This document shows, one piece after another, positions 1 through 64,000 of a stretch of 64,000 bases of DNA. The stretch is from assembly GCA_013696965.1 (NCBI GenBank), contig JACCXN010000035.1:1-64000 (forward strand), read 5' to 3'. A program made the translations under genes and the position numbers. The stretch comes from Bacteroidota bacterium (GTDB lineage Bacteria > Bacteroidota > Bacteroidia > JACCXN01). The notes beneath the pieces are model-generated. The model saw nothing but the letters and a program-made list of their open reading frames with translations, had not been told where the DNA came from and did no database searches. The number at the start of each line of letters is the position of its first letter. Positions within the stretch are counted from its first letter, which is position 1.

Positions 1-373
1 AATACTGAAACATGTTTTGTAAAACCTGTTCTCTGCTTATGCTTGGTTTCATTGGTGGATTTACCGGATTGATTATTTTTTTTTCTGTTGTTGTGTTTTC
101 TGTTCCTAATATTTCTTGTGCTTTCATTAAGGCTTCGCGTTTTGTGGAGTTTTCTTTGTGCAGTATAAAATCAATTACATCAAGGCTTTTACCGTGTGTT
201 TTGCAATTGGAACTAAAACAATACGCTGTATGGGTTTTGTAGTAAACTTGCAGGCTTGGTGTTTTATCTTCGTGGAAGGGACAATTTAACCGTAAGTTCT
301 TATCGGGTTTTAAGCTGTAGTAACTCAATACTGTTGCTAATGTTAGCTTTGCTTTGATTTCTTGTATTTCCAT
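1..373 (-). CDS. CHC2 zinc-finger (DNA primase-like) protein, 3' part beyond window
   Basis: This minus-strand frame starts with ATG at 373 and stays open to the window edge, so only the first 124 residues are visible. They contain Cys-x2-His (CPFH) followed 16 residues later by Cys-x4-Cys (CFSSNC), the zinc-ribbon pattern of the CHC2 domain at the N-terminus of DnaG-type primases. In Bacteroidota, stand-alone CHC2 proteins of this kind are common on integrative and conjugative elements, where they are thought to prime replication. The start is compact (MEIQEIKAKLTLATVLSYY) and resembles those element-borne proteins more than chromosomal DnaG. A divergent XRE regulator follows. The catalytic Toprim part, if present, lies outside the window. 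Confidence 0.8.
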   Translation of the reverse strand, partial: MEIQEIKAKLTLATVLSYYSLKPDKNLRLNCPFHEDKTPSLQVYYKTHTAYCFSSNCKTHGKSLDVIDFILHKENSTKREALMKAQEILGTENTTTEKKIINPVNPPMKPSISREQVLQNMFQY

Positions 374-422
374 TTTTGTCTTGTTGAAAATCCTGCAATA
401 ATATTATTCATTATTTTGAAAG

Positions 423-451
423 CAAAAATACAATTAACTTTCATATATTTG
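423..451. promoter_or_regulatory. Divergent Bacteroidota-type -7 boxes between the CHC2 gene and the XRE regulator
   Basis: On the minus strand 430-423 reads TATTTTTG and on the plus strand 444-451 reads TATATTTG. Both fit the Bacteroidota sigma-A -7 consensus TAnnTTTG. They lie 50 nt upstream of the CHC2 ATG and 85 nt upstream of the regulator ATG at 536. No convincing -33 TTTG at standard spacing accompanies either one, so the call rests on the -7 match and position only. Confidence 0.35.
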
Positions 452-535
452 CAATAGAATTTCAACATAAGCAAAATAACAGTCCAAAACTTTCAAATTA
501 TGGTAAATTTGCAGACAACAATAGAACTTTGGAAC

Positions 536-892
536 ATGAAGTTTAACGACAAAATCAAAGCCTTACGAAAGGCCTCCAATATGAACCAACAAGAGTTGGC
601 AGATAAAATACATATACACGTTACCCACTTGTCAAAAATGGAAAACGGCCATTTACTGCCCTCTATTGATATTGTGCAACGATTAATGAAAGTGTTTGCC
701 GTAAGTGCCGACAACCTTTTAAACGACAAGGAAAACAGTGTAGTGGAGCTACAGAACCACGAACTAAATGAACAGTTGATGTTGATTAATCAACTTGACG
801 AAGATGAAAAAAATGCACTGGTGAAAATTATAAACTCTATGCTTACAAAAAAACGGATGAAGGATTTATTAGACGGTAAAATAAACTTCTAA
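536..892 (+). CDS. XRE/Cro-CI family helix-turn-helix regulator
   Basis: The 118-residue protein has an N-terminal HTH_3 DNA-binding domain at about residues 5-60 (IKALRKASNMNQQELADKI, then HVTHLSKMENG and SIDIVQRLMKVF), followed by a short helical, acidic tail. An in-frame ATG at 500 would add 12 residues; ATG 536 is preferred because MKFNDKIKALRK is the usual beginning of this domain and a TAAATTTG box at 504-511 overlaps the longer version. It faces away from the CHC2 gene, a common arrangement for element-encoded repressors that control a divergent replication or transfer operon. The target is not known. Confidence 0.8.
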   Translation: MKFNDKIKALRKASNMNQQELADKIHIHVTHLSKMENGHLLPSIDIVQRLMKVFAVSADNLLNDKENSVVELQNHELNEQLMLINQLDEDEKNALVKIINSMLTKKRMKDLLDGKINF

Positions 893-1064
893 ATAAATAA
901 ATCTCTCTTACTCTTCCAATGTGTTCCGGATCATTGATTGTATGCTTACCAAATCAAAGTTTAAGGATTTCTTTCAGAATGTGAAGGCTCGGTTATAAAC
1001 CCTTTCCTAAAGCCTGGCCTGTACTTTGTCACGAAGCCCTTACACGCCTTGGCTTCAGCTTAGC

Positions 1065-1520
1065 CTACTGGGGAAGCTGAAAATGTATTGTTTGTTCGAG
1101 TTGTACTTTTACTGGTTTTCCTCTTTGAATACCAGGTAACCAATTATCCATTAGATTAATTATTCGTACAGCTTCTTCATCGAGCAAAGGGTGGACGTTT
1201 TGAATCACTTTTACATTTCCTATAGTGCCATCTTCTTCTATTGTGAAACCTAAAAGGACTGTACCTTTAATCCTTTTTTCAAGAGCTTCTGCAGGGTAGG
1301 TAAGATTTTTATTTAAATATTCATTTATACCTTCTTTCCCATTTGGGTACATAGGAAATCTATCTACCAAAGAAAATCCTCCTTCAGGAACTTCAAAAAA
1401 TTTTACTTCCTGGTAATTTTTTTCTTTTATTAATTTCTCTTCAAATTCTTTACTCCCCGTTTGACAAACCCCTAAAAAGGGGAAAAACAAAAAAGCAATT
1501 AAAAAATTGGTTATTTTCAT
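1065..1520 (-). CDS. Secreted protein with TonB C-terminal domain
   Basis: The 151-residue product starts with a signal peptide (MKITNFLIAFLFFPFLGVCQ) and carries a TonB_C fold at about residues 60-150 (YPNGKEGINEYLNKNLTYP, then GTVLLGFTIEEDGTIGNVKV and DEEAVRIINLMDNWLPG). In true TonB this domain contacts outer-membrane receptors, but here there is no N-terminal membrane anchor or proline-rich spacer. It is one of the many Bacteroidota stand-alone secreted TonB_C proteins of unknown partner. The ATG overlaps the stop of the preceding small membrane gene by 4 nt, so the two are translationally coupled behind the RHS tail. Confidence 0.8.
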   Translation of the reverse strand: MKITNFLIAFLFFPFLGVCQTGSKEFEEKLIKEKNYQEVKFFEVPEGGFSLVDRFPMYPNGKEGINEYLNKNLTYPAEALEKRIKGTVLLGFTIEEDGTIGNVKVIQNVHPLLDEEAVRIINLMDNWLPGIQRGKPVKVQLEQTIHFQLPQ

Positions 1521-1714
1521 TGAACTAATTCTTTTATACCATTTAAAACTAGAATTATACCGAGAATAATAAAACCAAATCCAGAAATAAAACCTCTATA
1601 ATTACTTGCTCCTATATCTTCACCCTCAGGAATTGGATCTTTAATAACTTTTATTAAAATCCAAAAACCAACTACAAAAGAAATTAATCCACCTAAGAAT
1701 TTTAACCAAATCAT
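1517..1714 (-). CDS. Small two-helix membrane protein, unknown function
   Basis: The 65-residue protein is almost entirely two hydrophobic helices (about residues 3-22 and 42-62) joined by a short acidic loop (KDPIPEGEDIGAS). No family is recognised. Its start overlaps the stop of the RHS tail by one base and its stop overlaps the TonB_C gene by 4 nt, so the three form one transcription unit. A small membrane protein directly behind an RHS tail may be an immunity protein, but nothing in its sequence proves this. Confidence 0.55.
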   Translation of the reverse strand: MIWLKFLGGLISFVVGFWILIKVIKDPIPEGEDIGASNYRGFISGFGFIILGIILVLNGIKELVQ

Positions 1715-2526
1715 TATTTAGCTTTTTGTTGTAATGTGGTATTTAAAATTGTTATTTTCATTTCGGTGCTTCCAATTAAAATTGTTTTTTCTAAATTGGA
1801 AAATGATGTTTTATTAATTGCTCTGGTTGCTCCAAAACCAGTAGCAATTGCACCTAATCCAATTGCTCCTTTTAAATTATTTCCTTCAGAAAAATCAAAT
1901 GCAGATTGAAATAAACCTCCAGTAGTTGACAATCCTATTCCTAAAGTTAATAAGGCTGCTCCTACTGGTTGTGCACCTGGAACGAAAGATACTCCATATC
2001 CAACTAAAGAAGTTGCACTACCAACAGTTCCTAATGCTTCACCGGTAACTGAAGCTGCCCCTTTCATAAAATTAACCTGCCCTTGGTGAATATTCTGCAC
2101 TACTGGATTACTCATTGTTCTTGCGTGGTCTGACATAGTACCACCATCTACTGTTGCTTCATTCAATCCAAAAGAAACAGGGGTTTTCGTTCCATCAGAA
2201 TGATAATAATTTTCTAAATCGTGGCCTTTTTCGCCAATATTTTTATAAGTTTCCCCGTCTATATCAATAGTAGCAGCGCTCCCTTCGTTCCATATAGGTT
2301 CTGATCCACCTTCACTCTGATACCAATCATCATCAGCACCATTGGGGTCAATTCTTACTATAGGATTGCCTGACATAACAGAATAGTTACTTAAATGATG
2401 CTTGTAAACAGGGTCAACATTCCATCTTCTTCCAATCCTTGGGTCATATTCCCAAAACTCTGCGGTATAATGGTTTCCAGAGCCTTTTAACTCGTCTGTT
2501 TTCTCGTGTCCGCCCCACCCGTAACA
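1714..2526 (-). pseudogene. 5'-truncated RHS-repeat protein: core and C-terminal tail only
   Basis: The frame is open from a TAG at 2527-2529 down to the stop at 1714, 270 codons. The upstream part has no start codon but reads YTAEFWEYDPRIGRRWNVDP, then HHLSNYSVMSGNPIVRIDPNG. This is the RHS-repeat-associated core motif that ends the beta-cocoon in RHS/YD-repeat toxins. The remaining roughly 200 residues are a glycine- and alanine-rich hydrophobic tail. An internal ATG at 2376 could give a 220-residue product, but it starts in the middle of the core motif. The several-kilobase N-terminal part is missing: the frame begins only 8 nt after the lepB stop. It is best read as a remnant left by insertion or recombination, with a tail that may still be translated. 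Confidence 0.75.
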
Positions 2527-2534
2527 CTATTAAT

Positions 2535-4067
2535 TTATTTAATAGTATTCATTAACCTGTTCCACCTTACTTTGTTTACAAAGGATTTGTTTGCATCAAG
2601 AGATAACCATACTAAAACAGCTTTTCCAACAATATGATCCTCCGGAACAAATCCCCAAAATCTTGAATCTGCTGAATTGTGTCTGTTATCACCCATCATA
2701 AAATAATAATCCAGCTTAAAGGTGTATGAATCTGCTTGTTCTCCATTGATGAATATTTTATCGCCTTGTATGTTTACCTGGTTCCCTTCATAGGTTTCAA
2801 TGGCTCTGGTATATATTATAATATTCTCAGGAGTAAGGGATATAACAGATCCTTTTTTGGGAATAAACAAGGGCCCAAAATTATCTTCTGTCCAACCAAA
2901 AGAAGGGTGATGGGGGATAATAGGCATTGATTTGCGGTAATGTTCATATCCTTTTGGTTTTATATTGGGCAAAACCTGCTTTACGAAATCAAATTGTTCA
3001 ATTTTTTTGGCGTTTTCATGAGTTAACATTACATCAAAGGCAAAGGGAAAAGCAGGATTGGGATAAATAGGATCAGTGATATCCATTTTTTCAAGTGTTT
3101 TTTCACTTAAATAAGTGCCATCGGTAACCACAGTATACGAAAATTGCGAAAAATTGGGTAGATCAGCCTTTTTGCTGTTTATATAAACTATTTGATCAAT
3201 TATTTCCAGGGTATCGCCTGGAATTCCAATGCATCTTTTTATATAATTTTCACGCTTGTCAACAGGCCTGGAAACAATTTCTAAATCAGGATTGTTCCAA
3301 ATTACATCCCTTCCATAATCCCTTGCTAACTGGTAATAACTTTGGTTCTGGTGTTGGATAACTACTGTATCCCCATCAGGATAATTAAAAACAACCACAT
3401 CATTGTTCTTGATTTTTGTAAAAGCAGGCAGGCGGTAATAAGGAAGCTTAATCCATTCCAAATAAGATTTTACACTTTCTGTAAGTGGTAAGGTATGGTG
3501 AGCAAAAGGAAAAGATAAGGGTGAATTGGGAAGTTTAGCACCGTAACTTAACTTACTCACAAAAAGATAATCCCCAACCAGCAATGATTTTTCCATGGAA
3601 GAGGTAGGGATTGTGAAGGCTTCAATAAAAAATGTACGGATAATGGTGGCTGCGATAACAGCGAAAACAATGGCATCAGCCCACTCCCTTGTTCCTGATT
3701 TTTTAAATTTTTTGGCTTCCTCAGGACCTATGAATTGTGTTTCTGGTTTAAAAGCCACATAGGGAATATAAATGGGTCCAAATAATATTCCAAGCATATG
3801 CTGGTAAAAACGCAAATAACCAAAACTCTTTAAAAATTCAACAATTAGCCCTATGCCAATTATAAATCCAATAAAAGGAATATAGTATAAAATTAACCAC
3901 CAAAGGGGTTTTTTAATTATTTTAAGTGCAAGGTAAACACTGTAAACAGGAATAATTACTTTCCATCCGGGTACACCCGCTTTTTCAAAAAATTTATAAA
4001 AGCCAACATGAACCAATATAAAATAAACAAGGAAAATAATCAGTAATGATTCAATTGAAATCAGCAT
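2535..4067 (-). CDS. lepB: Signal peptidase I
   Basis: This membrane protease cleaves Sec and Tat signal peptides on the periplasmic side. The 510-residue protein has three or four hydrophobic N-terminal segments (residues 1-105), another at about 130-150, then the S26 catalytic core. The nucleophile Ser157 is in PTSSMEKSLLVGDYLFVSK, the general base Lys277 in NYIKRCIGIPGDTLEI, and the C-terminal box is MGDNRHNSADSRFWGFVP. A large insert between the Lys box and the C-terminal box explains the length and is usual in Bacteroidota. It is the last core gene of the parA-parB-DUF5683-dapB operon, 17 nt after dapB. In many relatives a WbqC-family gene follows; here a truncated RHS gene does. Confidence 0.95.
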   Translation of the reverse strand: MLISIESLLIIFLVYFILVHVGFYKFFEKAGVPGWKVIIPVYSVYLALKIIKKPLWWLILYYIPFIGFIIGIGLIVEFLKSFGYLRFYQHMLGILFGPIYIPYVAFKPETQFIGPEEAKKFKKSGTREWADAIVFAVIAATIIRTFFIEAFTIPTSSMEKSLLVGDYLFVSKLSYGAKLPNSPLSFPFAHHTLPLTESVKSYLEWIKLPYYRLPAFTKIKNNDVVVFNYPDGDTVVIQHQNQSYYQLARDYGRDVIWNNPDLEIVSRPVDKRENYIKRCIGIPGDTLEIIDQIVYINSKKADLPNFSQFSYTVVTDGTYLSEKTLEKMDITDPIYPNPAFPFAFDVMLTHENAKKIEQFDFVKQVLPNIKPKGYEHYRKSMPIIPHHPSFGWTEDNFGPLFIPKKGSVISLTPENIIIYTRAIETYEGNQVNIQGDKIFINGEQADSYTFKLDYYFMMGDNRHNSADSRFWGFVPEDHIVGKAVLVWLSLDANKSFVNKVRWNRLMNTIK

Positions 4068-4084
4068 TATAGTAGTTTTTAAGG

Positions 4085-4804
4085 TTAATTAATTTTAAGC
4101 ACATCGCGCATTGAAAATATTCCGGTTTTTCCTGCTATCCATTCTGAGGCAATAACAGCTCCCAATGCAAATCCTTCCCTACTGTGGGCGGTATGCGTTA
4201 TTTGAATATCATCTACTTTGGAGGAGTATTTTACAAGGTGCGTTCCCGGTACATTTTCTATTCTGTGCGATTGAATAACAAGGTCAGAGGATTTTTCGGC
4301 AGTTTCTTTTTTCCAGCTGCTTTTGCGCTCCAGGTTGTTTATAATATCTTCGGCAAGGGTAATTGCAGTGCCACTGGGAGCATCAAGCTTATGGATATGA
4401 TGTGTTTCTTCAAGTTCCACATCATATTCAAATTGGTTATTCATCAACTGAGCAAGTTGCTTGTTTAGCTCAAAAAATAAATTAACTCCTACACTGAAAT
4501 TAGAGGCCCAGAGCATTGCCTGTTTTAATTCCAGACACCTTTTTTTTACCTCTTCTAGGTTGTTTAGCCATCCTGTTGTACCAATTACAACTGGCACATT
4601 GGCATCAAAACACTTTTTTATGTTTTCAACTGCACTTTCAGGAGTACTGAATTCAATTGCCACATCTGCTTTTGAAAGATTTTCAGGCGTTAAATCAGCA
4701 AGATTTTCAACACCCATCTTAAGCACGATATGGTGTTTTCGTTCAAGGGCAATTCGCTCAATTTCCTTGCCCATTTTACCATATCCAAGTAAGGCGATTT
4801 TCAT
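4085..4804 (-). CDS. dapB: 4-hydroxy-tetrahydrodipicolinate reductase
   Basis: DapB reduces the product of DapA with NAD(P)H in the cytoplasmic lysine and meso-diaminopimelate pathway, which supplies cell-wall precursor. The 239-residue protein begins with the Rossmann motif GYGKMG (residues 7-12) and contains the signature ETHHIHKLDAPSGTA (133-147) with the active-site His and the Lys of the substrate-binding loop. It is somewhat shorter than the E. coli enzyme, as usual in this phylum. It lies 47 nt after the DUF5683 gene and 17 nt before lepB. Confidence 0.95.
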   Translation of the reverse strand: MKIALLGYGKMGKEIERIALERKHHIVLKMGVENLADLTPENLSKADVAIEFSTPESAVENIKKCFDANVPVVIGTTGWLNNLEEVKKRCLELKQAMLWASNFSVGVNLFFELNKQLAQLMNNQFEYDVELEETHHIHKLDAPSGTAITLAEDIINNLERKSSWKKETAEKSSDLVIQSHRIENVPGTHLVKYSSKVDDIQITHTAHSREGFALGAVIASEWIAGKTGIFSMRDVLKIN

Positions 4805-4851
4805 AAATACTGTTGAATTACAGGAGAATTTTTTGATTTAATCGCCCAAAG

Positions 4852-5478
4852 TTATAATTTAATTCTTAAAGTTAATGCAGCATAACTTCTTTGGGTGTTA
4901 AAGCAGGTGTATACATCAGGGCGAAGGTCGAAAGATAGATCATCGCTTACATCAAAAGTGAACAGGTGTGCATCCACAGTGGCATCAATTATTTGAAGTA
5001 AATATAAACCTACAGTACCAATAATTAACATGTCCCTTGTTTTTCGGTAATCATCACGTATTATGGCCAGGTCTTGAAGTGAATAATTGTTATTTAATGC
5101 ATTAACCGGAGGCTTATCCAAAACCCGGTTAATGTATTCCATTCTGTATTCCTTATAAAGCTGTTGGGTTGAATTTACGCCATATCCTAATCCAATTAAT
5201 CCTCCATAAATTATGGGCAGCTTCCAGTATTTTTTATTGTAAATCTGTCCAAAACCCGGAAGTACCGCAGACATTAGGGCAGCTCTTTTGGGGGAATGAA
5301 CTGCCAGGGTATCAGCAGATTTCTTTTGATTAATTAAGGTATCGGCAGTAACATCCTGTGCTGAAACATCAGGGGGGCTTAAAAAAAACAAAGCTATTCC
5401 TGTAACCAGGAATAGCAAGAAATTCAGCTTTTTAATAAAATTAAATATCAAGTATATCAAATATTCGTTGAAGGTCAC
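4852..5478 (-). CDS. DUF5683 membrane protein
   Basis: The product has an N-terminal signal or anchor (KLNFLLFLVTGIALFFLSPP, ending near VSAQ) and the DUF5683 core, about residues 60-200, with PKRAALMSAVLPGFGQIYN and KYWKLPIIYGGLIGLGYG. The GFGQIYNKKYWK stretch resembles the TM2/P5-type turn of small two-helix envelope proteins. Function is unknown, but its place between parB and dapB is conserved in Bacteroidota. The ATG at 5478 overlaps parB by 38 nt; a TTG at 5451 (residue 10), overlapping the parB stop, is an equally plausible start. Confidence 0.8.
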   Translation of the reverse strand: MTFNEYLIYLIFNFIKKLNFLLFLVTGIALFFLSPPDVSAQDVTADTLINQKKSADTLAVHSPKRAALMSAVLPGFGQIYNKKYWKLPIIYGGLIGLGYGVNSTQQLYKEYRMEYINRVLDKPPVNALNNNYSLQDLAIIRDDYRKTRDMLIIGTVGLYLLQIIDATVDAHLFTFDVSDDLSFDLRPDVYTCFNTQRSYAALTLRIKL

Positions 5479-6352
5479 CTAAGGATTCGAACTCAAGAAC
5501 GATTTTCCCTTTCCCTTTAGTATTAATTTTTAGATCTGTCTTTGAATTTAGCATATTGCTCAAATCAAGCATGGCTTTTTGTTGTTCAAAAGATAAGCTT
5601 ACATTTCCTTTTGCTGGATTGTCTGATTTTTTTTCCAGTTTTTGTCCTGTCGATTTTTTCTCTCCACGTACCAATTCTTCAGATTCTCTAACAGAAAGAT
5701 CCTCCTGGATTATATGGTTGTAAATATCAATTTGTTTTTTATCGTCTGCTATATTGATCAATGTTTTGGCATGACCCATGGATATTTTTCCATCCCTTAT
5801 TCCAACCTGAATTTCGGCAGGAAGTTTCAACAGCCTTAAAAAATTGGTAATGGTAGAGCGCTGCTTGCTTACTTTCTTGCTCAAAGCATCCTGGGTAAGG
5901 TTACATTCTTCGATAAGCCTTTGGTAACTAATAGCTACTTCAATGGAATCCAGGTTTTCACGTTGAATGTTTTCAACTATTGCCATTTCAAGCATGGCCT
6001 GGTCGTTGGCAATTCTTATATAGGCAGGAATTGTTTTTAAGCCGGCAAGTTTTGATGCTCTGAATCTTCTTTCCCCTGAAATAAGCTGGTATTTATCATA
6101 CCCGAGTTTCCTAACAGTAACAGGTTGAATAATGCCATGTTCAGCAATAGATTCTGAAAGTTCAACAAGGGCTTCCTTTTCAAATTGTGTCCTTGGTTGA
6201 AAAGGGTTTGCCTCAATTTGTTCCAAAGGTATGCTGGTTACTGAACCTACAACAGAACCCATTTCTGTTTTGGAATTTGTAATATCTGTTTTGGAATCCT
6301 CCAGTAAGGCACTTAAGCCTCGTCCAAGTGCATTTCTTTTATTCGAGCTCAT
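5441..6352 (-). CDS. parB: Chromosome-partitioning protein ParB (CTP-dependent clamp)
   Basis: ParB binds parS and slides on DNA as a CTP-dependent clamp, working with ParA to segregate origins. The 303-residue protein shows the N-terminal ParA-stimulating start (ALGRGLSALLED), the CTPase region with GERRFRA (residues 93-99) and ENIQRENL (127-134), an HTH at about 152-175 (LTQDALSKKVSKQRSTITNF) and a C-terminal dimerisation domain. Its ATG overlaps the end of parA by 14 nt, so the two are coupled. No parS site was positively identified by eye. Confidence 0.95.
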   Translation of the reverse strand: MSSNKRNALGRGLSALLEDSKTDITNSKTEMGSVVGSVTSIPLEQIEANPFQPRTQFEKEALVELSESIAEHGIIQPVTVRKLGYDKYQLISGERRFRASKLAGLKTIPAYIRIANDQAMLEMAIVENIQRENLDSIEVAISYQRLIEECNLTQDALSKKVSKQRSTITNFLRLLKLPAEIQVGIRDGKISMGHAKTLINIADDKKQIDIYNHIIQEDLSVRESEELVRGEKKSTGQKLEKKSDNPAKGNVSLSFEQQKAMLDLSNMLNSKTDLKINTKGKGKIVLEFESLGDLQRIFDILDI

Positions 6353-7154
6353 CTGTTTCTATAATTTTTTCTGATTCCTTTAATCGGGTAAGGTCGTTCT
6401 TTTGCAATATTTCTCTTGCAAGGTTTAAGTAATTAATTGCTCCTTTACTTGAGGCATCATGCATAATAATGGTTTCTCCAAAACTTGGCGCTTCACCCAA
6501 TTTAGTATTTCTTTGAATAATAGTGTCAAAAACCATTTGTTGAAAATGGGTTTTCACCTCTTCAACTACCTGGTTGGACAAACGAAGCCTTACATCATAC
6601 ATGGTAAGAAGTATTCCTTCAATTTCCAATTCAGGATTCAGTCTGCTCTGAACAATTTTTATGGTGTTTAGTAATTTTCCTAATCCCTCAAGGGCAAAGT
6701 ATTCACACTGCACAGGAATAATTACTGAATCGGCTGCGGTTAAAGCATTTAGAGTTATTAAACCAAGAGATGGAGAGCAATCAATAATGATAAAATCATA
6801 TTCACTTTTCAAATTACCTAAAGCAGCACGCATCATTTTTTCGCGATTTGGCAAATTAACCATTTCAATTTCCGCACCCACAAGGTCAATGTGAGCAGGT
6901 AATAGAAAAAGGTTTGGTGTTTCTGTACTCAGGATAATATCTCTGGGATCAGTGTCATTTACAATGCATTCATACACGCTGGTTTTAATGTTTTTAGGAT
7001 CAAAACCCACTCCCGAAGTTGCATTGGCTTGAGGATCAGCATCTATTAACAGAGTCTTGTATTCTAAAACAGCAAGACATGCAGCCAGATTAATTGCTGA
7101 AGTTGTTTTTCCAACACCACCTTTTTGATTGGCAATTGCGATTATTTTACCCAT
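6339..7154 (-). CDS. parA: Chromosome-partitioning ATPase ParA (Soj)
   Basis: This 271-residue MinD/ParA-family ATPase dimerises on nucleoid DNA with ATP and is released by ParB. It has the deviant Walker A motif KGGVGKTT (residues 11-18), Walker A' (LIDADPQANATSG), and the Walker B-like DFIIIDCSPSLG. Length matches chromosomal Soj proteins rather than larger plasmid ParA proteins with an N-terminal HTH. It is the promoter-proximal gene of the five-gene parA-parB-DUF5683-dapB-lepB operon and starts 14 nt after the metal-dependent hydrolase gene, which may belong to the same unit. Confidence 0.95.
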   Translation of the reverse strand: MGKIIAIANQKGGVGKTTSAINLAACLAVLEYKTLLIDADPQANATSGVGFDPKNIKTSVYECIVNDTDPRDIILSTETPNLFLLPAHIDLVGAEIEMVNLPNREKMMRAALGNLKSEYDFIIIDCSPSLGLITLNALTAADSVIIPVQCEYFALEGLGKLLNTIKIVQSRLNPELEIEGILLTMYDVRLRLSNQVVEEVKTHFQQMVFDTIIQRNTKLGEAPSFGETIIMHDASSKGAINYLNLAREILQKNDLTRLKESEKIIETDELE

Positions 7155-7168
7155 TTATATTCTTGTAT

Positions 7169-7849
7169 TTATATTTTTATTGTTTCTCCAATTTCCATAA
7201 GCAGAAGTTTCTTCCCTGCTTGCTCAAACTTTGTTACTGCACTTTCTTTATCAATTTTTATATAACCAAAAGTATCGTAATGCATACCTATAATGGTGTT
7301 GCATTTAATAAACTCCGAAGCAATAATTGCATTTTCTATGCTCATTGTAAAATTATCACCGATTGGTAGCATGGCAAAATTAATTTTCCTGTAGTCTCCA
7401 ATTAGTTTCATATCAAGCATTAAAGCCGTATCGCCCGAGTAATAAAAATCCCCTTCAGATGTTTCAAGCAAAAAGCCCATAGCGCTTCCTCCATAACTTC
7501 CATCAGGCATACTGCTTGAATGTTGAGCGGCTACACATTTTACCTTTCCAAAATCAAACATCCATTTTCCACCTATATTCATGGGATGTGTTTTTTCAAC
7601 TCCTTGTTTATTTAGCCATACGGTTATTTCGTAATTACTCACTATTGTGGCTCCTGTAATTTGAGCAAGTTTCACAGCATCAGCTATATGGTCCTCATGG
7701 CCATGCGAAATCAAGATATAATCAGCCTTAACTTTATTTATATCAATGTTTTTTGCAAATTCATTTGGTGTAATAAATGGATCAAATACAAGGTGTTTGC
7801 CGTTAATTTCTGCGCCAAAGCAAGAATGTCCGTAATAGGTAATATCCAT
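7169..7849 (-). CDS. UPF0173-type metal-dependent hydrolase (metallo-beta-lactamase fold)
   Basis: The 226-residue protein has the metal-binding HxHxDH box (HGHEDH, residues 49-54) after the short strand region typical of the UlaG/YtkL-like group, with further ligands in QHSSSMPDGSYGG, GDTALMLDMKLIG and GMHYDTFGY. Members bind two metal ions and hydrolyse phosphoesters or lactones; the substrate of this one cannot be read from sequence. It sits 14 nt upstream of parA on the same strand, so it probably begins the par transcription unit. Confidence 0.85.
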   Translation of the reverse strand: MDITYYGHSCFGAEINGKHLVFDPFITPNEFAKNIDINKVKADYILISHGHEDHIADAVKLAQITGATIVSNYEITVWLNKQGVEKTHPMNIGGKWMFDFGKVKCVAAQHSSSMPDGSYGGSAMGFLLETSEGDFYYSGDTALMLDMKLIGDYRKINFAMLPIGDNFTMSIENAIIASEFIKCNTIIGMHYDTFGYIKIDKESAVTKFEQAGKKLLLMEIGETIKI

Positions 7850-8037
7850 TTTATTTGCTTCTAATATAATCTCTTTGTTAATTTTGCCTTTTAAAATGAA
7901 TGGTCCAACTTAATTGGAATTAAGAAGAGAATTACATTACTAACAACTGTAAAAGTACAACTTATTATAAGATAATGTACTAAATTACAGCCCATAGTTT
8001 TAAACAAAAATTTGTTAATTAAACGTTGAAAACATCA

Positions 8038-8556
8038 ATGATTACAATAATTTCAGCTACTAACAGGCCAGGCAATTCAACAAAAATATTTGCTGATAAG
8101 TTTTTTCAGTTAATTAAGCAAAGGGGGGTAGAGGCACAAATGTTTTCCCTGGAAGAAATTCCCGATGACTTTGGGCTTAAAAATATTTACGATTATAACC
8201 ATCCCGGACTTTCCCGTTTGGTTGAAAAATATATAATTCCTGCAAATAAGCTTCTTGTTGTAGTTCCTGAGTATAATGCCGGAATTCCTGGAGTGCTTAA
8301 GGTATTCATTGATGCAGTAAAGCCAGAATTTTTTGCCGGCAAAACTGCTGCTTTGGTGGGCATTTCCTCCGGCAGGTCCGGAAATATAAGGGGAATAGAC
8401 CAGTTAACCAATATATTCCATTATATAAATATGCAGGTTCTTCCTTATAAGCTCCCTATTTCAAGAATTGAAGAGTTACTAAATGAAAAAAGAGAGCTGG
8501 TTGATGAGTTTACAATTAAAGGAATGAAGCAATTGCTCGATCAGTTTTTGGAATAG
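8038..8556 (+). CDS. NAD(P)H-dependent FMN reductase
   Basis: This 172-residue flavodoxin-like oxidoreductase reduces FMN, or substrates such as quinones, azo compounds or chromate, with NAD(P)H. The FMN phosphate loop is SATNRPGNSTKIF near the N-terminus, and the signature PEYNAGIPGVLKVFIDAV closely follows the family's PEYN-x-PGxLKNxID. A TTG at 8026 would add four residues; ATG 8038 (MITIISATNRPGN) is preferred because it starts just before the first strand of the fold. It is transcribed alone, with a strong terminator downstream. Confidence 0.88.
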   Translation: MITIISATNRPGNSTKIFADKFFQLIKQRGVEAQMFSLEEIPDDFGLKNIYDYNHPGLSRLVEKYIIPANKLLVVVPEYNAGIPGVLKVFIDAVKPEFFAGKTAALVGISSGRSGNIRGIDQLTNIFHYINMQVLPYKLPISRIEELLNEKRELVDEFTIKGMKQLLDQFLE

Positions 8557-8741
8557 TTGAAAAAGAATTTAGTTTTTTCTGAAATCAAAGACACTGGTAA
8601 CCTTAATCTTTTTTAACCTTAATAGGAAAATAGCTCCGGCATCCCTATAACCTAATTACCTTCTGACCTCTTTATTGTTCTATATTATTGTTGTTGTGGA
8701 GCACCTATTAATGCATTGAAATACCTAGATAAGATATAAAA

Positions 8742-8775
8742 AAAAGGAGTAGAAAAACTAGTTTCTACTCCTTTT
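8742..8775. terminator. Bidirectional Rho-independent terminator
   Basis: A perfect 14-bp stem (AAAAGGAGTAGAAA at 8742-8755 and its complement at 8762-8775) with a 6-nt loop has A tracts before and T tracts after it, so it can terminate from both sides. It lies between the convergent FMN reductase and Pur-alpha-like genes. Confidence 0.8.
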
Positions 8776-8848
8776 AATTTCCAATTTCTCAAAAGATTTT
8801 TTTAAAAGAGGCACATTTTTTGGCCTTTCATTTTATTATAATAAAGAT

Positions 8849-9229
8849 CTATTTATCAAGGTCTTCGAAGTCAACATTGGTGAAATCTGTGTCCGTTTTT
8901 GTATCCTCTGAGCTTCTCTCGGGTCTGGTATAGGAAGTTCTTTCTGAATCATCAGTTTCTTCTGCTGGTTCACCTTGTAGTGTTTTTATTTTATCGATTG
9001 CCTCATTAAGTCCTTCTGAAAATTTTTCAAAATCTTCTTTATATAGAAACAATTTATGTTTTTCATAGTGAAACTTTCCATCATCACTAAATCTTTTTTT
9101 ACTCTCAGTAACTGTTAGATAGTAATCATTTCCTTTTGTTGCCTTTACATCAAAAAAATAAGTTCTTTTACCCGCTCTAACTGCTTTTGAAAAAATTTCT
9201 GTCCTTTCATTATTTTCTGATCCATCCAT
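8849..9229 (-). CDS. DUF3276 Pur-alpha-like nucleic-acid-binding protein
   Basis: The 126-residue acidic protein contains one PUR repeat at about residues 8-85 (EIFSKAVRAGKRTYFFDVKATKGNDYYLTVTESKKRF is split here only for description; key parts are VRAGKRTYFFDVK, YLTVTESKKRF and HKLFLYKEDFEKF). Bacterial PUR-domain proteins of this type dimerise and bind single-stranded DNA or RNA. The last 40 residues are charged and disordered, rich in Glu, Asp and Thr. It stands alone, 112 nt downstream of the ABC exporter stop on the same strand. Confidence 0.82.
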   Translation of the reverse strand: MDGSENNERTEIFSKAVRAGKRTYFFDVKATKGNDYYLTVTESKKRFSDDGKFHYEKHKLFLYKEDFEKFSEGLNEAIDKIKTLQGEPAEETDDSERTSYTRPERSSEDTKTDTDFTNVDFEDLDK

Positions 9230-9341
9230 CGCTATAACAAATTAATGATTTAAGTTTAGTTAAAATACAAATTTTTAATTGAAACAAAAATATAAAAATT
9301 ATATAAAAAAAAACATTTTTTTATATTTAATGCCAAAATCC

Positions 9342-11132
9342 CTAGTTTTTGAGTTCCTCAAGCAGCTGCTTCTGGTAAAGTTCAAAATAGGTACCCTTCT
9401 CCTGAATTAATGCCTGATGATTTCCTTCCTCAATAATTCGGCCATCCTCAAGTACTATGATTTTATCTGCATGCTTTACAGTGGAAACCCTATGGCTAAC
9501 TATTATACATGATTTTTCCCTGATAATGTCCTTTAGGTTATTTAGAATTTTTTCCTCAGTTTCAGTATCCACTGCCGAAAAGCAATCATCGAAAATAAGA
9601 ATGGAAGGTTTTTTAATAATTGCCCTGGCAATTGATACCCTTTGTTTTTGACCCCCTGATAAGGTTATTCCTCTTTCCCCAAGCAAAGTGTTAAATCCTT
9701 TTGGAAATGCCATAATATTATCATAAATAACTGCACTTTTTGCAGCATTTTCTATTAATTCCATATCGGAATCATCCACCCTTTCTCCAAATGCTATATT
9801 GTTTGCAATTGTATCAGAAAATAAAAATACATCCTGGGGAACATAACCAATACTGCTTCGTAAAGAATTTAAATTTATTTTTTTTATGGGTTTTTCATCT
9901 ATCAATAGTTCGCCTTCTGTTACATCATACAAACGGGTAATCAGATTTGCCATTGTTGATTTTCCCGATCCTGTTTTTCCTACAATGGCAATTGTTTGAC
10001 CTGGTAAAATAGACAGTGAAATATTTTTTAACACAAAAGGCGTTGATTGGGAAAAGCGAAAACTTACATTATTAAATTCTATTTTTCCCTTTATACTTAT
10101 AGGTGGAACATCAGGAGCTGAAATATCGGAGCTTGTATGGAGAAATTCATTGATTCTTTGTTGTGATGCTGCAGCCCTTTGTATAATGGATGTTACCCAT
10201 CCTACCGCAGCAACGGGCCAGGTTAAGAGGTTTACATAAACAATGAATTCAGCAATATTGCCTATGGAAATATTACCTGCTATTGCTTCCATTCCCCCTA
10301 TAAATACAGTGAGCAAGGTACTTAATCCAATTAAAAGCATCATAAATGGGAAAAAAAGAGCGTTTGTTTTTACCAGCCCCATTGATTTTTCCTTGTATAT
10401 TTCACTTTCCCTGTCAAATTCATTGGCTGAAAATGCTTCCCTGTTATATGCTTTTAAAACCCTTATGCCCGAGAATGCTTCCTGTGTGAATGTGGATAAG
10501 CGGCTTAACTGGCGCTGAACTGCTTCACTCTTTTTATTGATTACAGAACTTACAAAATAAATGGCAAAGGATAGAAAAGGCAATGGAAGCAGAACATAAA
10601 AAGTTAATTTAGGGTTTACAGTTAGCATTGCCGTAATTACAAGAACAAAAAGGGTGATTAAATTAATGGAATACATAATTGCAGGACCAAAATACATTCT
10701 CACCCTGCTTACATCCTCACTTATGCGATTCATTAAATCTCCGGTGTTGTTTTTTTTATAAAAGGACAAACTCAGATTCTGGTAATGGTTGAAAATTTCA
10801 TTTTTCAAGTCGTATTCAATATGCCTTGACATAACAATGAGTGTTTGACGCATTAAAAATAAAAACACTCCGCGAAAAATAGCCAGACTAATATAGAGCA
10901 TGCCCAGGAAAAAAGCTGTTTTTGCAAAGAAATCTATTAGGGAACTTTGCAGTGCAAAGCCCTCAAACATTATAAATACATCATACGTTTCTTTTACAAG
11001 ATCAAAGGTATGCCTTATTACCTGGGGAGCATAAACAGCGAATAAATTGGAAATTATTACAAACAGGGTTCCGAATAAAAATCTGAACCGGTATTTGAGA
11101 AAGTATTTATTCAGGTATTTTAATGATTTCAC
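9342..11132 (-). CDS. ABC exporter, fused membrane and ATPase domains
   Basis: This is a half-size exporter of the MsbA/MDR type that works as a homodimer. About residues 15-310 form the six-helix membrane domain, including the coupling region (ISEDVSRVRMYFGP); the C-terminal part is the ATPase with Walker A GKTGSGKST, signature LSGGQKQRVSIARAI, Walker B ILIFDDCFSAVD and the switch His in VSHRVSTV. The substrate is unknown; lipids, drugs or peptides are all possible. The open frame reaches an ATG at 11201, but GTG at 11132 (VKSLKYLNKYFLKYRFRF) matches the usual start just before the first helix and leaves room for a divergent promoter. Confidence 0.88.
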   Translation of the reverse strand: MKSLKYLNKYFLKYRFRFLFGTLFVIISNLFAVYAPQVIRHTFDLVKETYDVFIMFEGFALQSSLIDFFAKTAFFLGMLYISLAIFRGVFLFLMRQTLIVMSRHIEYDLKNEIFNHYQNLSLSFYKKNNTGDLMNRISEDVSRVRMYFGPAIMYSINLITLFVLVITAMLTVNPKLTFYVLLPLPFLSFAIYFVSSVINKKSEAVQRQLSRLSTFTQEAFSGIRVLKAYNREAFSANEFDRESEIYKEKSMGLVKTNALFFPFMMLLIGLSTLLTVFIGGMEAIAGNISIGNIAEFIVYVNLLTWPVAAVGWVTSIIQRAAASQQRINEFLHTSSDISAPDVPPISIKGKIEFNNVSFRFSQSTPFVLKNISLSILPGQTIAIVGKTGSGKSTMANLITRLYDVTEGELLIDEKPIKKINLNSLRSSIGYVPQDVFLFSDTIANNIAFGERVDDSDMELIENAAKSAVIYDNIMAFPKGFNTLLGERGITLSGGQKQRVSIARAIIKKPSILIFDDCFSAVDTETEEKILNNLKDIIREKSCIIVSHRVSTVKHADKIIVLEDGRIIEEGNHQALIQEKGTYFELYQKQLLEELKN

Positions 11133-11158
11133 AACAATAAATATTTTGATGCAAATTT

Positions 11159-11197
11159 CCACAAATTTTGTGGCATTTAAAAAATAATATAACTTTG
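11159..11197 (+). promoter_or_regulatory. Promoter of the amino-acid dehydrogenase gene with an overlapping palindrome
   Basis: TTTG at 11167-11170, a 19-nt spacer and TAACTTTG at 11190-11197 fit the Bacteroidota -33/-7 consensus and would give a leader of about 80 nt to the ATG at 11285. A perfect 7-bp inverted repeat around one base, CCACAAA(T)TTTGTGG at 11159-11173, covers the -33 element and could be an operator. The palindrome is directly visible; a regulator for it is inferred. Confidence 0.45.
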
Positions 11198-11284
11198 CCA
11201 CATTATTTAAAACCCTCTAATTACAGGATAAGCCACAATAACGAATCCTAAGACTATATTAAATAACCTAAACAAAAAATATTT

Positions 11285-12391
11285 ATGTCCTTAATACAAG
11301 AAATTAACCAGCCTTCAATAATTGATAATCCAGTTATTCAGCGTATGTCACTTCATGACCATGAACAGGTTATTTTCTGTCAGGACCAGGCAACTGGTTT
11401 AAAAGCTATTATTGCCATTCACAATACTGTACTAGGGCCTGCTTTAGGTGGTACACGTATGTGGAATTACGAAAATGAAACTGCTGCGCTTAATGATGTT
11501 CTTAGGTTATCAAGAGGTATGACTTATAAAGCATCTATCACAGGATTAAACCTTGGAGGTGGTAAAGCTGTAATTATTGGTGATTCAAGAAAAGATAAAT
11601 CAGAGGCCTTAATGCGCAGGTTTGGAAAATTCGTTAACAGCCTTGGAGGAAAGTATATTACGGCTGAGGATGTTGGAATAAGCACAAGAGATATGGAGTA
11701 CGTGAATATGGAAACTGATCACGTTTCAGGCCTTCCTGAATCTATGGGTGGAAGTGGTGATCCATCTCCTGTTACTGCTTATGGTGTGTATATGGGTATG
11801 AAAGCAGCTGCTCAGGAAAAGTGGGGATCAGACAGTCTTGCAGGTAAAAAAGTTACTGTTCAAGGAATTGGACATGTTGGTGAAAGCCTTGTTGAATATC
11901 TTTCCAAAGAAAATGCAAAAGTATATGTTTGTGATATTTACAAGGATAGCCTGCAAAAAGTTGTGAAGCAATTTAATGCTGAAGTTGTTCATGTGGAAGA
12001 ATTTTATGACATGGAAATGGATATTTATGCTCCTTGTGCTTTAGGCGCAACCATTAACAACGATACCCTTAACCGCTTGAAATGTTCCATTATAGCAGGT
12101 GCAGCAAATAACCAGCTTGCCGATGAAAAAATTCATGGGGAAATGGTGATGAAAAAAGGCATTTTATATGCTCCTGATTTTCTTATCAATGCAGGTGGAC
12201 TGATAAATGTGTATTCAGAACTTGAAGGGTATAACCGCGAAAGATCAATGGCAAGGGCAGAAAATATTTATCACACTACTCTTGAAATTTTCAAAATGTC
12301 AAAATTTGAAAATATTCCAACTTATCAGGCTGCTAATAGATTGGCAGAGCAGAGAATAGAATCAATGGGAAAAGTAAAGCTTTCTTTTTAA
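11285..12391 (+). CDS. Glu/Leu/Phe/Val-type amino-acid dehydrogenase
   Basis: The enzyme oxidatively deaminates a branched-chain or aromatic amino acid with NAD+, most likely leucine or valine. The 368-residue protein has the catalytic lysine in GGGKAVIIGD (Lys94), the substrate lysine in MTYKAS (Lys82), and the NAD-binding GxGxxG in QGIGHVGE (residues 194-199). Length is typical of leucine/phenylalanine dehydrogenases rather than the 450-residue glutamate enzyme, so glutamate is unlikely. It lies just upstream of nusB, and together with the fused E1 dehydrogenase it could feed branched-chain keto acids into fatty-acid synthesis. Confidence 0.9.
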   Translation: MSLIQEINQPSIIDNPVIQRMSLHDHEQVIFCQDQATGLKAIIAIHNTVLGPALGGTRMWNYENETAALNDVLRLSRGMTYKASITGLNLGGGKAVIIGDSRKDKSEALMRRFGKFVNSLGGKYITAEDVGISTRDMEYVNMETDHVSGLPESMGGSGDPSPVTAYGVYMGMKAAAQEKWGSDSLAGKKVTVQGIGHVGESLVEYLSKENAKVYVCDIYKDSLQKVVKQFNAEVVHVEEFYDMEMDIYAPCALGATINNDTLNRLKCSIIAGAANNQLADEKIHGEMVMKKGILYAPDFLINAGGLINVYSELEGYNRERSMARAENIYHTTLEIFKMSKFENIPTYQAANRLAEQRIESMGKVKLSF

Positions 12392-12444
12392 TTTTATAAC
12401 AAAGCATATTTTTTTTATAAATTTTTCATTATAGTTCTTAATTA

Positions 12445-13392
12445 ATGTTGAGTAGAAGACAGTTACGGAGCAAATGCTTGCAGGCTTTATATGCCTATTT
12501 TCAATCAGATAATACAAATATTGCCACCGGGGAAAAGGAACTTATACACAGCATTGATAAAGTTTATGATTTATACCTCTACCAGCTTTCTTTATTAATG
12601 GAAGTGGTTGCTTTTGCTGATTTGAAATTGCAGGATGCCAAACAAAAAAGACTTCCTACACCTGAGAACCTAAATCCAAATACAAAATTTGTTGACAATA
12701 AACTTATTGCTAAGCTTAAAATAAACCGACAACTTCAGCAGGCCCTTGCTAAAAACAAAATAAGTTGGACTCATGAAAAGGAGTATGTGGAAAATTTATT
12801 CCAGGAGATAAAAAAATCCCCTGAATATGATTTATACATTAACTCTGGAGAAAATTCTTTTGATGAAGATAAAAATTTCATTATTAAGGCCTTTAAAAAA
12901 CACATTGCTGAATCAGAACTTGTAGAGCAATATTTTGAGGAAAAAAGTATTTACTGGTCCGATGATATTGAACTGGTTGATAGCATGGTTGTAAAAACCT
13001 TTAAATCCTTCAGCGAATCCAGTGATGAATTCCATCCTGTTTTAAAATTGTATAATGATGAGGAGGAGGATAAAGAATACGTACTTCAATTATTCAGAAA
13101 AGCCATTATTCACAGTGGCGAATATGAAAAAATAATTGCTGAGAAAACCCAGAATTGGGAAGTAGAGCGGATTGCGCTTATGGATATTTTAATTATGAAA
13201 ATGGCCATTTGTGAACTGTTGAATTTTTCCTCCATACCGGTAAAGGTGACATTAAATGAATACATCGATATCTCTAAAAGGTTCAGCACGCCAAAAAGCA
13301 AGGTTTTTGTTAATGGTATTCTTGATAAATTAATTGCTGATTTTAAAGCAATGAATAAAATAATAAAAACAGGAAGAGGTTTATTAGAATAA
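12445..13392 (+). CDS. nusB: Transcription antitermination factor NusB
   Basis: NusB forms a complex with S10 and boxA RNA for rRNA antitermination. The 315-residue protein begins with the family start (MLSRRQLRSKCLQALYAYFQ) and ends with the conserved helices (WEVERIALMDILIMKMAICEL, then IPVKVTLNEYIDISKRFSTPK and FVNGILDKL). It is about twice the E. coli length because of a central insert of about 150 residues, the normal form in Bacteroidota. It heads the nusB-DUF1573-yajC-YbbR-coaE cluster. Confidence 0.93.
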   Translation: MLSRRQLRSKCLQALYAYFQSDNTNIATGEKELIHSIDKVYDLYLYQLSLLMEVVAFADLKLQDAKQKRLPTPENLNPNTKFVDNKLIAKLKINRQLQQALAKNKISWTHEKEYVENLFQEIKKSPEYDLYINSGENSFDEDKNFIIKAFKKHIAESELVEQYFEEKSIYWSDDIELVDSMVVKTFKSFSESSDEFHPVLKLYNDEEEDKEYVLQLFRKAIIHSGEYEKIIAEKTQNWEVERIALMDILIMKMAICELLNFSSIPVKVTLNEYIDISKRFSTPKSKVFVNGILDKLIADFKAMNKIIKTGRGLLE

Positions 13393-13418
13393 AGTTAATA
13401 GTGCAAAAATAATTAAAC

Positions 13419-13904
13419 ATGAACCATTTAAGAGCTAAAATAGTAGCAATATGCCTTGGGGCATTATTTATTGTTTCCTGTGAGCAGGATAAAACTTCCG
13501 GAGATCAAAAAATCACTACCGATCTTATTAATATTCCGGTAAATGCCAATGGAATAACCGATACCATAAACGTTCCTTCTTTTAATTTTGAAAGTACAGC
13601 CTATGATTTTGGCGTTATTACCCAGGGAGAGAAAATTTCTTTTTCTTATAAATTTATTAACTCGGGGAAAACCAACCTGATAATTACCTCTGCAAAAGGC
13701 AGCTGTGGTTGTACTGTTCCTGAATATCCTAAAAAACCAATTCCTCCAAATGGGGAAGGCAAAATTGAAGTGGTTTTTGACAGTGATGGAAAATCCGGGA
13801 AACAAAACAAAACTGTTACATTGCTTGCAAATACCTATCCAGCCACAACTGTATTAAATTTAACAGGTGAAATTATTGCTCCAAATGTTGGAATTAATAA
13901 ATAA
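13419..13904 (+). CDS. DUF1573 lipoprotein
   Basis: The 161-residue protein has a lipoprotein signal with the lipobox LFIVSC (Cys21) followed by about 30 linker residues. It then has one DUF1573 Ig-like domain (residues 50-155), recognisable from AYDFGVITQGEKISFSYKF, GSCGCTVPEYPKKPIPPNG and NKTVTLLANTYP. The CGCT motif is invariant in this family. Function is unknown; the position between nusB and yajC is conserved in the phylum. Short TAAA repeats follow the stop (about 13898-13920). Confidence 0.85.
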   Translation: MNHLRAKIVAICLGALFIVSCEQDKTSGDQKITTDLINIPVNANGITDTINVPSFNFESTAYDFGVITQGEKISFSYKFINSGKTNLIITSAKGSCGCTVPEYPKKPIPPNGEGKIEVVFDSDGKSGKQNKTVTLLANTYPATTVLNLTGEIIAPNVGINK

Positions 13905-13944
13905 ATAAATAAATAAATTAAATCTCTAAAATAAAACAACTCAA

Positions 13945-14262
13945 ATGACAAATTTAGTAAGCATATTATTGATGAATCAGGAAGAAGGCGGAGGATTTAT
14001 GTCTTTATTGCCATTAGTGCTAATTGTAATCGTATTTTATTTTTTTATGATCAGGCCTCAGTTGAAAAAAGCAAAGGATCAGAAAAAATTCAGAGAAGCT
14101 ATTAAAAAAGGCGATAAAGTAATTACCATTGGTGGTATTCATGCTAAAATTGTTGATGTACATGAAACAACCTTTACAATTGAAGTTGAAGGTGGTACTA
14201 AAATGAAAATAGAGAAAAGTGCTGTTTCTATGGATGCTGCCTCTATTATGGGACAGAAATAG
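13945..14262 (+). CDS. yajC: Preprotein translocase subunit YajC
   Basis: YajC is an accessory membrane protein of the SecDF-YajC complex. The 105-residue product has one transmembrane helix (LLPLVLIVIVFYFFMIRPQ) followed by the conserved cytoplasmic signature RPQLKKAKDQKKFREAIKKG and GDKVITIGGIHAKIVDV. Length is normal. It sits between the DUF1573 and YbbR genes, 40 nt after the former. Confidence 0.93.
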   Translation: MTNLVSILLMNQEEGGGFMSLLPLVLIVIVFYFFMIRPQLKKAKDQKKFREAIKKGDKVITIGGIHAKIVDVHETTFTIEVEGGTKMKIEKSAVSMDAASIMGQK

Positions 14263-14419
14263 AATTTAATAATTTTTAAGGTTTTGAATTGTTGCTATCA
14301 ACGGAACAATCCAAGCTTTATTTTTTTAAATTATGCTGCCATAACACTATCATCTAAAATTTATTGTTATTATTACATAGATAGTTCGTTCCCTGTTAAT
14401 ATCCAAAACCAGAATCAAT

Positions 14420-15418
14420 TTGAATGTAAGCCTTTTAAAACTTATTAAAAGCCTAAAGGGCGGTGAAAAGCTGAAAATCAATAGACGATTTTCGGCTTTT
14501 CTTATTTGTTTGATTGTGGCTGCTGTTTTTTGGTTTCTAATGGCATTGTCTAAAAATTACAATGCTTTGATCAGCTTACCAGTGGTTTATCAAAACCTTC
14601 CTGAAAATAAAATAATAACCAGCAGATTGCCCAAAACCATTTCAATCGAATTAAATGCCCTGGGATTTCACCTTCTTGGATATCAACTCAAGTTTTACAG
14701 TGATACTGTTTTTGTTGATGTTGAAAATTTAAGCTTAAAGGAAACAGAAGGAAATTATGAAGCCAAACTTAGTACCAGCTCCAAACTCCACCGCATTTCC
14801 CGGCAGTTTTCCCAGGAAATAAGAGTAAACAGAATACTGCCTGATACTATTTACTTTACTTTTGGCGATAAAAAATCGAAAGAAGTACCTATAAACTTAA
14901 ATAAAATTATAAGTTTTGAAAAACAATACCGGCTTAGAGACCGCATAATTTTTTCACCTGCCAGCATTAAAATAACCGGGCTTGATAAACTTGTTGATGG
15001 TGTTGAGTTTTTCGACACGGATTCGCTTATACTTTATCAATTGAACCAAACCCTTACAATACAGTTACCCTTAAAAATTCCTGAAGGTTATTCTTCACTT
15101 GAATTTTCTGCCAAATCGGTTAATGTTACAATTCCTGTTGAAAAATACACCGAAGCATCTGTGGAAATTCCAATAGAAATGGTTAATCTTCCCAATGATA
15201 TGGCTATAAAAATTTTCCCTGAAAAAGTGAAGATCAGTTATGTTGTGGGTTTTGGTGATTTTGATAAGGTAAATTCCCAAATGTTCAGCGCACAGGTGGA
15301 TTATTTAAAAAGAGATAATACAAACAGACTTGCAGTAGAAATAAGCAGGCATCCGGATTTTGTCCAGGTACTCAAAAAACAGCCCTTAAAGGTTGAATAT
15401 CTTATTTTGAAAAAATGA
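14420..15418 (+). CDS. YbbR-domain (CdaR-like) membrane-anchored protein
   Basis: The 332-residue protein has one N-terminal transmembrane helix (FSAFLICLIVAAVFWFLMAL) followed by extracytoplasmic YbbR-like beta repeats (for example LPKTISIELNALG and FSPASIKITGLDKLVDGVEF). In Firmicutes CdaR regulates the CdaA diadenylate cyclase; the Bacteroidota role is unproven. No in-frame ATG precedes the helix, so the TTG at 14420 is the likely start. Its stop overlaps the coaE start by 4 nt, showing tight coupling. Confidence 0.78.
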   Translation: MNVSLLKLIKSLKGGEKLKINRRFSAFLICLIVAAVFWFLMALSKNYNALISLPVVYQNLPENKIITSRLPKTISIELNALGFHLLGYQLKFYSDTVFVDVENLSLKETEGNYEAKLSTSSKLHRISRQFSQEIRVNRILPDTIYFTFGDKKSKEVPINLNKIISFEKQYRLRDRIIFSPASIKITGLDKLVDGVEFFDTDSLILYQLNQTLTIQLPLKIPEGYSSLEFSAKSVNVTIPVEKYTEASVEIPIEMVNLPNDMAIKIFPEKVKISYVVGFGDFDKVNSQMFSAQVDYLKRDNTNRLAVEISRHPDFVQVLKKQPLKVEYLILKK

Positions 15419-16002
15419 TAAAGCTTGGTATTACTGGCGGAATTGGTAGCGGAAAAACCCTGGTTTGTTCAGTTTTCCATCATTTGGGAATCCCTTTTTA
15501 CAATGCCGATTTAGAAGCTAAACGTCTTGTGAATTCAAATAAAGAAATTTCGGATTTTATAAAAAAAGAATTCGGAAAGGATCTTTTTACAACCCAGGGT
15601 TTAGACAGAAAAAAACTTGCTGAATTAATTTTCAACAATCCCTCGGCACTTTCAGCACTCAATGCAAAGGTACATCCTGAAGTGAAAAAAGACTTTGAGC
15701 TTTGGGTGCAAAAACAAAATCAAGCCCCTTATGTAATTAAAGAAGCAGCAATATTATTTGAATCTGGCGCATACAAGCACGTGGATAAAATAATTACTGT
15801 AGTAGCCCCAGAAAACATAAGAATAGAAAGAGCAATAAAAAGGGATAATGTAACTGAAAGCGAAGTGAGAAAGAGAATGTCTTTCCAGAGTTCTGATGAA
15901 TTTAAAGTGCAGAAATCCGATTTTGTTATTTCCAATGATGGTGTTTCTTTACTACTTCCCCAAATCATTCGCATTCATGAAAATATGCTGAGTTTGCCCT
16001 AA
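15415..16002 (+). CDS. coaE: Dephospho-CoA kinase
   Basis: CoaE phosphorylates the 3' hydroxyl of dephospho-CoA in the last step of CoA synthesis. The 195-residue protein has the P-loop GGIGSGKT (residues 8-15), the conserved region FYNADLEAKRLV and the LID-region arginines (ERAIKRDNVTESEVRKRM). Length matches the family. It overlaps the YbbR gene by 4 nt and ends the nusB-to-coaE cluster. Confidence 0.95.
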   Translation: MIKLGITGGIGSGKTLVCSVFHHLGIPFYNADLEAKRLVNSNKEISDFIKKEFGKDLFTTQGLDRKKLAELIFNNPSALSALNAKVHPEVKKDFELWVQKQNQAPYVIKEAAILFESGAYKHVDKIITVVAPENIRIERAIKRDNVTESEVRKRMSFQSSDEFKVQKSDFVISNDGVSLLLPQIIRIHENMLSLP

Positions 16003-16092
16003 GCACTGGTTAAAAATTAAACTTGTTATTCAGATTAAAATTAACTAATTTTAATTTCAATGGAATTCCAATAAAAAATTACAAACTTAGTT

Positions 16093-16100
16093 TACATTTG
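16093..16100 (+). promoter_or_regulatory. -7 box upstream of the AsmA-like gene
   Basis: TACATTTG fits TAnnTTTG exactly and lies 75 nt upstream of the AsmA-like ATG at 16175. No clear -33 TTTG is seen at normal spacing. Confidence 0.3.
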
Positions 16101-16174
16101 TATAAAAACAGGAGAAATCGGTATTAAAGGTTTAGCATAAATCACCGGCATTATCTCAGATTAAAATAAAAACC

Positions 16175-18907
16175 ATGAAAAAGAAAATCGTTTTAGGCCT
16201 TTTGGGTCTTTTTGTATTGTTAATTGGAATAACAGTTTCCCTGCCTTTTATTTTCAAGGATAAAATAATTGCAAAAATAAAAACTGAGGCAAATAAAAAC
16301 CTCAAAGCTAAAGTTGATTTCAGTAAAGTTGAGCTAACCCTTATAAGCAGTTTTCCCAATTTCACGCTGGATCTGTATGATTTTAGTCTTATTGGGCTTG
16401 ATGAATTTGAAAACGATACACTCGCTTCAATTAAAACCCTTGGAATTACTATTGATATAATGAGTATCATAAAAGGCGATCAAATTAAAATCGTTTCTTT
16501 TTTAATGGATCAACCCTCCATTTTAGCTAAAGTTCTGGCTGATGGAAAAGCAAACTGGGATATAGCCCTTGAGGATTCCACAACTCCAGTTGAATCAGAA
16601 GATCCTACAGAGTTTAAAGCTTCTTTAAATAGTTATGAAATAATCAATGGAAAAATTGTTTACGATGACATCCCTGGTAATATGTATGCCGAATTAATTG
16701 GATTTAACCATAAGGGAAGCGGTGATTTTACCCAGGATAATTTTATTTTGGAAACCATCACTAACATTGATCAACTTACATACAAATCAGATGGGGTAAA
16801 AATGTTAAACAAGGTTAAAACTACTTTTAAAGCCGATCTTGATATGGATATGAAGAACATGAAATTCACATTCAAAGAAAATGAAGTTCAGCTAAACGAG
16901 TTGTTTATGGGCTTTGACGGATGGGTTTCCATGCCAACAGATGATATTGACATGGATATTACATTTTTTGCTAAAAAGACTGAATTTAAAAATATTCTTT
17001 CTCTTGTTCCTGCCGTTTATTCCAATGATTTTGCTTCGGTTAAAACATCAGGAACACTTTCCCTGGATGGTTTTGTGAAAGGAAAATACAATGAAACTAC
17101 TATGCCTGGATTTGGAACAAAATTGCTTGTTGAAAATGCCATGTTTCAATATCCTGATCTTCCTAAAGCAGTTACTAACATTAATATTAATCTAGTGGTT
17201 GATAATAAAACCGGGGTTCCTGATCATACTATCGTTAACTTAAAACGATTTTATATGGAAATGGCTGAAAATCCTTTTGAAATGAAAATGCTTGTAACCA
17301 CTCCTGTTTCAGATGCCAATATTGATGGTGTAATTAAAGGAAAGGTACTTCTTAGCAGTATAAAAGATATTGTGCCTTTAGAGCAGGGCGAAAGCATGAA
17401 TGGTACAATTGTGGCCGATATTACCATGAAAGGACGAATGTCTTCAATAGAAAAAGAGCAATATGACCAGTTTAACCTTGCCGGAACATTAATGGCAGTT
17501 GACATGGAATATAAAAGCAACGATACACCTTATGATGTTTTTATCAATAAAGCTTATCTTAATTTCTCTCCAAAATTTGTTGAACTTTCCACTTTTGAAT
17601 CAAAAATTGGCAAGAGCGATATTAATGCAAGTGGTAAGATTACGCATTTCATTGAATACATGTTCAAAGATGAAACCCTGGATGGTGTATTTGCGATGAA
17701 TTCCAGATTAATGGATCTTAATGAATTTATGGCAGAGAGTGAAACACCCACAGCTTCCCAACCAACAAAAACCCCAACAGAGCAAGTACCAATGAGTGTT
17801 ATTGAAGTGCCTGGTAATATTAATTTTTTGTTTACTGCTGCAATTTCTAAAATGCTATACGATAATATGGAAATGGAAAATGTAACTGGTTCTATTAAGA
17901 TAGCAGATAAGATGGTGGATATGAATAACCTGCGCATGAATATGCTGGGTGGAGCAATGGTAGTGAATGGAAGTTATGAAACAAAAGACCTTACTAAACC
18001 AGGTATTGCATTCTCCCTTGATATTCAAAATTTTGACATTCAAAAAACTGTTCTGACTTTTAATACTGTTGAAAAACTTGCCCCGGTTGCTAAAAACAGC
18101 CACGGTAAATTTTCAACCAGCATGACTGTAAAAGGTATACTAGACGATAAAATGGAACCTGTACTGAATACACTTAATGGCGGTGGTAAACTATCTACAG
18201 GAAATGTGGTTGTTACCAATTTTGAGCCCATAAGTAAAATGGCTGATGCCCTGAAAATGGAGCAGTATAAGAAATTAGCCCTCAATGATGTTAATCTTTC
18301 CTTTGAATTTAAAGAGGGAAAGGTTGTAGTGGAACCCTTTGATATTAAAATAGGGAATACAAATGCAAGGGTAGGAGGGAGCACCGGTTTTGACCAAACC
18401 ATTAATTATACATGGAATCTTGATGTGCCTCGCTCTGAATTTGGTGGGGCTGCAAATACTGCTTTAGCCGGACTTGTTTCCCAGGCAAAAGCTAAAGGAG
18501 CAAATGTTGATTTAGGCGACAGGATAAAAGTTGATGTGCTTGTTGGTGGAACTGTAACTGCTCCTACAATTAAAGTTGGATTAAAAGATATGGCAGATAA
18601 TCTTGCTTCAGGTTTAAAAGATAAAGCAAAAGAAGAATTGGATAAGAAAAAAGCAGAACTTGAAGCCAAAGCACGTGAAGAGGCTGATAAACTTAAAAAG
18701 AACGCCCAAGACAAGGTAAATGCAGAAACCGACAAAGCCAAAGCAGCTGCCCAGGCAGAAGCAGACAAGGCTAAAACAGAGGCGGAAGCAAAAGTTAAAG
18801 CAGAGGCTGATAAAATTAAAGCAGAGGCTGATCGTAAAAAACAGGAAGCTGAAGACAAAGCCAAGGAGGAAGCAAAAAAGAAACTGAAAGGTTTAATTAA
18901 ACCTTAA
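16175..18907 (+). CDS. AsmA-like inner-membrane-anchored protein
   Basis: The 910-residue protein has an N-terminal transmembrane helix (IVLGLLGLFVLLIGITVSLPF) and the AsmA N-terminal domain (LKAKVDFSKVELTLISSFPNF), then long beta-rich repeats. The AsmA_2-like C-terminal region is around residues 660-800 (KGILDDKMEPVLNTLNGGG, VVEPFDIKIGNTNARVGG). AsmA/TamB/YhdP proteins are proposed to bridge the periplasm and move phospholipids to the outer membrane. The last 110 residues are an Ala/Lys/Glu-rich coiled coil, an unusual ending for AsmA; it may extend the bridge or contact peptidoglycan. A Rho-independent terminator follows. Confidence 0.85.
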   Translation: MKKKIVLGLLGLFVLLIGITVSLPFIFKDKIIAKIKTEANKNLKAKVDFSKVELTLISSFPNFTLDLYDFSLIGLDEFENDTLASIKTLGITIDIMSIIKGDQIKIVSFLMDQPSILAKVLADGKANWDIALEDSTTPVESEDPTEFKASLNSYEIINGKIVYDDIPGNMYAELIGFNHKGSGDFTQDNFILETITNIDQLTYKSDGVKMLNKVKTTFKADLDMDMKNMKFTFKENEVQLNELFMGFDGWVSMPTDDIDMDITFFAKKTEFKNILSLVPAVYSNDFASVKTSGTLSLDGFVKGKYNETTMPGFGTKLLVENAMFQYPDLPKAVTNININLVVDNKTGVPDHTIVNLKRFYMEMAENPFEMKMLVTTPVSDANIDGVIKGKVLLSSIKDIVPLEQGESMNGTIVADITMKGRMSSIEKEQYDQFNLAGTLMAVDMEYKSNDTPYDVFINKAYLNFSPKFVELSTFESKIGKSDINASGKITHFIEYMFKDETLDGVFAMNSRLMDLNEFMAESETPTASQPTKTPTEQVPMSVIEVPGNINFLFTAAISKMLYDNMEMENVTGSIKIADKMVDMNNLRMNMLGGAMVVNGSYETKDLTKPGIAFSLDIQNFDIQKTVLTFNTVEKLAPVAKNSHGKFSTSMTVKGILDDKMEPVLNTLNGGGKLSTGNVVVTNFEPISKMADALKMEQYKKLALNDVNLSFEFKEGKVVVEPFDIKIGNTNARVGGSTGFDQTINYTWNLDVPRSEFGGAANTALAGLVSQAKAKGANVDLGDRIKVDVLVGGTVTAPTIKVGLKDMADNLASGLKDKAKEELDKKKAELEAKAREEADKLKKNAQDKVNAETDKAKAAAQAEADKAKTEAEAKVKAEADKIKAEADRKKQEAEDKAKEEAKKKLKGLIKP

Positions 18908-18965
18908 ATTAATTAGGGAGCAATAATTTTTAAATTCCCTGAATAATTAAATTTGTTTTTCAAAC

Positions 18966-18999
18966 AAAAGAGCCTGCAGGTTAAATTGCAGGCTCTTTT
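18966..18999 (+). terminator. Rho-independent terminator after the AsmA-like gene
   Basis: A 13-bp perfect stem (AAAAGAGCCTGCA at 18966-18978 with its complement at 18987-18999), an 8-nt loop and a following T run form a textbook terminator 58 nt after the stop codon. Confidence 0.85.
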
Positions 19000-19072
19000 T
19001 TATAAAACTATTTTTACTTTTTATTTCAAGCTTCAACAGTCAAAGGTGCTGTTATAGTCAGTGCTTTATGTT

Positions 19073-19204
19073 TTATTCTATCAATAACTTTCCTGTTGCA
19101 ATAACATTGCCAGAACCACCGTAGGTTTTTTGAAAAGTTGTCTGTGCATTGATTCTCAAGCCAACAAAGGCGAGCAAAATTGTCAAGAGTAGTTTTGTTT
19201 TCAT
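19073..19204 (-). pseudogene. Remnant of a secreted repeat protein: signal peptide and first residues only
   Basis: A 43-residue frame begins MKTKLLLTILLAFVGLRINA, a good Sec signal peptide ending in INAQ, followed by TTFQKTYGGSGN. TF-x-KTYGGS is the usual start of large T9SS-exported beta-propeller-like proteins of Bacteroidota. The frame then stops after about 13 more residues. It looks like the 5' stump of a deleted surface-protein gene. The rest of the 18908-19307 interval holds only the terminator and A+T-rich sequence. Confidence 0.55.
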
Positions 19205-19307
19205 CTTATTTTATTTTTAATTCTTGTCGTTGTCAAAATGTGACTAATTGTCTGCCGAGAAATTGTCTGCCTGTCTTTTTTAGCATTGGCTATAACTAGT
19301 TAAATTT

Positions 19308-20285
19308 TCAACTTCCCTTCCTGGGGTTGAAAATCTCGGCCATCATACAGCGGGCGCTGCCTCCTCCATACTTTTCTATATGGCTGATGTCGGCATAAAA
19401 TATGGTTGCTTGGGCTTCAATTTTATTTATTTGATCAACAGTCAATGATTCATAACCTTGTTTGGACATTACCAGCAAAGGTTTTCCTGTTGTGGTTTTT
19501 AATTCCAACATATTTCCTGCAAAATTCAGCATTTGTTTAAGGCTAATTTCAACAATTGTTTTTCCTGTGGCAAGTAAAGAATTAAGTAAATTTTCCTTTT
19601 CCTTTTCATTTGAAATAGATTCAAGGCAGGCAATAGCAATTTTTTCACCCACTGCCATTAAAACATTTGTATGGTAAATGGGAACATCATTTTGATCAAA
19701 AGCCTGGAAACAAATTGAAGTATAGCCCAAATGCGCACAAAATAATTCGAGTACCTCCGGACTGGTCCGTGTTGAAAGGCAGGCATAAACTATTTTATTT
19801 TGCCTATCAAGAATCATACTCCCCGTTCCCTCTAAGTATTTATCTTGCTTTTCAAAATAACTGAGATCGATGATTTCTGAAATTTCAAAACCATATTCAG
19901 ATTCAAGTGCGCTAATGATTTGTGTTTTTCTTTCCAGCCGCCTGTTATGGGCTTCCATTGGATAAAGAACAATTCTTCCATCTTCATGAAAAGTAATCCA
20001 GTTATTTGGAAATATTGAATCCGGTGTGTAAGGCGAAGGGGTATCATTAAAAGTGATGACTTCCATACCTGATTTTTTTAATCCCTCCACAAAATCATCG
20101 AACTCCTGCAATGCTTTTTCCTGAATTGTTTTTGCCCCTTGTGGCTCGGGAGCAACCTGGAAAGCATTTGTTAACGCAGTTTGTTCATTGTAACCAAAGT
20201 TTAGCGGGCGTATCATTAATACAGTAGATGTTGTCTGTCTTTGAAATCCCTTATCCTTTAATTCCTGCTTACCTTTGTAATTCAT
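19308..20285 (-). CDS. CtlX-type hydrolase of the guanidine-modifying (arginine deiminase) superfamily
   Basis: The 325-residue protein resembles citrulline-utilisation hydrolase CtlX and dimethylarginine hydrolases. It has TPDSIFPNNWITFH (the substrate-binding Asp and Asn region), LEGTGSMILDR, the catalytic His in YHTNVLMAVGEKIAI, and the nucleophile Cys313 in GGGSARCMMAEIF near the C-terminus. Members act on C-N bonds of citrulline- or arginine-like compounds through a covalent thiouronium intermediate. The substrate is inferred from the family. It lies 43 nt downstream of another enzyme of the same superfamily on the same strand. Confidence 0.85.
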   Translation of the reverse strand: MNYKGKQELKDKGFQRQTTSTVLMIRPLNFGYNEQTALTNAFQVAPEPQGAKTIQEKALQEFDDFVEGLKKSGMEVITFNDTPSPYTPDSIFPNNWITFHEDGRIVLYPMEAHNRRLERKTQIISALESEYGFEISEIIDLSYFEKQDKYLEGTGSMILDRQNKIVYACLSTRTSPEVLELFCAHLGYTSICFQAFDQNDVPIYHTNVLMAVGEKIAIACLESISNEKEKENLLNSLLATGKTIVEISLKQMLNFAGNMLELKTTTGKPLLVMSKQGYESLTVDQINKIEAQATIFYADISHIEKYGGGSARCMMAEIFNPRKGS

Positions 20286-20328
20286 TTTCTATTGTTAAAA
20301 TCGTGTTTTTCATTGGAGTTCATCTGAT

Positions 20329-21648
20329 TCAGGCCCGTTCAAGGTATTTTTTTATGCAATGCAAGGAACCTGAATTTTCAATAAAAGGATGAAAATCCCC
20401 AAGCGAAATTACTTTAAAACCTAAATCTTTCCATATTTTTTTATTGTAATCATCTGTTTTTTTTAATTCTTTCCAATTACCATAACCATAGGTGGGAAGC
20501 CAAACCGTTTTAATTTCATAATTAATTATTTCAACAAGTGCATTGTTGCTGGTTGCAAAGTACCAGGTTCTTAACTTTTCTTTTTCATCATCAAAATAAA
20601 TCAAGGGCAGGGGATTACGAATTACTTCAAACCCGGCTTTTATAAGGTTATTTGCAATGTTATCAAATAGCTCTGTCATGGCATAAGAAAGAACGGGTAA
20701 ATTTATTAATTCTGAAGCCAGTTTTGGATCCCCAACTAATATTCTGTACTTTCCATTTTCTGATCTTCCCGCGAGTGTTAAAAACATATCTATATGGAAA
20801 ATTGGCTGAACAGTTCCTCCTTCATTTTTCCGGTAATAATATTGTTTCCACCGCTCACCTTTATACTCAAAGTCACTTTCCTTGCTGGATGGAACCGGAA
20901 GTGTACAGCCAACATAAATTATCTTTCGGGTTCTATCTAAATACTTCTTGTATAAACGTGTTATAAGTTTCGATTTGGATTCTCCTTTTTTAGAAATAAC
21001 CATACTACTTATGTATTTCAGGGATATTATAGGATGATCAGCTCCTATTAAAAAAAAATCATCTCCCACAAGAATGTTTCCTCCCTCAAAATACAATGGA
21101 ATCTGGGTTCTTCCCCATTTAAGGTCCTTTGCAACAAAGTCAGCAATAAAACCATCCTCCCAACGTGGAAAAGAATGAGGTTCTATAAAATAACTTTTAT
21201 TGCTTACAGCGTCCTTAACAATGGCGTAGGCATCCTCAGCCCAAATAGTGAAATTTATGTAATCCGGAAATTCAATTAATCTAACTTGCTTGCCCATTTT
21301 TTTTTCTAGCATCCAGGCATTTAAAAACGCATGACAACCGTTTTGGGCAAGGATAATAATTTCTGTATGTTCCGGAAGTTTTTGAAATAACTCACTATAA
21401 ACTGCCCAGTGTGGATTATCATCTCCTTCAATAATATAGTAGGGTATTGTGAAAAGTATTTTTTTGATTTTTCCCTCTGCACTGCTAACCAAGCTTGGGT
21501 GCTTGGGTTTTTTATCCAGATATTCATCTAAAAACAACAAGGAAAAAGCTCTTTTTTCCAATGATTTTTCAGAAACGTCATGCCAGGTGTGTGAAACAAC
21601 GGCATCAACATCTTTGAAATGGCGTATTTTTAGTGGTAGTTCCTCCAT
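20329..21648 (-). CDS. Agmatine deiminase / peptidylarginine deiminase-like enzyme
   Basis: The 439-residue protein carries the guanidine-modifying triad region of the PAD_porph/agmatine deiminase family: IWAEDAYAIV (first acidic region), LYFEGGNILVGDD, the catalytic-His region FHIDMFLTLAG, and the nucleophile Cys431 in NSGSLHCIKKYLE. The family normally hydrolyses a guanidino group to a ureido group plus ammonia. The open frame extends to an ATG at 21780, but that extension lies across the terminator of the upstream E1 gene, so ATG 21648 (MEELPLKIRHFKDVDAVV) is taken as the start. No signal peptide or T9SS tail is present, so it is cytoplasmic, unlike secreted P. gingivalis PPAD. The exact substrate is unknown. 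Confidence 0.75.
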   Translation of the reverse strand: MEELPLKIRHFKDVDAVVSHTWHDVSEKSLEKRAFSLLFLDEYLDKKPKHPSLVSSAEGKIKKILFTIPYYIIEGDDNPHWAVYSELFQKLPEHTEIIILAQNGCHAFLNAWMLEKKMGKQVRLIEFPDYINFTIWAEDAYAIVKDAVSNKSYFIEPHSFPRWEDGFIADFVAKDLKWGRTQIPLYFEGGNILVGDDFFLIGADHPIISLKYISSMVISKKGESKSKLITRLYKKYLDRTRKIIYVGCTLPVPSSKESDFEYKGERWKQYYYRKNEGGTVQPIFHIDMFLTLAGRSENGKYRILVGDPKLASELINLPVLSYAMTELFDNIANNLIKAGFEVIRNPLPLIYFDDEKEKLRTWYFATSNNALVEIINYEIKTVWLPTYGYGNWKELKKTDDYNKKIWKDLGFKVISLGDFHPFIENSGSLHCIKKYLERA

Positions 21649-21719
21649 TTTTGTGTAATCAAGTTTTATAAACCTTAATTTACGAAAATACCAGAGGATA
21701 AAAAAGTGTTTAAAAACAA

Positions 21720-21746
21720 ACAAGCTGCATTTGTCTTGCAGCTTGT
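21720..21746 (-). terminator. Rho-independent terminator of the E1 dehydrogenase gene
   Basis: On the minus strand, a perfect 10-bp stem (ACAAGCTGCA and TGCAGCTTGT, arms at 21720-21729 and 21737-21746) with a 7-nt loop is followed by TTGTTTTTAAA. It lies 57 nt after the E1 stop and shows that the next gene does not begin upstream of it. Confidence 0.8.
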
Positions 21747-21802
21747 CTGGAAGGATAAAAAAATAATTTTCGGGGTTCATCTAGCCCCCTTTAAACATAA
21801 AA

Positions 21803-24232
21803 TTAGTAAATGGCGGGAAACTTTAAAGGGTTAACTTCACTCATCAAAGCATAAACAATATCAAAAACATCGTCAATACCAGGTTTTGAAAAATAATCAC
21901 CATCTGTACCATAAGCAGGCCTGTGATTTTTTGCTGTTAAGGTTCTTGGTGCTGAATCCAAAAATTTATAAGCCTCTTGTTTCTCTAAAATTTGTTGAAG
22001 AATAAAACCAGAGGCCCCACCTTCTACATCCTCATCCAATATTACAAGCCTGTTTGTTTTTTTAACCGATTCCACCAGGGATTGAGATATATCAAAAGGC
22101 AACAAGGTTTGTACATCAATTACCTCTACTGATATTCCTGATTCTAAAAGGTTTTTAGCCGCATCCAGTGCAATTCTGCAACATGAACCATAAGTAACCA
22201 GGGTAACATCCGATCCTTCATTTAATACCTCGGGAACTCCAAGGGGAATTTTAAACTCACCAAAATTAGCAGGCTTATTTTCTTTTAACCTGTATCCATT
22301 AAGTGGTTCAATAACAATTGCAGGATCATCTCCTTGTAAAAGTGTGTTGTAAAATCCTGCTGCCTGAGTCATGTTTCTTGGTACACAAACATAAATTCCT
22401 CTTAGTGCGCCAACAATCATTCCCATAGGAGAGCCGGAATGCCAAATGCCTTCCAGGCGATGTCCTCTGGTACGAATAATTAAAGGAGCTTTTTGTCCTC
22501 CCTTTGTTCTGTATTGAAGTGTGGCTAAATCATCACTTAATATTTGCAATGCATACAAAAGGTAGTCAAGGTATTGAATTTCTGCTATTGGGCGCAAACC
22601 ACGCATGGCCATTCCTATACCCTGCCCAATAATAGTCGCTTCTCGTATTCCTGTATCAGAAACCCTTATTTCACCATACTTTGCCTGTAGTCCCTCTAAT
22701 CCTTGATTAACACCTCCAATTTTACCTGCATCTTCACCAAAAATAAGCACTTCAGGATATTTTGTCAATATAGAGTCAAAGTTATCACGAAGAATTTCTC
22801 TTCCATCTACTTGTTCCGATTCATTGTATTCAACTTTCAGCGCTTTTACTTTTAAGGCAGAAGTTCCCGATTCGCTATACAAACAGGAGTTGTAGCGTTC
22901 ATAGCAGTCCTGGTTTGCCTTTTTAAGCCAATGATTTAAATTAGCTCTATTGGAATTTGCGGATTCCTCCCGTGTTAATCGGAGCACCTTTCTTACTGCT
23001 GAAAATATATCTTTTCTGGAAGGATCAATACTTGATGCCAGCTCTTTTTTAATTTGTGAAATTGTATCCCCTTTTGAACTGGAGGTAATAATTTGTTCAA
23101 GTAAGCCATTTACCTCCGTAACTTCATTTTTTATTGGTTCCAGGTAAGCCTGCCATGCTGCATTTTTAGCCTCTCTTACAACTTTTCTTGCTTCTGATTC
23201 TAGGGAGTCCAGAATTTGGGGTGTTGCAATGGACTGTTCAATCATCCATTCGCGCATTTTTTTAATGCAATCGTATTCAGCCTCCCATTGGAGTCTTTCT
23301 TTTGATTTGTATCTTTCGTGTGAACCGGAAGTAGAATGGCCCTGTGGTTGTGTTACTTCCTCCACATGGATTAATACAGGAACATGTTCATTCCTGCAAA
23401 CATCTATGGCTTCCTCATAAGTATTAATTAAATCAGCATAATTCCATGCCTTTACTTTGAAAATTTCATATCCGTTGGTTCCTTGTTCACGCTGAAACCC
23501 CGATAGTATACCTGAAATGCTTTCTTTTGTAGTTTGGTATTTTTTAGGCACAGAAATTCCATGGCCATCATCCCAGACAGAGATAGCCATAGGCACTTGC
23601 AAAACACCAGCTGCATTAAATGTTTCCCAAAACAAGCCCTCCGAAGTGCTGGCATCACCAATGGTACCGAAAGCAACTTCATTTCCTCCTGTAGTAAATT
23701 TGCTGAAATCCTTAAGATCCTTGTTATTCCTGTATACCTTTGATGCCTGAGCCAGCCCTAATAACCGTGGCATTTGGCCAGCGGTAGGAGAAATATCGGC
23801 AGATGAATTTTTCATTTTTGAAATTTCTTTCCAACTACCATCTGCATTAAGACTTCTGGTGGCATAATGTCCATTCATTTGTCTTCCGCCTGAGGCCGGT
23901 TCTGCTTCAATATCCGTATGTGCATAAAGTTGAGCAAAAAACTGTTGAAGAGTTAATTCTCCAATGGCCATCATAAAGGTTTGATCGCGGTAATAACCAG
24001 AGCGAAAATCACCATTTTTGAATTGTTTTGCCATAGCAATTTGAGGAATTTCCTTGCCATCTCCGAATATTCCAAATTTTGCCTTTCCTGTAAGCACTTC
24101 CTTTCTTCCCATTAAACTAGCTTCACGACTTTCTATGGCTATCCTATAATCATTCAATATTATTTGTTGTAATTCCTCTCTTGAGAATTCTTTTACATCT
24201 GCTACGCTTTCTGTTGCTTTAGTTGTGGCCAT
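21803..24232 (-). CDS. 2-oxoacid dehydrogenase E1 component, alpha and beta subunits fused
   Basis: The enzyme decarboxylates a 2-oxoacid with thiamine diphosphate and passes the acyl group to an E2 lipoyl domain. The 809-residue chain joins an alpha part (about residues 1-420) and a beta part (470-809). In the alpha part the TPP site starts at GDASTSEG (residues 192-199) and ends in WDDGHGIS, where the classic asparagine pair is replaced by Asp residues. The beta part has VLIFGEDAGKIGGVNQGL, RVSDTGIREATIIGQGIG and PAIVIEPLN. Its fused form matches Bacteroidota branched-chain 2-oxoacid (2-oxoisovalerate) E1 enzymes more than pyruvate E1. It is transcribed alone, with no E2 or E3 gene in the window. 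Confidence 0.88.
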   Translation of the reverse strand: MATTKATESVADVKEFSREELQQIILNDYRIAIESREASLMGRKEVLTGKAKFGIFGDGKEIPQIAMAKQFKNGDFRSGYYRDQTFMMAIGELTLQQFFAQLYAHTDIEAEPASGGRQMNGHYATRSLNADGSWKEISKMKNSSADISPTAGQMPRLLGLAQASKVYRNNKDLKDFSKFTTGGNEVAFGTIGDASTSEGLFWETFNAAGVLQVPMAISVWDDGHGISVPKKYQTTKESISGILSGFQREQGTNGYEIFKVKAWNYADLINTYEEAIDVCRNEHVPVLIHVEEVTQPQGHSTSGSHERYKSKERLQWEAEYDCIKKMREWMIEQSIATPQILDSLESEARKVVREAKNAAWQAYLEPIKNEVTEVNGLLEQIITSSSKGDTISQIKKELASSIDPSRKDIFSAVRKVLRLTREESANSNRANLNHWLKKANQDCYERYNSCLYSESGTSALKVKALKVEYNESEQVDGREILRDNFDSILTKYPEVLIFGEDAGKIGGVNQGLEGLQAKYGEIRVSDTGIREATIIGQGIGMAMRGLRPIAEIQYLDYLLYALQILSDDLATLQYRTKGGQKAPLIIRTRGHRLEGIWHSGSPMGMIVGALRGIYVCVPRNMTQAAGFYNTLLQGDDPAIVIEPLNGYRLKENKPANFGEFKIPLGVPEVLNEGSDVTLVTYGSCCRIALDAAKNLLESGISVEVIDVQTLLPFDISQSLVESVKKTNRLVILDEDVEGGASGFILQQILEKQEAYKFLDSAPRTLTAKNHRPAYGTDGDYFSKPGIDDVFDIVYALMSEVNPLKFPAIY

Positions 24233-24465
24233 ATAAAATAAAAGTATCTGTTATTTGCTTAATTTGCGAAGATACTAATTTATCAACTTTTTTTAAAAAA
24301 AAATTTCCCCCTCAATATAGGTTCATGCCTTAGGCCTGCATAAGTGATTATTTACAGATTGTTCAAAAGAACAATAATGGATATTTAATTTTTTTTTTGT
24401 TTTTTTTATTAGATGGTTTTTTGAAGAGCATTATTTTAATGTTTTTCTGTAAGTGTAATTAAAAT

Positions 24466-24810
24466 TTAGGGGTTATATACTCGGCTAAATGTTATAGGGC
24501 GTTTTCTATTTTTTTTTCGTTTAATCGTCCGTTTTTTCAAGAGCCTGTATGAATGATAAACAGTTAAATTTTCAATTCTCTCTTTAGTTAAAACTCTATA
24601 TAATATTCTGTATAATCCTACAATTATTTCTCTTATATTTTTATCGTTTAATTCTGGAACAATTCGACCTGCTTTAGGAAATTCTTCCAAAGTTCTTGCT
24701 GCTTCGAAAAAATCAGGGATCTGGATTTGAGCGTAATTTTCCGAATCCTTAGCTATGAGCAATGTTTTCGATGTCTTCGATAGATTGAATTGTCCAATTA
24801 CTTCAACCAT
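24466..24810 (-). pseudogene. ParE/RelE-type toxin with two compensating frameshifts
   Basis: Residues from about 20 onward are a ParE/RelE toxin: IAKDSENYAQ, FPKAGRIVPE and NIREIIVGLYRILYRVL, ending in TVYHSYRLLKK. The first five residues MVEVI also fit, but residues 6-19 (GQFNLSKTSKTLL) do not. The missing segment WTIQSIEDIENIAH is encoded at 24755-24796 in another frame of the same strand, so one small indel shifts the frame and a second restores it. The resulting 114-residue frame is intact but has a scrambled first helix, and an extra basic tail (KRKKNRKRP). The antitoxin remnant overlaps it by 13 nt. It is probably inactive unless the indels are sequencing errors. Confidence 0.7.
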
Positions 24811-24974
24811 TTCTTCAATCGAGTTTTTGCTTCAGAAGTTGTTAATGTTTCACCTTTTCGACTTTGTTCTATACCAATTTCTACTTTTTGAAGTAGAATA
24901 ATACGCTCAATGACTTCTTCAGCGGAGAATGTGTCAGGTAAATCTTTTATTGTCTGTAAAACTTTTTTCTTGTC
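24798..24974 (-). pseudogene. Remnant of the cognate antitoxin, start codon lost
   Basis: This frame reads DKKKVLQTIKDLPDTFSAEE, then VIERIILLQKVEIGIEQSRK and TTSEAKTRLKKWLK, the layout of the short antitoxins paired with ParE/RelE toxins in Bacteroidota. Its stop at 24798-24800 overlaps the toxin ATG. The frame is open upstream to a TAG at 25047-25049 but contains no ATG, GTG or TTG, and it runs through a locally G+C-rich stretch (about 24995-25020) that looks foreign to the family. The antitoxin has therefore lost its original start. Confidence 0.65.
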
Positions 24975-25056
24975 TAGTATAGCACAAAATTTAATTCCTA
25001 CGCTGGGCGGGGTATGGGTATAATCCTGCTTTTCCTTGAAGGTTTTCTAGATTTTT

Positions 25057-26001
25057 TCAGGATTTCACTATTTTCTGGTAATGCACCTGCATATCGTTTA
25101 TTTTCAAGGAAACCCAATAAATTCCAGCAGGAAGGTCTTTTCCACCCTCCCACCTGAGTTTGCTTTTCTGAGGTTGGAGTTTGCCCTCATTAAAATCTTT
25201 TATCAAATTTCCCGACATATTAAAGATCTTTACCTCCACCCTTGCCGGCAGAAAAACTCCGTATTCAATCTCAATTGAATCATAAAAAGGGTTAGGAGAA
25301 ACGCGATAGATCATTCCTTTTTCAAGGTGAGGGTTTCCCATTCCTGTTGAGCCGCTGCCATCGACCACTATGTCCCAGGTTCCTTCATATTTACCATTTC
25401 CGTTCAATGTAATAGGAATAATCCTGTGGGTGGCATCATAGGTTCCGCTGCTGAGAGAAGCTGCCGCATCTTCGGAAATATCAGAATCGCCCTGAAAATA
25501 CAATTGGGTTGTTAAGGTCGGGTGGCCAGAAGGCGTTATTTTAAAATGGATATGACGGGGACGGTATTTTGCACCGTTCAGGTATTTTCCGGGAAGTATG
25601 GTTTCAAACAAATAAAAACCCTGAGCATTTGAATAAACAACTCCCCTAAGATCAAAACTGGAGTTATAATATTGCCCTGAGTCATTTGCCTGCCAGATGT
25701 CTATTTTGGCATTGGCTATTGTTTGGGAACAATCAAGAGTTCTTACCACACCACTGATTACGAGCCTGGTTCCAGCTTCAGTGGCAGAAGCCAGTTGGCC
25801 ATCTGTTAAAACTGGCGCATTGTTCAGGTAAAAGGGGCCCTGTCCGTAATAATCTAATGTGGAAGGATTGCAATTTAGCGGTTTATAAGGCCTGAAATCT
25901 GGTTTGGACAGTACAATTCCCGGAAATAAAGTGGCCGATAAAGTGGCTAGTGTGGAATTTCGTAAAAAATTCCTTCGGCTGTTTTCTTTGTTATTTTCCA
26001 T
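25057..26001 (-). CDS. Intradiol ring-cleavage dioxygenase-like protein with Tat-like signal and T9SS tail
   Basis: The 314-residue protein starts with a twin-arginine motif (NSRRNFLRNSTLATLSATLF, Arg9-Arg10) like a Tat signal. Residues 45-215 match protocatechuate 3,4-dioxygenase-type beta folds: YYGQGPFYL, IDIWQANDSGQYYNSS, and the ferric-iron ligands in KYRPRHIHF (Tyr146, His150, His152), with another Tyr at 111 or 112. Such enzymes cleave catechols with O2. The last 85 residues are a type A T9SS sorting domain (RVSPNPFYDSIEIEY, then LPAGIYWVSLKINDMQVHYQ), so the enzyme should reach the cell surface or medium. It is 112 nt downstream of another T9SS cargo gene. Confidence 0.82.
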   Translation of the reverse strand: MENNKENSRRNFLRNSTLATLSATLFPGIVLSKPDFRPYKPLNCNPSTLDYYGQGPFYLNNAPVLTDGQLASATEAGTRLVISGVVRTLDCSQTIANAKIDIWQANDSGQYYNSSFDLRGVVYSNAQGFYLFETILPGKYLNGAKYRPRHIHFKITPSGHPTLTTQLYFQGDSDISEDAAASLSSGTYDATHRIIPITLNGNGKYEGTWDIVVDGSGSTGMGNPHLEKGMIYRVSPNPFYDSIEIEYGVFLPARVEVKIFNMSGNLIKDFNEGKLQPQKSKLRWEGGKDLPAGIYWVSLKINDMQVHYQKIVKS

Positions 26002-26113
26002 AGCAGTATTTATTTTAATGTTTTAAAAGATTTGTTTTAATACACTTCTTCCTTTAGGGATGTGGTGAAAACTTTTGATAATGTGAAGCAGTAAACTTAA
26101 TTGGCAGCCCTCG

Positions 26114-28828
26114 TTAATTTTTCGTGATTATCAGTTTTACTTTTTCAGCCTGTTTTTCCAGCGAAATAAAATAAACCCCTGCATTAAGCATTGAAACATC
26201 TATCTTTTCTGAAATGACATTGTTTCCAGAGCTTATCCTTTTGTTTAGGACCTGCCTGCCCAAAACATCTGTAATGCTGATGGCTGAAGAATCCGAAAAA
26301 CCCCTTGCAACTACATTTAAAACTGAAGTTGCAGGATTAGGATAAACCTTTAAGGAGGATTTCTTTTCCGATTCATTAACAGAAATAATCTGGTCAGTAA
26401 CTACCACACTTCCCGGAGTAACATTGGCATTTAAAGTATCTCCGTTAATTGAAATAATGGTAAGGTTAGAAATGCTCAGCGAAAAATCTTGATAAATTCC
26501 GGTTTTTCCTGCCAAATTATCAGTAGTAACAATAGTGATTTTTGCAAGGGGGCCATAACCTGAAGTATTTGTTTGATTAATCCGGGTGATGGCTGCATCC
26601 AACCGGCCAAATGAATACATATCTTTTTGAAAACTTATCAGACTGATACCGTAATCCCCCATCCAGCAGGCTTCAGGGTCCATCCTGACAGAGCCGGAAT
26701 CCACCAGTAAAGGATCATAATCAATTGAAAAGGCAATTCCATAAACATCTGTAACTTCATTTGTGGAAGTCCCAAAATACACCATTATTTCAATTTCCTG
26801 GTTTTGGCCAATAGTATCAGAAGGAAACTCAAAATAAATTTCAGGATCCGAGGCGCTTCCAGAAGAAGATGCAGGCCATTTCTGGTGTATTAAACCGTAA
26901 TTCTGGTAAATGGCAAGAGTATCATCGCTGTTGATGATTCCATCTCCGTTTGTATCTATGTGTTTAAAGTTCACACCAGTGCTTAAGGTATCCATCCAGT
27001 TTTCTGCAACTTGCCCTTCCCACAAAATGCTTGCTCCTGTTCTTACCGGCCCAGTTTCACCATAGGCAATACCAATGGGCAAGAGGTCATCGTTGTTGGC
27101 AATCATATCGTTATTTGCATCACCGGGCCAGATGGAATCGCAGTTAGAGGATGCAATTAAAGAATCAATAGCTTCGCATCCATCTGAATCAGTTACTGTT
27201 ACAATAAAAGGGGAAACAATGTAACAAAATACCGCTGTTTGCCCTGTTTGAACAGGAATAGTATTCCAGGAGTAGAAATAAGGAGCTGTCCCTCCTGTTG
27301 GATAAACAGTTGCCAATCCATCGCATTGGCCACAGGAGGGTTGAATAGTTGTAAAAGAAATTAAAATCTGCGGTTGCTCATTTATAATTACAGTATCCAT
27401 TTTTTGACAACCTTGTTCATCCGTAATTAATACCACATAAGTTCCCGAACAAGCACCCGAAATTTGAGGGGCATTCACCCCATTGTTCCATTGATAGGTA
27501 TAAAGAGGATTTCCACCCGTTGGGTTTACTGCCGCTTGTCCATCACAAAAGCCAGAACAACTCACATCTGTTCCGCTGATATTGGAAACAATGGGAGAAG
27601 GCCCATTTATAGTTATACTGTCCAATTTTTGACAACCTTGTACATCTGTAATTAATACCGTATAAGTTCCCATACAGATACCTGCAACAATCGAAGTCGT
27701 CATTCCAGCAGGACTCCATTGATAAGAATAAGGTAGATTCCCTCCTGTGGGAGAAACCGAAGCTTGCCCATCACAAAAGCCATAACAGCTCACATCTGTT
27801 CCACTGATATTGGAAACAATAGCTAATGGTTCGCTAATAATTACAGATGCAGAATCTGTACAACCATTATCATCCGTTACAAACAAAGTTTTTATTCCAG
27901 GACATAAGTTTGAATAGTTTGGAACTGTAATTCCTCCTGGCATCCACAAATAAGTATAACTTCCTGAACCTCCTGAAACATTTGCTGAAACACTCCCATT
28001 GCAATAGCCAATGCAACTGACATCTGATGAACTGGCATTAATTAAAATCTGCGGTGGCCCATTTATAGTTACACTATCCAATTTTTGACAACCTTGTACA
28101 TCCGTAATTAATACCGTATAAGTTCCCGGACAGATACCTGTAACAACCGCAGGCATTATTCCACCAGGATTCCATTCATAGGCATAAGGTGGTGTTCCAC
28201 CTGAGGCAAAAACAGAAATTTCTCCATCACAAAGTCCAGGACAACTCACATGGGTGGCATTTACAGAAATATTTATGGCTGGTGCTACTGTTACCGTAAC
28301 ATTTTCATTGTTTGTGCAACCTTCCAGTGAGGTAACCAATAATGTATAAGTGGTTGTGGAGGAAGGAAAAGCTGTTGGATTTGCTATTATCGTACCACTC
28401 AAGCCATCAGGGGGAGACCATACATAGGTCACCTGCATATTTACAGAGGGTATTAATGTAACAGAATCTCCAAAGCAAATTATCGGAGCAGAAGGGCTTA
28501 TTGAAACAACAGGAGCAGGAAAAACTGTTATATAATTAAGCATTGTTTTTGTATCACTCCCGCTTGCATTGGTCGCGATTAAAGAAATTGTATATGTTCC
28601 CGCAATTGCATAGCACTTTTGAGGGTTTTGTAAAGTGGAAACTGTGCCATCCCCAAAATCCCATTCCAAGGAGCCTGGTGCATTAGTGCTTAAATCTGTA
28701 AAATTTACACAGCCTCCTTCACAGGTGGTTGTATTGTTTGCAGTAAAGTCAGCCACTGGGGACTGGGCAAACAAATTTACCGAAACAAAAATCAGTAAAT
28801 GGAGCAGGTGGCTTATAATACTTTTCAT
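26114..28828 (-). CDS. T9SS-exported surface protein: PKD domain, SprB repeats, dockerin-like and cohesin-like regions
   Basis: The 904-residue protein has a signal peptide (LLHLLIFVSVNLFAQ), a PKD domain (residues 24-110; EWDFGDGTVSTLQNPQKCY), and about five or six SprB-type repeats (190-560) of roughly 75 residues. Each repeat follows the pattern VSC-x-CDG-x-GG-x-Y-x-W-x-GTY-x-VLITD-x-GC. A dockerin-like segment with two Ca-binding loops follows (DANNDMIANNDDL, DTNGDGIINSDDTL), then a cohesin-like domain, then a type A T9SS sorting domain (KVYPNPATSVLNV). Such proteins are exposed adhesins. Several repeats are nearly identical in DNA. Confidence 0.82.
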   Translation of the reverse strand: MKSIISHLLHLLIFVSVNLFAQSPVADFTANNTTTCEGGCVNFTDLSTNAPGSLEWDFGDGTVSTLQNPQKCYAIAGTYTISLIATNASGSDTKTMLNYITVFPAPVVSISPSAPIICFGDSVTLIPSVNMQVTYVWSPPDGLSGTIIANPTAFPSSTTTYTLLVTSLEGCTNNENVTVTVAPAINISVNATHVSCPGLCDGEISVFASGGTPPYAYEWNPGGIMPAVVTGICPGTYTVLITDVQGCQKLDSVTINGPPQILINASSSDVSCIGYCNGSVSANVSGGSGSYTYLWMPGGITVPNYSNLCPGIKTLFVTDDNGCTDSASVIISEPLAIVSNISGTDVSCYGFCDGQASVSPTGGNLPYSYQWSPAGMTTSIVAGICMGTYTVLITDVQGCQKLDSITINGPSPIVSNISGTDVSCSGFCDGQAAVNPTGGNPLYTYQWNNGVNAPQISGACSGTYVVLITDEQGCQKMDTVIINEQPQILISFTTIQPSCGQCDGLATVYPTGGTAPYFYSWNTIPVQTGQTAVFCYIVSPFIVTVTDSDGCEAIDSLIASSNCDSIWPGDANNDMIANNDDLLPIGIAYGETGPVRTGASILWEGQVAENWMDTLSTGVNFKHIDTNGDGIINSDDTLAIYQNYGLIHQKWPASSSGSASDPEIYFEFPSDTIGQNQEIEIMVYFGTSTNEVTDVYGIAFSIDYDPLLVDSGSVRMDPEACWMGDYGISLISFQKDMYSFGRLDAAITRINQTNTSGYGPLAKITIVTTDNLAGKTGIYQDFSLSISNLTIISINGDTLNANVTPGSVVVTDQIISVNESEKKSSLKVYPNPATSVLNVVARGFSDSSAISITDVLGRQVLNKRISSGNNVISEKIDVSMLNAGVYFISLEKQAEKVKLIITKN
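27380..28140 (-). repeat. Near-identical DNA repeats inside the SprB-repeat gene
   Basis: Stretches of about 80 nt at 27601-27682 and 28057-28140 differ at only a few positions, and a third, more diverged copy lies near 27380-27460. Each encodes the end of one SprB repeat (YTVLITDVQGCQKLDS). A second matching pair, around 27562 and 27789, encodes the start of adjacent repeats. The similarity suggests recent duplication or gene conversion. Confidence 0.7.
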
Positions 28829-28915
28829 ATTTTGACTAATTTAGTTAATATTTCCTGACAGTTATTCACAATGCAAATATTCACCATTAAATTTCCCTGA
28901 ACAAATACAAAAAGC

Positions 28916-28923
28916 TACCTTTG
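28916..28923 (+). promoter_or_regulatory. -7 box upstream of the 465-residue unknown gene
   Basis: TACCTTTG matches TAnnTTTG. It covers the TTG at 28921 that would start the longest frame, so translation more probably starts at ATG 29005. No good -33 element is seen. Confidence 0.35.
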
Positions 28924-29004
28924 TCGGAACAAATAAAATACTTTTTCTTTGTTAAGTTTCTGTATTTGTGTTTTTTATGGTTTGTTTTTTTTATTTTTTG
29001 TCAT

Positions 29005-30402
29005 ATGTCCTATAAAACCATTCATTATTTAAGTGCTCTAAAGGAAAAAGAAATTGAAGAATTTTCTGCTTTTCTTTCATCAGGGCTTGCAGGGAATTTT
29101 CCCAATGCAGAAAAATTATTCAGCTATCTGAAAAAAATTCATCCAGATTTTTCTGCAGTAAAGCTAAAAAAAGAAACTATTTTTAAAAAAACATTTCCCG
29201 CACTGGAATATGAAGATTCTCTTTTAAGATATGCTATGAGCCATCTTAATAAACAACTGGAACTTTTCTTTAGCTGGAAAGAATTGAATCAATCAGAAAT
29301 ACACAGCTTTAAACTAAGAGCACTTTCCACACGTAAACTTGATAAATATTTTCAGCAGGAATTAAACTCACAACACGAAAAAAATGAGCAGTCATTAAAA
29401 AGAGATTTCAAATTTTACAAGTCGGACCTTGAACTAAAGGAAATTTCCTATAACTATCATTCCATGCAAAAAAGCAGGACTTCTGTAGACCTCACTGAAA
29501 AAGTGATTTTGGCAATTGATAAGAATTATTTTTATAACCGCCTAAGGTATGTTTGTGAATTACTGAACAGGAGCTCTATTTTTTCTGAGCATACAAAACA
29601 TTCATTTATAACACGTTTTATTCAACAGTTAAGTCCGGAAATCTTAAAAGAGGCTGCCATAAATTTATATTTCCTGATTTTCAAAATCCTTACTAATGGT
29701 AAAGAAGAGGATTACAAAAATTTCAGCCAGGTGTTGAAGAAAATTTTCAATGCCTTCGATCCTGCAGAACAGAACGACCTCTTTGCCTATGCACAGAATT
29801 TCTGCATAAGAAAAATCAATTCAGGAGATGAAAAATACCTTTCAGAATTATTTGAATGGTATTGTTTCCAGCTTGAAAATAAAACAATTTTTTCGGAAGG
29901 ATTAATATCTCAATTTGATTTTAAGAATATCGTTTCTGTTGCTCTTAGGCTCAACCAATTGAATTGGACAGAAAACTTTATTGAAAAACAAAGCGAAAAA
30001 CTTCAAAAAAATATAAGGGAGAATGCCTATAACTATAATAAAGCAAGGCTGGAATTTCAGCGAAAAGAATATAAGCGTTCCTTGAAATTGTTACAGGAGG
30101 TAGAATTCACTGATATCGTATACCAGCTGGATTCAAAGGTACTCCTGATGAAAATTTATTTCGAAAATGCAGATACCGATGCCATTGAAAATGCCTATAA
30201 CAGCCTGAAAATTCTTGTACACAGAAAGGCCAACCTTTCTGTGTATCAAAAACAACTTTACATTAATTTCGGAAAAATATCAATAAATCTGAATAGGGTA
30301 AAAGAAGGGTTTTCTTCAAAAATAAATTTAGAGGAGGCATTAAGTAAAAGCCCTGCCGCCGACATAGGATGGCTCAGGCAAAAATGGAAAGAACTTAATT
30401 AG
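29005..30402 (+). CDS. Protein of unknown function, helical-repeat-like
   Basis: The 465-residue product is rich in Lys, Glu and aromatic residues, has no membrane segment after the chosen start, and consists of predicted helices (HYLSALKEKEIEEFSAFLSS, YKRSLKLLQEVEF, LLMKIYFENADTDAIENAYN). The C-terminal half resembles a loose tetratricopeptide array. No family is recognised with confidence. The frame opens at a TTG at 28921, but that would add a phenylalanine-rich stretch overlapping a promoter-like box, so ATG 29005 is preferred. It is transcribed alone and divergently from the SprB-repeat gene. Confidence 0.65.
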   Translation: MSYKTIHYLSALKEKEIEEFSAFLSSGLAGNFPNAEKLFSYLKKIHPDFSAVKLKKETIFKKTFPALEYEDSLLRYAMSHLNKQLELFFSWKELNQSEIHSFKLRALSTRKLDKYFQQELNSQHEKNEQSLKRDFKFYKSDLELKEISYNYHSMQKSRTSVDLTEKVILAIDKNYFYNRLRYVCELLNRSSIFSEHTKHSFITRFIQQLSPEILKEAAINLYFLIFKILTNGKEEDYKNFSQVLKKIFNAFDPAEQNDLFAYAQNFCIRKINSGDEKYLSELFEWYCFQLENKTIFSEGLISQFDFKNIVSVALRLNQLNWTENFIEKQSEKLQKNIRENAYNYNKARLEFQRKEYKRSLKLLQEVEFTDIVYQLDSKVLLMKIYFENADTDAIENAYNSLKILVHRKANLSVYQKQLYINFGKISINLNRVKEGFSSKINLEEALSKSPAADIGWLRQKWKELN

Positions 30403-30783
30403 AAAATGTTTATAAAGTCCGCTGAATCCGGTTAGCTTCCAAGGCTGCTCAACTGACTTTTCTTTCCTGATTTTTTGAGCAAATGGACAAAAATTCCAGA
30501 TATAACAGAAAACAATTCATAAATAATTATTAAACAAAATCACCGGCTTTAGAAACTCCCCTTGACTTCGTAAAATAGGAGGTGTTAATTTTTTCTGATT
30601 TTTGCTTTTTTAGCAGCATTGTTAATTATCCTTACAACAGAACCTCCGTGTGGTAAGCTGCAACTTGGGCTATATTAAACCCCATAAACAGTAGTAGAAA
30701 TAATAAATAAGGCTGTCTCAATTTAATGAAACAGCCTTATTAACTTAATCGATTCGTGTATAAATTATTCTATTTGTTTTAAT
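30403..30783. other. Convergent intergenic region, no gene seen
   Basis: About 380 nt separate two convergent genes. Apart from the terminator at 30706-30741 the sequence is A+T-rich and shows no open frame with a plausible start, RNA or repeat. Confidence 0.5.
30706..30741. terminator. Bidirectional terminator
   Basis: An 11-bp perfect stem (AATAAGGCTGT at 30706-30716 and its complement at 30731-30741) can be extended inward with a G-T pair. It serves the convergent 465-residue unknown gene and the PorP/SprF gene. Confidence 0.7.
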
Positions 30784-31713
30784 TTATAATAACCTTGGGT
30801 TTTTGTTGCTGCTGCTGCTTTTTTTCTTAACTATATCGTATCCCAATAAAATTTCATGAGAGCCATAAGAAAAATTTCTTATTCTTTTTAAGGTGTAATC
30901 GAAGGAGTAACCAATCCTTAAACCAAAATCAGTTTGGTATTCAGCAATTCCAACAATTGCTTCCCCAGTTCTGTATGAAACACCAGTCCAAATCATATTG
31001 TAAAACAAGAAATTAACATTCAAATCAGCTTGAACTGGTGCCTCTGGTAAGTATTTAATTAAAACTGTTGGTTTTATTTTTACATCATCGTTAATTGTAT
31101 GTACAATTCCAGAGTGTAAATAATAATGCCTGTGGTAGATAGATGATTTTTGCACATCCAAATTAAAAGATTCCTCTTTATCATAAGCAATTAAAGTGGG
31201 AATTGAAATTCCGGCAAAGTAATTAGAGGAATAATAGTAAGCGCCAAAACCAGCTTGAGGAACGAATTTGTTGTTAGTTGGATTGGTAAACATTTCATCT
31301 TCAGAATCCCAAACTTTCAACGAACCAGCATCACTTCCATAAATTCCAAACCCGCCTCTTAATCCCAATGAAAGGTGACTGTTTGTACCTGTTTTTATAT
31401 GGTAAGCATAATTTAAAAGCAGGTCACTTTGGCTTGTAACTCCAATTTTATCATGACTTAAAATAAGCCCCAAAGAATTCTTATTATCCTTAAGCATTCC
31501 GTCAACTGAAAGTATGCTTGTTTTTGGAGCACCATCAAACCCTGCCCATTGGCTTCGGTAATGTAAGTTGGTGCTTACTTTTCCATGGCTTCCTGTATAA
31601 CCAGGGTTTAAGAATAAACCGTTAAACATATACTGGCTTACCATTGATTGCTGCTGTGCGAGCAAAACCCCTGTATAAATAACCAGTGTGAGAAGTAAAA
31701 TTATTTTTTTCAT
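30784..31713 (-). CDS. PorP/SprF-family outer-membrane protein of type IX secretion
   Basis: The 309-residue protein has a signal peptide (ILLLTLVIYTGVLLAQQQ) and the PorP/SprF beta-barrel pattern: SQYMFNGLFLNPGYTGSHG near the start, HYRSQWAGFDGAPKTSILSV, then FGLRIGYSFDYTLKRIRNFS near the end. SprF-type proteins attach type B T9SS cargo to the cell surface and are encoded beside their cargo. Here the upstream gene, 47 nt away, is an SprB-repeat adhesin with a type B tail, a typical cargo-partner pair. Confidence 0.9.
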   Translation of the reverse strand: MKKIILLLTLVIYTGVLLAQQQSMVSQYMFNGLFLNPGYTGSHGKVSTNLHYRSQWAGFDGAPKTSILSVDGMLKDNKNSLGLILSHDKIGVTSQSDLLLNYAYHIKTGTNSHLSLGLRGGFGIYGSDAGSLKVWDSEDEMFTNPTNNKFVPQAGFGAYYYSSNYFAGISIPTLIAYDKEESFNLDVQKSSIYHRHYYLHSGIVHTINDDVKIKPTVLIKYLPEAPVQADLNVNFLFYNMIWTGVSYRTGEAIVGIAEYQTDFGLRIGYSFDYTLKRIRNFSYGSHEILLGYDIVKKKSSSSNKNPRLL

Positions 31714-31760
31714 AGTTTTTATATTTTTTTAAATTATTGACTGTTTTTATTTTATATTAA

Positions 31761-34409
31761 TTATTTTCTTAAATCAACAAAACCTTTCAGCATTGTATCT
31801 CCATTATTTATAATTAATAGAACAAAATAGGTTCCTGTGGGAAGAACTTCTCCTTTGTTATTGGTCCCGTTCCACTCATTCATGTAGTTTTCCATAGTAT
31901 AAACTTCATTTCCCCATCTGTTAAAAACAGTAAAGTTATTGTTCGGGAATTCTTCAATTCCTTTAATAATAAAACTATCGTTTTTACCACTGTTGTTAGG
32001 GGAAAAGCCGGTTGGCATTTCAAGCATTAATGGTTCGTTTAGTACTGCGCTTGCTGTTGTTGTACAACCATTTGCATCGGTTATAGAAACTTCATAGATA
32101 CCAGCCTTTAAATTACTTATATCAGAGGTAATAGCGCCTGTTGACCATTTATAAGAATATGGTTGAGCCCCTCCTGATGGATCAATATTTATAGCTCCAT
32201 CACTTCCATTGTATGCACTAATATTAAAAGTATTTGTAAAAACTGATGCTGTTAAGTTAACCGATAAAACCTCCGGTTGATTTATAGTTATTTGTCGCGT
32301 TGTTTTGCAATTGTCTTTATCCCTTATTGTTACTTCATAAGTGCCTGCTGATAAATCTGTTAATTGAGAAGTAGTTGCGCCATTGCTCCATTCAAACTCG
32401 TAGGGAGCAGCTCCATTGCTTACATTGATTAAGGCAGATCCATTGTTTAAGCCATTGCAACTAACATTTTCTGATTCTGCGCTTAATTGCATTGCAGATA
32501 TTTCATCTAAAGATATCATGAGTTGTTGTTCACAATTATTGTTATCAATAACTGTAACATTATACAACCCGCTGGTTAAATCAATAATTTCACTTTCACT
32601 GCTACCATTATTCCAGGAATAGGAGTAGGGAGCGGTTCCGCCATTGACATTCACCGAAATTTTGCCACTGTTTTCATTGCATTTTGCAGGTTCTATGGAA
32701 GCAACCACATATAAGTTTTCAGGTTCGGTTATGTTTACCGATAAAGTGATCTTACTTTCACAACCATTGGTATCAGAGACCAAAACATTGTATGAGCCTT
32801 CTGAAAGGCCATTAACCGTTGAAGTAAATTGAACGGGTGAAGTACTCCATTCATAATTATAATTTCCACTTCCACCTGTAGCCACAACCGTTGCCTCACC
32901 ATTTAAATCACCTTTGCATAAAACATTTAGCTGAGTACCGATGTTAGCAGTTAACGAATTAGAAGGTTCAGTTATATTTACAGTAATATCTATGGGTGTA
33001 AGGCAACCATTTGTATCAAAAACTTCAAGGGTATAATTACCAGATGTTAAATTGGTTATATGAGCAGTATTTTGGACAGGCGAAGTATTCCACACGTAAG
33101 TGTAATTTCCGCTTCCCCCTGTAGTAAGAACAGCAATTTCTCCAATAGAATCTCCTTTACATTTATTGTTTTCCTGTAAAACAAGAGAAACATTTAATGA
33201 ATCTTCGGGTTCTGTTATAGTTACTGAAAGTTTAAGTGGGGTAGAACATTCATTACTATCATTAATAATAACTTCGTAATTTCCTGCTGATAAACCTGTT
33301 GCTGTATTTGAAGTTTGAACAGGGGAAGTATTCCATGAATAGGAATAAACCCCAATACCTCCGGTAACCTGTACTGCAGCAGAACCATTGTTCTCGCCTG
33401 TACATAATACCTTTTCAATATTTATTATCTCTGCTTCAATAGGAGTTGTTGTTGTTACAGGAACAGTAATTAACAATGAATTGCAACCGTCCTCACTTAA
33501 TCCATCTTTTATTTCAAGCGTGTAATTTCCTGCAGCGGTTGCAAAATAATCAGAAGATGTGGAAACAATTGTTCCATTTGAGTCTCTCCAGCTATATGAA
33601 TAATTACCATCGCCACCATTTGCAAAGCTAGAAATCATAGTTCCAGAGTTTCCTGGACAAAGCGCTGCATTGCTAGGAGAAATGGTTGCCGATAACCCAG
33701 GTAAAATATAAATCCTGAAAGTATCACAAAGTGTTTGAGTAAAACCGCATTTATCGGCAATGGGATAACCACAAATTGAATAATCTATATATTCTGGGGC
33801 CAAAGAATCGGGTGAAAAATAAATAGTAGAACAAGCACTGGTACAGCTTAGATAATGATTGTATTCCCCTGCTTCTCCTGGGTAAATGGAGTTTAAAGTA
33901 ATTGTAGAATAATCTAAACCAAATGTTTTAATTTCCCTATTGCAAATAACTCTTGAGTAGTCATCAGGCGGAAAAGTTGGGATTGCTATTGAACTAATCT
34001 TATATTTATTAACATTTGTGCCAGGTTTGCAAAATGTAATAAAATGAGGGCCAACCCCACTTATACAAATTTCTTCTCCTATCATCACATCAGGGCCGCA
34101 ATTAATTTGATAATAAAGTGCTCCAGATGGCATTGCGCCCTCTATTATTTCTACTTTCACGGCTACCGCAAGAGTGTCAAGAGTTATCATGAAAGAAGTG
34201 CAAAGTTTTGAACCGGAAGCAGAACAACACAATCCTTTTCTACTGTGAGAAGGAGAAATCCAAGTTCCTTCTGGGTTTCCTGTAAAATCTACTTCAAAAT
34301 AAGGAACGGTAGAATCACATTGGGAAAATGATTTTTCCGTAGTGAACAAAGTAAAAATAGCCAAATACAGTAACAGCTGAAATTTACCATAGTAATTAGT
34401 TTTCTTCAT
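31761..34409 (-). CDS. SprB-repeat adhesin with gliding-motility-type (type B) T9SS C-terminus
   Basis: The 882-residue protein has a signal peptide (LLYLAIFTLFTTEKSFSQ), a N-terminal domain of about 220 residues, then about eight SprB repeats (230-790) of the form GG-x-G-x-Y-x-Y-x-W-x-T-SPVQ-x-GNYEVIINDSNEC. It ends in a type B CTD (EMPTGFSPNNSGKNDSFIIK, FNRWGNEVYTMENYMNEWNG, LPTGTYFVLLIINNGDTMLK). SprB-like proteins are mobile or fixed surface adhesins. The pairing with the downstream PorP/SprF gene argues for surface attachment. Gliding cannot be inferred because the motor genes are not in view. Confidence 0.88.
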   Translation of the reverse strand: MKKTNYYGKFQLLLYLAIFTLFTTEKSFSQCDSTVPYFEVDFTGNPEGTWISPSHSRKGLCCSASGSKLCTSFMITLDTLAVAVKVEIIEGAMPSGALYYQINCGPDVMIGEEICISGVGPHFITFCKPGTNVNKYKISSIAIPTFPPDDYSRVICNREIKTFGLDYSTITLNSIYPGEAGEYNHYLSCTSACSTIYFSPDSLAPEYIDYSICGYPIADKCGFTQTLCDTFRIYILPGLSATISPSNAALCPGNSGTMISSFANGGDGNYSYSWRDSNGTIVSTSSDYFATAAGNYTLEIKDGLSEDGCNSLLITVPVTTTTPIEAEIINIEKVLCTGENNGSAAVQVTGGIGVYSYSWNTSPVQTSNTATGLSAGNYEVIINDSNECSTPLKLSVTITEPEDSLNVSLVLQENNKCKGDSIGEIAVLTTGGSGNYTYVWNTSPVQNTAHITNLTSGNYTLEVFDTNGCLTPIDITVNITEPSNSLTANIGTQLNVLCKGDLNGEATVVATGGSGNYNYEWSTSPVQFTSTVNGLSEGSYNVLVSDTNGCESKITLSVNITEPENLYVVASIEPAKCNENSGKISVNVNGGTAPYSYSWNNGSSESEIIDLTSGLYNVTVIDNNNCEQQLMISLDEISAMQLSAESENVSCNGLNNGSALINVSNGAAPYEFEWSNGATTSQLTDLSAGTYEVTIRDKDNCKTTRQITINQPEVLSVNLTASVFTNTFNISAYNGSDGAINIDPSGGAQPYSYKWSTGAITSDISNLKAGIYEVSITDANGCTTTASAVLNEPLMLEMPTGFSPNNSGKNDSFIIKGIEEFPNNNFTVFNRWGNEVYTMENYMNEWNGTNNKGEVLPTGTYFVLLIINNGDTMLKGFVDLRK

Positions 34410-34731
34410 AATTATAGTTTTTTAAATATTTAATTGAATATTTAAAAACTAATGAATTATGTGCCACTTCTTAAATTATAAGTGGATTTAGGATAGAGGT
34501 AGGAGATTAAATCTAAAACTTGAATTTAAAAGTTGTATCATCTTTTCCACTATCCATGAAGTTAGTTTCACAAATTTTCTTTAAGAAAAAAATATGGCAT
34601 GCAAGGGAGAGTTCAAAGAATAACTTTGAGGTAGTTGAATTGAAAATTCATGGAATAAAAAATACATTATTTTAAATAAGTTATGAGGTTGTTATGATGT
34701 TCTTAAGAACATCATAACAACTTAAAAAACT
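34410..34731. other. Intergenic region with one perfect palindrome, no gene
   Basis: These 322 nt upstream of the SprB adhesin gene contain no credible open frame. The only distinct element is the palindrome at 34688-34721. The promoter of the adhesin operon must lie here but no clear TAnnTTTG box was found. Confidence 0.5.
34688..34721. repeat. 34-bp perfect palindrome
   Basis: Arms of 17 nt (GTTGTTATGATGTTCTT and its exact complement) meet without a spacer between 34704 and 34705. It lies 11 nt after the PspC gene stop. As RNA it would form a stem with a four-base loop and could end PspC transcription, but the following bases on the minus strand are not a T run. Confidence 0.7.
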
Positions 34732-36306
34732 TTAGCAATTCTCACATTTTAATCCATGGGGTGTCATTTTCCATCTTTTTCCAGCCATGTTTTTATCCTC
34801 AATATTATCTGTATTTTCAACATTGTAAAGCATTTTTTTAAGCAGGGGGTTTAACTCAACGGATTTTCCTTCTGGAACTCTTACAGTTATGTATACTTGT
34901 TGCAACCTGTATTTATCTTCCTGTTCTATTTTATAAAAACCATCAAAAACAATAAGGGAATCAGCTTGTATATAATTATACCCTATTCTTTTGCTACGCT
35001 CTACGGCTTCTTTTTTATTAGATCCGAAACTTGTATTGGTAATATTAATTTTAAAACTATCTGATTCAGATGCAATAATATTTAATTTTGGATAACCTAC
35101 CAATACATGTTCATCCTCAATATGAAAAATACATGCTTTAGAATCGGCCTTGAATGTGAAATTTGGGCTGTTTAATTCGTTCATTCCAATATATAGGATA
35201 TCGCTTGTTATTTGTGTGGGTGAAATTTCATTTACAAGTGAAGCCTTATTTGAAAAATCAGAAGACAATTTAAAGGCGCTGAAAATTAATATTGCAATTC
35301 CTGCAAGCCAGAAAATAAAAAATACCGATCCCATTCCACTTATTTTTCTCTTTATATTAAATAGAATTTTAATACCTGCTATTAACAATGAAAAAAATGG
35401 AACAAACAAAACCAGGAACAATGCAATTTTCACTAATCTCATTTGCTCAGGGGAGCTGAAAAAATAAACAAAAACTTCATTGAATGAGAATCCGGAAACA
35501 CTATCCAAACCTGCATCAATAAATACATTGCTTCCAACAAATAATACTATAATACTCACTAAAAATACGATAGAGAATAGGATTAATAGAAATCCGAACA
35601 ACTTTCCGATTGAAACAATTGCTAAGCGTAATATATTCAATATAAAATCAGTAAACCGATTTGCTGTATATTTTATCTTAGCGTAATTTTCAGATTTGTT
35701 TATGTTTTTAGCTTCGGTAGAAAATTCGTTGAATTTTTTTTTTATTCCTTCAAATTCTTCATGAACAGATTTGCTTATATTATTGATATTAACTGGTTCG
35801 CCTTTCATTTCGAGCTTTTCAGCCGATGTTTTGGCTTGTGGAATAATTATCCAAAGAATAATATATAATAATGGGCCTGTTCCAAAAATAAAAAGCATCA
35901 ATACAAATAAAAGACGTAACCAAATGGGGTCACTAATTCCAAAATAGGCAGATAATCCAGAACAAACTCCTCCAAATATCCTGTTGTCCGGATCCCTGAA
36001 TATCCTGTTTCTTGTTTGTTGGCCTTGTACAGGAGGGCTTTGACCATCCACAAATTCCTCTGGCTGTCCCATTATGGCAATTACTTCATCTACATCCGAA
36101 TCAGTTATTACCTGATTGGTTGCTGTAATTTTCGCTTTAAACATTTCTGCTATCCTGGCTTCAATATCAGCCATTATTTCTGCCTTGCCTTCGGAAGCAT
36201 TAAAATAACTGCCTATTGTTTGCAAATAAACATTCAGTTTATCGTAAGCATCCTCATTTAAGTGAAAAATCATTCCACTAATATTACTAATTACCGTTTT
36301 ATTCAT
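34732..36306 (-). CDS. PspC-domain membrane protein
   Basis: The 524-residue protein begins with a short domain ending in DVDEVIAIMGQPEEF (residues 1-90), followed by a PspC domain (101-158: RNRIFRDPDNRIFGGVCSGL and WLRLLFVLMLFIFGTGPLLY). Three or four further transmembrane segments (around 225-350) precede a C-terminal soluble part with a beta-rich DUF2807-like look. PspC proteins sense or respond to envelope stress. It overlaps the upstream PadR gene by 8 nt, and the PadR regulator probably controls both. Confidence 0.85.
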   Translation of the reverse strand: MNKTVISNISGMIFHLNEDAYDKLNVYLQTIGSYFNASEGKAEIMADIEARIAEMFKAKITATNQVITDSDVDEVIAIMGQPEEFVDGQSPPVQGQQTRNRIFRDPDNRIFGGVCSGLSAYFGISDPIWLRLLFVLMLFIFGTGPLLYIILWIIIPQAKTSAEKLEMKGEPVNINNISKSVHEEFEGIKKKFNEFSTEAKNINKSENYAKIKYTANRFTDFILNILRLAIVSIGKLFGFLLILFSIVFLVSIIVLFVGSNVFIDAGLDSVSGFSFNEVFVYFFSSPEQMRLVKIALFLVLFVPFFSLLIAGIKILFNIKRKISGMGSVFFIFWLAGIAILIFSAFKLSSDFSNKASLVNEISPTQITSDILYIGMNELNSPNFTFKADSKACIFHIEDEHVLVGYPKLNIIASESDSFKINITNTSFGSNKKEAVERSKRIGYNYIQADSLIVFDGFYKIEQEDKYRLQQVYITVRVPEGKSVELNPLLKKMLYNVENTDNIEDKNMAGKRWKMTPHGLKCENC

Positions 36307-36637
36307 TTTGTTTTTGATTTAAAATTGATTCAACTGCCTGTACAAGTTCTTTCCATGATTCTTTCAAACTGGCAAGGAAAGCTTCTCCAATTGAAGTTAA
36401 TTCATAATATTTTCTTGGTGGCCCTGAAAGTGATTCCTCCCATCTGTATGAAAGTAAACCTTCGTTTTTTAATCTTGTTAAAAGGGGATATAAGGTTCCT
36501 TCAACCACAATTAATTTAGCTTCTTTTAATCTAGCGATTATTTCTGAGGGATAAGCATCCCCTCTTGACAAAATGGAAAGAATACAGAATTCCAGTATTC
36601 CTTTTCGCATTTGTTGCTTTACATTTTCCGGGTTCAT
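36299..36637 (-). CDS. PadR-family transcriptional regulator
   Basis: The 112-residue protein has the PadR winged-helix layout: MRKGILEFCILSILSRGDAY at the start, LIVVEGTLYPLLTRLKNEGLLSY as recognition helix, then the wing (WEESLSGPPRKYYELTSIGEAFLASL). It belongs to the short PadR s2 group with one C-terminal helix for dimerisation. It overlaps the PspC gene by 8 nt, a fixed pairing in Bacteroidota. A palindrome in its own promoter suggests autoregulation. Confidence 0.9.
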   Translation of the reverse strand: MNPENVKQQMRKGILEFCILSILSRGDAYPSEIIARLKEAKLIVVEGTLYPLLTRLKNEGLLSYRWEESLSGPPRKYYELTSIGEAFLASLKESWKELVQAVESILNQKQNE

Positions 36638-36665
36638 TTCTTATTGGTTATTCATTTTGTTGCAC

Positions 36666-36709
36666 CAAAGGTAAATAAAATATAGTACTATGCAATACAA
36701 AGTACTATA
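36666..36709 (-). promoter_or_regulatory. Promoter and probable PadR operator
   Basis: On the minus strand the -7 box TACCTTTG runs from 36673 to 36666, with TTG at 36695-36693 about 19 nt upstream. A perfect 9-bp inverted repeat, TATAGTACT at 36681-36689 and AGTACTATA at 36701-36709, overlaps the -33 region. The position is ideal for a repressor of the PadR-PspC operon. Confidence 0.6.
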
Positions 36710-36801
36710 TTTTTTTATTCGTGCTTATAACTGTAAAATAATTTATTCATCATTTTAACTCTTAAAACAAAATTCATATTACTTTTGATGAAAATTTATA
36801 A

Positions 36802-37518
36802 ATGGAATTTCTTTTTTCGCTGGAAGGGCTAATTAGCCTTTTGACTTTAACTGTTTTAGAAATAGTTTTAGGAATTGATAATATTATTTTTATTTCCATA
36901 GTTGCTGGAAAACTACCGGCAGAAAAACAGTTTAAAGCAAGGTTAATTGGTTTGAGCCTTGCTTTAATAATGCGTATTGCTTTGCTTTTTGCCATAACAT
37001 GGATTATAGGATTAACCAAACCCTTATTTACTCTTTTTGATTTTACTGCCAGTTGGAGAGATTTAATACTTTTTGCAGGAGGTCTTTTCCTTATGGCAAA
37101 AAGCACTACTGAGATTCATAGTAAGGTAAGTGGGGATGAGGATGTAAAATCATTGATTAAAAAACAAATGAGTTTTTCAACAGCTGTTATTCAGATTGTT
37201 TTGCTTGATATTGTTTTTTCATTTGACTCTATTCTTACTGCAATAGGTCTTACAAAAGAATTTATTATTATGGTAATTGCCGTAGTAATTGCATTGATTA
37301 TAATGCTTGTTTTTTCTGGAAAGGTCAGTAATTTTGTCAACAATCATCCAACGGTTAAAATACTTGCCTTATCCTTTTTATTAATGATTGGAATGTTGCT
37401 TGTTTTTGATTCATTTCACCTTCATGTTCCCAAAGGTTATGTTTATTTTTCACTGGCATTTTCAATGTTTATTGAAGTGCTGAATTTACGAATGAGAAAA
37501 AATATTCAGAAAGAGTAG
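36802..37518 (+). CDS. TerC-family integral membrane protein
   Basis: The 238-residue protein has about seven transmembrane helices and the TerC signatures EIVLGIDNIIFISIVAGKLP and IVLLDIVFSFDSILTAIGLT, with conserved Asp residues inside the membrane. TerC relatives export manganese or supply metal to exported proteins; tellurium resistance is a historical name. Length and motifs are typical of the YkoY/YgdQ-like group. TACTTTTG at 36780-36787 may be a -7 box with a very short leader. It converges with the DUF2179 gene, 13 nt between stops. Confidence 0.88.
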   Translation: MEFLFSLEGLISLLTLTVLEIVLGIDNIIFISIVAGKLPAEKQFKARLIGLSLALIMRIALLFAITWIIGLTKPLFTLFDFTASWRDLILFAGGLFLMAKSTTEIHSKVSGDEDVKSLIKKQMSFSTAVIQIVLLDIVFSFDSILTAIGLTKEFIIMVIAVVIALIIMLVFSGKVSNFVNNHPTVKILALSFLLMIGMLLVFDSFHLHVPKGYVYFSLAFSMFIEVLNLRMRKNIQKE

Positions 37519-37531
37519 AAATAGGTTTTTT

Positions 37532-38110
37532 TTATTTTCTTACCGGAAGAATTCTTCTGAAAAAAGAAACTTTTTTATCAAGAGCAGGAATATAAATCTG
37601 GCTTGCTGATTTTACATCCTCCACAGAAAAGAAGGCGTTGGGGTTATATTCATTAATAAGGTCAATTACTTTACCAACATTTATTCTTTTTACCGTTGTG
37701 AAAAGTATTTTAACGGGCCCTCTGGCACCTTGGGCATCCACAATGGTAAGGCCATATTTTTCCCTATCCAAGGCAGAGATAAGCTTTTCACAGCTTTGAT
37801 TGGTTATTATTCTAACTACCTGTACACCCAAGGCTATTTTTTCTTCCAAAACCAATCCAATATAACTTCCCGTTGCATATCCTCCAGCCCATGCGAAATA
37901 AAAAAGCCAGTTGTTGTTTAAATTTTGAAAAATTTGGCTGATTGCAGCCAGCCAAATCAACACTTCAAAAAATCCTATGAAAGGAACAATTTTTTTATGT
38001 CCTTTTGCGGCTAATACAGAACGTAAGGTACCCAGGCTAACATCACAAACCCTTGCAAAAAAAATCAGAAGTGGGAATAAAATCCAATTGTTATAATCAA
38101 AACCTTCCAT
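37532..38110 (-). CDS. UPF0316 membrane protein (DUF5698-DUF2179)
   Basis: The 192-residue protein has three N-terminal transmembrane helices (WILFPLLIFFARVCDVSLGT, KIVPFIGFFEVLIWLAAISQ, LFYFAWAGGYATGSYIGLVL) matching DUF5698. The C-terminal DUF2179 domain (about 105-190: VQVVRIITNQSCEKLISAL, GPVKILFTTVKRINVGKVID) has a ferredoxin-like fold found at the ends of YitT-type proteins. Function is unknown; ligand sensing by DUF2179 is a guess from structure. It stands alone, convergent with terC. Confidence 0.83.
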   Translation of the reverse strand: MEGFDYNNWILFPLLIFFARVCDVSLGTLRSVLAAKGHKKIVPFIGFFEVLIWLAAISQIFQNLNNNWLFYFAWAGGYATGSYIGLVLEEKIALGVQVVRIITNQSCEKLISALDREKYGLTIVDAQGARGPVKILFTTVKRINVGKVIDLINEYNPNAFFSVEDVKSASQIYIPALDKKVSFFRRILPVRK

Positions 38111-38418
38111 TGTATATATTATCTCTGTTTTATATTTATTTAATATATTAAAATAATCTGATGAAAAAAAACACCTTTTTATTTAAGAAAACTTACATTT
38201 AGTAACTCGATTGTAATTTTTATTATTTTGCATTTTAAATACAAACACTATTAGTATAACAAATACAATAGGAATAAAGGTATTAGGTTATAGCCTTTTA
38301 AAAGACTACAAAATTACTGATAATTTTTCAAGCTTAAACAACAAAAAAAAATGTATTTAATAATGTAAACAAGCATTAATAGGATGTATTGCATTAAATT
38401 TAGTTACTTTGTTTTACT
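38111..38418. other. Divergent intergenic region, no gene seen
   Basis: About 308 very A+T-rich nucleotides separate the UPF0316 gene and the antiporter gene. No open frame, RNA or clear repeat was found. It should hold both promoters; a TTACTTTG 8-mer at 38403-38410 departs from the -7 consensus at one position. Confidence 0.4.
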
Positions 38419-40464
38419 ATGGAACTTATACTAAAGTGGTGGGAGGTAAATTTCCCCATTGTTGATCCGGTATTAATATTTTCTCTTGTACTGTTTATTA
38501 TCCTGTTATCTCCAATTTTGCTTCAAAGATTCAGGGTTCCTGCTGTGGTGGGGCTTTTATTAGCGGGGGTTGTTATTGGTCCCCATGCTTTGAATCTTCT
38601 TGAAAGGGATAAGAGTTTTGAGTTGTTTGGAATGGTAGGCCTTTTGTATATCATGTTTTTGGCCGGCCTTGAGCTGGACCTTACACAATTCCGAAAGAAT
38701 AAAAGTAAAAGTCTTGTATTTGGTTTCATTACTTTTTTAATTCCCCAGGCTCTTGGAATTTTGGTTGCCTTCTACATTCTGAATTTTAATATTATATCTT
38801 CTGTATTATTGGCCAGTATGTTCGCCTCCCATACCTTAATTGCCTATCCGGTAGTTAGCAGGTTAGGGATTACCCGTACCCAGGTTGTAACCGTAATAAT
38901 TGGTGGTACACTGGTAACAAATATCATAGCCCTTATGATTTTATCTGTGATTACTAGTATGTCCAGGGGAGAGTTAGAAACTTTGTTTTGGGTAGAATTT
39001 TTAGTTTCACTTTCGATTTATGGATTTATTGTTTTTTGGGGAATACCAAAAATTGGAAGGTGGTTTTTCAAAAACTTTGAAGGGCAGGGAGGAACTCATT
39101 ATATTTTCGTTCTTGCTGTTGTTTTTGCTGCTTCTTATTTTGCCAATGCAGCTAAAATAGAGCCTATAATTGGGGCCTTTATTGCCGGGCTTGCAATGAA
39201 TAAATTAATTCCAAACACCTCTCCTCTAATGAACAGGATAGATTTTATTGGAAACAATTTATTCATTCCATTTTTCCTTATTGGAGTTGGAATGTTAATA
39301 AATTTGAGGGTGTTTTTTAATGGAACAGAGGCATTGAAAGTTGCAGCCCTTATGATTGTTGTTGCACTTCTAAGTAAATGGATCGCAGCATTTATTACTC
39401 AAAAAATATTTAATTATTCCAAAATTGAAAAAAATCTAATGTTTGGATTAAGTTCAGCACAGGCTGCCTCCACACTTGCTGCTGTAACTATTGGGTTTAA
39501 CCTTGGCCTTTTAAATGAAAATGTATTGAATGGGACCATTTTAATGATCCTGTTTACATGTCTGATCAGTTCTTTTGTAACAGAGAAAGCAGGCCGGGAA
39601 CTGGCAATTATTGAGGGTAACAAAGCCCCCGATCTGTGGGATATTCCAAATAGAGTATTAGTTCCTATTTCTAATCCTGCAACAATTGAAAATCTAATGG
39701 ATCTTGCCATTATGATAAAAAATGATATTTCAAATGAGCCAATTTTTGCACTGGCTGTGGTAAAGGATGATGTAGATGCAAAAGAGAAACTGGTTTTGAG
39801 TGAGAGGATGCTTGAAAAAGCAATTAGCCATGCCTCATCTACAGAAAATGCAGTTAGGGTTGTAACCCGGGTTGATTTAAATATTGCAAGCGGTGTAATT
39901 AGGGCCATTAGAGATTTAATGATTACTGAAGTTATAATTGGCTGGAACGCTAAAATAAGTGCTAAAAGCAATATTTTTGGTAACATTTTAGATGTATTGC
40001 TTGAAAATTCGGAACAAATGATACTGGTTAGTAAAATCATTAATCCACTTAATACTATTGATAAAATAGTTGTACTTGTACCACCAAATGCAGAATATGA
40101 AAAAGGTTTTATTCATTGGGTGAGAACAATTAAAAAACTTTCAAAACAAACCGGAGCAAGTGTTGTGTTTTATTCTTCAGATTTTACAAAGGAAAAATTA
40201 ATTGCTGCTACAAAAGCCACAAAGCCTGCAATTAGCTCTTCTTACAAAGAGTTTAATGAATGGGATGATTTTTCGTCTTTATCAAAGGAAATTAAAGCTG
40301 ATGATTTGCTGGTGATCATTAGTGCCCGTAAATCTACAGTTTCCTATAAGCATTTCCTTGATAATGTTCCAAAAAATCTTGCAAAATATTTTGAATCCTC
40401 TAACTTTATTATTGTGTTTCCAGAACAAACCCTGGAGCCAGATGTTTTTAAACATATGCAATAA
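38419..40464 (+). CDS. CPA2-family cation/proton antiporter
   Basis: The 681-residue protein has twelve to thirteen transmembrane helices (residues 15-395) with the Na+/H+ exchanger pattern: RFRVPAVVGLLLAGVVIGPH, YIMFLAGLELDLTQFRKNK and PIIGAFIAGLAMNKLIPNTS. The cytoplasmic C-terminal 280 residues look like two UspA-type domains (LVPISNPATIENLMDLAI, VVLVPPNAEYEKGFIHWV), which in related antiporters bind nucleotides. It exchanges Na+ or K+ for protons in pH or osmotic homeostasis. There is no TrkA_N/RCK domain. Confidence 0.88.
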   Translation: MELILKWWEVNFPIVDPVLIFSLVLFIILLSPILLQRFRVPAVVGLLLAGVVIGPHALNLLERDKSFELFGMVGLLYIMFLAGLELDLTQFRKNKSKSLVFGFITFLIPQALGILVAFYILNFNIISSVLLASMFASHTLIAYPVVSRLGITRTQVVTVIIGGTLVTNIIALMILSVITSMSRGELETLFWVEFLVSLSIYGFIVFWGIPKIGRWFFKNFEGQGGTHYIFVLAVVFAASYFANAAKIEPIIGAFIAGLAMNKLIPNTSPLMNRIDFIGNNLFIPFFLIGVGMLINLRVFFNGTEALKVAALMIVVALLSKWIAAFITQKIFNYSKIEKNLMFGLSSAQAASTLAAVTIGFNLGLLNENVLNGTILMILFTCLISSFVTEKAGRELAIIEGNKAPDLWDIPNRVLVPISNPATIENLMDLAIMIKNDISNEPIFALAVVKDDVDAKEKLVLSERMLEKAISHASSTENAVRVVTRVDLNIASGVIRAIRDLMITEVIIGWNAKISAKSNIFGNILDVLLENSEQMILVSKIINPLNTIDKIVVLVPPNAEYEKGFIHWVRTIKKLSKQTGASVVFYSSDFTKEKLIAATKATKPAISSSYKEFNEWDDFSSLSKEIKADDLLVIISARKSTVSYKHFLDNVPKNLAKYFESSNFIIVFPEQTLEPDVFKHMQ

Positions 40465-40835
40465 AGCATTTTGCAGGTTTTTCCTAAGCATTAAAAAATG
40501 TTTAAATTTAACTCGCATTTATTCTATATGCAGGAAAAATAATATTATAAATCCCTCGTTTTATATTTATACAAAAATGAAAACAGGCCCGTTAGCCTCA
40601 TTTTTTATTATTTCTATAACACCCTACAAAAAGATATTTTTTTTCGAACAATTTTTTTTTAAATTTGTTATAGGTATTTTATTTATTTGTATAATTGCAT
40701 CCTCAAATCCGTTTTATAGCCTGAGATTCTTCAAAAAATAAACTATCCGGAAATTTTAGAGCATTTAATACAAATTTCTTTAATTGATTTTTAAATCAAA
40801 CCCATTTTATAAAACAAACCTTTTTAAATAGTTGC
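40465..40835. other. Intergenic region before rho, no gene seen
   Basis: These 371 nt are A+T-rich. An open frame entering from inside the antiporter gene (to 40741) is a shadow with no start or codon pattern of its own. A short hairpin, AGGC-6-GCCT near 40588, followed by T-rich sequence may end the antiporter transcript. The long leader could be a rho autoregulatory region, but no structure was identified. Confidence 0.4.
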
Positions 40836-42596
40836 ATGTACGATATAATTGAGTTGAATAGTAAACTTGTGAGTGAGCTTAGAGATATAGCAAAAAACTT
40901 AAACATTCCCAAATTCGATACCCTAAAAAAACAGGAATTGGTATATCAGATATTAGATTATCAAGCCATAAAATCCGTTAAAAAAGAAGACTTTACAGAA
41001 TCAAAATCTGAAAAAAGACCAATAGAAAAGCCAAGAATTCCAAGAAAAAGTTTTGTTTCTAAAAGCACTCCAGATCACCATTCCCAGGTAAGTACAGAAA
41101 CAAATGAAATTGAACGGGTTAAACCTCCTTCAGAAGTTGCCGACAATTCAGATTACAGGGATTTTGGAAATAAAGCAAAACCAGAATCTGAGAAACCTTT
41201 GGTGGAAATAGAAGCTCCATTGGAAATTGAAAGCAATAAAAATATTCCTCAAGAGATTGGTTCATCTGATGTGCAGAGAGAAAGAAAATTTCCTGAGCAA
41301 AAAAAACCGGGACAGTTTAAAAACCCGAACCAAAACCCGAACCAAAATTTAAACCTTAATCCAAACCAAAACCCTAATCCAAACCCAAACCAAAACCCAA
41401 ATCCAAACCCAAACCAAAATCAAAACCAAAATCCAAACCAAAATCCAAACCAAAATCGCAGAAATGAACCTTTGTTTAATTTTGATGGGATCATTATTAG
41501 TGAAGGAGTTCTAGAGATAATGCCGGATGGTTATGGATTTTTAAGGTCATCAGATTACAATTACCTGAATTCTCCAGATGATATTTATGTTTCCCAATCT
41601 CAAATTAAATTATTTGGTTTAAAAACCGGAGATACTGTAAAAGGAAGTGTACGCCCACCAAAAGAAGGTGAAAAATATTTTCCACTTATTAAAGTAGATA
41701 AAATAAATGGACAGGATCCTGCCATTGTGAGAGATCGTGTACCCTTTGATTACCTTACACCCTTGTTTCCAGAGCAAAGATTGCAACTGACTTCCAAAAG
41801 AAGTTCCCAGTCCATGCGCATAATGGATATGTTTACCCCTATTGGTAAAGGACAGCGTGGATTAATTGTTGCTCAACCTAAGACAGGAAAAACGACTCTT
41901 CTGAAAGAGGTGGCTAATGCTATTGCTGAAAATCATCCTGAAGTTTATCTTATTATATTATTGATTGATGAGAGACCTGAAGAGGTTACTGATATGGCAA
42001 GAAGCGTAAAGGCAGAAGTAATTTCTTCTACTTTTGATGAACCCGCAGAAAGGCATGTTAAGGTTGCAAACATTGTATTGGAAAAAGCAAAGAGATTGGT
42101 TGAATGTGGACATGATGTTGTTATCCTTTTGGATTCAATTACAAGGCTTGCCAGAGCTTATAACACTGTGTCTCCAGCCTCAGGAAAGGTTCTTTCGGGA
42201 GGTGTGGATGCCAATGCACTTCACAAACCAAAAAGATTTTTTGGCGCTGCAAGAAAAATTGAAAATGGAGGTTCCCTTACAATTCTTGCAACTGCCCTTA
42301 CCGATACTGGTTCAAAAATGGATGAAGTTATTTTTGAAGAGTTTAAAGGAACGGGTAATATGGAATTGCAGCTTGATCGTAAACTTTCCAATAAGCGATT
42401 GTATCCTGCAATTGATATTAATATTTCAAGTACAAGAAGAGAAGATTTGCTTTTAGATAAGGAATCTCTTCAGAGAATTTGGGTTTTAAGAAATCTGCTT
42501 TCTGATATGAATTCAGTTGAGGCTATGCAGTTCCTACAGGATAGAATGAGAAATACCAAGACTAATGAGGAGTTCCTAATCTCAATGAACGGATAA
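40836..42596 (+). CDS. rho: Transcription termination factor Rho with Asn/Pro-rich insert
   Basis: Rho is a hexameric RNA-dependent ATPase that ends transcription. The 586-residue protein has the Rho_N domain (residues 5-42; [20 protein letters not shown]), a disordered insert of about 160 residues, then the RNA-binding domain ([20 protein letters not shown]). The ATPase follows with Walker A QPKTGKTT (347-354), the DER motif (378-380), the Q-loop [15 protein letters not shown] and the R-loop [11 protein letters not shown]. The insert includes 45 residues made almost only of Asn, Pro and Gln. Inserts of this kind are common in Bacteroidota Rho; in B. thetaiotaomicron the disordered region is reported to drive condensate formation. 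Confidence 0.95.
41322..41456 (+). repeat. NPNQ coding microsatellite in rho
   Basis: The DNA repeats AAYCCRAACCAA-type units encoding NPNQ, NPNP and NQNQ (Rho residues 163-207). Unit lengths of 6 and 12 nt keep the frame, so the tract can expand or shrink by slippage without breaking the gene. Confidence 0.85.
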
Positions 42597-42600
42597 TATA

Positions 42601-43113
42601 GTGAGGCAACTTGTTTTTAAATATGCTTTAGCCGTTTCTGCAGCTTCAATTTCTTTAAAATTGGTAATATTTTTCACCGAAAATCAGTTCTCCAAAATGG
42701 GCGATTATTCAAGCTATTTGATTTTCTTGTTTATTCTAATTGGGGTTTATTTTGGAATGCGCAATGCCAGGACCTTAAACAGCAGCCATACTCAGAGTTT
42801 TAGGGAAAACATAAATACAGGCTGTAAAATAGCTGCAATGAATGCGCTCGTTATGGGTGTTTTTATTTATGTTTATTATAATTTTATAGATTCAGCATAT
42901 TTTACCGAAAAAATAAGGAATACCCTTTCCCTTATGACGGAAAATAATTATACTAAAGAGCAAATGAAGGAATATTACCTAAATGCTCGACTGTTATTTT
43001 TTGCTGCAGATAAAGTAGCCTCTTTTACTCTTTTTGGTTATTTACTTCTTGGATGTTTTTATGCTGTTGTTTCTGGCTTTGTTTTAAGAAAGAATGCAGT
43101 TTCAGGTATTTGA
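42601..43113 (+). CDS. DUF4199 membrane protein
   Basis: The 170-residue protein starts with GTG at 42601, 4 nt after the rho stop, so it is cotranscribed. It has four hydrophobic helices (about 5-22, 33-52, 80-100 and 138-160), and the linker RNARTLNSSHTQSFRENINTG is typical of DUF4199, a Bacteroidota family without known function. Placement directly behind rho is probably not functional. Confidence 0.75.
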   Translation: MRQLVFKYALAVSAASISLKLVIFFTENQFSKMGDYSSYLIFLFILIGVYFGMRNARTLNSSHTQSFRENINTGCKIAAMNALVMGVFIYVYYNFIDSAYFTEKIRNTLSLMTENNYTKEQMKEYYLNARLLFFAADKVASFTLFGYLLLGCFYAVVSGFVLRKNAVSGI

Positions 43114-43248
43114 TTTCTCAATTTTAATCCGTTAATGAAATACAATATTCAGTCAGAAAGGATAAATACGCCTTACTCAATACCTGCTTAGAATTGATAA
43201 TTCATTGTATGAATTTCAAAAAGGCAAAACACTCTAAAAAAAACAACA

Positions 43249-45210
43249 TTAGGCTTTTTCTGAGCTTTTTCCAAAAAAGTGAACAATCAGGAAGAGGATC
43301 AAAAAGCCAAAAGGGAATGTAATATAGGAGGAAACTCCCATTGCTCCGGGAATGGTTCCAAAAACCATGGCAACAGCTCCAACAGTTAAAGCATAGGGCA
43401 ATTGTGTTCTTACATGTTCAATATGGTTGCATGAGGAAGCAAGGGAACTTAAAATAGTTGTGTCTGATATAGGAGAGCTGTGATCCCCCAGAACAGAACC
43501 AGCTAAAACTGTAGACACTACATTATAAAATATCATTAGCGTTGTTTCCTCTGAAAGACCTGTTTCCATACAAATATACCAGGTTGCAGGCAGCATGAGT
43601 GGATATAGGATTGCCATTGTACCCCAGGAAGAGCCAGTGGAAAAAGCTACCAAAGCCGCAAGAATAAAAGTGATTGCAGGAATAAAAATTGGGTTAACAT
43701 CAACAGAAAGCATAATGCCGGTAATAAAATTTGCGGTGTGCATATCCTCTGTTACTAGTGCCAGAGACCAAGCAAGAACAAGTATCATTACTGCCCCAAG
43801 CATTGTTTTAAAACCCTTCATCATAGATTCCATTGTGGCATGAATATCCATAATTCTTTGTGAAAGGGTAAGTATAACAGCCGTTGCCAGCCCTGAAAGC
43901 GAGGACCACAATAATGCATGGTAGGAATTAGCATTTCCAATAATATGGGAAATTTTTCTGGCTAAACTAATGGCAGGATCATTCCAAATTTCCGTATCCC
44001 ACCCTGTATATAACAGACCAGCTATTGTTCCAAATATAACAACCAAAACGGGAATAACAGCATTGTACCATTTTGCTGTTATTCCTTTTACAGGTTCAAG
44101 CGATGCAAGTTCTTCATTATCCCCTGAAAGAGTATTGTGGATACTATTTCCTGCAATTCCTCTTGCTCTTCGTTCGGCTTTTAGCATGGGGCCAAAATCT
44201 CTGGCTTTTAAAATAAGCACTAAAATAAAAAACAAAGTAAAAATAGGATAAAATGCAAACTGCAAGGAATTGATAAAAACAGAATAAGCGCTTTCATCTA
44301 ATCCGTCAATTACTCCAATACTATCTTTAATGTAACCCAATTGAGCCCCAATCCAAGTAGTTACAAATGCAATAGCTGCAATAGGGGCTGCTGTAGAATC
44401 AACAATATAGCTTAATTTTTCCCGTGAAATATTTAATCTGTCTGTTACAGGCCTCATCGTATTTCCAACCACAAGTGTATTGGCATAATCATCAAAAAAT
44501 ATCACGATTCCTAAAAAATAAGTTGTAATTTGTCCTGAAAGAGCGGTTTTGGCATAAACAGAAATTTTATCCACAACGCCTTGCATACCCCCATTCTTTG
44601 AAATAACGGTTACCATGGAACCTATTATCATAGAAAAGATGATAATGGAAAGGTGATCCCAATTTTCCAATGACTTTAAAATGTAGGTGTCAAGAACGGC
44701 CAGAAATCCACTAAATATTCCGGTTATTCCATGTAAATAAAAGTGAATAATTCCAGTTCCAATAAAAATACCCAGAAATAATGAACTTATTACTTCTCTA
44801 AAAAAAAGCGCCATCAGTATGGCCACCAGGGGTGGAAGTATTGACATCCATAATGGGATGGGAGAAACCTTTTTTTGAAAAATAAAACCTTCGGAATGAA
44901 TATTAAATTCACTTTCTTCCGAAAAAGTATAGGGTAAAATTCCTAAACCTTCAATTATATTTACTTGTATTTCGGCTCCATTTACAAAAATATTAGCCTT
45001 GCCATTAATTTGAGAATCAAATTTAATCTTGATTTCTGATTCAACACCACTTACAATTATAGTTGGAAATATTACCTCTGCTTTGGAAAAATCAGGTTGT
45101 ATTTGATTTGCAGTTTGCTGCGAGACTATTGATAAGGAATCAGCAATAGCTGATTGCAGAAAACATACATTTACGATTAAAAAAAGTAAAAGATATAAAT
45201 GGTATCTCAC
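43249..45210 (-). CDS. NhaC-family Na+/H+ antiporter with an extracytoplasmic N-terminal domain
   Basis: The 653-residue protein begins with a signal-like segment (LYLLLFLIVNVCFLQSAIAD) and a domain of about 95 residues (VSGVESEIKIKFDSQINGKA), then about twelve transmembrane helices. Motifs of the NhaC/ion-transporter superfamily are VIFFDDYANTLVVGNTMRPV, STGSSWGTMAILYPL and GSVLGDHSSPISDTTILSS. These proteins exchange Na+ (some malate or arginine) for protons. The SPISDTT stretch marks the family clearly. It is transcribed alone and is convergent with the DUF4199 gene. Confidence 0.87.
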   Translation of the reverse strand: MRYHLYLLLFLIVNVCFLQSAIADSLSIVSQQTANQIQPDFSKAEVIFPTIIVSGVESEIKIKFDSQINGKANIFVNGAEIQVNIIEGLGILPYTFSEESEFNIHSEGFIFQKKVSPIPLWMSILPPLVAILMALFFREVISSLFLGIFIGTGIIHFYLHGITGIFSGFLAVLDTYILKSLENWDHLSIIIFSMIIGSMVTVISKNGGMQGVVDKISVYAKTALSGQITTYFLGIVIFFDDYANTLVVGNTMRPVTDRLNISREKLSYIVDSTAAPIAAIAFVTTWIGAQLGYIKDSIGVIDGLDESAYSVFINSLQFAFYPIFTLFFILVLILKARDFGPMLKAERRARGIAGNSIHNTLSGDNEELASLEPVKGITAKWYNAVIPVLVVIFGTIAGLLYTGWDTEIWNDPAISLARKISHIIGNANSYHALLWSSLSGLATAVILTLSQRIMDIHATMESMMKGFKTMLGAVMILVLAWSLALVTEDMHTANFITGIMLSVDVNPIFIPAITFILAALVAFSTGSSWGTMAILYPLMLPATWYICMETGLSEETTLMIFYNVVSTVLAGSVLGDHSSPISDTTILSSLASSCNHIEHVRTQLPYALTVGAVAMVFGTIPGAMGVSSYITFPFGFLILFLIVHFFGKSSEKA

Positions 45211-45348
45211 CTTGGTATTGTTTTTTATTAAGAATTCCCTTAAAGAGGTTTATTTCAAGTAAAGCATTGAAATAAATCCGAACAGTGGTTACTTAGGCGG
45301 TAAAAATAATAAAAAAGTTATGCCTTTGATGATTTAGATAGGAATTCT

Positions 45349-46542
45349 TTAATCTAATTTATTAAAGCATTCTTTTATTTTACTGTATGTTCTCTCAATA
45401 TCATTGTCCAAACCAATTGACATTCTCACCAAACCTTCAGAGACTCCTGTTTCTGTTCTTTCATCCTCTGGTATTTCAGATGATGTACTACTTCCCGGAG
45501 CGCTGAATAAAGTTTTGTAAAATCCAAGACTAACGGCTAAATAACCAATTTTTTCCTCCTGCATCATTTCCATTAGCTGATATGCCCTTTTTTTAGAACC
45601 TACATCCATTAAAAGCATTCCGCTATAACCAAATTCGGTATTCATCATATTGGTTAAAAGTTCATGTTGTGGGTGTTCTGTCATTCCTGGATAAACAACT
45701 TTTATACCTAGTGTTTTCAACCGCTCGGATAAAAATTGGGCATTTTTACTGTGTTGTTTAACTCGTATGTGAAGTGTTCTTAAATTTTTCAAGATGCTTG
45801 CTGCACGCATGCTATCCATTACAGGGCCCAATAACATTGAAGCTCCATTATTAACATCGCTCAAACTGGTAATAAATTCATTGTTTGCGCATATTACTCC
45901 CGCAACAGTATCGCTTGAACCGTTAATGTATTTGGTTAAACTATGTATTACAATATCAGCTCCCAAATTAACAGGAGTAACTATCATTGGAGTGAAGGTA
46001 TTATCCACTACTAATTTTAGATTATGTGCCTTCGCAATTTTAGATAAGGCAGCAATATCTGCAACTTCAAGCAAAGGATTGCTCAGAGTTTCACAATAAA
46101 GTATTTTAGTTTTTGGAGTAATGGCTTTTTTTACCTCTTCAAGATTTATAATATTTACAAAAGTGGTATGGACATTAAATTTGGGCAAAAAGTTTTTAAA
46201 TAATGCATAAGTTCCCCCATATACAGTTCTTGCGCTAACTATTTCATCCCCGCTACTACATATTTGCATTACTGTACAACTAATAGCTCCCATTCCAGAG
46301 GAAGCAACCTGAGCTGATTCTGTGTTTTCTAGAGCAGCAAGTGTATCTGAAAGATATTTATTTGTTGGGTTCCAATGTCTGGAATAAAGGTAACATCCTT
46401 CAAGAGAAGTTTCGAAAATTTCCTCCATTTTATCTGCCTTTAAAAAAGTATAGGTAGATGAATCTTCAATTGAGGGATTTACCCCTCCAAATTCTCCAAA
46501 ATATTGATGGTCCTGAACACTGCTTGCTGGATCAAACTTCAT
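45349..46542 (-). CDS. PLP-dependent trans-sulfuration enzyme (methionine gamma-lyase / cystathionine synthase-like)
   Basis: The 397-residue protein has the Cys/Met metabolism fold: YSRHWNPTNKYLSDTLAALE near the start, the PLP-stacking region SGMGAISCTV, LVVDNTFTPM, and the Schiff-base lysine in HSLTKYINGSSDTVAGV. The C-terminal domain ends with SGFYKTLFSAPGSSTSSE-like sequence and RMSIGLDNDIERT. Substrate cannot be fixed from sequence: methionine gamma-lyase, cystathionine gamma-synthase or O-acetylhomoserine sulfhydrylase are all possible; methionine gamma-lyase is slightly favoured by the SSTSSEIP region. It stands alone. Confidence 0.85.
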   Translation of the reverse strand: MKFDPASSVQDHQYFGEFGGVNPSIEDSSTYTFLKADKMEEIFETSLEGCYLYSRHWNPTNKYLSDTLAALENTESAQVASSGMGAISCTVMQICSSGDEIVSARTVYGGTYALFKNFLPKFNVHTTFVNIINLEEVKKAITPKTKILYCETLSNPLLEVADIAALSKIAKAHNLKLVVDNTFTPMIVTPVNLGADIVIHSLTKYINGSSDTVAGVICANNEFITSLSDVNNGASMLLGPVMDSMRAASILKNLRTLHIRVKQHSKNAQFLSERLKTLGIKVVYPGMTEHPQHELLTNMMNTEFGYSGMLLMDVGSKKRAYQLMEMMQEEKIGYLAVSLGFYKTLFSAPGSSTSSEIPEDERTETGVSEGLVRMSIGLDNDIERTYSKIKECFNKLD

Positions 46543-46863
46543 AATGCTTCTGTATAAGATTAATTTGCAAAAGTACCAATTAGAATTGATTTTTGATGCT
46601 GCAAGATTATTTTATACAGAATATTTATTTTGATTTGCAAATGGGATTTACTAGATAAAGCCACCCAAAAATAGGAGAATCGGATAAGTATATAACAAAA
46701 TTATTTCTTGCATTATTTCTTAAGGATTTATCTATAGCATTTCTGCTACAATCTTTCCTCTCGGACCTTTTCTGCTAAAATATTTTTTTCAAAAAAACCT
46801 TTCTCCCAAAACCTTTTCTCATAGAATATCACCAAGAATCTTGATCAATCAATGATGATACTT

Positions 46864-47100
46864 TTAGCGTAATGCTTCATTAAACTTTATGCATTTCGGT
46901 TTACCTTGAATTCGTGTTTCATATTTGATTTGAGCTTATTTTGATTTATATATACCGCTCCGTGCATCGCAATTACGCTTGATTTCGCTATAAACCACTG
47001 ATATATCAACTCTGATTATTTTTGCAATAGAAGATTTTGATTCTCTTTCTTGTAACAATACCTCATTTTTACACCTTTGCTCTTGTGAAAGATGTGACAT
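46864..47100 (-). pseudogene. IS30-family transposase, 5' remnant with internal stop
   Basis: From ATG 47100 the frame reads MSHLSQEQRCKNEVLLQERE, then SKSSIAKIIRVDISVVYSEI and KRNCDARSGIYKSK, the N-terminal HTH of IS30-type transposases. After a TAA it continues in the same frame as AQIKYETRIQ, GKPKCIKFNEALR and then stops. The DDE catalytic part is missing downstream. The element is dead. The surrounding 46543-47335 interval holds no other gene. Confidence 0.75.
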
Positions 47101-47190
47101 TACAACTTTATTTTTGGCGATTTATCGGGGTAAAATAACTACTTTCCAAGAAACAGAGAGGGAAATTTTATAATTTTCCTCCTGTTTTTA

Positions 47191-47317
47191 TATTTATTTT
47201 ACCTCGCAATCTAAAAGTTGCATTTGTTAGTTGAATCTAATTATTTATTTTACCTCGCAATCTAAAAGTTGCATTTGTTAATTGAATCTAATGTTACAAT
47301 TGTTAATTGAATCTAAT
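47191..47317. repeat. Tandem repeat, 51-bp unit, about 2.5 copies
   Basis: Unit 1 (47191-47241) and unit 2 (47242-47292) differ at a single position in their last third; a partial, more diverged third copy follows at 47293-47317. Each unit holds AATCTAAAAGTTGC and GTTGAATCTAA, which are like the ends of IS30-family elements. The repeats may therefore come from repeated insertion or excision of one IS end. Confidence 0.7.
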
Positions 47318-47335
47318 TTTTAAAAAGAACGCCTG

Positions 47336-48979
47336 TCATTTTTCTTTTCTAATTTGCGCATGAATTTTTTCATAGACCATAAAACTTTCCGGGATTTTTT
47401 CCAATGAAAGGTCGGAGTTAGCAGGTCCATTGACAACTTTTCCATAACAGCTGAACCTGGAACCATGACAGGGACAATCAAAAGTTTTTTCATCATTATT
47501 CCAATGCACAACACATTTCAGGTGCGGACAAATAGCATTGTAGGCATGAATTTCACCGAATTCGTCCTTGTAAACCGCTAATCGACTCATTCCATTTCGA
47601 ATAATTGCACCTTCACCTTTCATAAGAAAGTCTTCGTTTTCAACTTTATCTCCTTTTAAAAAATCACCGTATTGTTTTATGACATTTGCATTTTCTTCAA
47701 TAAACTCTTTTGTTGATTCTAAATGAATGCGAGAAGGATCGTATATTTTTGCCCAGTCGTTTTTTCTGCCATGAATAAGGTCAGTAATTAAAATGCCGGC
47801 TATTGTTCCATGAGTCATTCCATTACCTGAGTCTCCAGTTACAATGTAAATATTTTTGCTATCCATTGGATTTCTTCCAATAAATGCCAAGTAGTCAACA
47901 GGTTCTATTACTTGCCCTGACCATTTATATATAATTTCCTCAATTGGAAATCTTTTTAAAGCCCATTTCTTAAGTCTTTGGAATCGGTCAATTACTTGTT
48001 CCTCATCCTGCCCGGTTTTATGATCTTCACCACCTATGATTAGTAGATCATATTTATGATCATAGGACTGTAACCTAACGTAATGATATGGATTTGTATG
48101 CCATTTTGAATTCTGCTCACCTGTATCCCACCATAATGCTTTTGGTAATGAATTTTTAGGAATTTTTGCACCTATTACATAAGTACGATAAGGAGCCTGC
48201 TTGGTGTGAATTGCCACTTTATTATTTACCGGGGAATTTGTTGCTACCACAATTTGTTTTGCCTTTACACGATAACCATGTGAAGTAACAATACCATTTT
48301 TATCAATTGTTTTGGCATGAGTTCCTGTAAATATCATTCCTCCAAATGAAATTATTACATCACACAATCCTTTAAGATACTTCATTGGATGGAATTGCGC
48401 CTGATCTTTAAATTTAAGACAAGGGCCTTGTTCTGTTGGTATTCCAGGAATATGGTTTATGATTTCAGTATTTATACCAGCTCTTTGCGTTGCTTCATAT
48501 TCTTCAATTATGGATTCCTCCTTATCTGAGGAATGTAAAAATAAATATCCGTTAAGTCTTTCAAAATCACATGGAATTGCTTCTTCCAATACAATTTTTT
48601 CTATCATTTCAATAGCAGCTGTATGACTTTGAGCTGCAAGCCGAGCTCCCTCATGTCCAAAAACCTTTTCAATTTCAAAATATCTGTCATCTAGGGCATT
48701 TACAATGTGTGCAGTAGTTCGTCCTGTTTCCCCACTTCCAATATAACCATCTTCAATAATAGCAACTGTTTTCCCTTCTTTAACTAACATATATGCAGTT
48801 GTTACACCAGCAATTCCTCCGCCAACTATTACCACATCTACACTTATGTCTTGTTGTAGTTCGGAATAACTAACTGGAACGGAAGAATTTATCCAAAAAG
48901 TGTTGTTTTGTCCCGAAGTTATATCACCACTTGCATCAGATAAGTCAAAATTATTTTCATTGTTATTTATAATGGTCAT
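47336..48979 (-). CDS. FAD-dependent oxidoreductase with C-terminal Rieske [2Fe-2S] domain
   Basis: The 547-residue protein has a DAO-type FAD domain with VDVVIVGGGIAGVTTAYML (GxGxxG from about residue 53) and later SGQVIEPVDYLAFIGRNP and TGDSGNGMTHGTIAG, which close the flavin site. The last 65 residues form a bc1-type Rieske domain: ligands Cys484, His486, Cys502 and His505 in CPHLKC and CPCHGSRF, with the extra cysteine pair (489, 504) present. Such fusions occur in several phyla and are annotated as glycine/D-amino-acid oxidases, but no substrate is established. Downstream on the same strand is only the IS remnant; upstream, 15 nt away, is a small membrane protein gene. Confidence 0.85.
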   Translation of the reverse strand: MTIINNNENNFDLSDASGDITSGQNNTFWINSSVPVSYSELQQDISVDVVIVGGGIAGVTTAYMLVKEGKTVAIIEDGYIGSGETGRTTAHIVNALDDRYFEIEKVFGHEGARLAAQSHTAAIEMIEKIVLEEAIPCDFERLNGYLFLHSSDKEESIIEEYEATQRAGINTEIINHIPGIPTEQGPCLKFKDQAQFHPMKYLKGLCDVIISFGGMIFTGTHAKTIDKNGIVTSHGYRVKAKQIVVATNSPVNNKVAIHTKQAPYRTYVIGAKIPKNSLPKALWWDTGEQNSKWHTNPYHYVRLQSYDHKYDLLIIGGEDHKTGQDEEQVIDRFQRLKKWALKRFPIEEIIYKWSGQVIEPVDYLAFIGRNPMDSKNIYIVTGDSGNGMTHGTIAGILITDLIHGRKNDWAKIYDPSRIHLESTKEFIEENANVIKQYGDFLKGDKVENEDFLMKGEGAIIRNGMSRLAVYKDEFGEIHAYNAICPHLKCVVHWNNDEKTFDCPCHGSRFSCYGKVVNGPANSDLSLEKIPESFMVYEKIHAQIRKEK

Positions 48980-48994
48980 TGTTTTTTATAAGTG

Positions 48995-49276
48995 TTAGTG
49001 TGAGTTATTATTTTTTGAGTTATTCGGTTTGTTTGTATTGTTTTTTAAAATACTTTTAGTGGAATTAATGTTTGGGTTTCGTAAGTTGGGCTTAGGCATG
49101 TTTGGATTGTTTTTTCTTTTATTGTCCTCCCTAAAAAACAAATAAAGCGCAACTAATAAGGCTATTCCAAGTATGAAATAAATTGGCCATGTTGGTATAA
49201 TTAAAAATACAACAACAACCCATGCAATTAGGATTATTATTATTAGAATCAGAAAAATTCTTCTTGCTGTTCCCAC
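48995..49276 (-). CDS. Small two-helix membrane protein with Asn-rich tail
   Basis: The 93-residue protein has two hydrophobic helices (residues 7-29 and 32-48) with a short WPIYF turn, followed by a charged RED-K-x-KRK stretch and a disordered tail of Asn, Pro, Lys and Ser. No family is recognised. It is cotranscribed with the FAD/Rieske gene, 15 nt apart, and could anchor it to the membrane, though this is speculative. Confidence 0.6.
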   Translation of the reverse strand: MGTARRIFLILIIIILIAWVVVVFLIIPTWPIYFILGIALLVALYLFFREDNKRKNNPNMPKPNLRNPNINSTKSILKNNTNKPNNSKNNNSH

Positions 49277-49471
49277 TATGTTTTTTTTGTTTTAATAGTT
49301 AATAAAATATCCTGCCAGTTTTATTGAAGTTGATAAAACAGACCATTCAGCCTCGAAATCTTGTTAAGAATGAAAATATTGAATGGGAATTTTAATGTTA
49401 TTCGAATTTCTGAACTTAAAATATTGTGATTTTTTGTAGAAGGTTTTCTACAAACTGAGAAAATTCCCACT

Positions 49472-49837
49472 CTATTCCAGAAGGTTTTTTACTGTTTTAA
49501 TAAGCAATTGCGGAGAAAAAGGTTTTAACAGGCAGGCATCAGCCTGGGTAATAGTTGCTTGTAATATTTCTTTTTCCATTCCACTTAGAATAATTACAGG
49601 AACAGGTTTTTTATACAAATGATTTTTAACGTGGTCAATTATTTCAAATCCTCCTGAGAAAGGAAGCATAATGTCTGTTATTACTAAATCAAAATCATCA
49701 TCATTAAATTTATGGATGGCTTTTTTTACGGTTTGTACAGCACTTACTTTATAGTTTTCAAGTTCAAGAAAGCTTACTATTGATTGTCGAATAAAAGGCT
49801 CATCCTCAATGACTAAAATATTTTTTATTTTCCCCAT
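49472..49837 (-). CDS. Single-domain response regulator (REC only)
   Basis: The 121-residue protein is a receiver domain: acidic pair Glu11-Asp12, phosphoacceptor Asp55 in LVITDIMLPF, switch Ser85 in VIILSG and Lys105 in CLLKPFSP. There is no output domain, so it must act by protein contact, CheY-like. No histidine kinase is in the same operon. Its ATG overlaps the stop of the DUF2490 gene by one base. As the last gene of the VTC-DUF4956-DUF2490 operon it may link polyphosphate-type synthesis to a two-component signal. Confidence 0.88.
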   Translation of the reverse strand: MGKIKNILVIEDEPFIRQSIVSFLELENYKVSAVQTVKKAIHKFNDDDFDLVITDIMLPFSGGFEIIDHVKNHLYKKPVPVIILSGMEKEILQATITQADACLLKPFSPQLLIKTVKNLLE

Positions 49838-50523
49838 TAAATTATAATATTTACACTGGTTCCTAATATATAATGAGTGGCAGGTACATTAATGTTTTGA
49901 ATGGTGCGCAACATATAATAGACCGAAATACTGGTGTATTTATTAAATGAATAATCCATCCCTAATTTAAATCTTTGCTGAACCCATTTTGTATCGGGAA
50001 ATTCATCCATAGTATTAAAAAATTCAACTGCAGCGTATGGAGTCCATTGCTTATTTAATTCAACATTAGCCTGAATTTTATGTCTTAAAAATTGTTGTGG
50101 AATCCTTCCATTTTCTGATGAAAACATATCCTTATAATTCATCTGGTATCTCAACCTATAACTTAATTCTATTGGCTTCCATTCATTTTTTAAAATCAAA
50201 TCAGTTACTAACCTGTGTCTTGAGCTAAATGCAAAGTCTCTTTGAACATTTTGGCTGTTTCGGTAACTCATTCCTATTCTCAAATGCTTATTGAATTTAT
50301 AGGCAATACCAACATCAATAAATCCTTTCTGAACTTCTGTGGCGTTGTTTCTAAGCCTTATTTCCTGCCTAATATTTATACTTGTTCCAGGGGCTATTTC
50401 TTTCTTTAATTTCAATCCAGACCAAATAAGAAAGTCTTGTGTGTTTTGACTTTTTACTTGATCTGGCCCCAACCAAAAAAACAAGAGCAAAATGAGAATT
50501 ATTACTGTTTCTTTTTTCATCAA
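49837..50523 (-). CDS. DUF2490 outer-membrane protein
   Basis: The 228-residue protein has a signal peptide (ETVIILILLLFFWLGPDQVKSQ) and alternating beta strands with aromatic residues at the ends (FLIWSGLKLKKEIAPGTSIN, WTPYAAVEFFNTMDEFPDTK). It ends in a strand pattern fitting a beta-barrel (HYILGTSVNIII). DUF2490 members are predicted outer-membrane barrels without known substrate. The gene lies between DUF4956 (24 nt away) and the response regulator (1-nt overlap). Confidence 0.8.
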   Translation of the reverse strand: MMKKETVIILILLLFFWLGPDQVKSQNTQDFLIWSGLKLKKEIAPGTSINIRQEIRLRNNATEVQKGFIDVGIAYKFNKHLRIGMSYRNSQNVQRDFAFSSRHRLVTDLILKNEWKPIELSYRLRYQMNYKDMFSSENGRIPQQFLRHKIQANVELNKQWTPYAAVEFFNTMDEFPDTKWVQQRFKLGMDYSFNKYTSISVYYMLRTIQNINVPATHYILGTSVNIII

Positions 50524-50547
50524 TGTTTATGTTTTAAGTAACACATC

Positions 50548-51240
50548 TTAATTTTGTAAAGAAGATTGTGACGCTGCTTTTATACTTGTTTTTTCCACCA
50601 AAACTTTTTGCTGTTTAGTATCCAAATAATATATTTTTACACTTGCACTATCTTTCATGAAATTGATTTTACTAATTGAAATTCTGTGGATATTAAGTCC
50701 AGTTCTTGCTTTTAAGTCTTCAATTAATAGGGCATGATTTTCTGGTTTTATCATTTCTATGTTTTCATACTGCACCTTTTGCGTATTCTCATTTTTCATA
50801 AATAGATTCCCATCAAGAAAATAAGCGCAAGTCAATATAATTGAATTGATTAAAATAGTTTCGAAATATGTTCCTTTGGCAACAGCACTAATTAGTCCTA
50901 TTGCAATAACAATAAACAAATAGGTCATATCCTTTGCTGAAATATTGACAGTACGATATCTTAACAAAGAAAAAACAGCGAATAGTCCGAAGGCAGCTCC
51001 CATAGAAAGTTCAACCTTATTTAACAGATAGGTAATGATAAATATCACCACATTAAAAAGAAAGTAGGTGAAAAAATAATCTTTTTTCTTATAAATGGGA
51101 TAGTAAATTAGCCTGATGAGTATTAGTACAGAAAGGAAATTAATTGCTAACCGTAAAAAAAATTTTGCTCCTATTTTGTCAAATAGTTCAAAATTTGGAA
51201 ATACATCATTGGTTTGAGTAATAACTTCAAGAAGTAACAT
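50548..51240 (-). CDS. DUF4956 membrane protein
   Basis: The 230-residue protein has three or four transmembrane helices in its first 140 residues and the family signature MGAAFGLFAVFSLLRYRTVN, then a cytoplasmic C-terminal domain (LKARTGLNIHRISISKINFM). DUF4956 proteins are usually encoded next to VTC-type polyphosphate polymerases, as here, where the genes overlap by 14 nt. They are presumed to form the membrane part of the complex, possibly a channel for the polymer. Confidence 0.87.
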   Translation of the reverse strand: MLLLEVITQTNDVFPNFELFDKIGAKFFLRLAINFLSVLILIRLIYYPIYKKKDYFFTYFLFNVVIFIITYLLNKVELSMGAAFGLFAVFSLLRYRTVNISAKDMTYLFIVIAIGLISAVAKGTYFETILINSIILTCAYFLDGNLFMKNENTQKVQYENIEMIKPENHALLIEDLKARTGLNIHRISISKINFMKDSASVKIYYLDTKQQKVLVEKTSIKAASQSSLQN

Positions 51241-52024
51241 ACATTATTTTTTTTAAGGTTAATAATTTGGGTTTGAATAGGTTTTGTTTTATTTTGGGGA
51301 ATAATTGTGTAATTCCAAAACAATATTTGCTTATTGATATTTTTCTTATTTTGTTTTTATTCATTACTTGATGAAAAAATGATTTAATAGAATTACCGTC
51401 TTGTTTCAATTCAGCAATTACCAGGAATTCAAATGTTTTTTCACCCTGCTCATTTTTCATTGTTAAATCAATATCAAGGGTTACTCTTTCAGTTAAATCG
51501 TTATTGACTAATGTAATGCGAGAATAGTTTATCCAGCAGACGGGCTTAAGACTTTCAGCCTTGATATTTGCAATAGATCGTAGAAATTTTTTAGCAGCTT
51601 TGCTTAAAGACTGTTCAATACTTTCTAGCTTAATTCTGTTTTTTATTGTTCTGGATTTATTGTTTTTAAACTTGATTTCAAAAAAATTCAGATTTGACTC
51701 AACATATTTTCTACATCTTATTTTATACCGGTTTGATTTTCCATTGTGATGATTCAGGTATAAATCATATTTTTCCGTATCAAAATACAGTGTCTCGTAA
51801 TTTGAGATTCTGTTATTCATAATTTCCAAAACTTTATAATTTTCTTTTAAATTTTGAAGAACTATTTTCAATTTATCCAAATGAAAAACAAATTTTATAT
51901 CAGTTCTATTCATTAACTTGACATTGTCCATTTCATTTAAATTTAAAGACCTGAAATCCTTTAATTCTTGCATAATTTGTTCAAAGAGGACTGAATCATT
52001 TGTCATAATCGAGCGGGTTTGCAT
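51227..52024 (-). CDS. VTC-domain polyphosphate polymerase-like protein
   Basis: The 265-residue protein matches the VTC triphosphate-tunnel fold: RTDIKFVFHLDKL, SNYETLYFDTEKYDLYLNHH, SNRYKIRCRKYVES, FFEIKFKNNKSRTIKNR and a late TLDIDLTMKNEQGE metal region. In yeast Vtc4 such basic tunnel residues polymerise polyphosphate from ATP. Bacterial members paired with DUF4956 have not been proven to do so. It starts the four-gene operon VTC-DUF4956-DUF2490-REC. An ATG at 52006 (MTNDSVLF) is an alternative start six codons on. Confidence 0.82.
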   Translation of the reverse strand: MQTRSIMTNDSVLFEQIMQELKDFRSLNLNEMDNVKLMNRTDIKFVFHLDKLKIVLQNLKENYKVLEIMNNRISNYETLYFDTEKYDLYLNHHNGKSNRYKIRCRKYVESNLNFFEIKFKNNKSRTIKNRIKLESIEQSLSKAAKKFLRSIANIKAESLKPVCWINYSRITLVNNDLTERVTLDIDLTMKNEQGEKTFEFLVIAELKQDGNSIKSFFHQVMNKNKIRKISISKYCFGITQLFPKIKQNLFKPKLLTLKKIMYVTS

Positions 52025-52238
52025 ATAGTTAAGTGCCTTTTCATTATATACCTTTCCTTTTTCTAAAGCTCTATTTACATGGATTTATACTAACTTTTTT
52101 ACTTGCTTTAATTATTATCAAGCTTAAATTTATTAAATTTTACCAGCTATACTTTTCTTTTCAATTGTAGATGTTTTTTATCATCAATTGTATATTTGCA
52201 TTACCATTTCTTCCTTTTTAAAAGCATCAAAAGACATA

Positions 52239-52979
52239 CTAATTAAAAATAACTAAGTTGTTTAATTGTAAAATTTGATCTCTACTATTAATTTCTGCTT
52301 TATGCTTTACCATAATAGTTCCTGATGGTGATAATTGGGCAGAATCTTTAGAATAGGTATAAATTTCATATTTGCCTTTTCTTAGGTTTTTGAATTCAAA
52401 TGATCCATCGTAACTTGTTCTTATTCTCTCGCTGTAGGATACTTCATTTCCGCATTTTAAATATACAGTCTCATCCTGAGCACCATACTCTCCTTTTAGT
52501 TCAGTGAAACTTGCATTGTAATTTTTCACCCAAATTTTTCCTCTAATTGAAGCGCTTCCGCCTTTATTTGCTGGCTGATAAATTATTAAATCATTTATTT
52601 CAACATTTTGCTTTTTATCGCTTATTTCGAAATTTCGTAAAACTGGGGTTTTAGGTGAAGATGAAACTTTGGAAGTATCCATCCCATAGGCAAAAATTTT
52701 ATAATTTCCTTTTCTTAAGTATTTGAATTCAAATGAACCATCATGATTTGTCCTTATATCATCACCAAAGCCATCTTGCTCATTATCATAAACCAAAAAG
52801 ACCCTTTCTTCAGGTTCAACATCCTCTTGAGAAACAATAAATTCGGGGGAATGGTAATTTCCTGCATACAATTTACCTTTTACAATTGCTTTTCCACCTG
52901 TTCCTGCCTCTTTTTTGCAGGATGTGAAAATTATGAGGGCAATAGAAAATAGTATAAATAGTGTAAATTTTTTTTTCAT
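52239..52979 (-). CDS. Lipoprotein with two tandem transthyretin/SpaA-like domains
   Basis: The 246-residue protein has a lipobox (IFTSCKK, Cys21) and two copies of a domain of roughly 105 residues: GKAIVKGKLYAGNYHSPEF...FEFKYLRKGNYKIFAYG (about 28-130) and ASIRGKIWVKNYNASF...FEFKNLRKGKYEIYTYS (142-246). The GSFEFK-x-LRKG-x-Y-I-x-Y core is like carboxypeptidase-regulatory or SpaA beta folds that stabilise surface proteins. No function is known. It is upstream of, but 214 nt away from, the VTC operon on the same strand. Confidence 0.72.
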   Translation of the reverse strand: MKKKFTLFILFSIALIIFTSCKKEAGTGGKAIVKGKLYAGNYHSPEFIVSQEDVEPEERVFLVYDNEQDGFGDDIRTNHDGSFEFKYLRKGNYKIFAYGMDTSKVSSSPKTPVLRNFEISDKKQNVEINDLIIYQPANKGGSASIRGKIWVKNYNASFTELKGEYGAQDETVYLKCGNEVSYSERIRTSYDGSFEFKNLRKGKYEIYTYSKDSAQLSPSGTIMVKHKAEINSRDQILQLNNLVIFN

Positions 52980-53205
52980 TGTTATTATTTTATAAACAAT
53001 TAATTAAATAGTTTAAATCAGGAATAATTATCAAAAGACCTTGCCATAATAATTAAATATAAAAGTGCTGGAAGATGGCTTGTTAAGCTATTGGTTAACA
53101 AGCAATTTTTATATATTGATTTATTAATCTTGGCAATTAATGAAATTCAATGAGAAAAATTTTCTACATTATGTGAAATATATTCAGGTGAGTGCGAAAA
53201 TAATA

Positions 53206-53239
53206 TGGCCATCTTGAAAAAATATTTTCAAGACGGCCA
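53206..53239 (-). terminator. Terminator after the DUF4142 gene
   Basis: A 15-bp stem with one G-U pair (TGGCCATCTTGAAAA at 53206-53220 and TTTTCAAGACGGCCA at 53225-53239), a 4-nt loop and A/T-rich flanks lies 22 nt after the DUF4142 stop. Confidence 0.65.
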
Positions 53240-53261
53240 AAATTTAAAAAATCAAGGAATT

Positions 53262-53897
53262 TTATATATCCCTTTGCGCATTATTTTCGCTGTTTCCTTC
53301 TGTGTCAAAGGCATCTCCTTCCAAAACTCCTTTTTCACTATCCTTTAATTGTTCTTCAATACTCTCCACTTTTTCAAGTTGGGTTCTTAGTCTGGGTAGT
53401 GTATTCAGAGCAAATTCTCTAATTTCAGGAATATCAGTTTCACGGGCAAGACTTTCAAAATCATTTATTTTGTCCTGATAGTTACTTTTTATTTCATCTA
53501 CATATTCCTTGTCGAAATCAATGCCTTCATTATCAGTTACACTGTTTATTTTGTCTTGGTGATCATCTGACATAGTTCCAGGTAATACGACTGGTTCTTT
53601 TTGAGCAAGGGCCTCGAGTTCACTTTGAATTTCACGGTGTTCTGTTGCAATATCCTTTGCAAATTGCTGAACTTCAGGAGTAACAGCTTTTTCTTCTGCT
53701 ATCCTTGATAATTCCATATTCATCATGTTCATACTTGCTGTTTCAGTTAGTATTTCAGCTGTCTTATCATCCATTATTCTTTCCTCTGTTCTTTCTTGTG
53801 CTTTTTCTACCGGGTCCTCATTTTTTGTTCCCGTTTCACATGCTATATTTAGCATTAAACCAAAAGCGCATAGTCCTATAAAAAATTTTGTTTTCAT
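53262..53897 (-). CDS. DUF4142 lipoprotein
   Basis: The 211-residue protein has a lipobox (LMLNIACE, Cys near residue 20 of the chosen start) and the ferritin-like DUF4142 four-helix domain (about 50-190: NMELSRIAEEKAVTPEVQQF, AKDIATEHREIQSELEALAQ). The frame could start at ATG 53936, but ATG 53897 (MKTKFFIGLCAFGLMLNIAC) gives a normal lipoprotein signal. DUF4142 proteins are linked to stress responses in several bacteria; the reaction, if any, is unknown. Confidence 0.8.
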   Translation of the reverse strand: MKTKFFIGLCAFGLMLNIACETGTKNEDPVEKAQERTEERIMDDKTAEILTETASMNMMNMELSRIAEEKAVTPEVQQFAKDIATEHREIQSELEALAQKEPVVLPGTMSDDHQDKINSVTDNEGIDFDKEYVDEIKSNYQDKINDFESLARETDIPEIREFALNTLPRLRTQLEKVESIEEQLKDSEKGVLEGDAFDTEGNSENNAQRDI

Positions 53898-54278
53898 TTT
53901 TTTAAGTTTTAATGTTTGTGGTTTTATCTTGTCCAATATCTGTGCTATCCAAAAAGCATTTTCTTTTGAATACTTTCCATTGCTTATAATTTGAATTTTA
54001 AGTCATTCATTTATAATAATATACCTTGTTTTAATTTTTATTTTAACTGATTATTTCGTGGTTTTTTTTCATCGGATGTTTGCTTAACTGATCCATTTTG
54101 GGAAACTTATATCCAAATTGATTTTGTTTTTGAGTACTTTAAAAAATCAAAGGATTTTGAAACTTAGTTTATTCCTTTTTTTGAGTAATTCACTGGAAAA
54201 ATGGCTTTTTAGCAATAATCTTACAAAAGCAATGTTTTTTTAGTTTTAGTATATTACTTTTATCTGAAATTAATCAAG
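53898..54278. other. Divergent intergenic region, nothing found
   Basis: About 380 A+T-rich nucleotides between the DUF4142 gene and the sterol-desaturase-like gene. No open frame with a plausible start, RNA, palindrome or consensus promoter was recognised. Confidence 0.4.
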
Positions 54279-55259
54279 ATGAGCATTACCCTTCAGGAAA
54301 TAAAAGAATCCTTCACAAGTAATTTCAGTTTTTATCTTGATTCTTTTTTTTATCTTTTAAAAAACCCCAGTTGGGATAATCCCTTTTACATTATTCTTTG
54401 TATCTATTTCATAACATTTTCTCTTGAAGTAATTCTGCCAAAAAAAGAAAAGTATCCCCTATTGGAGCGCAAAGGATTTAAACTTGATATTTTTTATCTG
54501 TTTTTTATTGATTTTTTGTTAATGGCCATTGGATTTTATGCAATGGTTAGTGTTGTTGAGAAAATATTTTTAGGTTCTCTTTTGTTCTTTGGAATAAGTA
54601 CTCCAATATTGAATATCGAAGTTCTTCCGGAACTTGTTCAATTTTTGATCTTTTTTATTCTTGTAGATTTTGTCCAATTTCTGGGGCATTACCTTCTTCA
54701 CAGAATTGATTTTTTATGGGAATTTCATAAGATTCACCATGCACAGGAACAACTTGGTTTTGCTTCAACCCGGCATTTTCATTGGTTTGAATATATTGTG
54801 TTTAAGCCTCTTTTATATATTCCTTTTGGTTTACTTGGATTTGGGGTTAAATATTATGTTGTTTATTATTTATGGATCGGCTTGTTTTTTACTTTTTTAT
54901 CGCATTGCAATGTTAAAATTAATTGGGGATTTTCGAATTATATCTTTATTAATCCAGATACTCATTTTTGGCATCATTCAAAAAATGGACCTGGGAAATT
55001 CGGGGTTAATTTCGCCTCTGTTTTAAATGTTTGGGATTTGCTTTTCGGTACCTTTTATTTACCTGAAAATAAAAAGCCACAACTGGGTGTACATGATATT
55101 AAAGAAATCCCAAATGGTTTTTTGGGACAAATGATTCATCCATTTAAATCTGTTTTCAGGAAAAAGCCCCAAACTCCTCAAAGTGAAATTGTAAGTACAA
55201 CTATGATGAACAAAGAAAAAATAAAAAAATCAATCAAAAAGGGCACAATTAAAAAGTAG
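54279..55259 (+). CDS. Fatty-acid hydroxylase / sterol-desaturase family membrane enzyme
   Basis: The 326-residue protein has four or five transmembrane helices and the di-iron histidine clusters of this superfamily: LGHYLLHRIDF, EFHKIHHA, RHFHWFEY and NPDTHFWHH. Such enzymes hydroxylate or desaturate sterols, carotenoids or fatty acids with O2. Substrate in Bacteroidota is not known; alkylglycerol monooxygenase-like members are the closest broad group. The basic C-terminal 30 residues (KEKIKKSIKKGTIKK) are unusual. It stands alone. Confidence 0.85.
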   Translation: MSITLQEIKESFTSNFSFYLDSFFYLLKNPSWDNPFYIILCIYFITFSLEVILPKKEKYPLLERKGFKLDIFYLFFIDFLLMAIGFYAMVSVVEKIFLGSLLFFGISTPILNIEVLPELVQFLIFFILVDFVQFLGHYLLHRIDFLWEFHKIHHAQEQLGFASTRHFHWFEYIVFKPLLYIPFGLLGFGVKYYVVYYLWIGLFFTFLSHCNVKINWGFSNYIFINPDTHFWHHSKNGPGKFGVNFASVLNVWDLLFGTFYLPENKKPQLGVHDIKEIPNGFLGQMIHPFKSVFRKKPQTPQSEIVSTTMMNKEKIKKSIKKGTIKK

Positions 55260-55454
55260 GATTTTCTTATCCTTTTGGAATAATTTTAAAGGTTGGTTAA
55301 CTCTATTATCTCCTATTCCCCTTAATTATTGCATTAAATGTTTGTTAGCATTAATTCTTAGGGCAACCCGAAACGACCTGACAATAATTCAAAATCCCGT
55401 TCACGGCAGACAATTATTTCGACAAATATTTGGTCAGTTCAGATCTATATCGTA

Positions 55455-55466
55455 ATATTGCAATAT
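55455..55466 (+). promoter_or_regulatory. Probable ArsR operator
   Basis: ATATTGCAATAT is a perfect 12-bp palindrome 11 nt before the arsR ATG at 55478, next to TATAATTATAC. ArsR-type repressors bind such short palindromes over the promoter of their own operon, so this is the likely site of autoregulation. Confidence 0.5.
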
Positions 55467-55477
55467 AATTATACAAA

Positions 55478-55810
55478 ATGGGTGCAACAAAGACCGAACA
55501 TTTTACCGACAAACAAAATTCCATTGCGACACTTATCAAAGCTCTCGGACATCCTGCAAGGATTGCTATCGTAGAGTATTTAATGAAAGTGGATGCTTGT
55601 ATTTGTGGCGACATTGTAAACGAACTTCCTCTTTCACAGCCGACAGTTTCGCAGCACTTGAAAGAACTCAAGACGGCTGGACTGATTAAAGGAAGTGTCG
55701 AGGGCAATTCAATTTGTTACTGCATAGACGAGAATGCAATCGGTAAACTTCAAGACTACTTCGCAAACATTTCAGACAAATTAGAAAAAAAGAAAGATAA
55801 TTGTTGCTAA
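55478..55810 (+). CDS. arsR: ArsR/SmtB-family metalloregulator
   Basis: The 110-residue repressor has a winged helix (residues 10-90; ATLIKALGHPARIAIVEYLM) and the arsenic-type thiol site CICGDIVNELPLSQPTVSQHL, where Cys-x-Cys lies at the start of the recognition helix region, plus a C-terminal Cys pair (NCC). It releases DNA when arsenite or a similar metalloid binds. It starts a four-gene cluster (arsR, DUF6428, small membrane gene, arsC) with codon use and base composition richer in G+C than its neighbours, a sign of transfer. Confidence 0.88.
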   Translation: MGATKTEHFTDKQNSIATLIKALGHPARIAIVEYLMKVDACICGDIVNELPLSQPTVSQHLKELKTAGLIKGSVEGNSICYCIDENAIGKLQDYFANISDKLEKKKDNCC

Positions 55811-55826
55811 TTTAAAATTAAACAAA

Positions 55827-56297
55827 ATGAAACTATCTCAATTCAAAAAACATCTTGCCACTATTTCGGCTGTAAACTTTGTTCAGCCCAACGGGACTTT
55901 TGTTCCCCGACACTTCCACGTCACCGAAGCGGGTTTAACAACCAAACATTTCATTGACTGCGGTGGGACAGTGAGAACTGAAAAGACCATTAACTTTCAA
56001 GTTTGGGTTGCACAAGACTTTAATCACCGACTTGAACCTAACAAACTTCAAAAAATCATTTCATTATCTGAAAACCTTTTCGGCAACGAAGACTTGGAAG
56101 TTGAAGTGGAATATCAAACGGAAACCATTGGCAGGTATGGCTTAGACACAAACGGAGAAAACTTTATGCTAACTGCAAAAGCAACCGACTGTTTGGCAAA
56201 AGACAACTGCGGAGTTCCCGAAGCAAAACATAAATTAGAATTATCAGAACTGCCAACCGAAAAATCCTGTTGCTCTCCTGGCGGAGGGTGCTGTTAA
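55827..56297 (+). CDS. DUF6428-family protein of the ars cluster
   Basis: The 156-residue soluble protein reads MKLSQFKKHLATISAVNFVQ and PRHFHVTEAGLTTKHFIDCG, followed by TEKTINFQVWVAQDFNHRL-like sequence. This is the DUF6428 family regularly found between arsR and arsC in Bacteroidota. It ends with a cysteine cluster (SCCSPGGGCC) that could bind As(III) or another thiophilic metal; this is inferred. It lies 16 nt after arsR. Confidence 0.75.
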   Translation: MKLSQFKKHLATISAVNFVQPNGTFVPRHFHVTEAGLTTKHFIDCGGTVRTEKTINFQVWVAQDFNHRLEPNKLQKIISLSENLFGNEDLEVEVEYQTETIGRYGLDTNGENFMLTAKATDCLAKDNCGVPEAKHKLELSELPTEKSCCSPGGGCC

Positions 56298-56300
56298 TAT

Positions 56301-56426
56301 ATGAAAGCGTTTATCATCAAATATAAAAAGCCAATCATCATCACAACTTCCATAACAGTTTTGCAACTCATTTTCGGCTTTGACCCAAAGTTTTGCATCA
56401 TCAACATTGTTTGGCTGTTTGTATAA
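56301..56426 (+). CDS. Very small membrane protein of the ars cluster
   Basis: A 41-residue frame (KAFIIKYKKPIIITTSITVL then QLIFGFDPKFCIINIVWLFV) has one clear transmembrane helix and lies 3 nt after the DUF6428 stop and 9 nt before arsC. It has no recognised function. The tight spacing on both sides supports it as a real gene, or as the shrunken remnant of one. Confidence 0.45.
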   Translation: MKAFIIKYKKPIIITTSITVLQLIFGFDPKFCIINIVWLFV

Positions 56427-56435
56427 AATTAAACT

Positions 56436-56865
56436 ATGACACAGACAAAAGTGTTATTTCTCTGCATACACAATTCGGCACGAAGCCAAATGGCAGAAGC
56501 GTATCTGAAAAAATTCGGTGGCGACAAGTTCTTAGTAGAAAGTGCAGGACTTGAAGCGGGTAAACTCAATCCACTAGCAGTAGAAGTTTTCGAAAGAGGA
56601 CGGAATTGACATTTCAAACAACCAGACAAAAGACGTGTTCGACTTTTTCAAAGAAGGGCGACTGTATCAATATGTGGTGACCGTTTGCGATGAAGCAAGT
56701 GCAGCTCGTTGCCCAATCTTTCCCGGACTACACAAAAAAATTAATTGGAGTTTTGCAGACCCTTCCGCATTGACAGGCACACACGAAGAAAAACTTGCAG
56801 CGACAAGAGTCGTTCGTGACAAAATTAAAAATGCGGTTCAGACTTTCATAAAAGAGTTAAATTAA
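56436..56865 (+). pseudogene. arsC: ArsC (protein-tyrosine-phosphatase-type arsenate reductase), frameshifted
   Basis: The first frame gives [20 protein letters not shown], with the CX5R phosphate loop (Cys10 to Arg16), and stops at 56607-56609. The rest, [16 protein letters not shown], then YVVTVCDEASAARCPIFPG and WSFADPSALTGTHEEK, continues one frame over to 56865. Dropping one A from the A run at 56593-56595 restores a single frame of about 142 residues with the resolving cysteines. The gene is thus inactivated by a +1 indel, unless it is a sequencing error. Confidence 0.85.
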
Positions 56866-57134
56866 CCAGACAGAAAAAAGAGCTACTGCTAACAGTAGTT
56901 AAAATTAACCAAACTTCTATTTTTTATTTTTCAAAAATTCGTTTTTGATTTTCCTCCTGTTTTCCAAATCTTGTTTTCCTATTTATTGTAATTAATTGTA
57001 ACCTTCTTGTGGAATAAAATCAGCATCTTTTTTATAAGATTCCATTTTTTAATAAAACCATTGAAGCAAAAGCATATAATTTAAGTTAGGCAAGAAATTT
57101 TCATTCTACATAATTCAAATAATACATTTTTAGA

Positions 57135-57398
57135 ATGGAAATATTAAGAACATCAAATTTATTATTTCTTACAGGCGAAGGCAAATCAGAAGTTTTTTCA
57201 GGTGTATATTATAATGGCACAATGTATTACGACTTTGCAAATGTGAAATTTATAAATAATTCTGGAATTGCAGATCTTATTGACCTGGTAAAGTTGTGGA
57301 TGGAAATGGGAACAGATGTGAAATTTATTCATGTTAATGAAGAGATTCAAAAGAAATTTAAGGATTCTGGGCTCGATCAAATAATTTGTTGTGAATAA
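57135..57398 (+). CDS. Stand-alone STAS-domain protein
   Basis: The 87-residue protein resembles SpoIIAA-like anti-sigma-factor antagonists: FANVKFINNSGIADLIDLVK holds the phosphorylatable Ser43, followed by the helix and strand MGTDVKFIHVNEEIQKKF and DSGLDQIICCE. Unusually short N-terminal strands set it apart from standard STAS proteins. It lies 21 nt upstream of a cellulose-synthase-like gene, suggesting a phosphorylation-based switch for polysaccharide synthesis. No partner kinase (RsbW-like) or phosphatase is nearby. Confidence 0.75.
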   Translation: MEILRTSNLLFLTGEGKSEVFSGVYYNGTMYYDFANVKFINNSGIADLIDLVKLWMEMGTDVKFIHVNEEIQKKFKDSGLDQIICCE

Positions 57399-57419
57399 TT
57401 TATCTGAACAATTCATATT

Positions 57420-59306
57420 TTGAAAACATACTATTTCAGCAGATTTGAAAATCGAAAACCTTACCCTGAAATTAAGAACAATAAATACAGGACGTTTTTC
57501 TTTCAATTTTTTGCAATTCTAACAATAGGATTTGGTTTGACTTATTTGAATTGGAGATGGCAATACTCCCTTAATTATGATGCGCTTTGGTTTGCATTAC
57601 CACTTGTTGTTGCCGAAACCTTGAGTTTTGTTGGTACTTGTCTTATTATTTATAATATGTGGTCAAACAAAGATCCAATAAAGCATGCTCCTGTTCATTT
57701 TTTATCTGAAATTGAAGACTTACATGGCCGTTTAGATAGACCTGTTAAAATTGATGTACATATAGCAACTTATAATGAGGAAGTTGAAATTGTCCGATAC
57801 AGCATCAGAGATGCCAAAAATATGGTTTATCCTTTTGCTGATGTGCCTATTAACATTTATATACTTGATGATGGAAGACGTGATGGCAGGAATGCTAATC
57901 AGGAAAACATGAAAAAAGTTGCAGAAGAGGAGGGGGCCGGATACATAATAAGAGATAATAATGAGGGTTATAAAGCAGGTAATTTAAAGAATGGACTTGA
58001 AAAGACAAATGGAGATATTTTCGTTATTCTTGATGCTGATACACGTCCATTTCCTGATTTTTTGGTGAATACCATAGGATATTTCCGGAATAAAAAAGTT
58101 GCATGGGTACAAACCCCACAGTGGTTTTATGATACCACTCCTGGAAAAAATATTAGTACTGTACTTGCTCAAAAATTTGGAAAAACAGGAGCATTTTTAG
58201 GCAAGGTGTCTGATAAATTATTTGGTAAAATTAAAACAGGAGAAGATATTTTTGGGAATGATCCTCGAATGTTTTATGATGTTTTACTTAGAAGAAGAAA
58301 TAATTACAATGCTGCATTTTGTTGTGGTGCAGGTTCTATCCATAGACGAGAGGCAGTTATGAGCCTTGCCGTAAGCGGATATGGTGAGGAGGTAAATCAA
58401 GGGATTAAAAATGTTCTGAAAAAAAACAAAATTATTGCAAAACAGGAATACAGAGAACATAAAAAATCTTTAATTATAGAAAAACATCTTATCCCTTTTA
58501 AGTTCCATGCTTCAGAGGATATTTATACCTCAATGATGTTGCATGCAGACCGTAAAAATGATTGGCAAAGTATTCAGCATCATAAGGTAGAATGTAAAAT
58601 GTTGTCTCCTCAGGATATCGATACAAGTGTGAAACAAAGAACCAGGTATGCTGCAGGGTCACTGGATATTGCTTTTAAAGATAATCCTTTAGTTTTTAAA
58701 GGATTAACGATTTGGCAACGATTGGCATATTTTTCTACAATTTGGTCATATATTTCTCCAACATGGATTATTGTTTTTTTATTGAGTCCCATAGTGTTTT
58801 TTTTCACCCAAGCATTACCTGTAGCTGCCTATAGTTTTGATTTTTTTAAATTTTTTATACCTTTTCAAATTCTCAATACAATTTCTATGTCAATTGCATG
58901 CTGGGGCATTAATAATTCCAGAGGCGATCAGTATTATATATCTTGTTTTTGGTTAATGTTACTTGCTTTATATTCAGCAATTCGTGGAGAAAATGTGAAA
59001 TTTAACGTAACCCCAAAAATAAGGCAAGGAGCAAATCAATATATAAAGCATATATGGCCTCATATTGCTATAATTTTGCTCACTTTGCTTGGCATTTTTT
59101 ATAATGTATTTCTTTTGGGTATTGACGCTCATCCTACAGCTTCTGGCTTTGTTTCCAATGCTTTTTGGGGAATGTTTAATATCTACAATTTAAGCATAAT
59201 GATAAGAGCGGCTTTTTGGACTGAAAAAGAAGCCGAATTGGAAAGCGGAACAATTTTAGAAAACAAAATTGAAAATTCAGTTGTTTCTAATGTCTCTATG
59301 GATTGA
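57420..59306 (+). CDS. GT2 glycosyltransferase, cellulose-synthase-like catalytic subunit
   Basis: The 628-residue protein has two N-terminal transmembrane helices (about 27-45 and 57-79), a GT2 domain (110-415) and four or five C-terminal helices (430-610). The UDP-sugar and metal motifs are DDG (150-152) and DAD (205-207), then QTPQWF (231-236) and the catalytic-base position SED (365-367). The acceptor motif QxxRW appears as QRTRY (406-410), with Trp replaced by Tyr. There is no C-terminal PilZ domain, so c-di-GMP activation through BcsA-like means is not expected. TTG at 57420 is the only plausible start. The polymer is probably a beta-glucan-like exopolysaccharide. Confidence 0.85.
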   Translation: MKTYYFSRFENRKPYPEIKNNKYRTFFFQFFAILTIGFGLTYLNWRWQYSLNYDALWFALPLVVAETLSFVGTCLIIYNMWSNKDPIKHAPVHFLSEIEDLHGRLDRPVKIDVHIATYNEEVEIVRYSIRDAKNMVYPFADVPINIYILDDGRRDGRNANQENMKKVAEEEGAGYIIRDNNEGYKAGNLKNGLEKTNGDIFVILDADTRPFPDFLVNTIGYFRNKKVAWVQTPQWFYDTTPGKNISTVLAQKFGKTGAFLGKVSDKLFGKIKTGEDIFGNDPRMFYDVLLRRRNNYNAAFCCGAGSIHRREAVMSLAVSGYGEEVNQGIKNVLKKNKIIAKQEYREHKKSLIIEKHLIPFKFHASEDIYTSMMLHADRKNDWQSIQHHKVECKMLSPQDIDTSVKQRTRYAAGSLDIAFKDNPLVFKGLTIWQRLAYFSTIWSYISPTWIIVFLLSPIVFFFTQALPVAAYSFDFFKFFIPFQILNTISMSIACWGINNSRGDQYYISCFWLMLLALYSAIRGENVKFNVTPKIRQGANQYIKHIWPHIAIILLTLLGIFYNVFLLGIDAHPTASGFVSNAFWGMFNIYNLSIMIRAAFWTEKEAELESGTILENKIENSVVSNVSMD

Positions 59307-59334
59307 TTTTGTTACTTAATTTAAAAATTATACT

Positions 59335-60684
59335 ATGTCTGGGGAAAGTCAGGAAAAGCAAAATCAGATGAAGTTCCTTTTTAAACCCTTGTTTTTTATT
59401 TTTGCACTACTTACTGTAACTTATATAGTTCTTTATGTAGAAAAATTGAAACCTTCCGATTTAAAGCCTTTCGGAGATTTATTTGTAAAGGATGATGTAA
59501 TACTTAAATCTCAAAGATATCCTATTAAATCTGCCTCTGGTTACCTTACCAGAGAAGAATTTATTTACGCGAATATTGCATGGAAATATTTTGAAAATAA
59601 TTACGATCAAAAGACAGGTTTTGTAAATGGAAAAGATACCAGCTCAATATTTACTATTAAAGATCTTACCAGTTATTTGATGGGTATGTTCTGCGCCCTT
59701 GAAATTGGAATTGTGGATTCAACAGAAGTGGATAGTAGGATGAATAAACTGTTTATATCTCTTGATAAAATACCACTTTATGAAAATAAACTTCCAAATA
59801 AAAAATATAACACAGGATCATTAAAAATGCTTGATGAAAATGGAAATACCTCTGAAAATGGATTTGGTTGGTCGGCTCTTGATATAGGAAGGTTTTTTAA
59901 TTTTGTAAATAAAGTAAATCTACAATATCCACAATACCAGCCAAAAATCAGAAAAATTATTAAACGGTGGAAAATGCATGAAATGATTGAAAATGGAAAC
60001 CTTAAAGGAATGGTTTTCCAGAGCAACAAAAGAAAATATAAATTAATCCAGGAGGGTCGCTTAGGATATGAGGAGTATTGTGGCAAAGCTTTATATAAAT
60101 CAGGCTTTGATGTTACCGAAGCCATTAGCTACAGGGACTTTATAAAGTTCATTGACATTTATGGATACAGGATAGCAGCAGACACCAGGGAAGTAAGAAA
60201 AAAAAATTCACACAACTATGTACTTAGTGATCCCTATTATTTAGATGGATTAGAAAACGGCTGGGACATAAATTCCCGGGAACTTGCATTTAGGGTTTTT
60301 ATGGTGCAAAAAGCAAGATATATTGATACAGGAATTTTAACAGCAACAGGAGAAGATTATACAGATAATACTGCTAATTATGTTTATAACTCTATTTATG
60401 CGGATTTTAGAACCTGGACCTGCTATGATGAAATGGGTAAGAAAAGGAACGATTTAAAAATGCTTAGCACAAAAACTTCTTTTGCATGGTATGTTTTATA
60501 TGAGGATGAATATGCAAATTTATTGTTTAACAATGTTAAGGATTTATATGATCCTCAGAGAGGATGGTATTCGGGAAGGTACGAAGTTTCGGGAAAAATA
60601 AACAAATCCATTTCTGCTTCTACCAATGCAATAGTATTGGAAGCATTAAATTATAAAATGAACGGAACTATTATTCAGTTTTAA
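59335..60684 (+). CDS. DUF3131 (glucoamylase-fold) membrane-anchored protein
   Basis: The 449-residue protein has one N-terminal transmembrane helix (FLFKPLFFIFALLTVTYIVL) and an extracytoplasmic alpha/alpha-barrel DUF3131 domain: LTREEFIYANIAWKYFENNY, GFGWSALDIGRFFNFVNKVN, and DPQRGWYSGRYEVSGKINKS at the end. Proteins of this family are found next to exopolysaccharide GT2 enzymes and are thought to trim or process the product. It follows the GT2 gene after 28 nt, in one operon. Confidence 0.82.
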   Translation: MSGESQEKQNQMKFLFKPLFFIFALLTVTYIVLYVEKLKPSDLKPFGDLFVKDDVILKSQRYPIKSASGYLTREEFIYANIAWKYFENNYDQKTGFVNGKDTSSIFTIKDLTSYLMGMFCALEIGIVDSTEVDSRMNKLFISLDKIPLYENKLPNKKYNTGSLKMLDENGNTSENGFGWSALDIGRFFNFVNKVNLQYPQYQPKIRKIIKRWKMHEMIENGNLKGMVFQSNKRKYKLIQEGRLGYEEYCGKALYKSGFDVTEAISYRDFIKFIDIYGYRIAADTREVRKKNSHNYVLSDPYYLDGLENGWDINSRELAFRVFMVQKARYIDTGILTATGEDYTDNTANYVYNSIYADFRTWTCYDEMGKKRNDLKMLSTKTSFAWYVLYEDEYANLLFNNVKDLYDPQRGWYSGRYEVSGKINKSISASTNAIVLEALNYKMNGTIIQF

Positions 60685-60810
60685 ATAAAAGTAAATGTTT
60701 TTGCACATTTTGTGCAAAGGCTTTCTCAAATGTAATTTAATTCAAGCATTTTTTATTTGAAAAAAAATGGCCGGATTTTTCATTCTCTTATTGAGATCAA
60801 TGAAAACACA

Positions 60811-61167
60811 ATGAAAAAAAGCCTGATTATTTTCACTATACTTATCCCATTAATTGTAATGGTAATTGCATTTAATTGTAGAAATAAAAAACCTGATTCG
60901 ATCAAGAATATAAATCCATTTAAATATGCTGCTCTAAGTGTAGAAACCTTTCATATAAAGGATAAAGGATGGGGATTTGATATTTATGTAAATGGCAAAG
61001 CATTTATTCATCATGAAAAACCCCAGTTAAGTTCTCTTGAGGGATATGCAAATGAACAAGATGCTGTAAAAGTTTCAAAACTTGTAATAAGCAAAATCAG
61101 ATCAAACAAGTTACCACCTGTTATTTCCTTTTATGAATTAGATAGTTTAGACATTAGGTATAAATAA
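60811..61167 (+). CDS. DUF4907 small anchored protein
   Basis: The 118-residue protein has a hydrophobic N-terminus (SLIIFTILIPLIVMVIAFNC), which could be a lipoprotein signal with Cys21 or an uncleaved anchor. The DUF4907 domain follows (KGWGFDIYVNGKAFIHHEKP, YANEQDAVKVSKLVISKIRS, PPVISFYELDSLDI). A TTG at 60757 would lengthen it, but ATG 60811 gives a clean signal. The family is common in Bacteroidota with no known role. It is 126 nt after the DUF3131 gene on the same strand and may belong to that operon. Confidence 0.72.
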   Translation: MKKSLIIFTILIPLIVMVIAFNCRNKKPDSIKNINPFKYAALSVETFHIKDKGWGFDIYVNGKAFIHHEKPQLSSLEGYANEQDAVKVSKLVISKIRSNKLPPVISFYELDSLDIRYK

Positions 61168-61344
61168 AGAATAAAACAAAGAAATATAAAGGGTTAGGAA
61201 TAAGTATTTTCTATAGCTGTTGCTAGTATACTAATAATTTGAAGATAATTGCAATAATTGAATTTAGGATGAACTAATGAAAGAGGAATTTACTAACAAT
61301 GTCCCAACGATATTTTTTTTTAAAAAAAATTTAATTCGAACTAT

Positions 61345-61755
61345 CTATTTAAAATTTTCTGTCTTAATATCATGCCTAGCAATTTTATAGTTGCCATCTT
61401 CCTTAATAATGGAAAATTTTTCAATTGAAGTGACTCTTGCATACTTAATTTTATAAGTAAGGTTCAATTTAACCTGTTCGGCAAATTCAGCTGTTTGTTC
61501 CGCTTCAATTAGCTCATAGGATTTTAAAATCCCCATTGCATTTCTTAGCATTTTTAATTTTTCGGTTCTATCTTCTAATGATTCACCCGAATTTAAAGAA
61601 ACAGTGTATAAATTCGAAACATTTTCATATTCTTCTAATTTAATAAAATTAATAAGAGTTTCAACGGCCTGTTCAGCCTTGGGTTGATCTATATTTTCTG
61701 TTTCACAAGCAACAATTGAAAAGGCAATTAAAATAACAACAAGTAATTTTTTCAT
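61345..61755 (-). CDS. Lipoprotein of unknown function
   Basis: The 136-residue protein has a lipobox (FSIVACE, Cys17) and a small alpha+beta domain of NTF2/DUF4878-like layout: AVETLINFIKLEEYENVSNL helix, then KIKYARVTSIEKFSII and DGNYKIARHDIKTE strands. No specific family is certain. It stands alone, convergent with the DUF4907 gene. Confidence 0.65.
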   Translation of the reverse strand: MKKLLVVILIAFSIVACETENIDQPKAEQAVETLINFIKLEEYENVSNLYTVSLNSGESLEDRTEKLKMLRNAMGILKSYELIEAEQTAEFAEQVKLNLTYKIKYARVTSIEKFSIIKEDGNYKIARHDIKTENFK

Positions 61756-61856
61756 AGGAACAAGAGTTGAATATGTTAGATAAAATGTAATTAATCTGAA
61801 TTTAATAAAAAATTATTAAACTTTAATGAACCAATTACACGCAATGTATTTTAAAT

Positions 61857-62195
61857 CTAATCCTGGTTCTGTTTTAGAATAATGTTTTCTTCCTGGGAAT
61901 GTTTTCTATCCAATAAAAATGGACCGAATGGAACCAGAGAAGCCAAAACAGCTAAAATTCCTTTTAACAAAGACCATTTATTAGCAAAAAAAACATGGGT
62001 TAAAGCAGCAAGATACAAAACGAACAAAATTCCATGAATCCATCCCGTATACTTTACTGCTAAAGGTATATCAGCATAATATTTTAGGGGCATGGCAATA
62101 AAAAGGAGCAGCAGAAAGGAGATACCCTCCAGTAGGGCAATCAAACGAAACCTGCCAATTGAAGTATTTGAAAATTCAAATTTCATGCATTCCAT
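61857..62195 (-). CDS. DUF3817 membrane protein
   Basis: The 112-residue protein has three transmembrane helices and the DUF3817 signature (GRFRLIALLEGISFLLLLFI, KYTGWIHGILFVLYLAALTH, then VLASLVPFGPFLLDRK). The conserved His in GWIHG and the buried acidic residue in ALLEG are typical of the family, whose function is unknown. An internal ATG gives MKFEFSNTSIG four codons in, an equally plausible start. Confidence 0.8.
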   Translation of the reverse strand: MECMKFEFSNTSIGRFRLIALLEGISFLLLLFIAMPLKYYADIPLAVKYTGWIHGILFVLYLAALTHVFFANKWSLLKGILAVLASLVPFGPFLLDRKHSQEENIILKQNQD

Positions 62196-62469
62196 ATTTT
62201 TACTTTTATTTATAACTAATAGGTATTTAAAATAGAAGATTCTATTTTAAATTACCATTAATTAAAGAGGATTGTGTAAAGTTAATGTTTTTAGAAAGGA
62301 AACGAAAAAACCGAAAATGTATTTAAAGAGAAATTAAAGCATTTCTTGGGCTGTCACCTTAACTTATAATAGAGTTGAGAATTGAGTTTGTTATATTTTT
62401 CCTTCTTTAAACCTTTTTGATAAAGGGTTTATCCAACCAATTTTAAATATTTCACTTTTCTTTTGCTAT

Positions 62470-62745
62470 TCATTTGGGTAAGTCATCTGACTTTGTTTTG
62501 CCCATCTCCTTTGTTTTCAGCGTAATAATCTTATCCTCTTTTCTGTTTTTTTCTGTTTTTATAACAGAATTTTCAATGGATCCGATTTTACCTATGTAGT
62601 TTTCCTTTTTCATTATTACAGCAGTTGTAATAAAAAGTACTATTAAAATGAATCCTAGAATTAAAATAATTGCTTCCATGGATAAATTTATTTGTGCTAT
62701 TTCACCTGAAATTTTAGAATAACTTTTGTCCTGATATATAAACAT
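62470..62745 (-). CDS. Small single-helix membrane protein
   Basis: The frame encodes 91 residues with one transmembrane helix (AIILILGFILIVLFITTAVI) and a charged cytoplasmic tail rich in Lys and Glu. Translation may start at the second ATG (62679, MEAIILILG), which puts the helix at the very N-terminus. No family is recognised. Confidence 0.45.
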   Translation of the reverse strand: MFIYQDKSYSKISGEIAQINLSMEAIILILGFILIVLFITTAVIMKKENYIGKIGSIENSVIKTEKNRKEDKIITLKTKEMGKTKSDDLPK

Positions 62746-62820
62746 CCGATTGATTTTAAGTTGAATAGCTAATGTGTATTTTTAATTTACAGGATACTAA
62801 TAAGGTTAATGAAGGATAGT

Positions 62821-63024
62821 TTAAAATAATTTGTCAAATATACTTTTGCCAACAGTAATCTTGAATTTTTCCCCTGAAATGTTATATTTTGATCGCAACT
62901 TATTTGTAAAAATTGAAAAATCAGAGATAATATCCTTCAGAATTAGTTCGTCTAATTGACCATCGTAATTTTCGATTTCAAATCTGATTAATTTTTTAAA
63001 GGAGTGATTATTTTCCTTATCCAT
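62821..63024 (-). CDS. Small soluble protein of unknown function
   Basis: A 67-residue, charged frame (KKLIRFEIENYDGQLDELIL, then IISDFSIFTNKLRSKYNISG) has a helix-strand pattern and no signal or membrane segment. No family is recognised. The 75-nt space to the gene downstream on the same strand suggests shared transcription. Confidence 0.4.
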   Translation of the reverse strand: MDKENNHSFKKLIRFEIENYDGQLDELILKDIISDFSIFTNKLRSKYNISGEKFKITVGKSIFDKLF

Positions 63025-63396
63025 AATTGCATTTTTTTTAATTGTTGTTACAAATTCAGTACTAAAAACAAAAATTCATATTAAATGCTTGTTTTGGAAG
63101 GCCAAAGAGTTCTAATGGTGGAAAAATATCCGCAAGTAGTGGAATTTATTCCGCACAAATTTTAACTCTTGAATTTTCTATTTCTACTTAAAATGAAATT
63201 TAATCATCACTAAATCAATTTATTAGCGATAATTGCAAGGTTTTTATTACATGGGAATGGATATTGACCTTCCCTATTTTGAATTGCTAAACCTCATATT
63301 GCAAAAATCATCAAGGTTTTTACGTCTAAAAAAAAACTGAGTAATGGTTTTTTAAGCAATTTGTATTAATACGGAAGCAATAAATAAATAGGACTA
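63025..63396. other. Divergent intergenic region, nothing found
   Basis: About 372 A+T-rich nucleotides between the small gene and the PAS protein gene. No plausible frame, RNA gene, palindrome or clear TAnnTTTG box was seen. Confidence 0.4.
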
Positions 63397-64000
63397 ATGA
63401 AAACTAAGAAAAATAAGCTTACTGATTCTTTTCAGTTGCTAAATCCAACTGAGCGCCTAATAAATAAGAAAAAGGCAGAAATGATGGGAAAGGCCAATAG
63501 AGGCAATCTGGATATGCTTATCCATGAATTGCATGTATATCAAGTTGAACTTGAAATTCAGAATGAGGAATTGAAAAGGGCAAAAAAAGAGATCGAAATT
63601 TCTAGAAATAAATATGCCGATTTATATGATTTTTCTCCTATTGGATATTTTACTTTTGATCAGGAAGGGTTTATTCAGGAGGTAAATTTGGCTGCCAGTA
63701 AAATTCTTAGAATAAACAGAGATTTTTTAATTCATAAAATGTTTCACATTTACATTGTTCCTGAATTTTGGGATGATTTCAATGATTTTTTAAAAGAAAC
63801 CATGCAAAGTGATGTAAAGCAGACTTGTGAAATCCAGATGCTAAATAAAGATGGTGAGGTTTTCCATGCTCAATTAGAAGGAATTAAAATTAGTGGAAAT
63901 GGAAATAATCCCGATTGCTTCAGGGCTGCACTTATCGATATTACGGATAGAAAAATAGCTGAGAAAGCATTGAAAAAAAACACCCATGAATTGCTATTTA
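63397..64000 (+). CDS. PAS-domain sensor protein (probable histidine kinase), 3' end beyond window
   Basis: From ATG 63397 the frame stays open to the window edge, giving 201 residues. It starts with a coiled-coil linker (LIHELHVYQVELEIQNEELK, then RAKKEIEISRNKYADLYD) and continues with a PAS fold (FSPIGYFTFDQEGFIQEVNL, AASKILRINRDFL, VFHAQLEGIKI), ending in the PAC-like LIDITDRKIAEKALKK. This N-terminal layout is typical of Bacteroidota hybrid or soluble histidine kinases, but the kinase or guanylate-cyclase domain lies outside the window. Confidence 0.8.
   Translation, partial: MKTKKNKLTDSFQLLNPTERLINKKKAEMMGKANRGNLDMLIHELHVYQVELEIQNEELKRAKKEIEISRNKYADLYDFSPIGYFTFDQEGFIQEVNLAASKILRINRDFLIHKMFHIYIVPEFWDDFNDFLKETMQSDVKQTCEIQMLNKDGEVFHAQLEGIKISGNGNNPDCFRAALIDITDRKIAEKALKKNTHELLF

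Follow-up and report, generated by a model that had tools for sequence, protein, structure and literature searches.

A STAS protein without its phosphoacceptor serine is paired with a BcsA-like synthase in Bacteroidota and may control it independently of c-di-GMP

The window analysed here, a stretch of 64,000 nucleotides from a Bacteroidota bacterium, carries a group of four genes on its forward strand. The first (57135..57398) encodes an 87-aa protein, referred to here as the mini-STAS, whose conserved core spans residues 23-87. A 21-nt spacer (57399..57419) separates it from a gene (57420..59306) for a 628-aa BcsA-like processive membrane synthase of the GT2 type; in relatives, the two genes are equally close or overlap. 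The GT2 gene starts with a TTG; its relatives have an M-K-x-F-Y-F N-terminus. The third gene (59335..60684) begins 28 nt beyond the GT2 end and encodes a 449-aa protein matching DUF3131 (PF11329, 397 bits), in which an N-terminal membrane anchor precedes an (alpha/alpha)6-barrel domain. After a gap, a fourth gene in the same direction (60811..61167, most likely starting at the ATG at 60811) encodes a small membrane-anchored or exported protein that matches DUF4907 (PF16250, 42.7 bits). Promoter and terminator scans gave results at chance level. Open reading frames and Pfam matches thus confirm the gene positions and spacing described in the initial annotation. The proposal of a four-gene order across Bacteroidota fared differently: DUF4907 is present only here among 11 Bacteroidota STAS-GT2 loci, so the order was rejected as a unit, and a full DUF3131 protein occurs in 1 of 13 genomes searched. 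DUF4907 probably lies outside the module.

BcsA-type synthases are the textbook example of control by c-di-GMP. The GT2 resembles BcsA in fold and transmembrane layout and aligns with it through the membrane domain, with a gating loop that reads F-N-V-T-P-K (FxVTxK in BcsA). At the processive GT2 motifs D, DxD, TED and QxxRW it has DD, DAD, SED and QRTRY. It departs from BcsA in four respects. Firstly, no PilZ domain match was obtained in the GT2, in agreement with the initial annotation. Secondly, the position of the latch glutamate of BcsA (R580-E371; PMC5567048) is Gln398, and the family has Gln, Leu or Asn there, never Glu. Thirdly, the motif corresponding to QxxRW ends in Tyr in 89 of 89 sequences, as QxxRY or QxxKY. 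Fourthly, BcsB is missing from the whole genome and was found in 0 of 13 genomes searched; the earlier statement that BcsB, BcsC and BcsZ are all absent therefore holds genome-wide for BcsB, while for BcsC and BcsZ it holds for the operon, where none was seen. Neither GGDEF nor PilZ domains were found in this genome or in 13 related genomes (14 in total), and because of this absence c-di-GMP control of the GT2 is excluded at the level of gene content, a stronger outcome than the hint of non-c-di-GMP control from which we started. A parallel case differs on the same point: BgsA of Sinorhizobium meliloti is likewise a BcsA-like synthase with a gating loop and no PilZ, but its C-terminus provides a binding site for c-di-GMP and a latch-like Glu is still present (PMC5567048), whereas the genome of the window is devoid of c-di-GMP genes. 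The product of the GT2 is probably not cellulose.

The adjacency of STAS and GT2 is real and beyond chance. The mini-STAS type was found in 8 of 395 Bacteroidia genomes, immediately upstream of this type of GT2 in all eight, and the GT2 in 9 of 395, the sole genome without the STAS being 56% complete. The STAS immediately precedes the GT2 in 11 independent Bacteroidota loci, which bears out the linkage proposed from the single locus; 2 of the 13 members of the Bacteroidota GT2 subclade have no adjacent STAS. In one genome (G200) the STAS neighbour is missing, yet two such STAS are encoded in trans. Tight gene pairing and strict co-occurrence would also suit a mini-STAS that serves GT2 folding or assembly as a structural subunit rather than controlling its activity, in the manner of MlaB, the STAS subunit of the membrane lipid transporter MlaFEDB, which is among the structural matches of the mini-STAS (Z 6.0-6.7). 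We consider this rather unlikely, since sister GT2s do without a STAS (a paralogue in the same genome, at C72, and the flavobacterial GT2-DUF3131 pairs) and since the STAS of more distant relatives belongs to a signalling module. MlaB nonetheless shows that a STAS domain can be part of a membrane machine, its partner being an ABC ATPase and that suspected for the mini-STAS a glycosyltransferase. A search of viral contigs for GT2 relatives returned none, and some large open frames of GT2 type, 800-1350 aa long (e.g. at C24), came up as distant matches only.

The mini-STAS scored 22.3 bits against PF01740 (E=1.1e-4), just under the cut-off of 22.6 bits, and its STAS fold was established by profile matches to TM1442 and SpoIIAA. 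On a second look, the structures listed as matching its predicted model were essentially all STAS domains, with TM1442 at Z 8.4 and RsbV at Z 8.3. The first helix of the fold is absent. Residues 41-44 read N-N-S-G, and in the alignment with SpoIIAA the phosphorylated Ser58 corresponds to Asn42, while Ser43, which had been taken for a retained phosphosite, corresponds to Ser59; that assignment is thus withdrawn. The Ser58 position is Asn in all 11 GT2-linked Bacteroidota STAS, and the Asn-Asn pair is invariant in 12 of 12 core mini-STAS sequences. Ser58 is retained elsewhere: in 58 of 58 loci bearing a HATPase, in 17 ordinary Bacteroidia STAS-only proteins and in 17 of 18 other STAS from the genomes that carry a mini-STAS. 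The core is under purifying selection, with dN of 0.10-0.29 in the main subclade and dS saturated or dN/dS at or below 0.09 where computable; the pair formed by the STAS of the window and that of L040 evolves faster (core identity 35%, dN/dS 0.38). The mini-STAS therefore shares the fold of the phosphorylation-dependent antagonists SpoIIAA and RsbV but has neither their phosphoacceptor Ser nor their first helix, nor a kinase and phosphatase in its locus. Its descent from the STAS of the canonical module is one candidate origin: a first profile test favoured ordinary Bacteroidia STAS instead, but was biased, as these had been chosen for their resemblance to the mini-STAS, and with an unbiased set the two origins were tied.

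Of the 69 GT2 loci that fall outside the Bacteroidota clade, 51 combine GT2-DUF3131 with genes for a STAS, for a HATPase of RsbW-like type and for a PP2C phosphatase that is in most cases REC-linked (assignments checked by Pfam on representative loci), and the DUF3131 gene follows the GT2 in 63 of 69. These GT2s form the sister clade of ours in the GT2 tree, at about 40-47% identity. Judged from these genes, partner switching in the wider family is very well supported, and this large family of synthases with a full serine-phosphorylation switch at their side extends over Pseudomonadota, Campylobacterota and others. Such a HATPase kinase or PP2C phosphatase was found in 0 of 11 Bacteroidota loci. 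The phosphorylation-based partner switching put forward by the initial annotation is thus supported for the relatives, while a phosphoswitch in this organism is unsupported: all linked Bacteroidota STAS have Asn in place of the acceptor Ser, and the locus has neither kinase nor phosphatase. The search for such partners elsewhere in the genome, which had been suggested, yielded one free RsbW-like HATPase_c_2 protein (at C24) and 29 SpoIIE-type phosphatase matches. These could still switch the mini-STAS, by acting on Ser/Thr43 or by binding in trans, and residue 43 is indeed Thr or Ser in most relatives; it is, however, Ala or Asn in three of them, and Asn without exception occupies the site known to accept the phosphate. 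The missing helix is moreover the one that in SypA bears R27, needed for control by SypE (PMC4517449), and the HATPase adjoins unrelated genes in a genome whose ordinary STAS with intact Ser58 are its likely partners. Switching in trans is thus improbable.

The predicted DUF3131 model (pLDDT 89) matched GH144/GH189-type structures with Z 27-34, against 23.5 or less for others; a sequence search against the PDB had given no match, hence the fold comparison. The barrel resembles (alpha/alpha)6 enzymes active on beta-1,2-glucan, of GH144/GH189 type, and its invariant acids include D183 and E307; the enzymatic activity is putative. Nine Bacteroidota relatives have lost the barrel domain and keep a free protein of about 90 aa after the GT2, consisting of the anchor helix and an E-K-x-x-P-S-D/N-F/L motif (encoded here at 59371..59490). 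A parallel for the proposed role of this anchor is the transmembrane anchor of BcsB, which is required for catalysis (PMC6740014).

We propose that the locus encodes a STAS-locked, c-di-GMP-independent polysaccharide synthase, an explanation to which, taken whole, we give a probability of about 0.5. The BcsA-like GT2 would polymerise and export a glycan without c-di-GMP; the DUF3131 anchor would be a subunit of the synthase and the barrel a periplasmic glycan-processing enzyme, perhaps acting on a beta-1,2-type glucan. In the usual control of the family, a hybrid kinase would act through the REC-PP2C phosphatase to dephosphorylate the STAS, the RsbW-like HATPase would rephosphorylate it, and the unphosphorylated STAS would switch the synthase on. 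In the Bacteroidota, kinase and phosphatase would have left the locus and the STAS would have lost phosphoacceptor and first helix, so that, locked in its unphosphorylated form, it would serve the GT2 from the cytoplasmic side as a constitutive subunit, either accessory or activating. The sequences themselves show the gene content, the linkage, the loss of motifs, the purifying selection and the absence of c-di-GMP genes; from there we infer direct contact between STAS and GT2, activation and the linkage type of the product. Against the proposal stand the sister GT2s that do without a STAS, the two subclade members with no STAS next to the GT2 and the faster evolution of the window-L040 pair; in addition, Asn may not mimic an unphosphorylated Ser. 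More tentatively, and with somewhat less than even confidence, the phospho-free STAS would be a permanent allosteric subunit replacing the PilZ/c-di-GMP latch and the 90-aa DUF3131 remnant would replace the BcsB anchor, making a minimal synthase of three genes; the switch of the canonical family would then be post-translational and directed at the synthase, not at a sigma factor.

That the phosphorylation site was lost while the STAS stayed beside the synthase suggests that the phospho-dead mini-STAS acts on the enzyme itself, and the reduction of the Bacteroidota branch to STAS, GT2 and membrane anchor points to the same target. Canonical STAS proteins antagonise anti-sigma factors, and the targets of SypA and HmpV are not known (PMC8256260), so the STAS might act on gene expression or on another protein, its place beside the GT2 reflecting operon membership only. 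We regard this as very improbable, since none of the representative loci inspected in relatives showed a gene for a sigma factor and since the Bacteroidota STAS remains by the GT2 though the other module genes left the locus.

A synthase as STAS target would bear on the SypA/HmpV question, and a system of three genes permits a direct test. To our knowledge, the syp locus holds neither this GT2 nor DUF3131. It is like the window in that a lone STAS lies in a polysaccharide locus, and SypA of Vibrio fischeri, controlled by SypE, is active when unphosphorylated (PMC4517449, PMC8256260): the non-phosphorylatable S56A form is active and S56D inactive (PMC4517449). Unlike the mini-STAS, SypA still has its Ser56 and, as partner, a kinase/phosphatase. 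A STAS physically tied to a glycosyltransferase is described for Anabaena all4160, as cited in PMC8256260; going by that brief description, it is a single fused protein with a different glycosyltransferase. We found no literature joining "cellulose synthase", "anti-sigma factor antagonist" and "partner-switching", and none giving a mechanism for a GT2-DUF3131-STAS operon. Mentions of DUF3131 include a gene list, given without mechanism, for accessory block 3b of Klebsiella pneumoniae, a GT2-DUF3131 block with a full partner-switch set (PMC12974863). Likened through that description rather than by sequence, the window shares with the block 3b type a GT2 of the same family followed by DUF3131, but not the HATPase, the PP2C phosphatase or the Ser-bearing STAS.

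The window, positions 1-64,000 of contig C35, belongs to a 3.86-Mb Bacteroidia genome assembly. On its forward strand we found the four genes of the initial annotation in their places: STAS (57135-57398), a cellulose-synthase-like GT2 without PilZ (57420-59306), DUF3131 (59335-60684) and DUF4907 (ending at 61167), separated by gaps of 21 nt, 28 nt and 72-126 nt, respectively. A lipoprotein-like ORF of two similar halves (52239-52979) lies upstream of STAS on the opposite strand, as it does in a second genome (L040:194-937). A low-molecular-weight-phosphatase/arsenate-reductase-like reading (56299-56865, by eye), downstream of an ArsR-type regulator (55478-55810), spans two frames and looks frameshifted.

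While that first observation was mostly right, its key residue, a phosphosite "Ser43 retained", was misplaced. Residues 41-44 of the window STAS are N-N-S-G, and alignment to SpoIIAA (and, in a separate alignment, to the TM1442 and SpoIIAA structures) puts Asn42 at the acceptor position, opposite Ser58, the phosphorylated residue, and Ser43 opposite Ser59. Asn-Asn is found in 11/11 independent Bacteroidota STAS adjoining GT2 and in the trans copies of genome G200, followed by Thr, Ser, Ala or Asn. The loss is specific to GT2-linked STAS, since the acceptor Ser is kept in all 58 wider-family loci with a HATPase kinase and in ordinary Bacteroidia STAS, both other STAS of the source genome included (17 STAS-only proteins, and 17 of 18 further STAS encoded in the mini-STAS genomes and G002). 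The AlphaFold model of the window STAS (pLDDT 80.6) runs strand, strand, helix, strand, helix, and essentially all the structural matches listed are STAS domains (TM1442, Z 8.4; RsbV, 8.3; MlaB, 6.7); the fold's first helix is missing, and the stretch 1-20 is disordered. In SypA, this helix holds R27, a residue that SypE, the kinase, requires for its control of SypA (PMC4517449). Hence, with Asn at the Ser58 position, STAS appears to have lost the kinase-recognition element as well as the acceptor.

Mini-STAS, the short GT2-linked form, occurs (E<1e-25) in 8 of 395 Bacteroidia genomes, each time directly upstream of GT2, the matches of the several sequences used to build the model being by construction; the informative part of the linkage is therefore that no genome without GT2 has one (next best match 31.8 bits versus 97). 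GT2 (>700 bits) occurs in nine of the 395, the one without mini-STAS being a 56%-complete genome. Within the main subclade, purifying selection acts on the mini-STAS core. G200 carries two nearly identical tandem copies (N-N-T-G; L138:4014-4331 and 4523-4894) near a contig end, and its GT2 has no adjacent STAS. The source genome has a second GT2 of the family on contig C72 (L034:4755-6641; 54% identical), which is accompanied by neither STAS nor DUF3131; the genes following it, judged by eye, are one for an SGNH-like hydrolase and one resembling a UDP-GlcNAc 2-epimerase. G359 carries a similar paralogue, also lacking STAS (L136).

The window GT2 has sub-threshold matches to cellulose-synthase models (TIGR03030, 221 bits; cut-off 699) and none to PilZ; its alignment with the BcsA of E. 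coli and of Rhodobacter extends through the membrane domain. Nearly all 89 GT2 sequences compared conserve DD, DxD, SED and the F-x-V/T-T-x-K gating loop; QxxRW is replaced by QxxRY or QxxKY, and the Glu371 position of BcsA is never Glu. In BcsA, Glu371 forms a salt bridge with PilZ Arg580 that c-di-GMP breaks (PMC5567048). The gating loop shared with BcsA is kept, while neither half of the c-di-GMP latch, Glu371 and PilZ, is left. Neither GGDEF nor PilZ was found in 14 genomes of the Bacteroidota branch.

The tree of these 89 sequences (relatives from a named-genome scan; quick method, long branches flagged) separates a Bacteroidota clade of 20 rows, containing all 11 mini-STAS, from a second clade of 69, made up of Pseudomonadota, Campylobacterota, Acidobacteriota, Myxococcota and one Kapaibacterium. 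Within 8 kb of these 69 GT2 genes, our own profiles detected STAS in 61, HATPase in 57, PP2C in 54 and DUF3131 in 63, the first three together in 51; a Pfam check of representative loci returned REC-SpoIIE, STAS, HATPase_c_2, NTP_transferase, OpgC, acyltransferase and hybrid kinase. These full modules and domains make the wider family's locus a synthase operon that also encodes a complete phosphorelay of the partner-switching kind. The proposed phosphorylation-based control in place of c-di-GMP holds in spirit for the wider family and is wrong in detail for the source genome. Accessory block 3b of K. pneumoniae, described with no mechanism, has the same gene list as these canonical loci (PMC12974863). 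In Mariprofundaceae (L104), Sulfurovum (L115) and Vicinamibacteria (L102) loci, STAS lies near GT2 and no separate HATPase gene was found in the stretch; the L115 phosphosite is DASG, and here the acceptor Ser may have been lost for a second time. The Enterobacter cloacae GT2 frame (L117:7995-9810) is split into two ORFs in its record, and relatives have intact copies.

Beyond the observed gene content, conservation, motif loss and absence of c-di-GMP genes, we infer that in the canonical family unphosphorylated STAS would activate the synthase, and that in Bacteroidota STAS would be fixed in this state and stay as an accessory subunit that may activate GT2 or may just stabilise it. SypA-S56A is active and SypA-S56D inactive (PMC4517449), which supports the sign (unphosphorylated, on); that STAS still adjoins GT2 after the loss of everything else supports GT2 as the target.

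Full DUF3131 is present in 1 of 13 genomes searched; in L040, the contig end truncates the gene. Beside GT2, nine Bacteroidota relatives have in its place a ~90-aa protein corresponding to the DUF3131 N-terminal anchor alone, with invariant P, E and P-S. By analogy with the BcsB anchor, required for BcsA catalysis (PMC6740014), we propose the DUF3131 anchor as a synthase subunit. The barrel model (pLDDT 89.4) matches the cyclisation domain of cyclic beta-1,2-glucan synthase (Z 34.2) and GH144 beta-1,2-glucanases (Z 27-30); other (alpha/alpha)6 barrels score clearly lower. The glycan product may be of beta-1,2 type. OpgC, which modifies osmoregulated glucans, is present in several relatives' loci.
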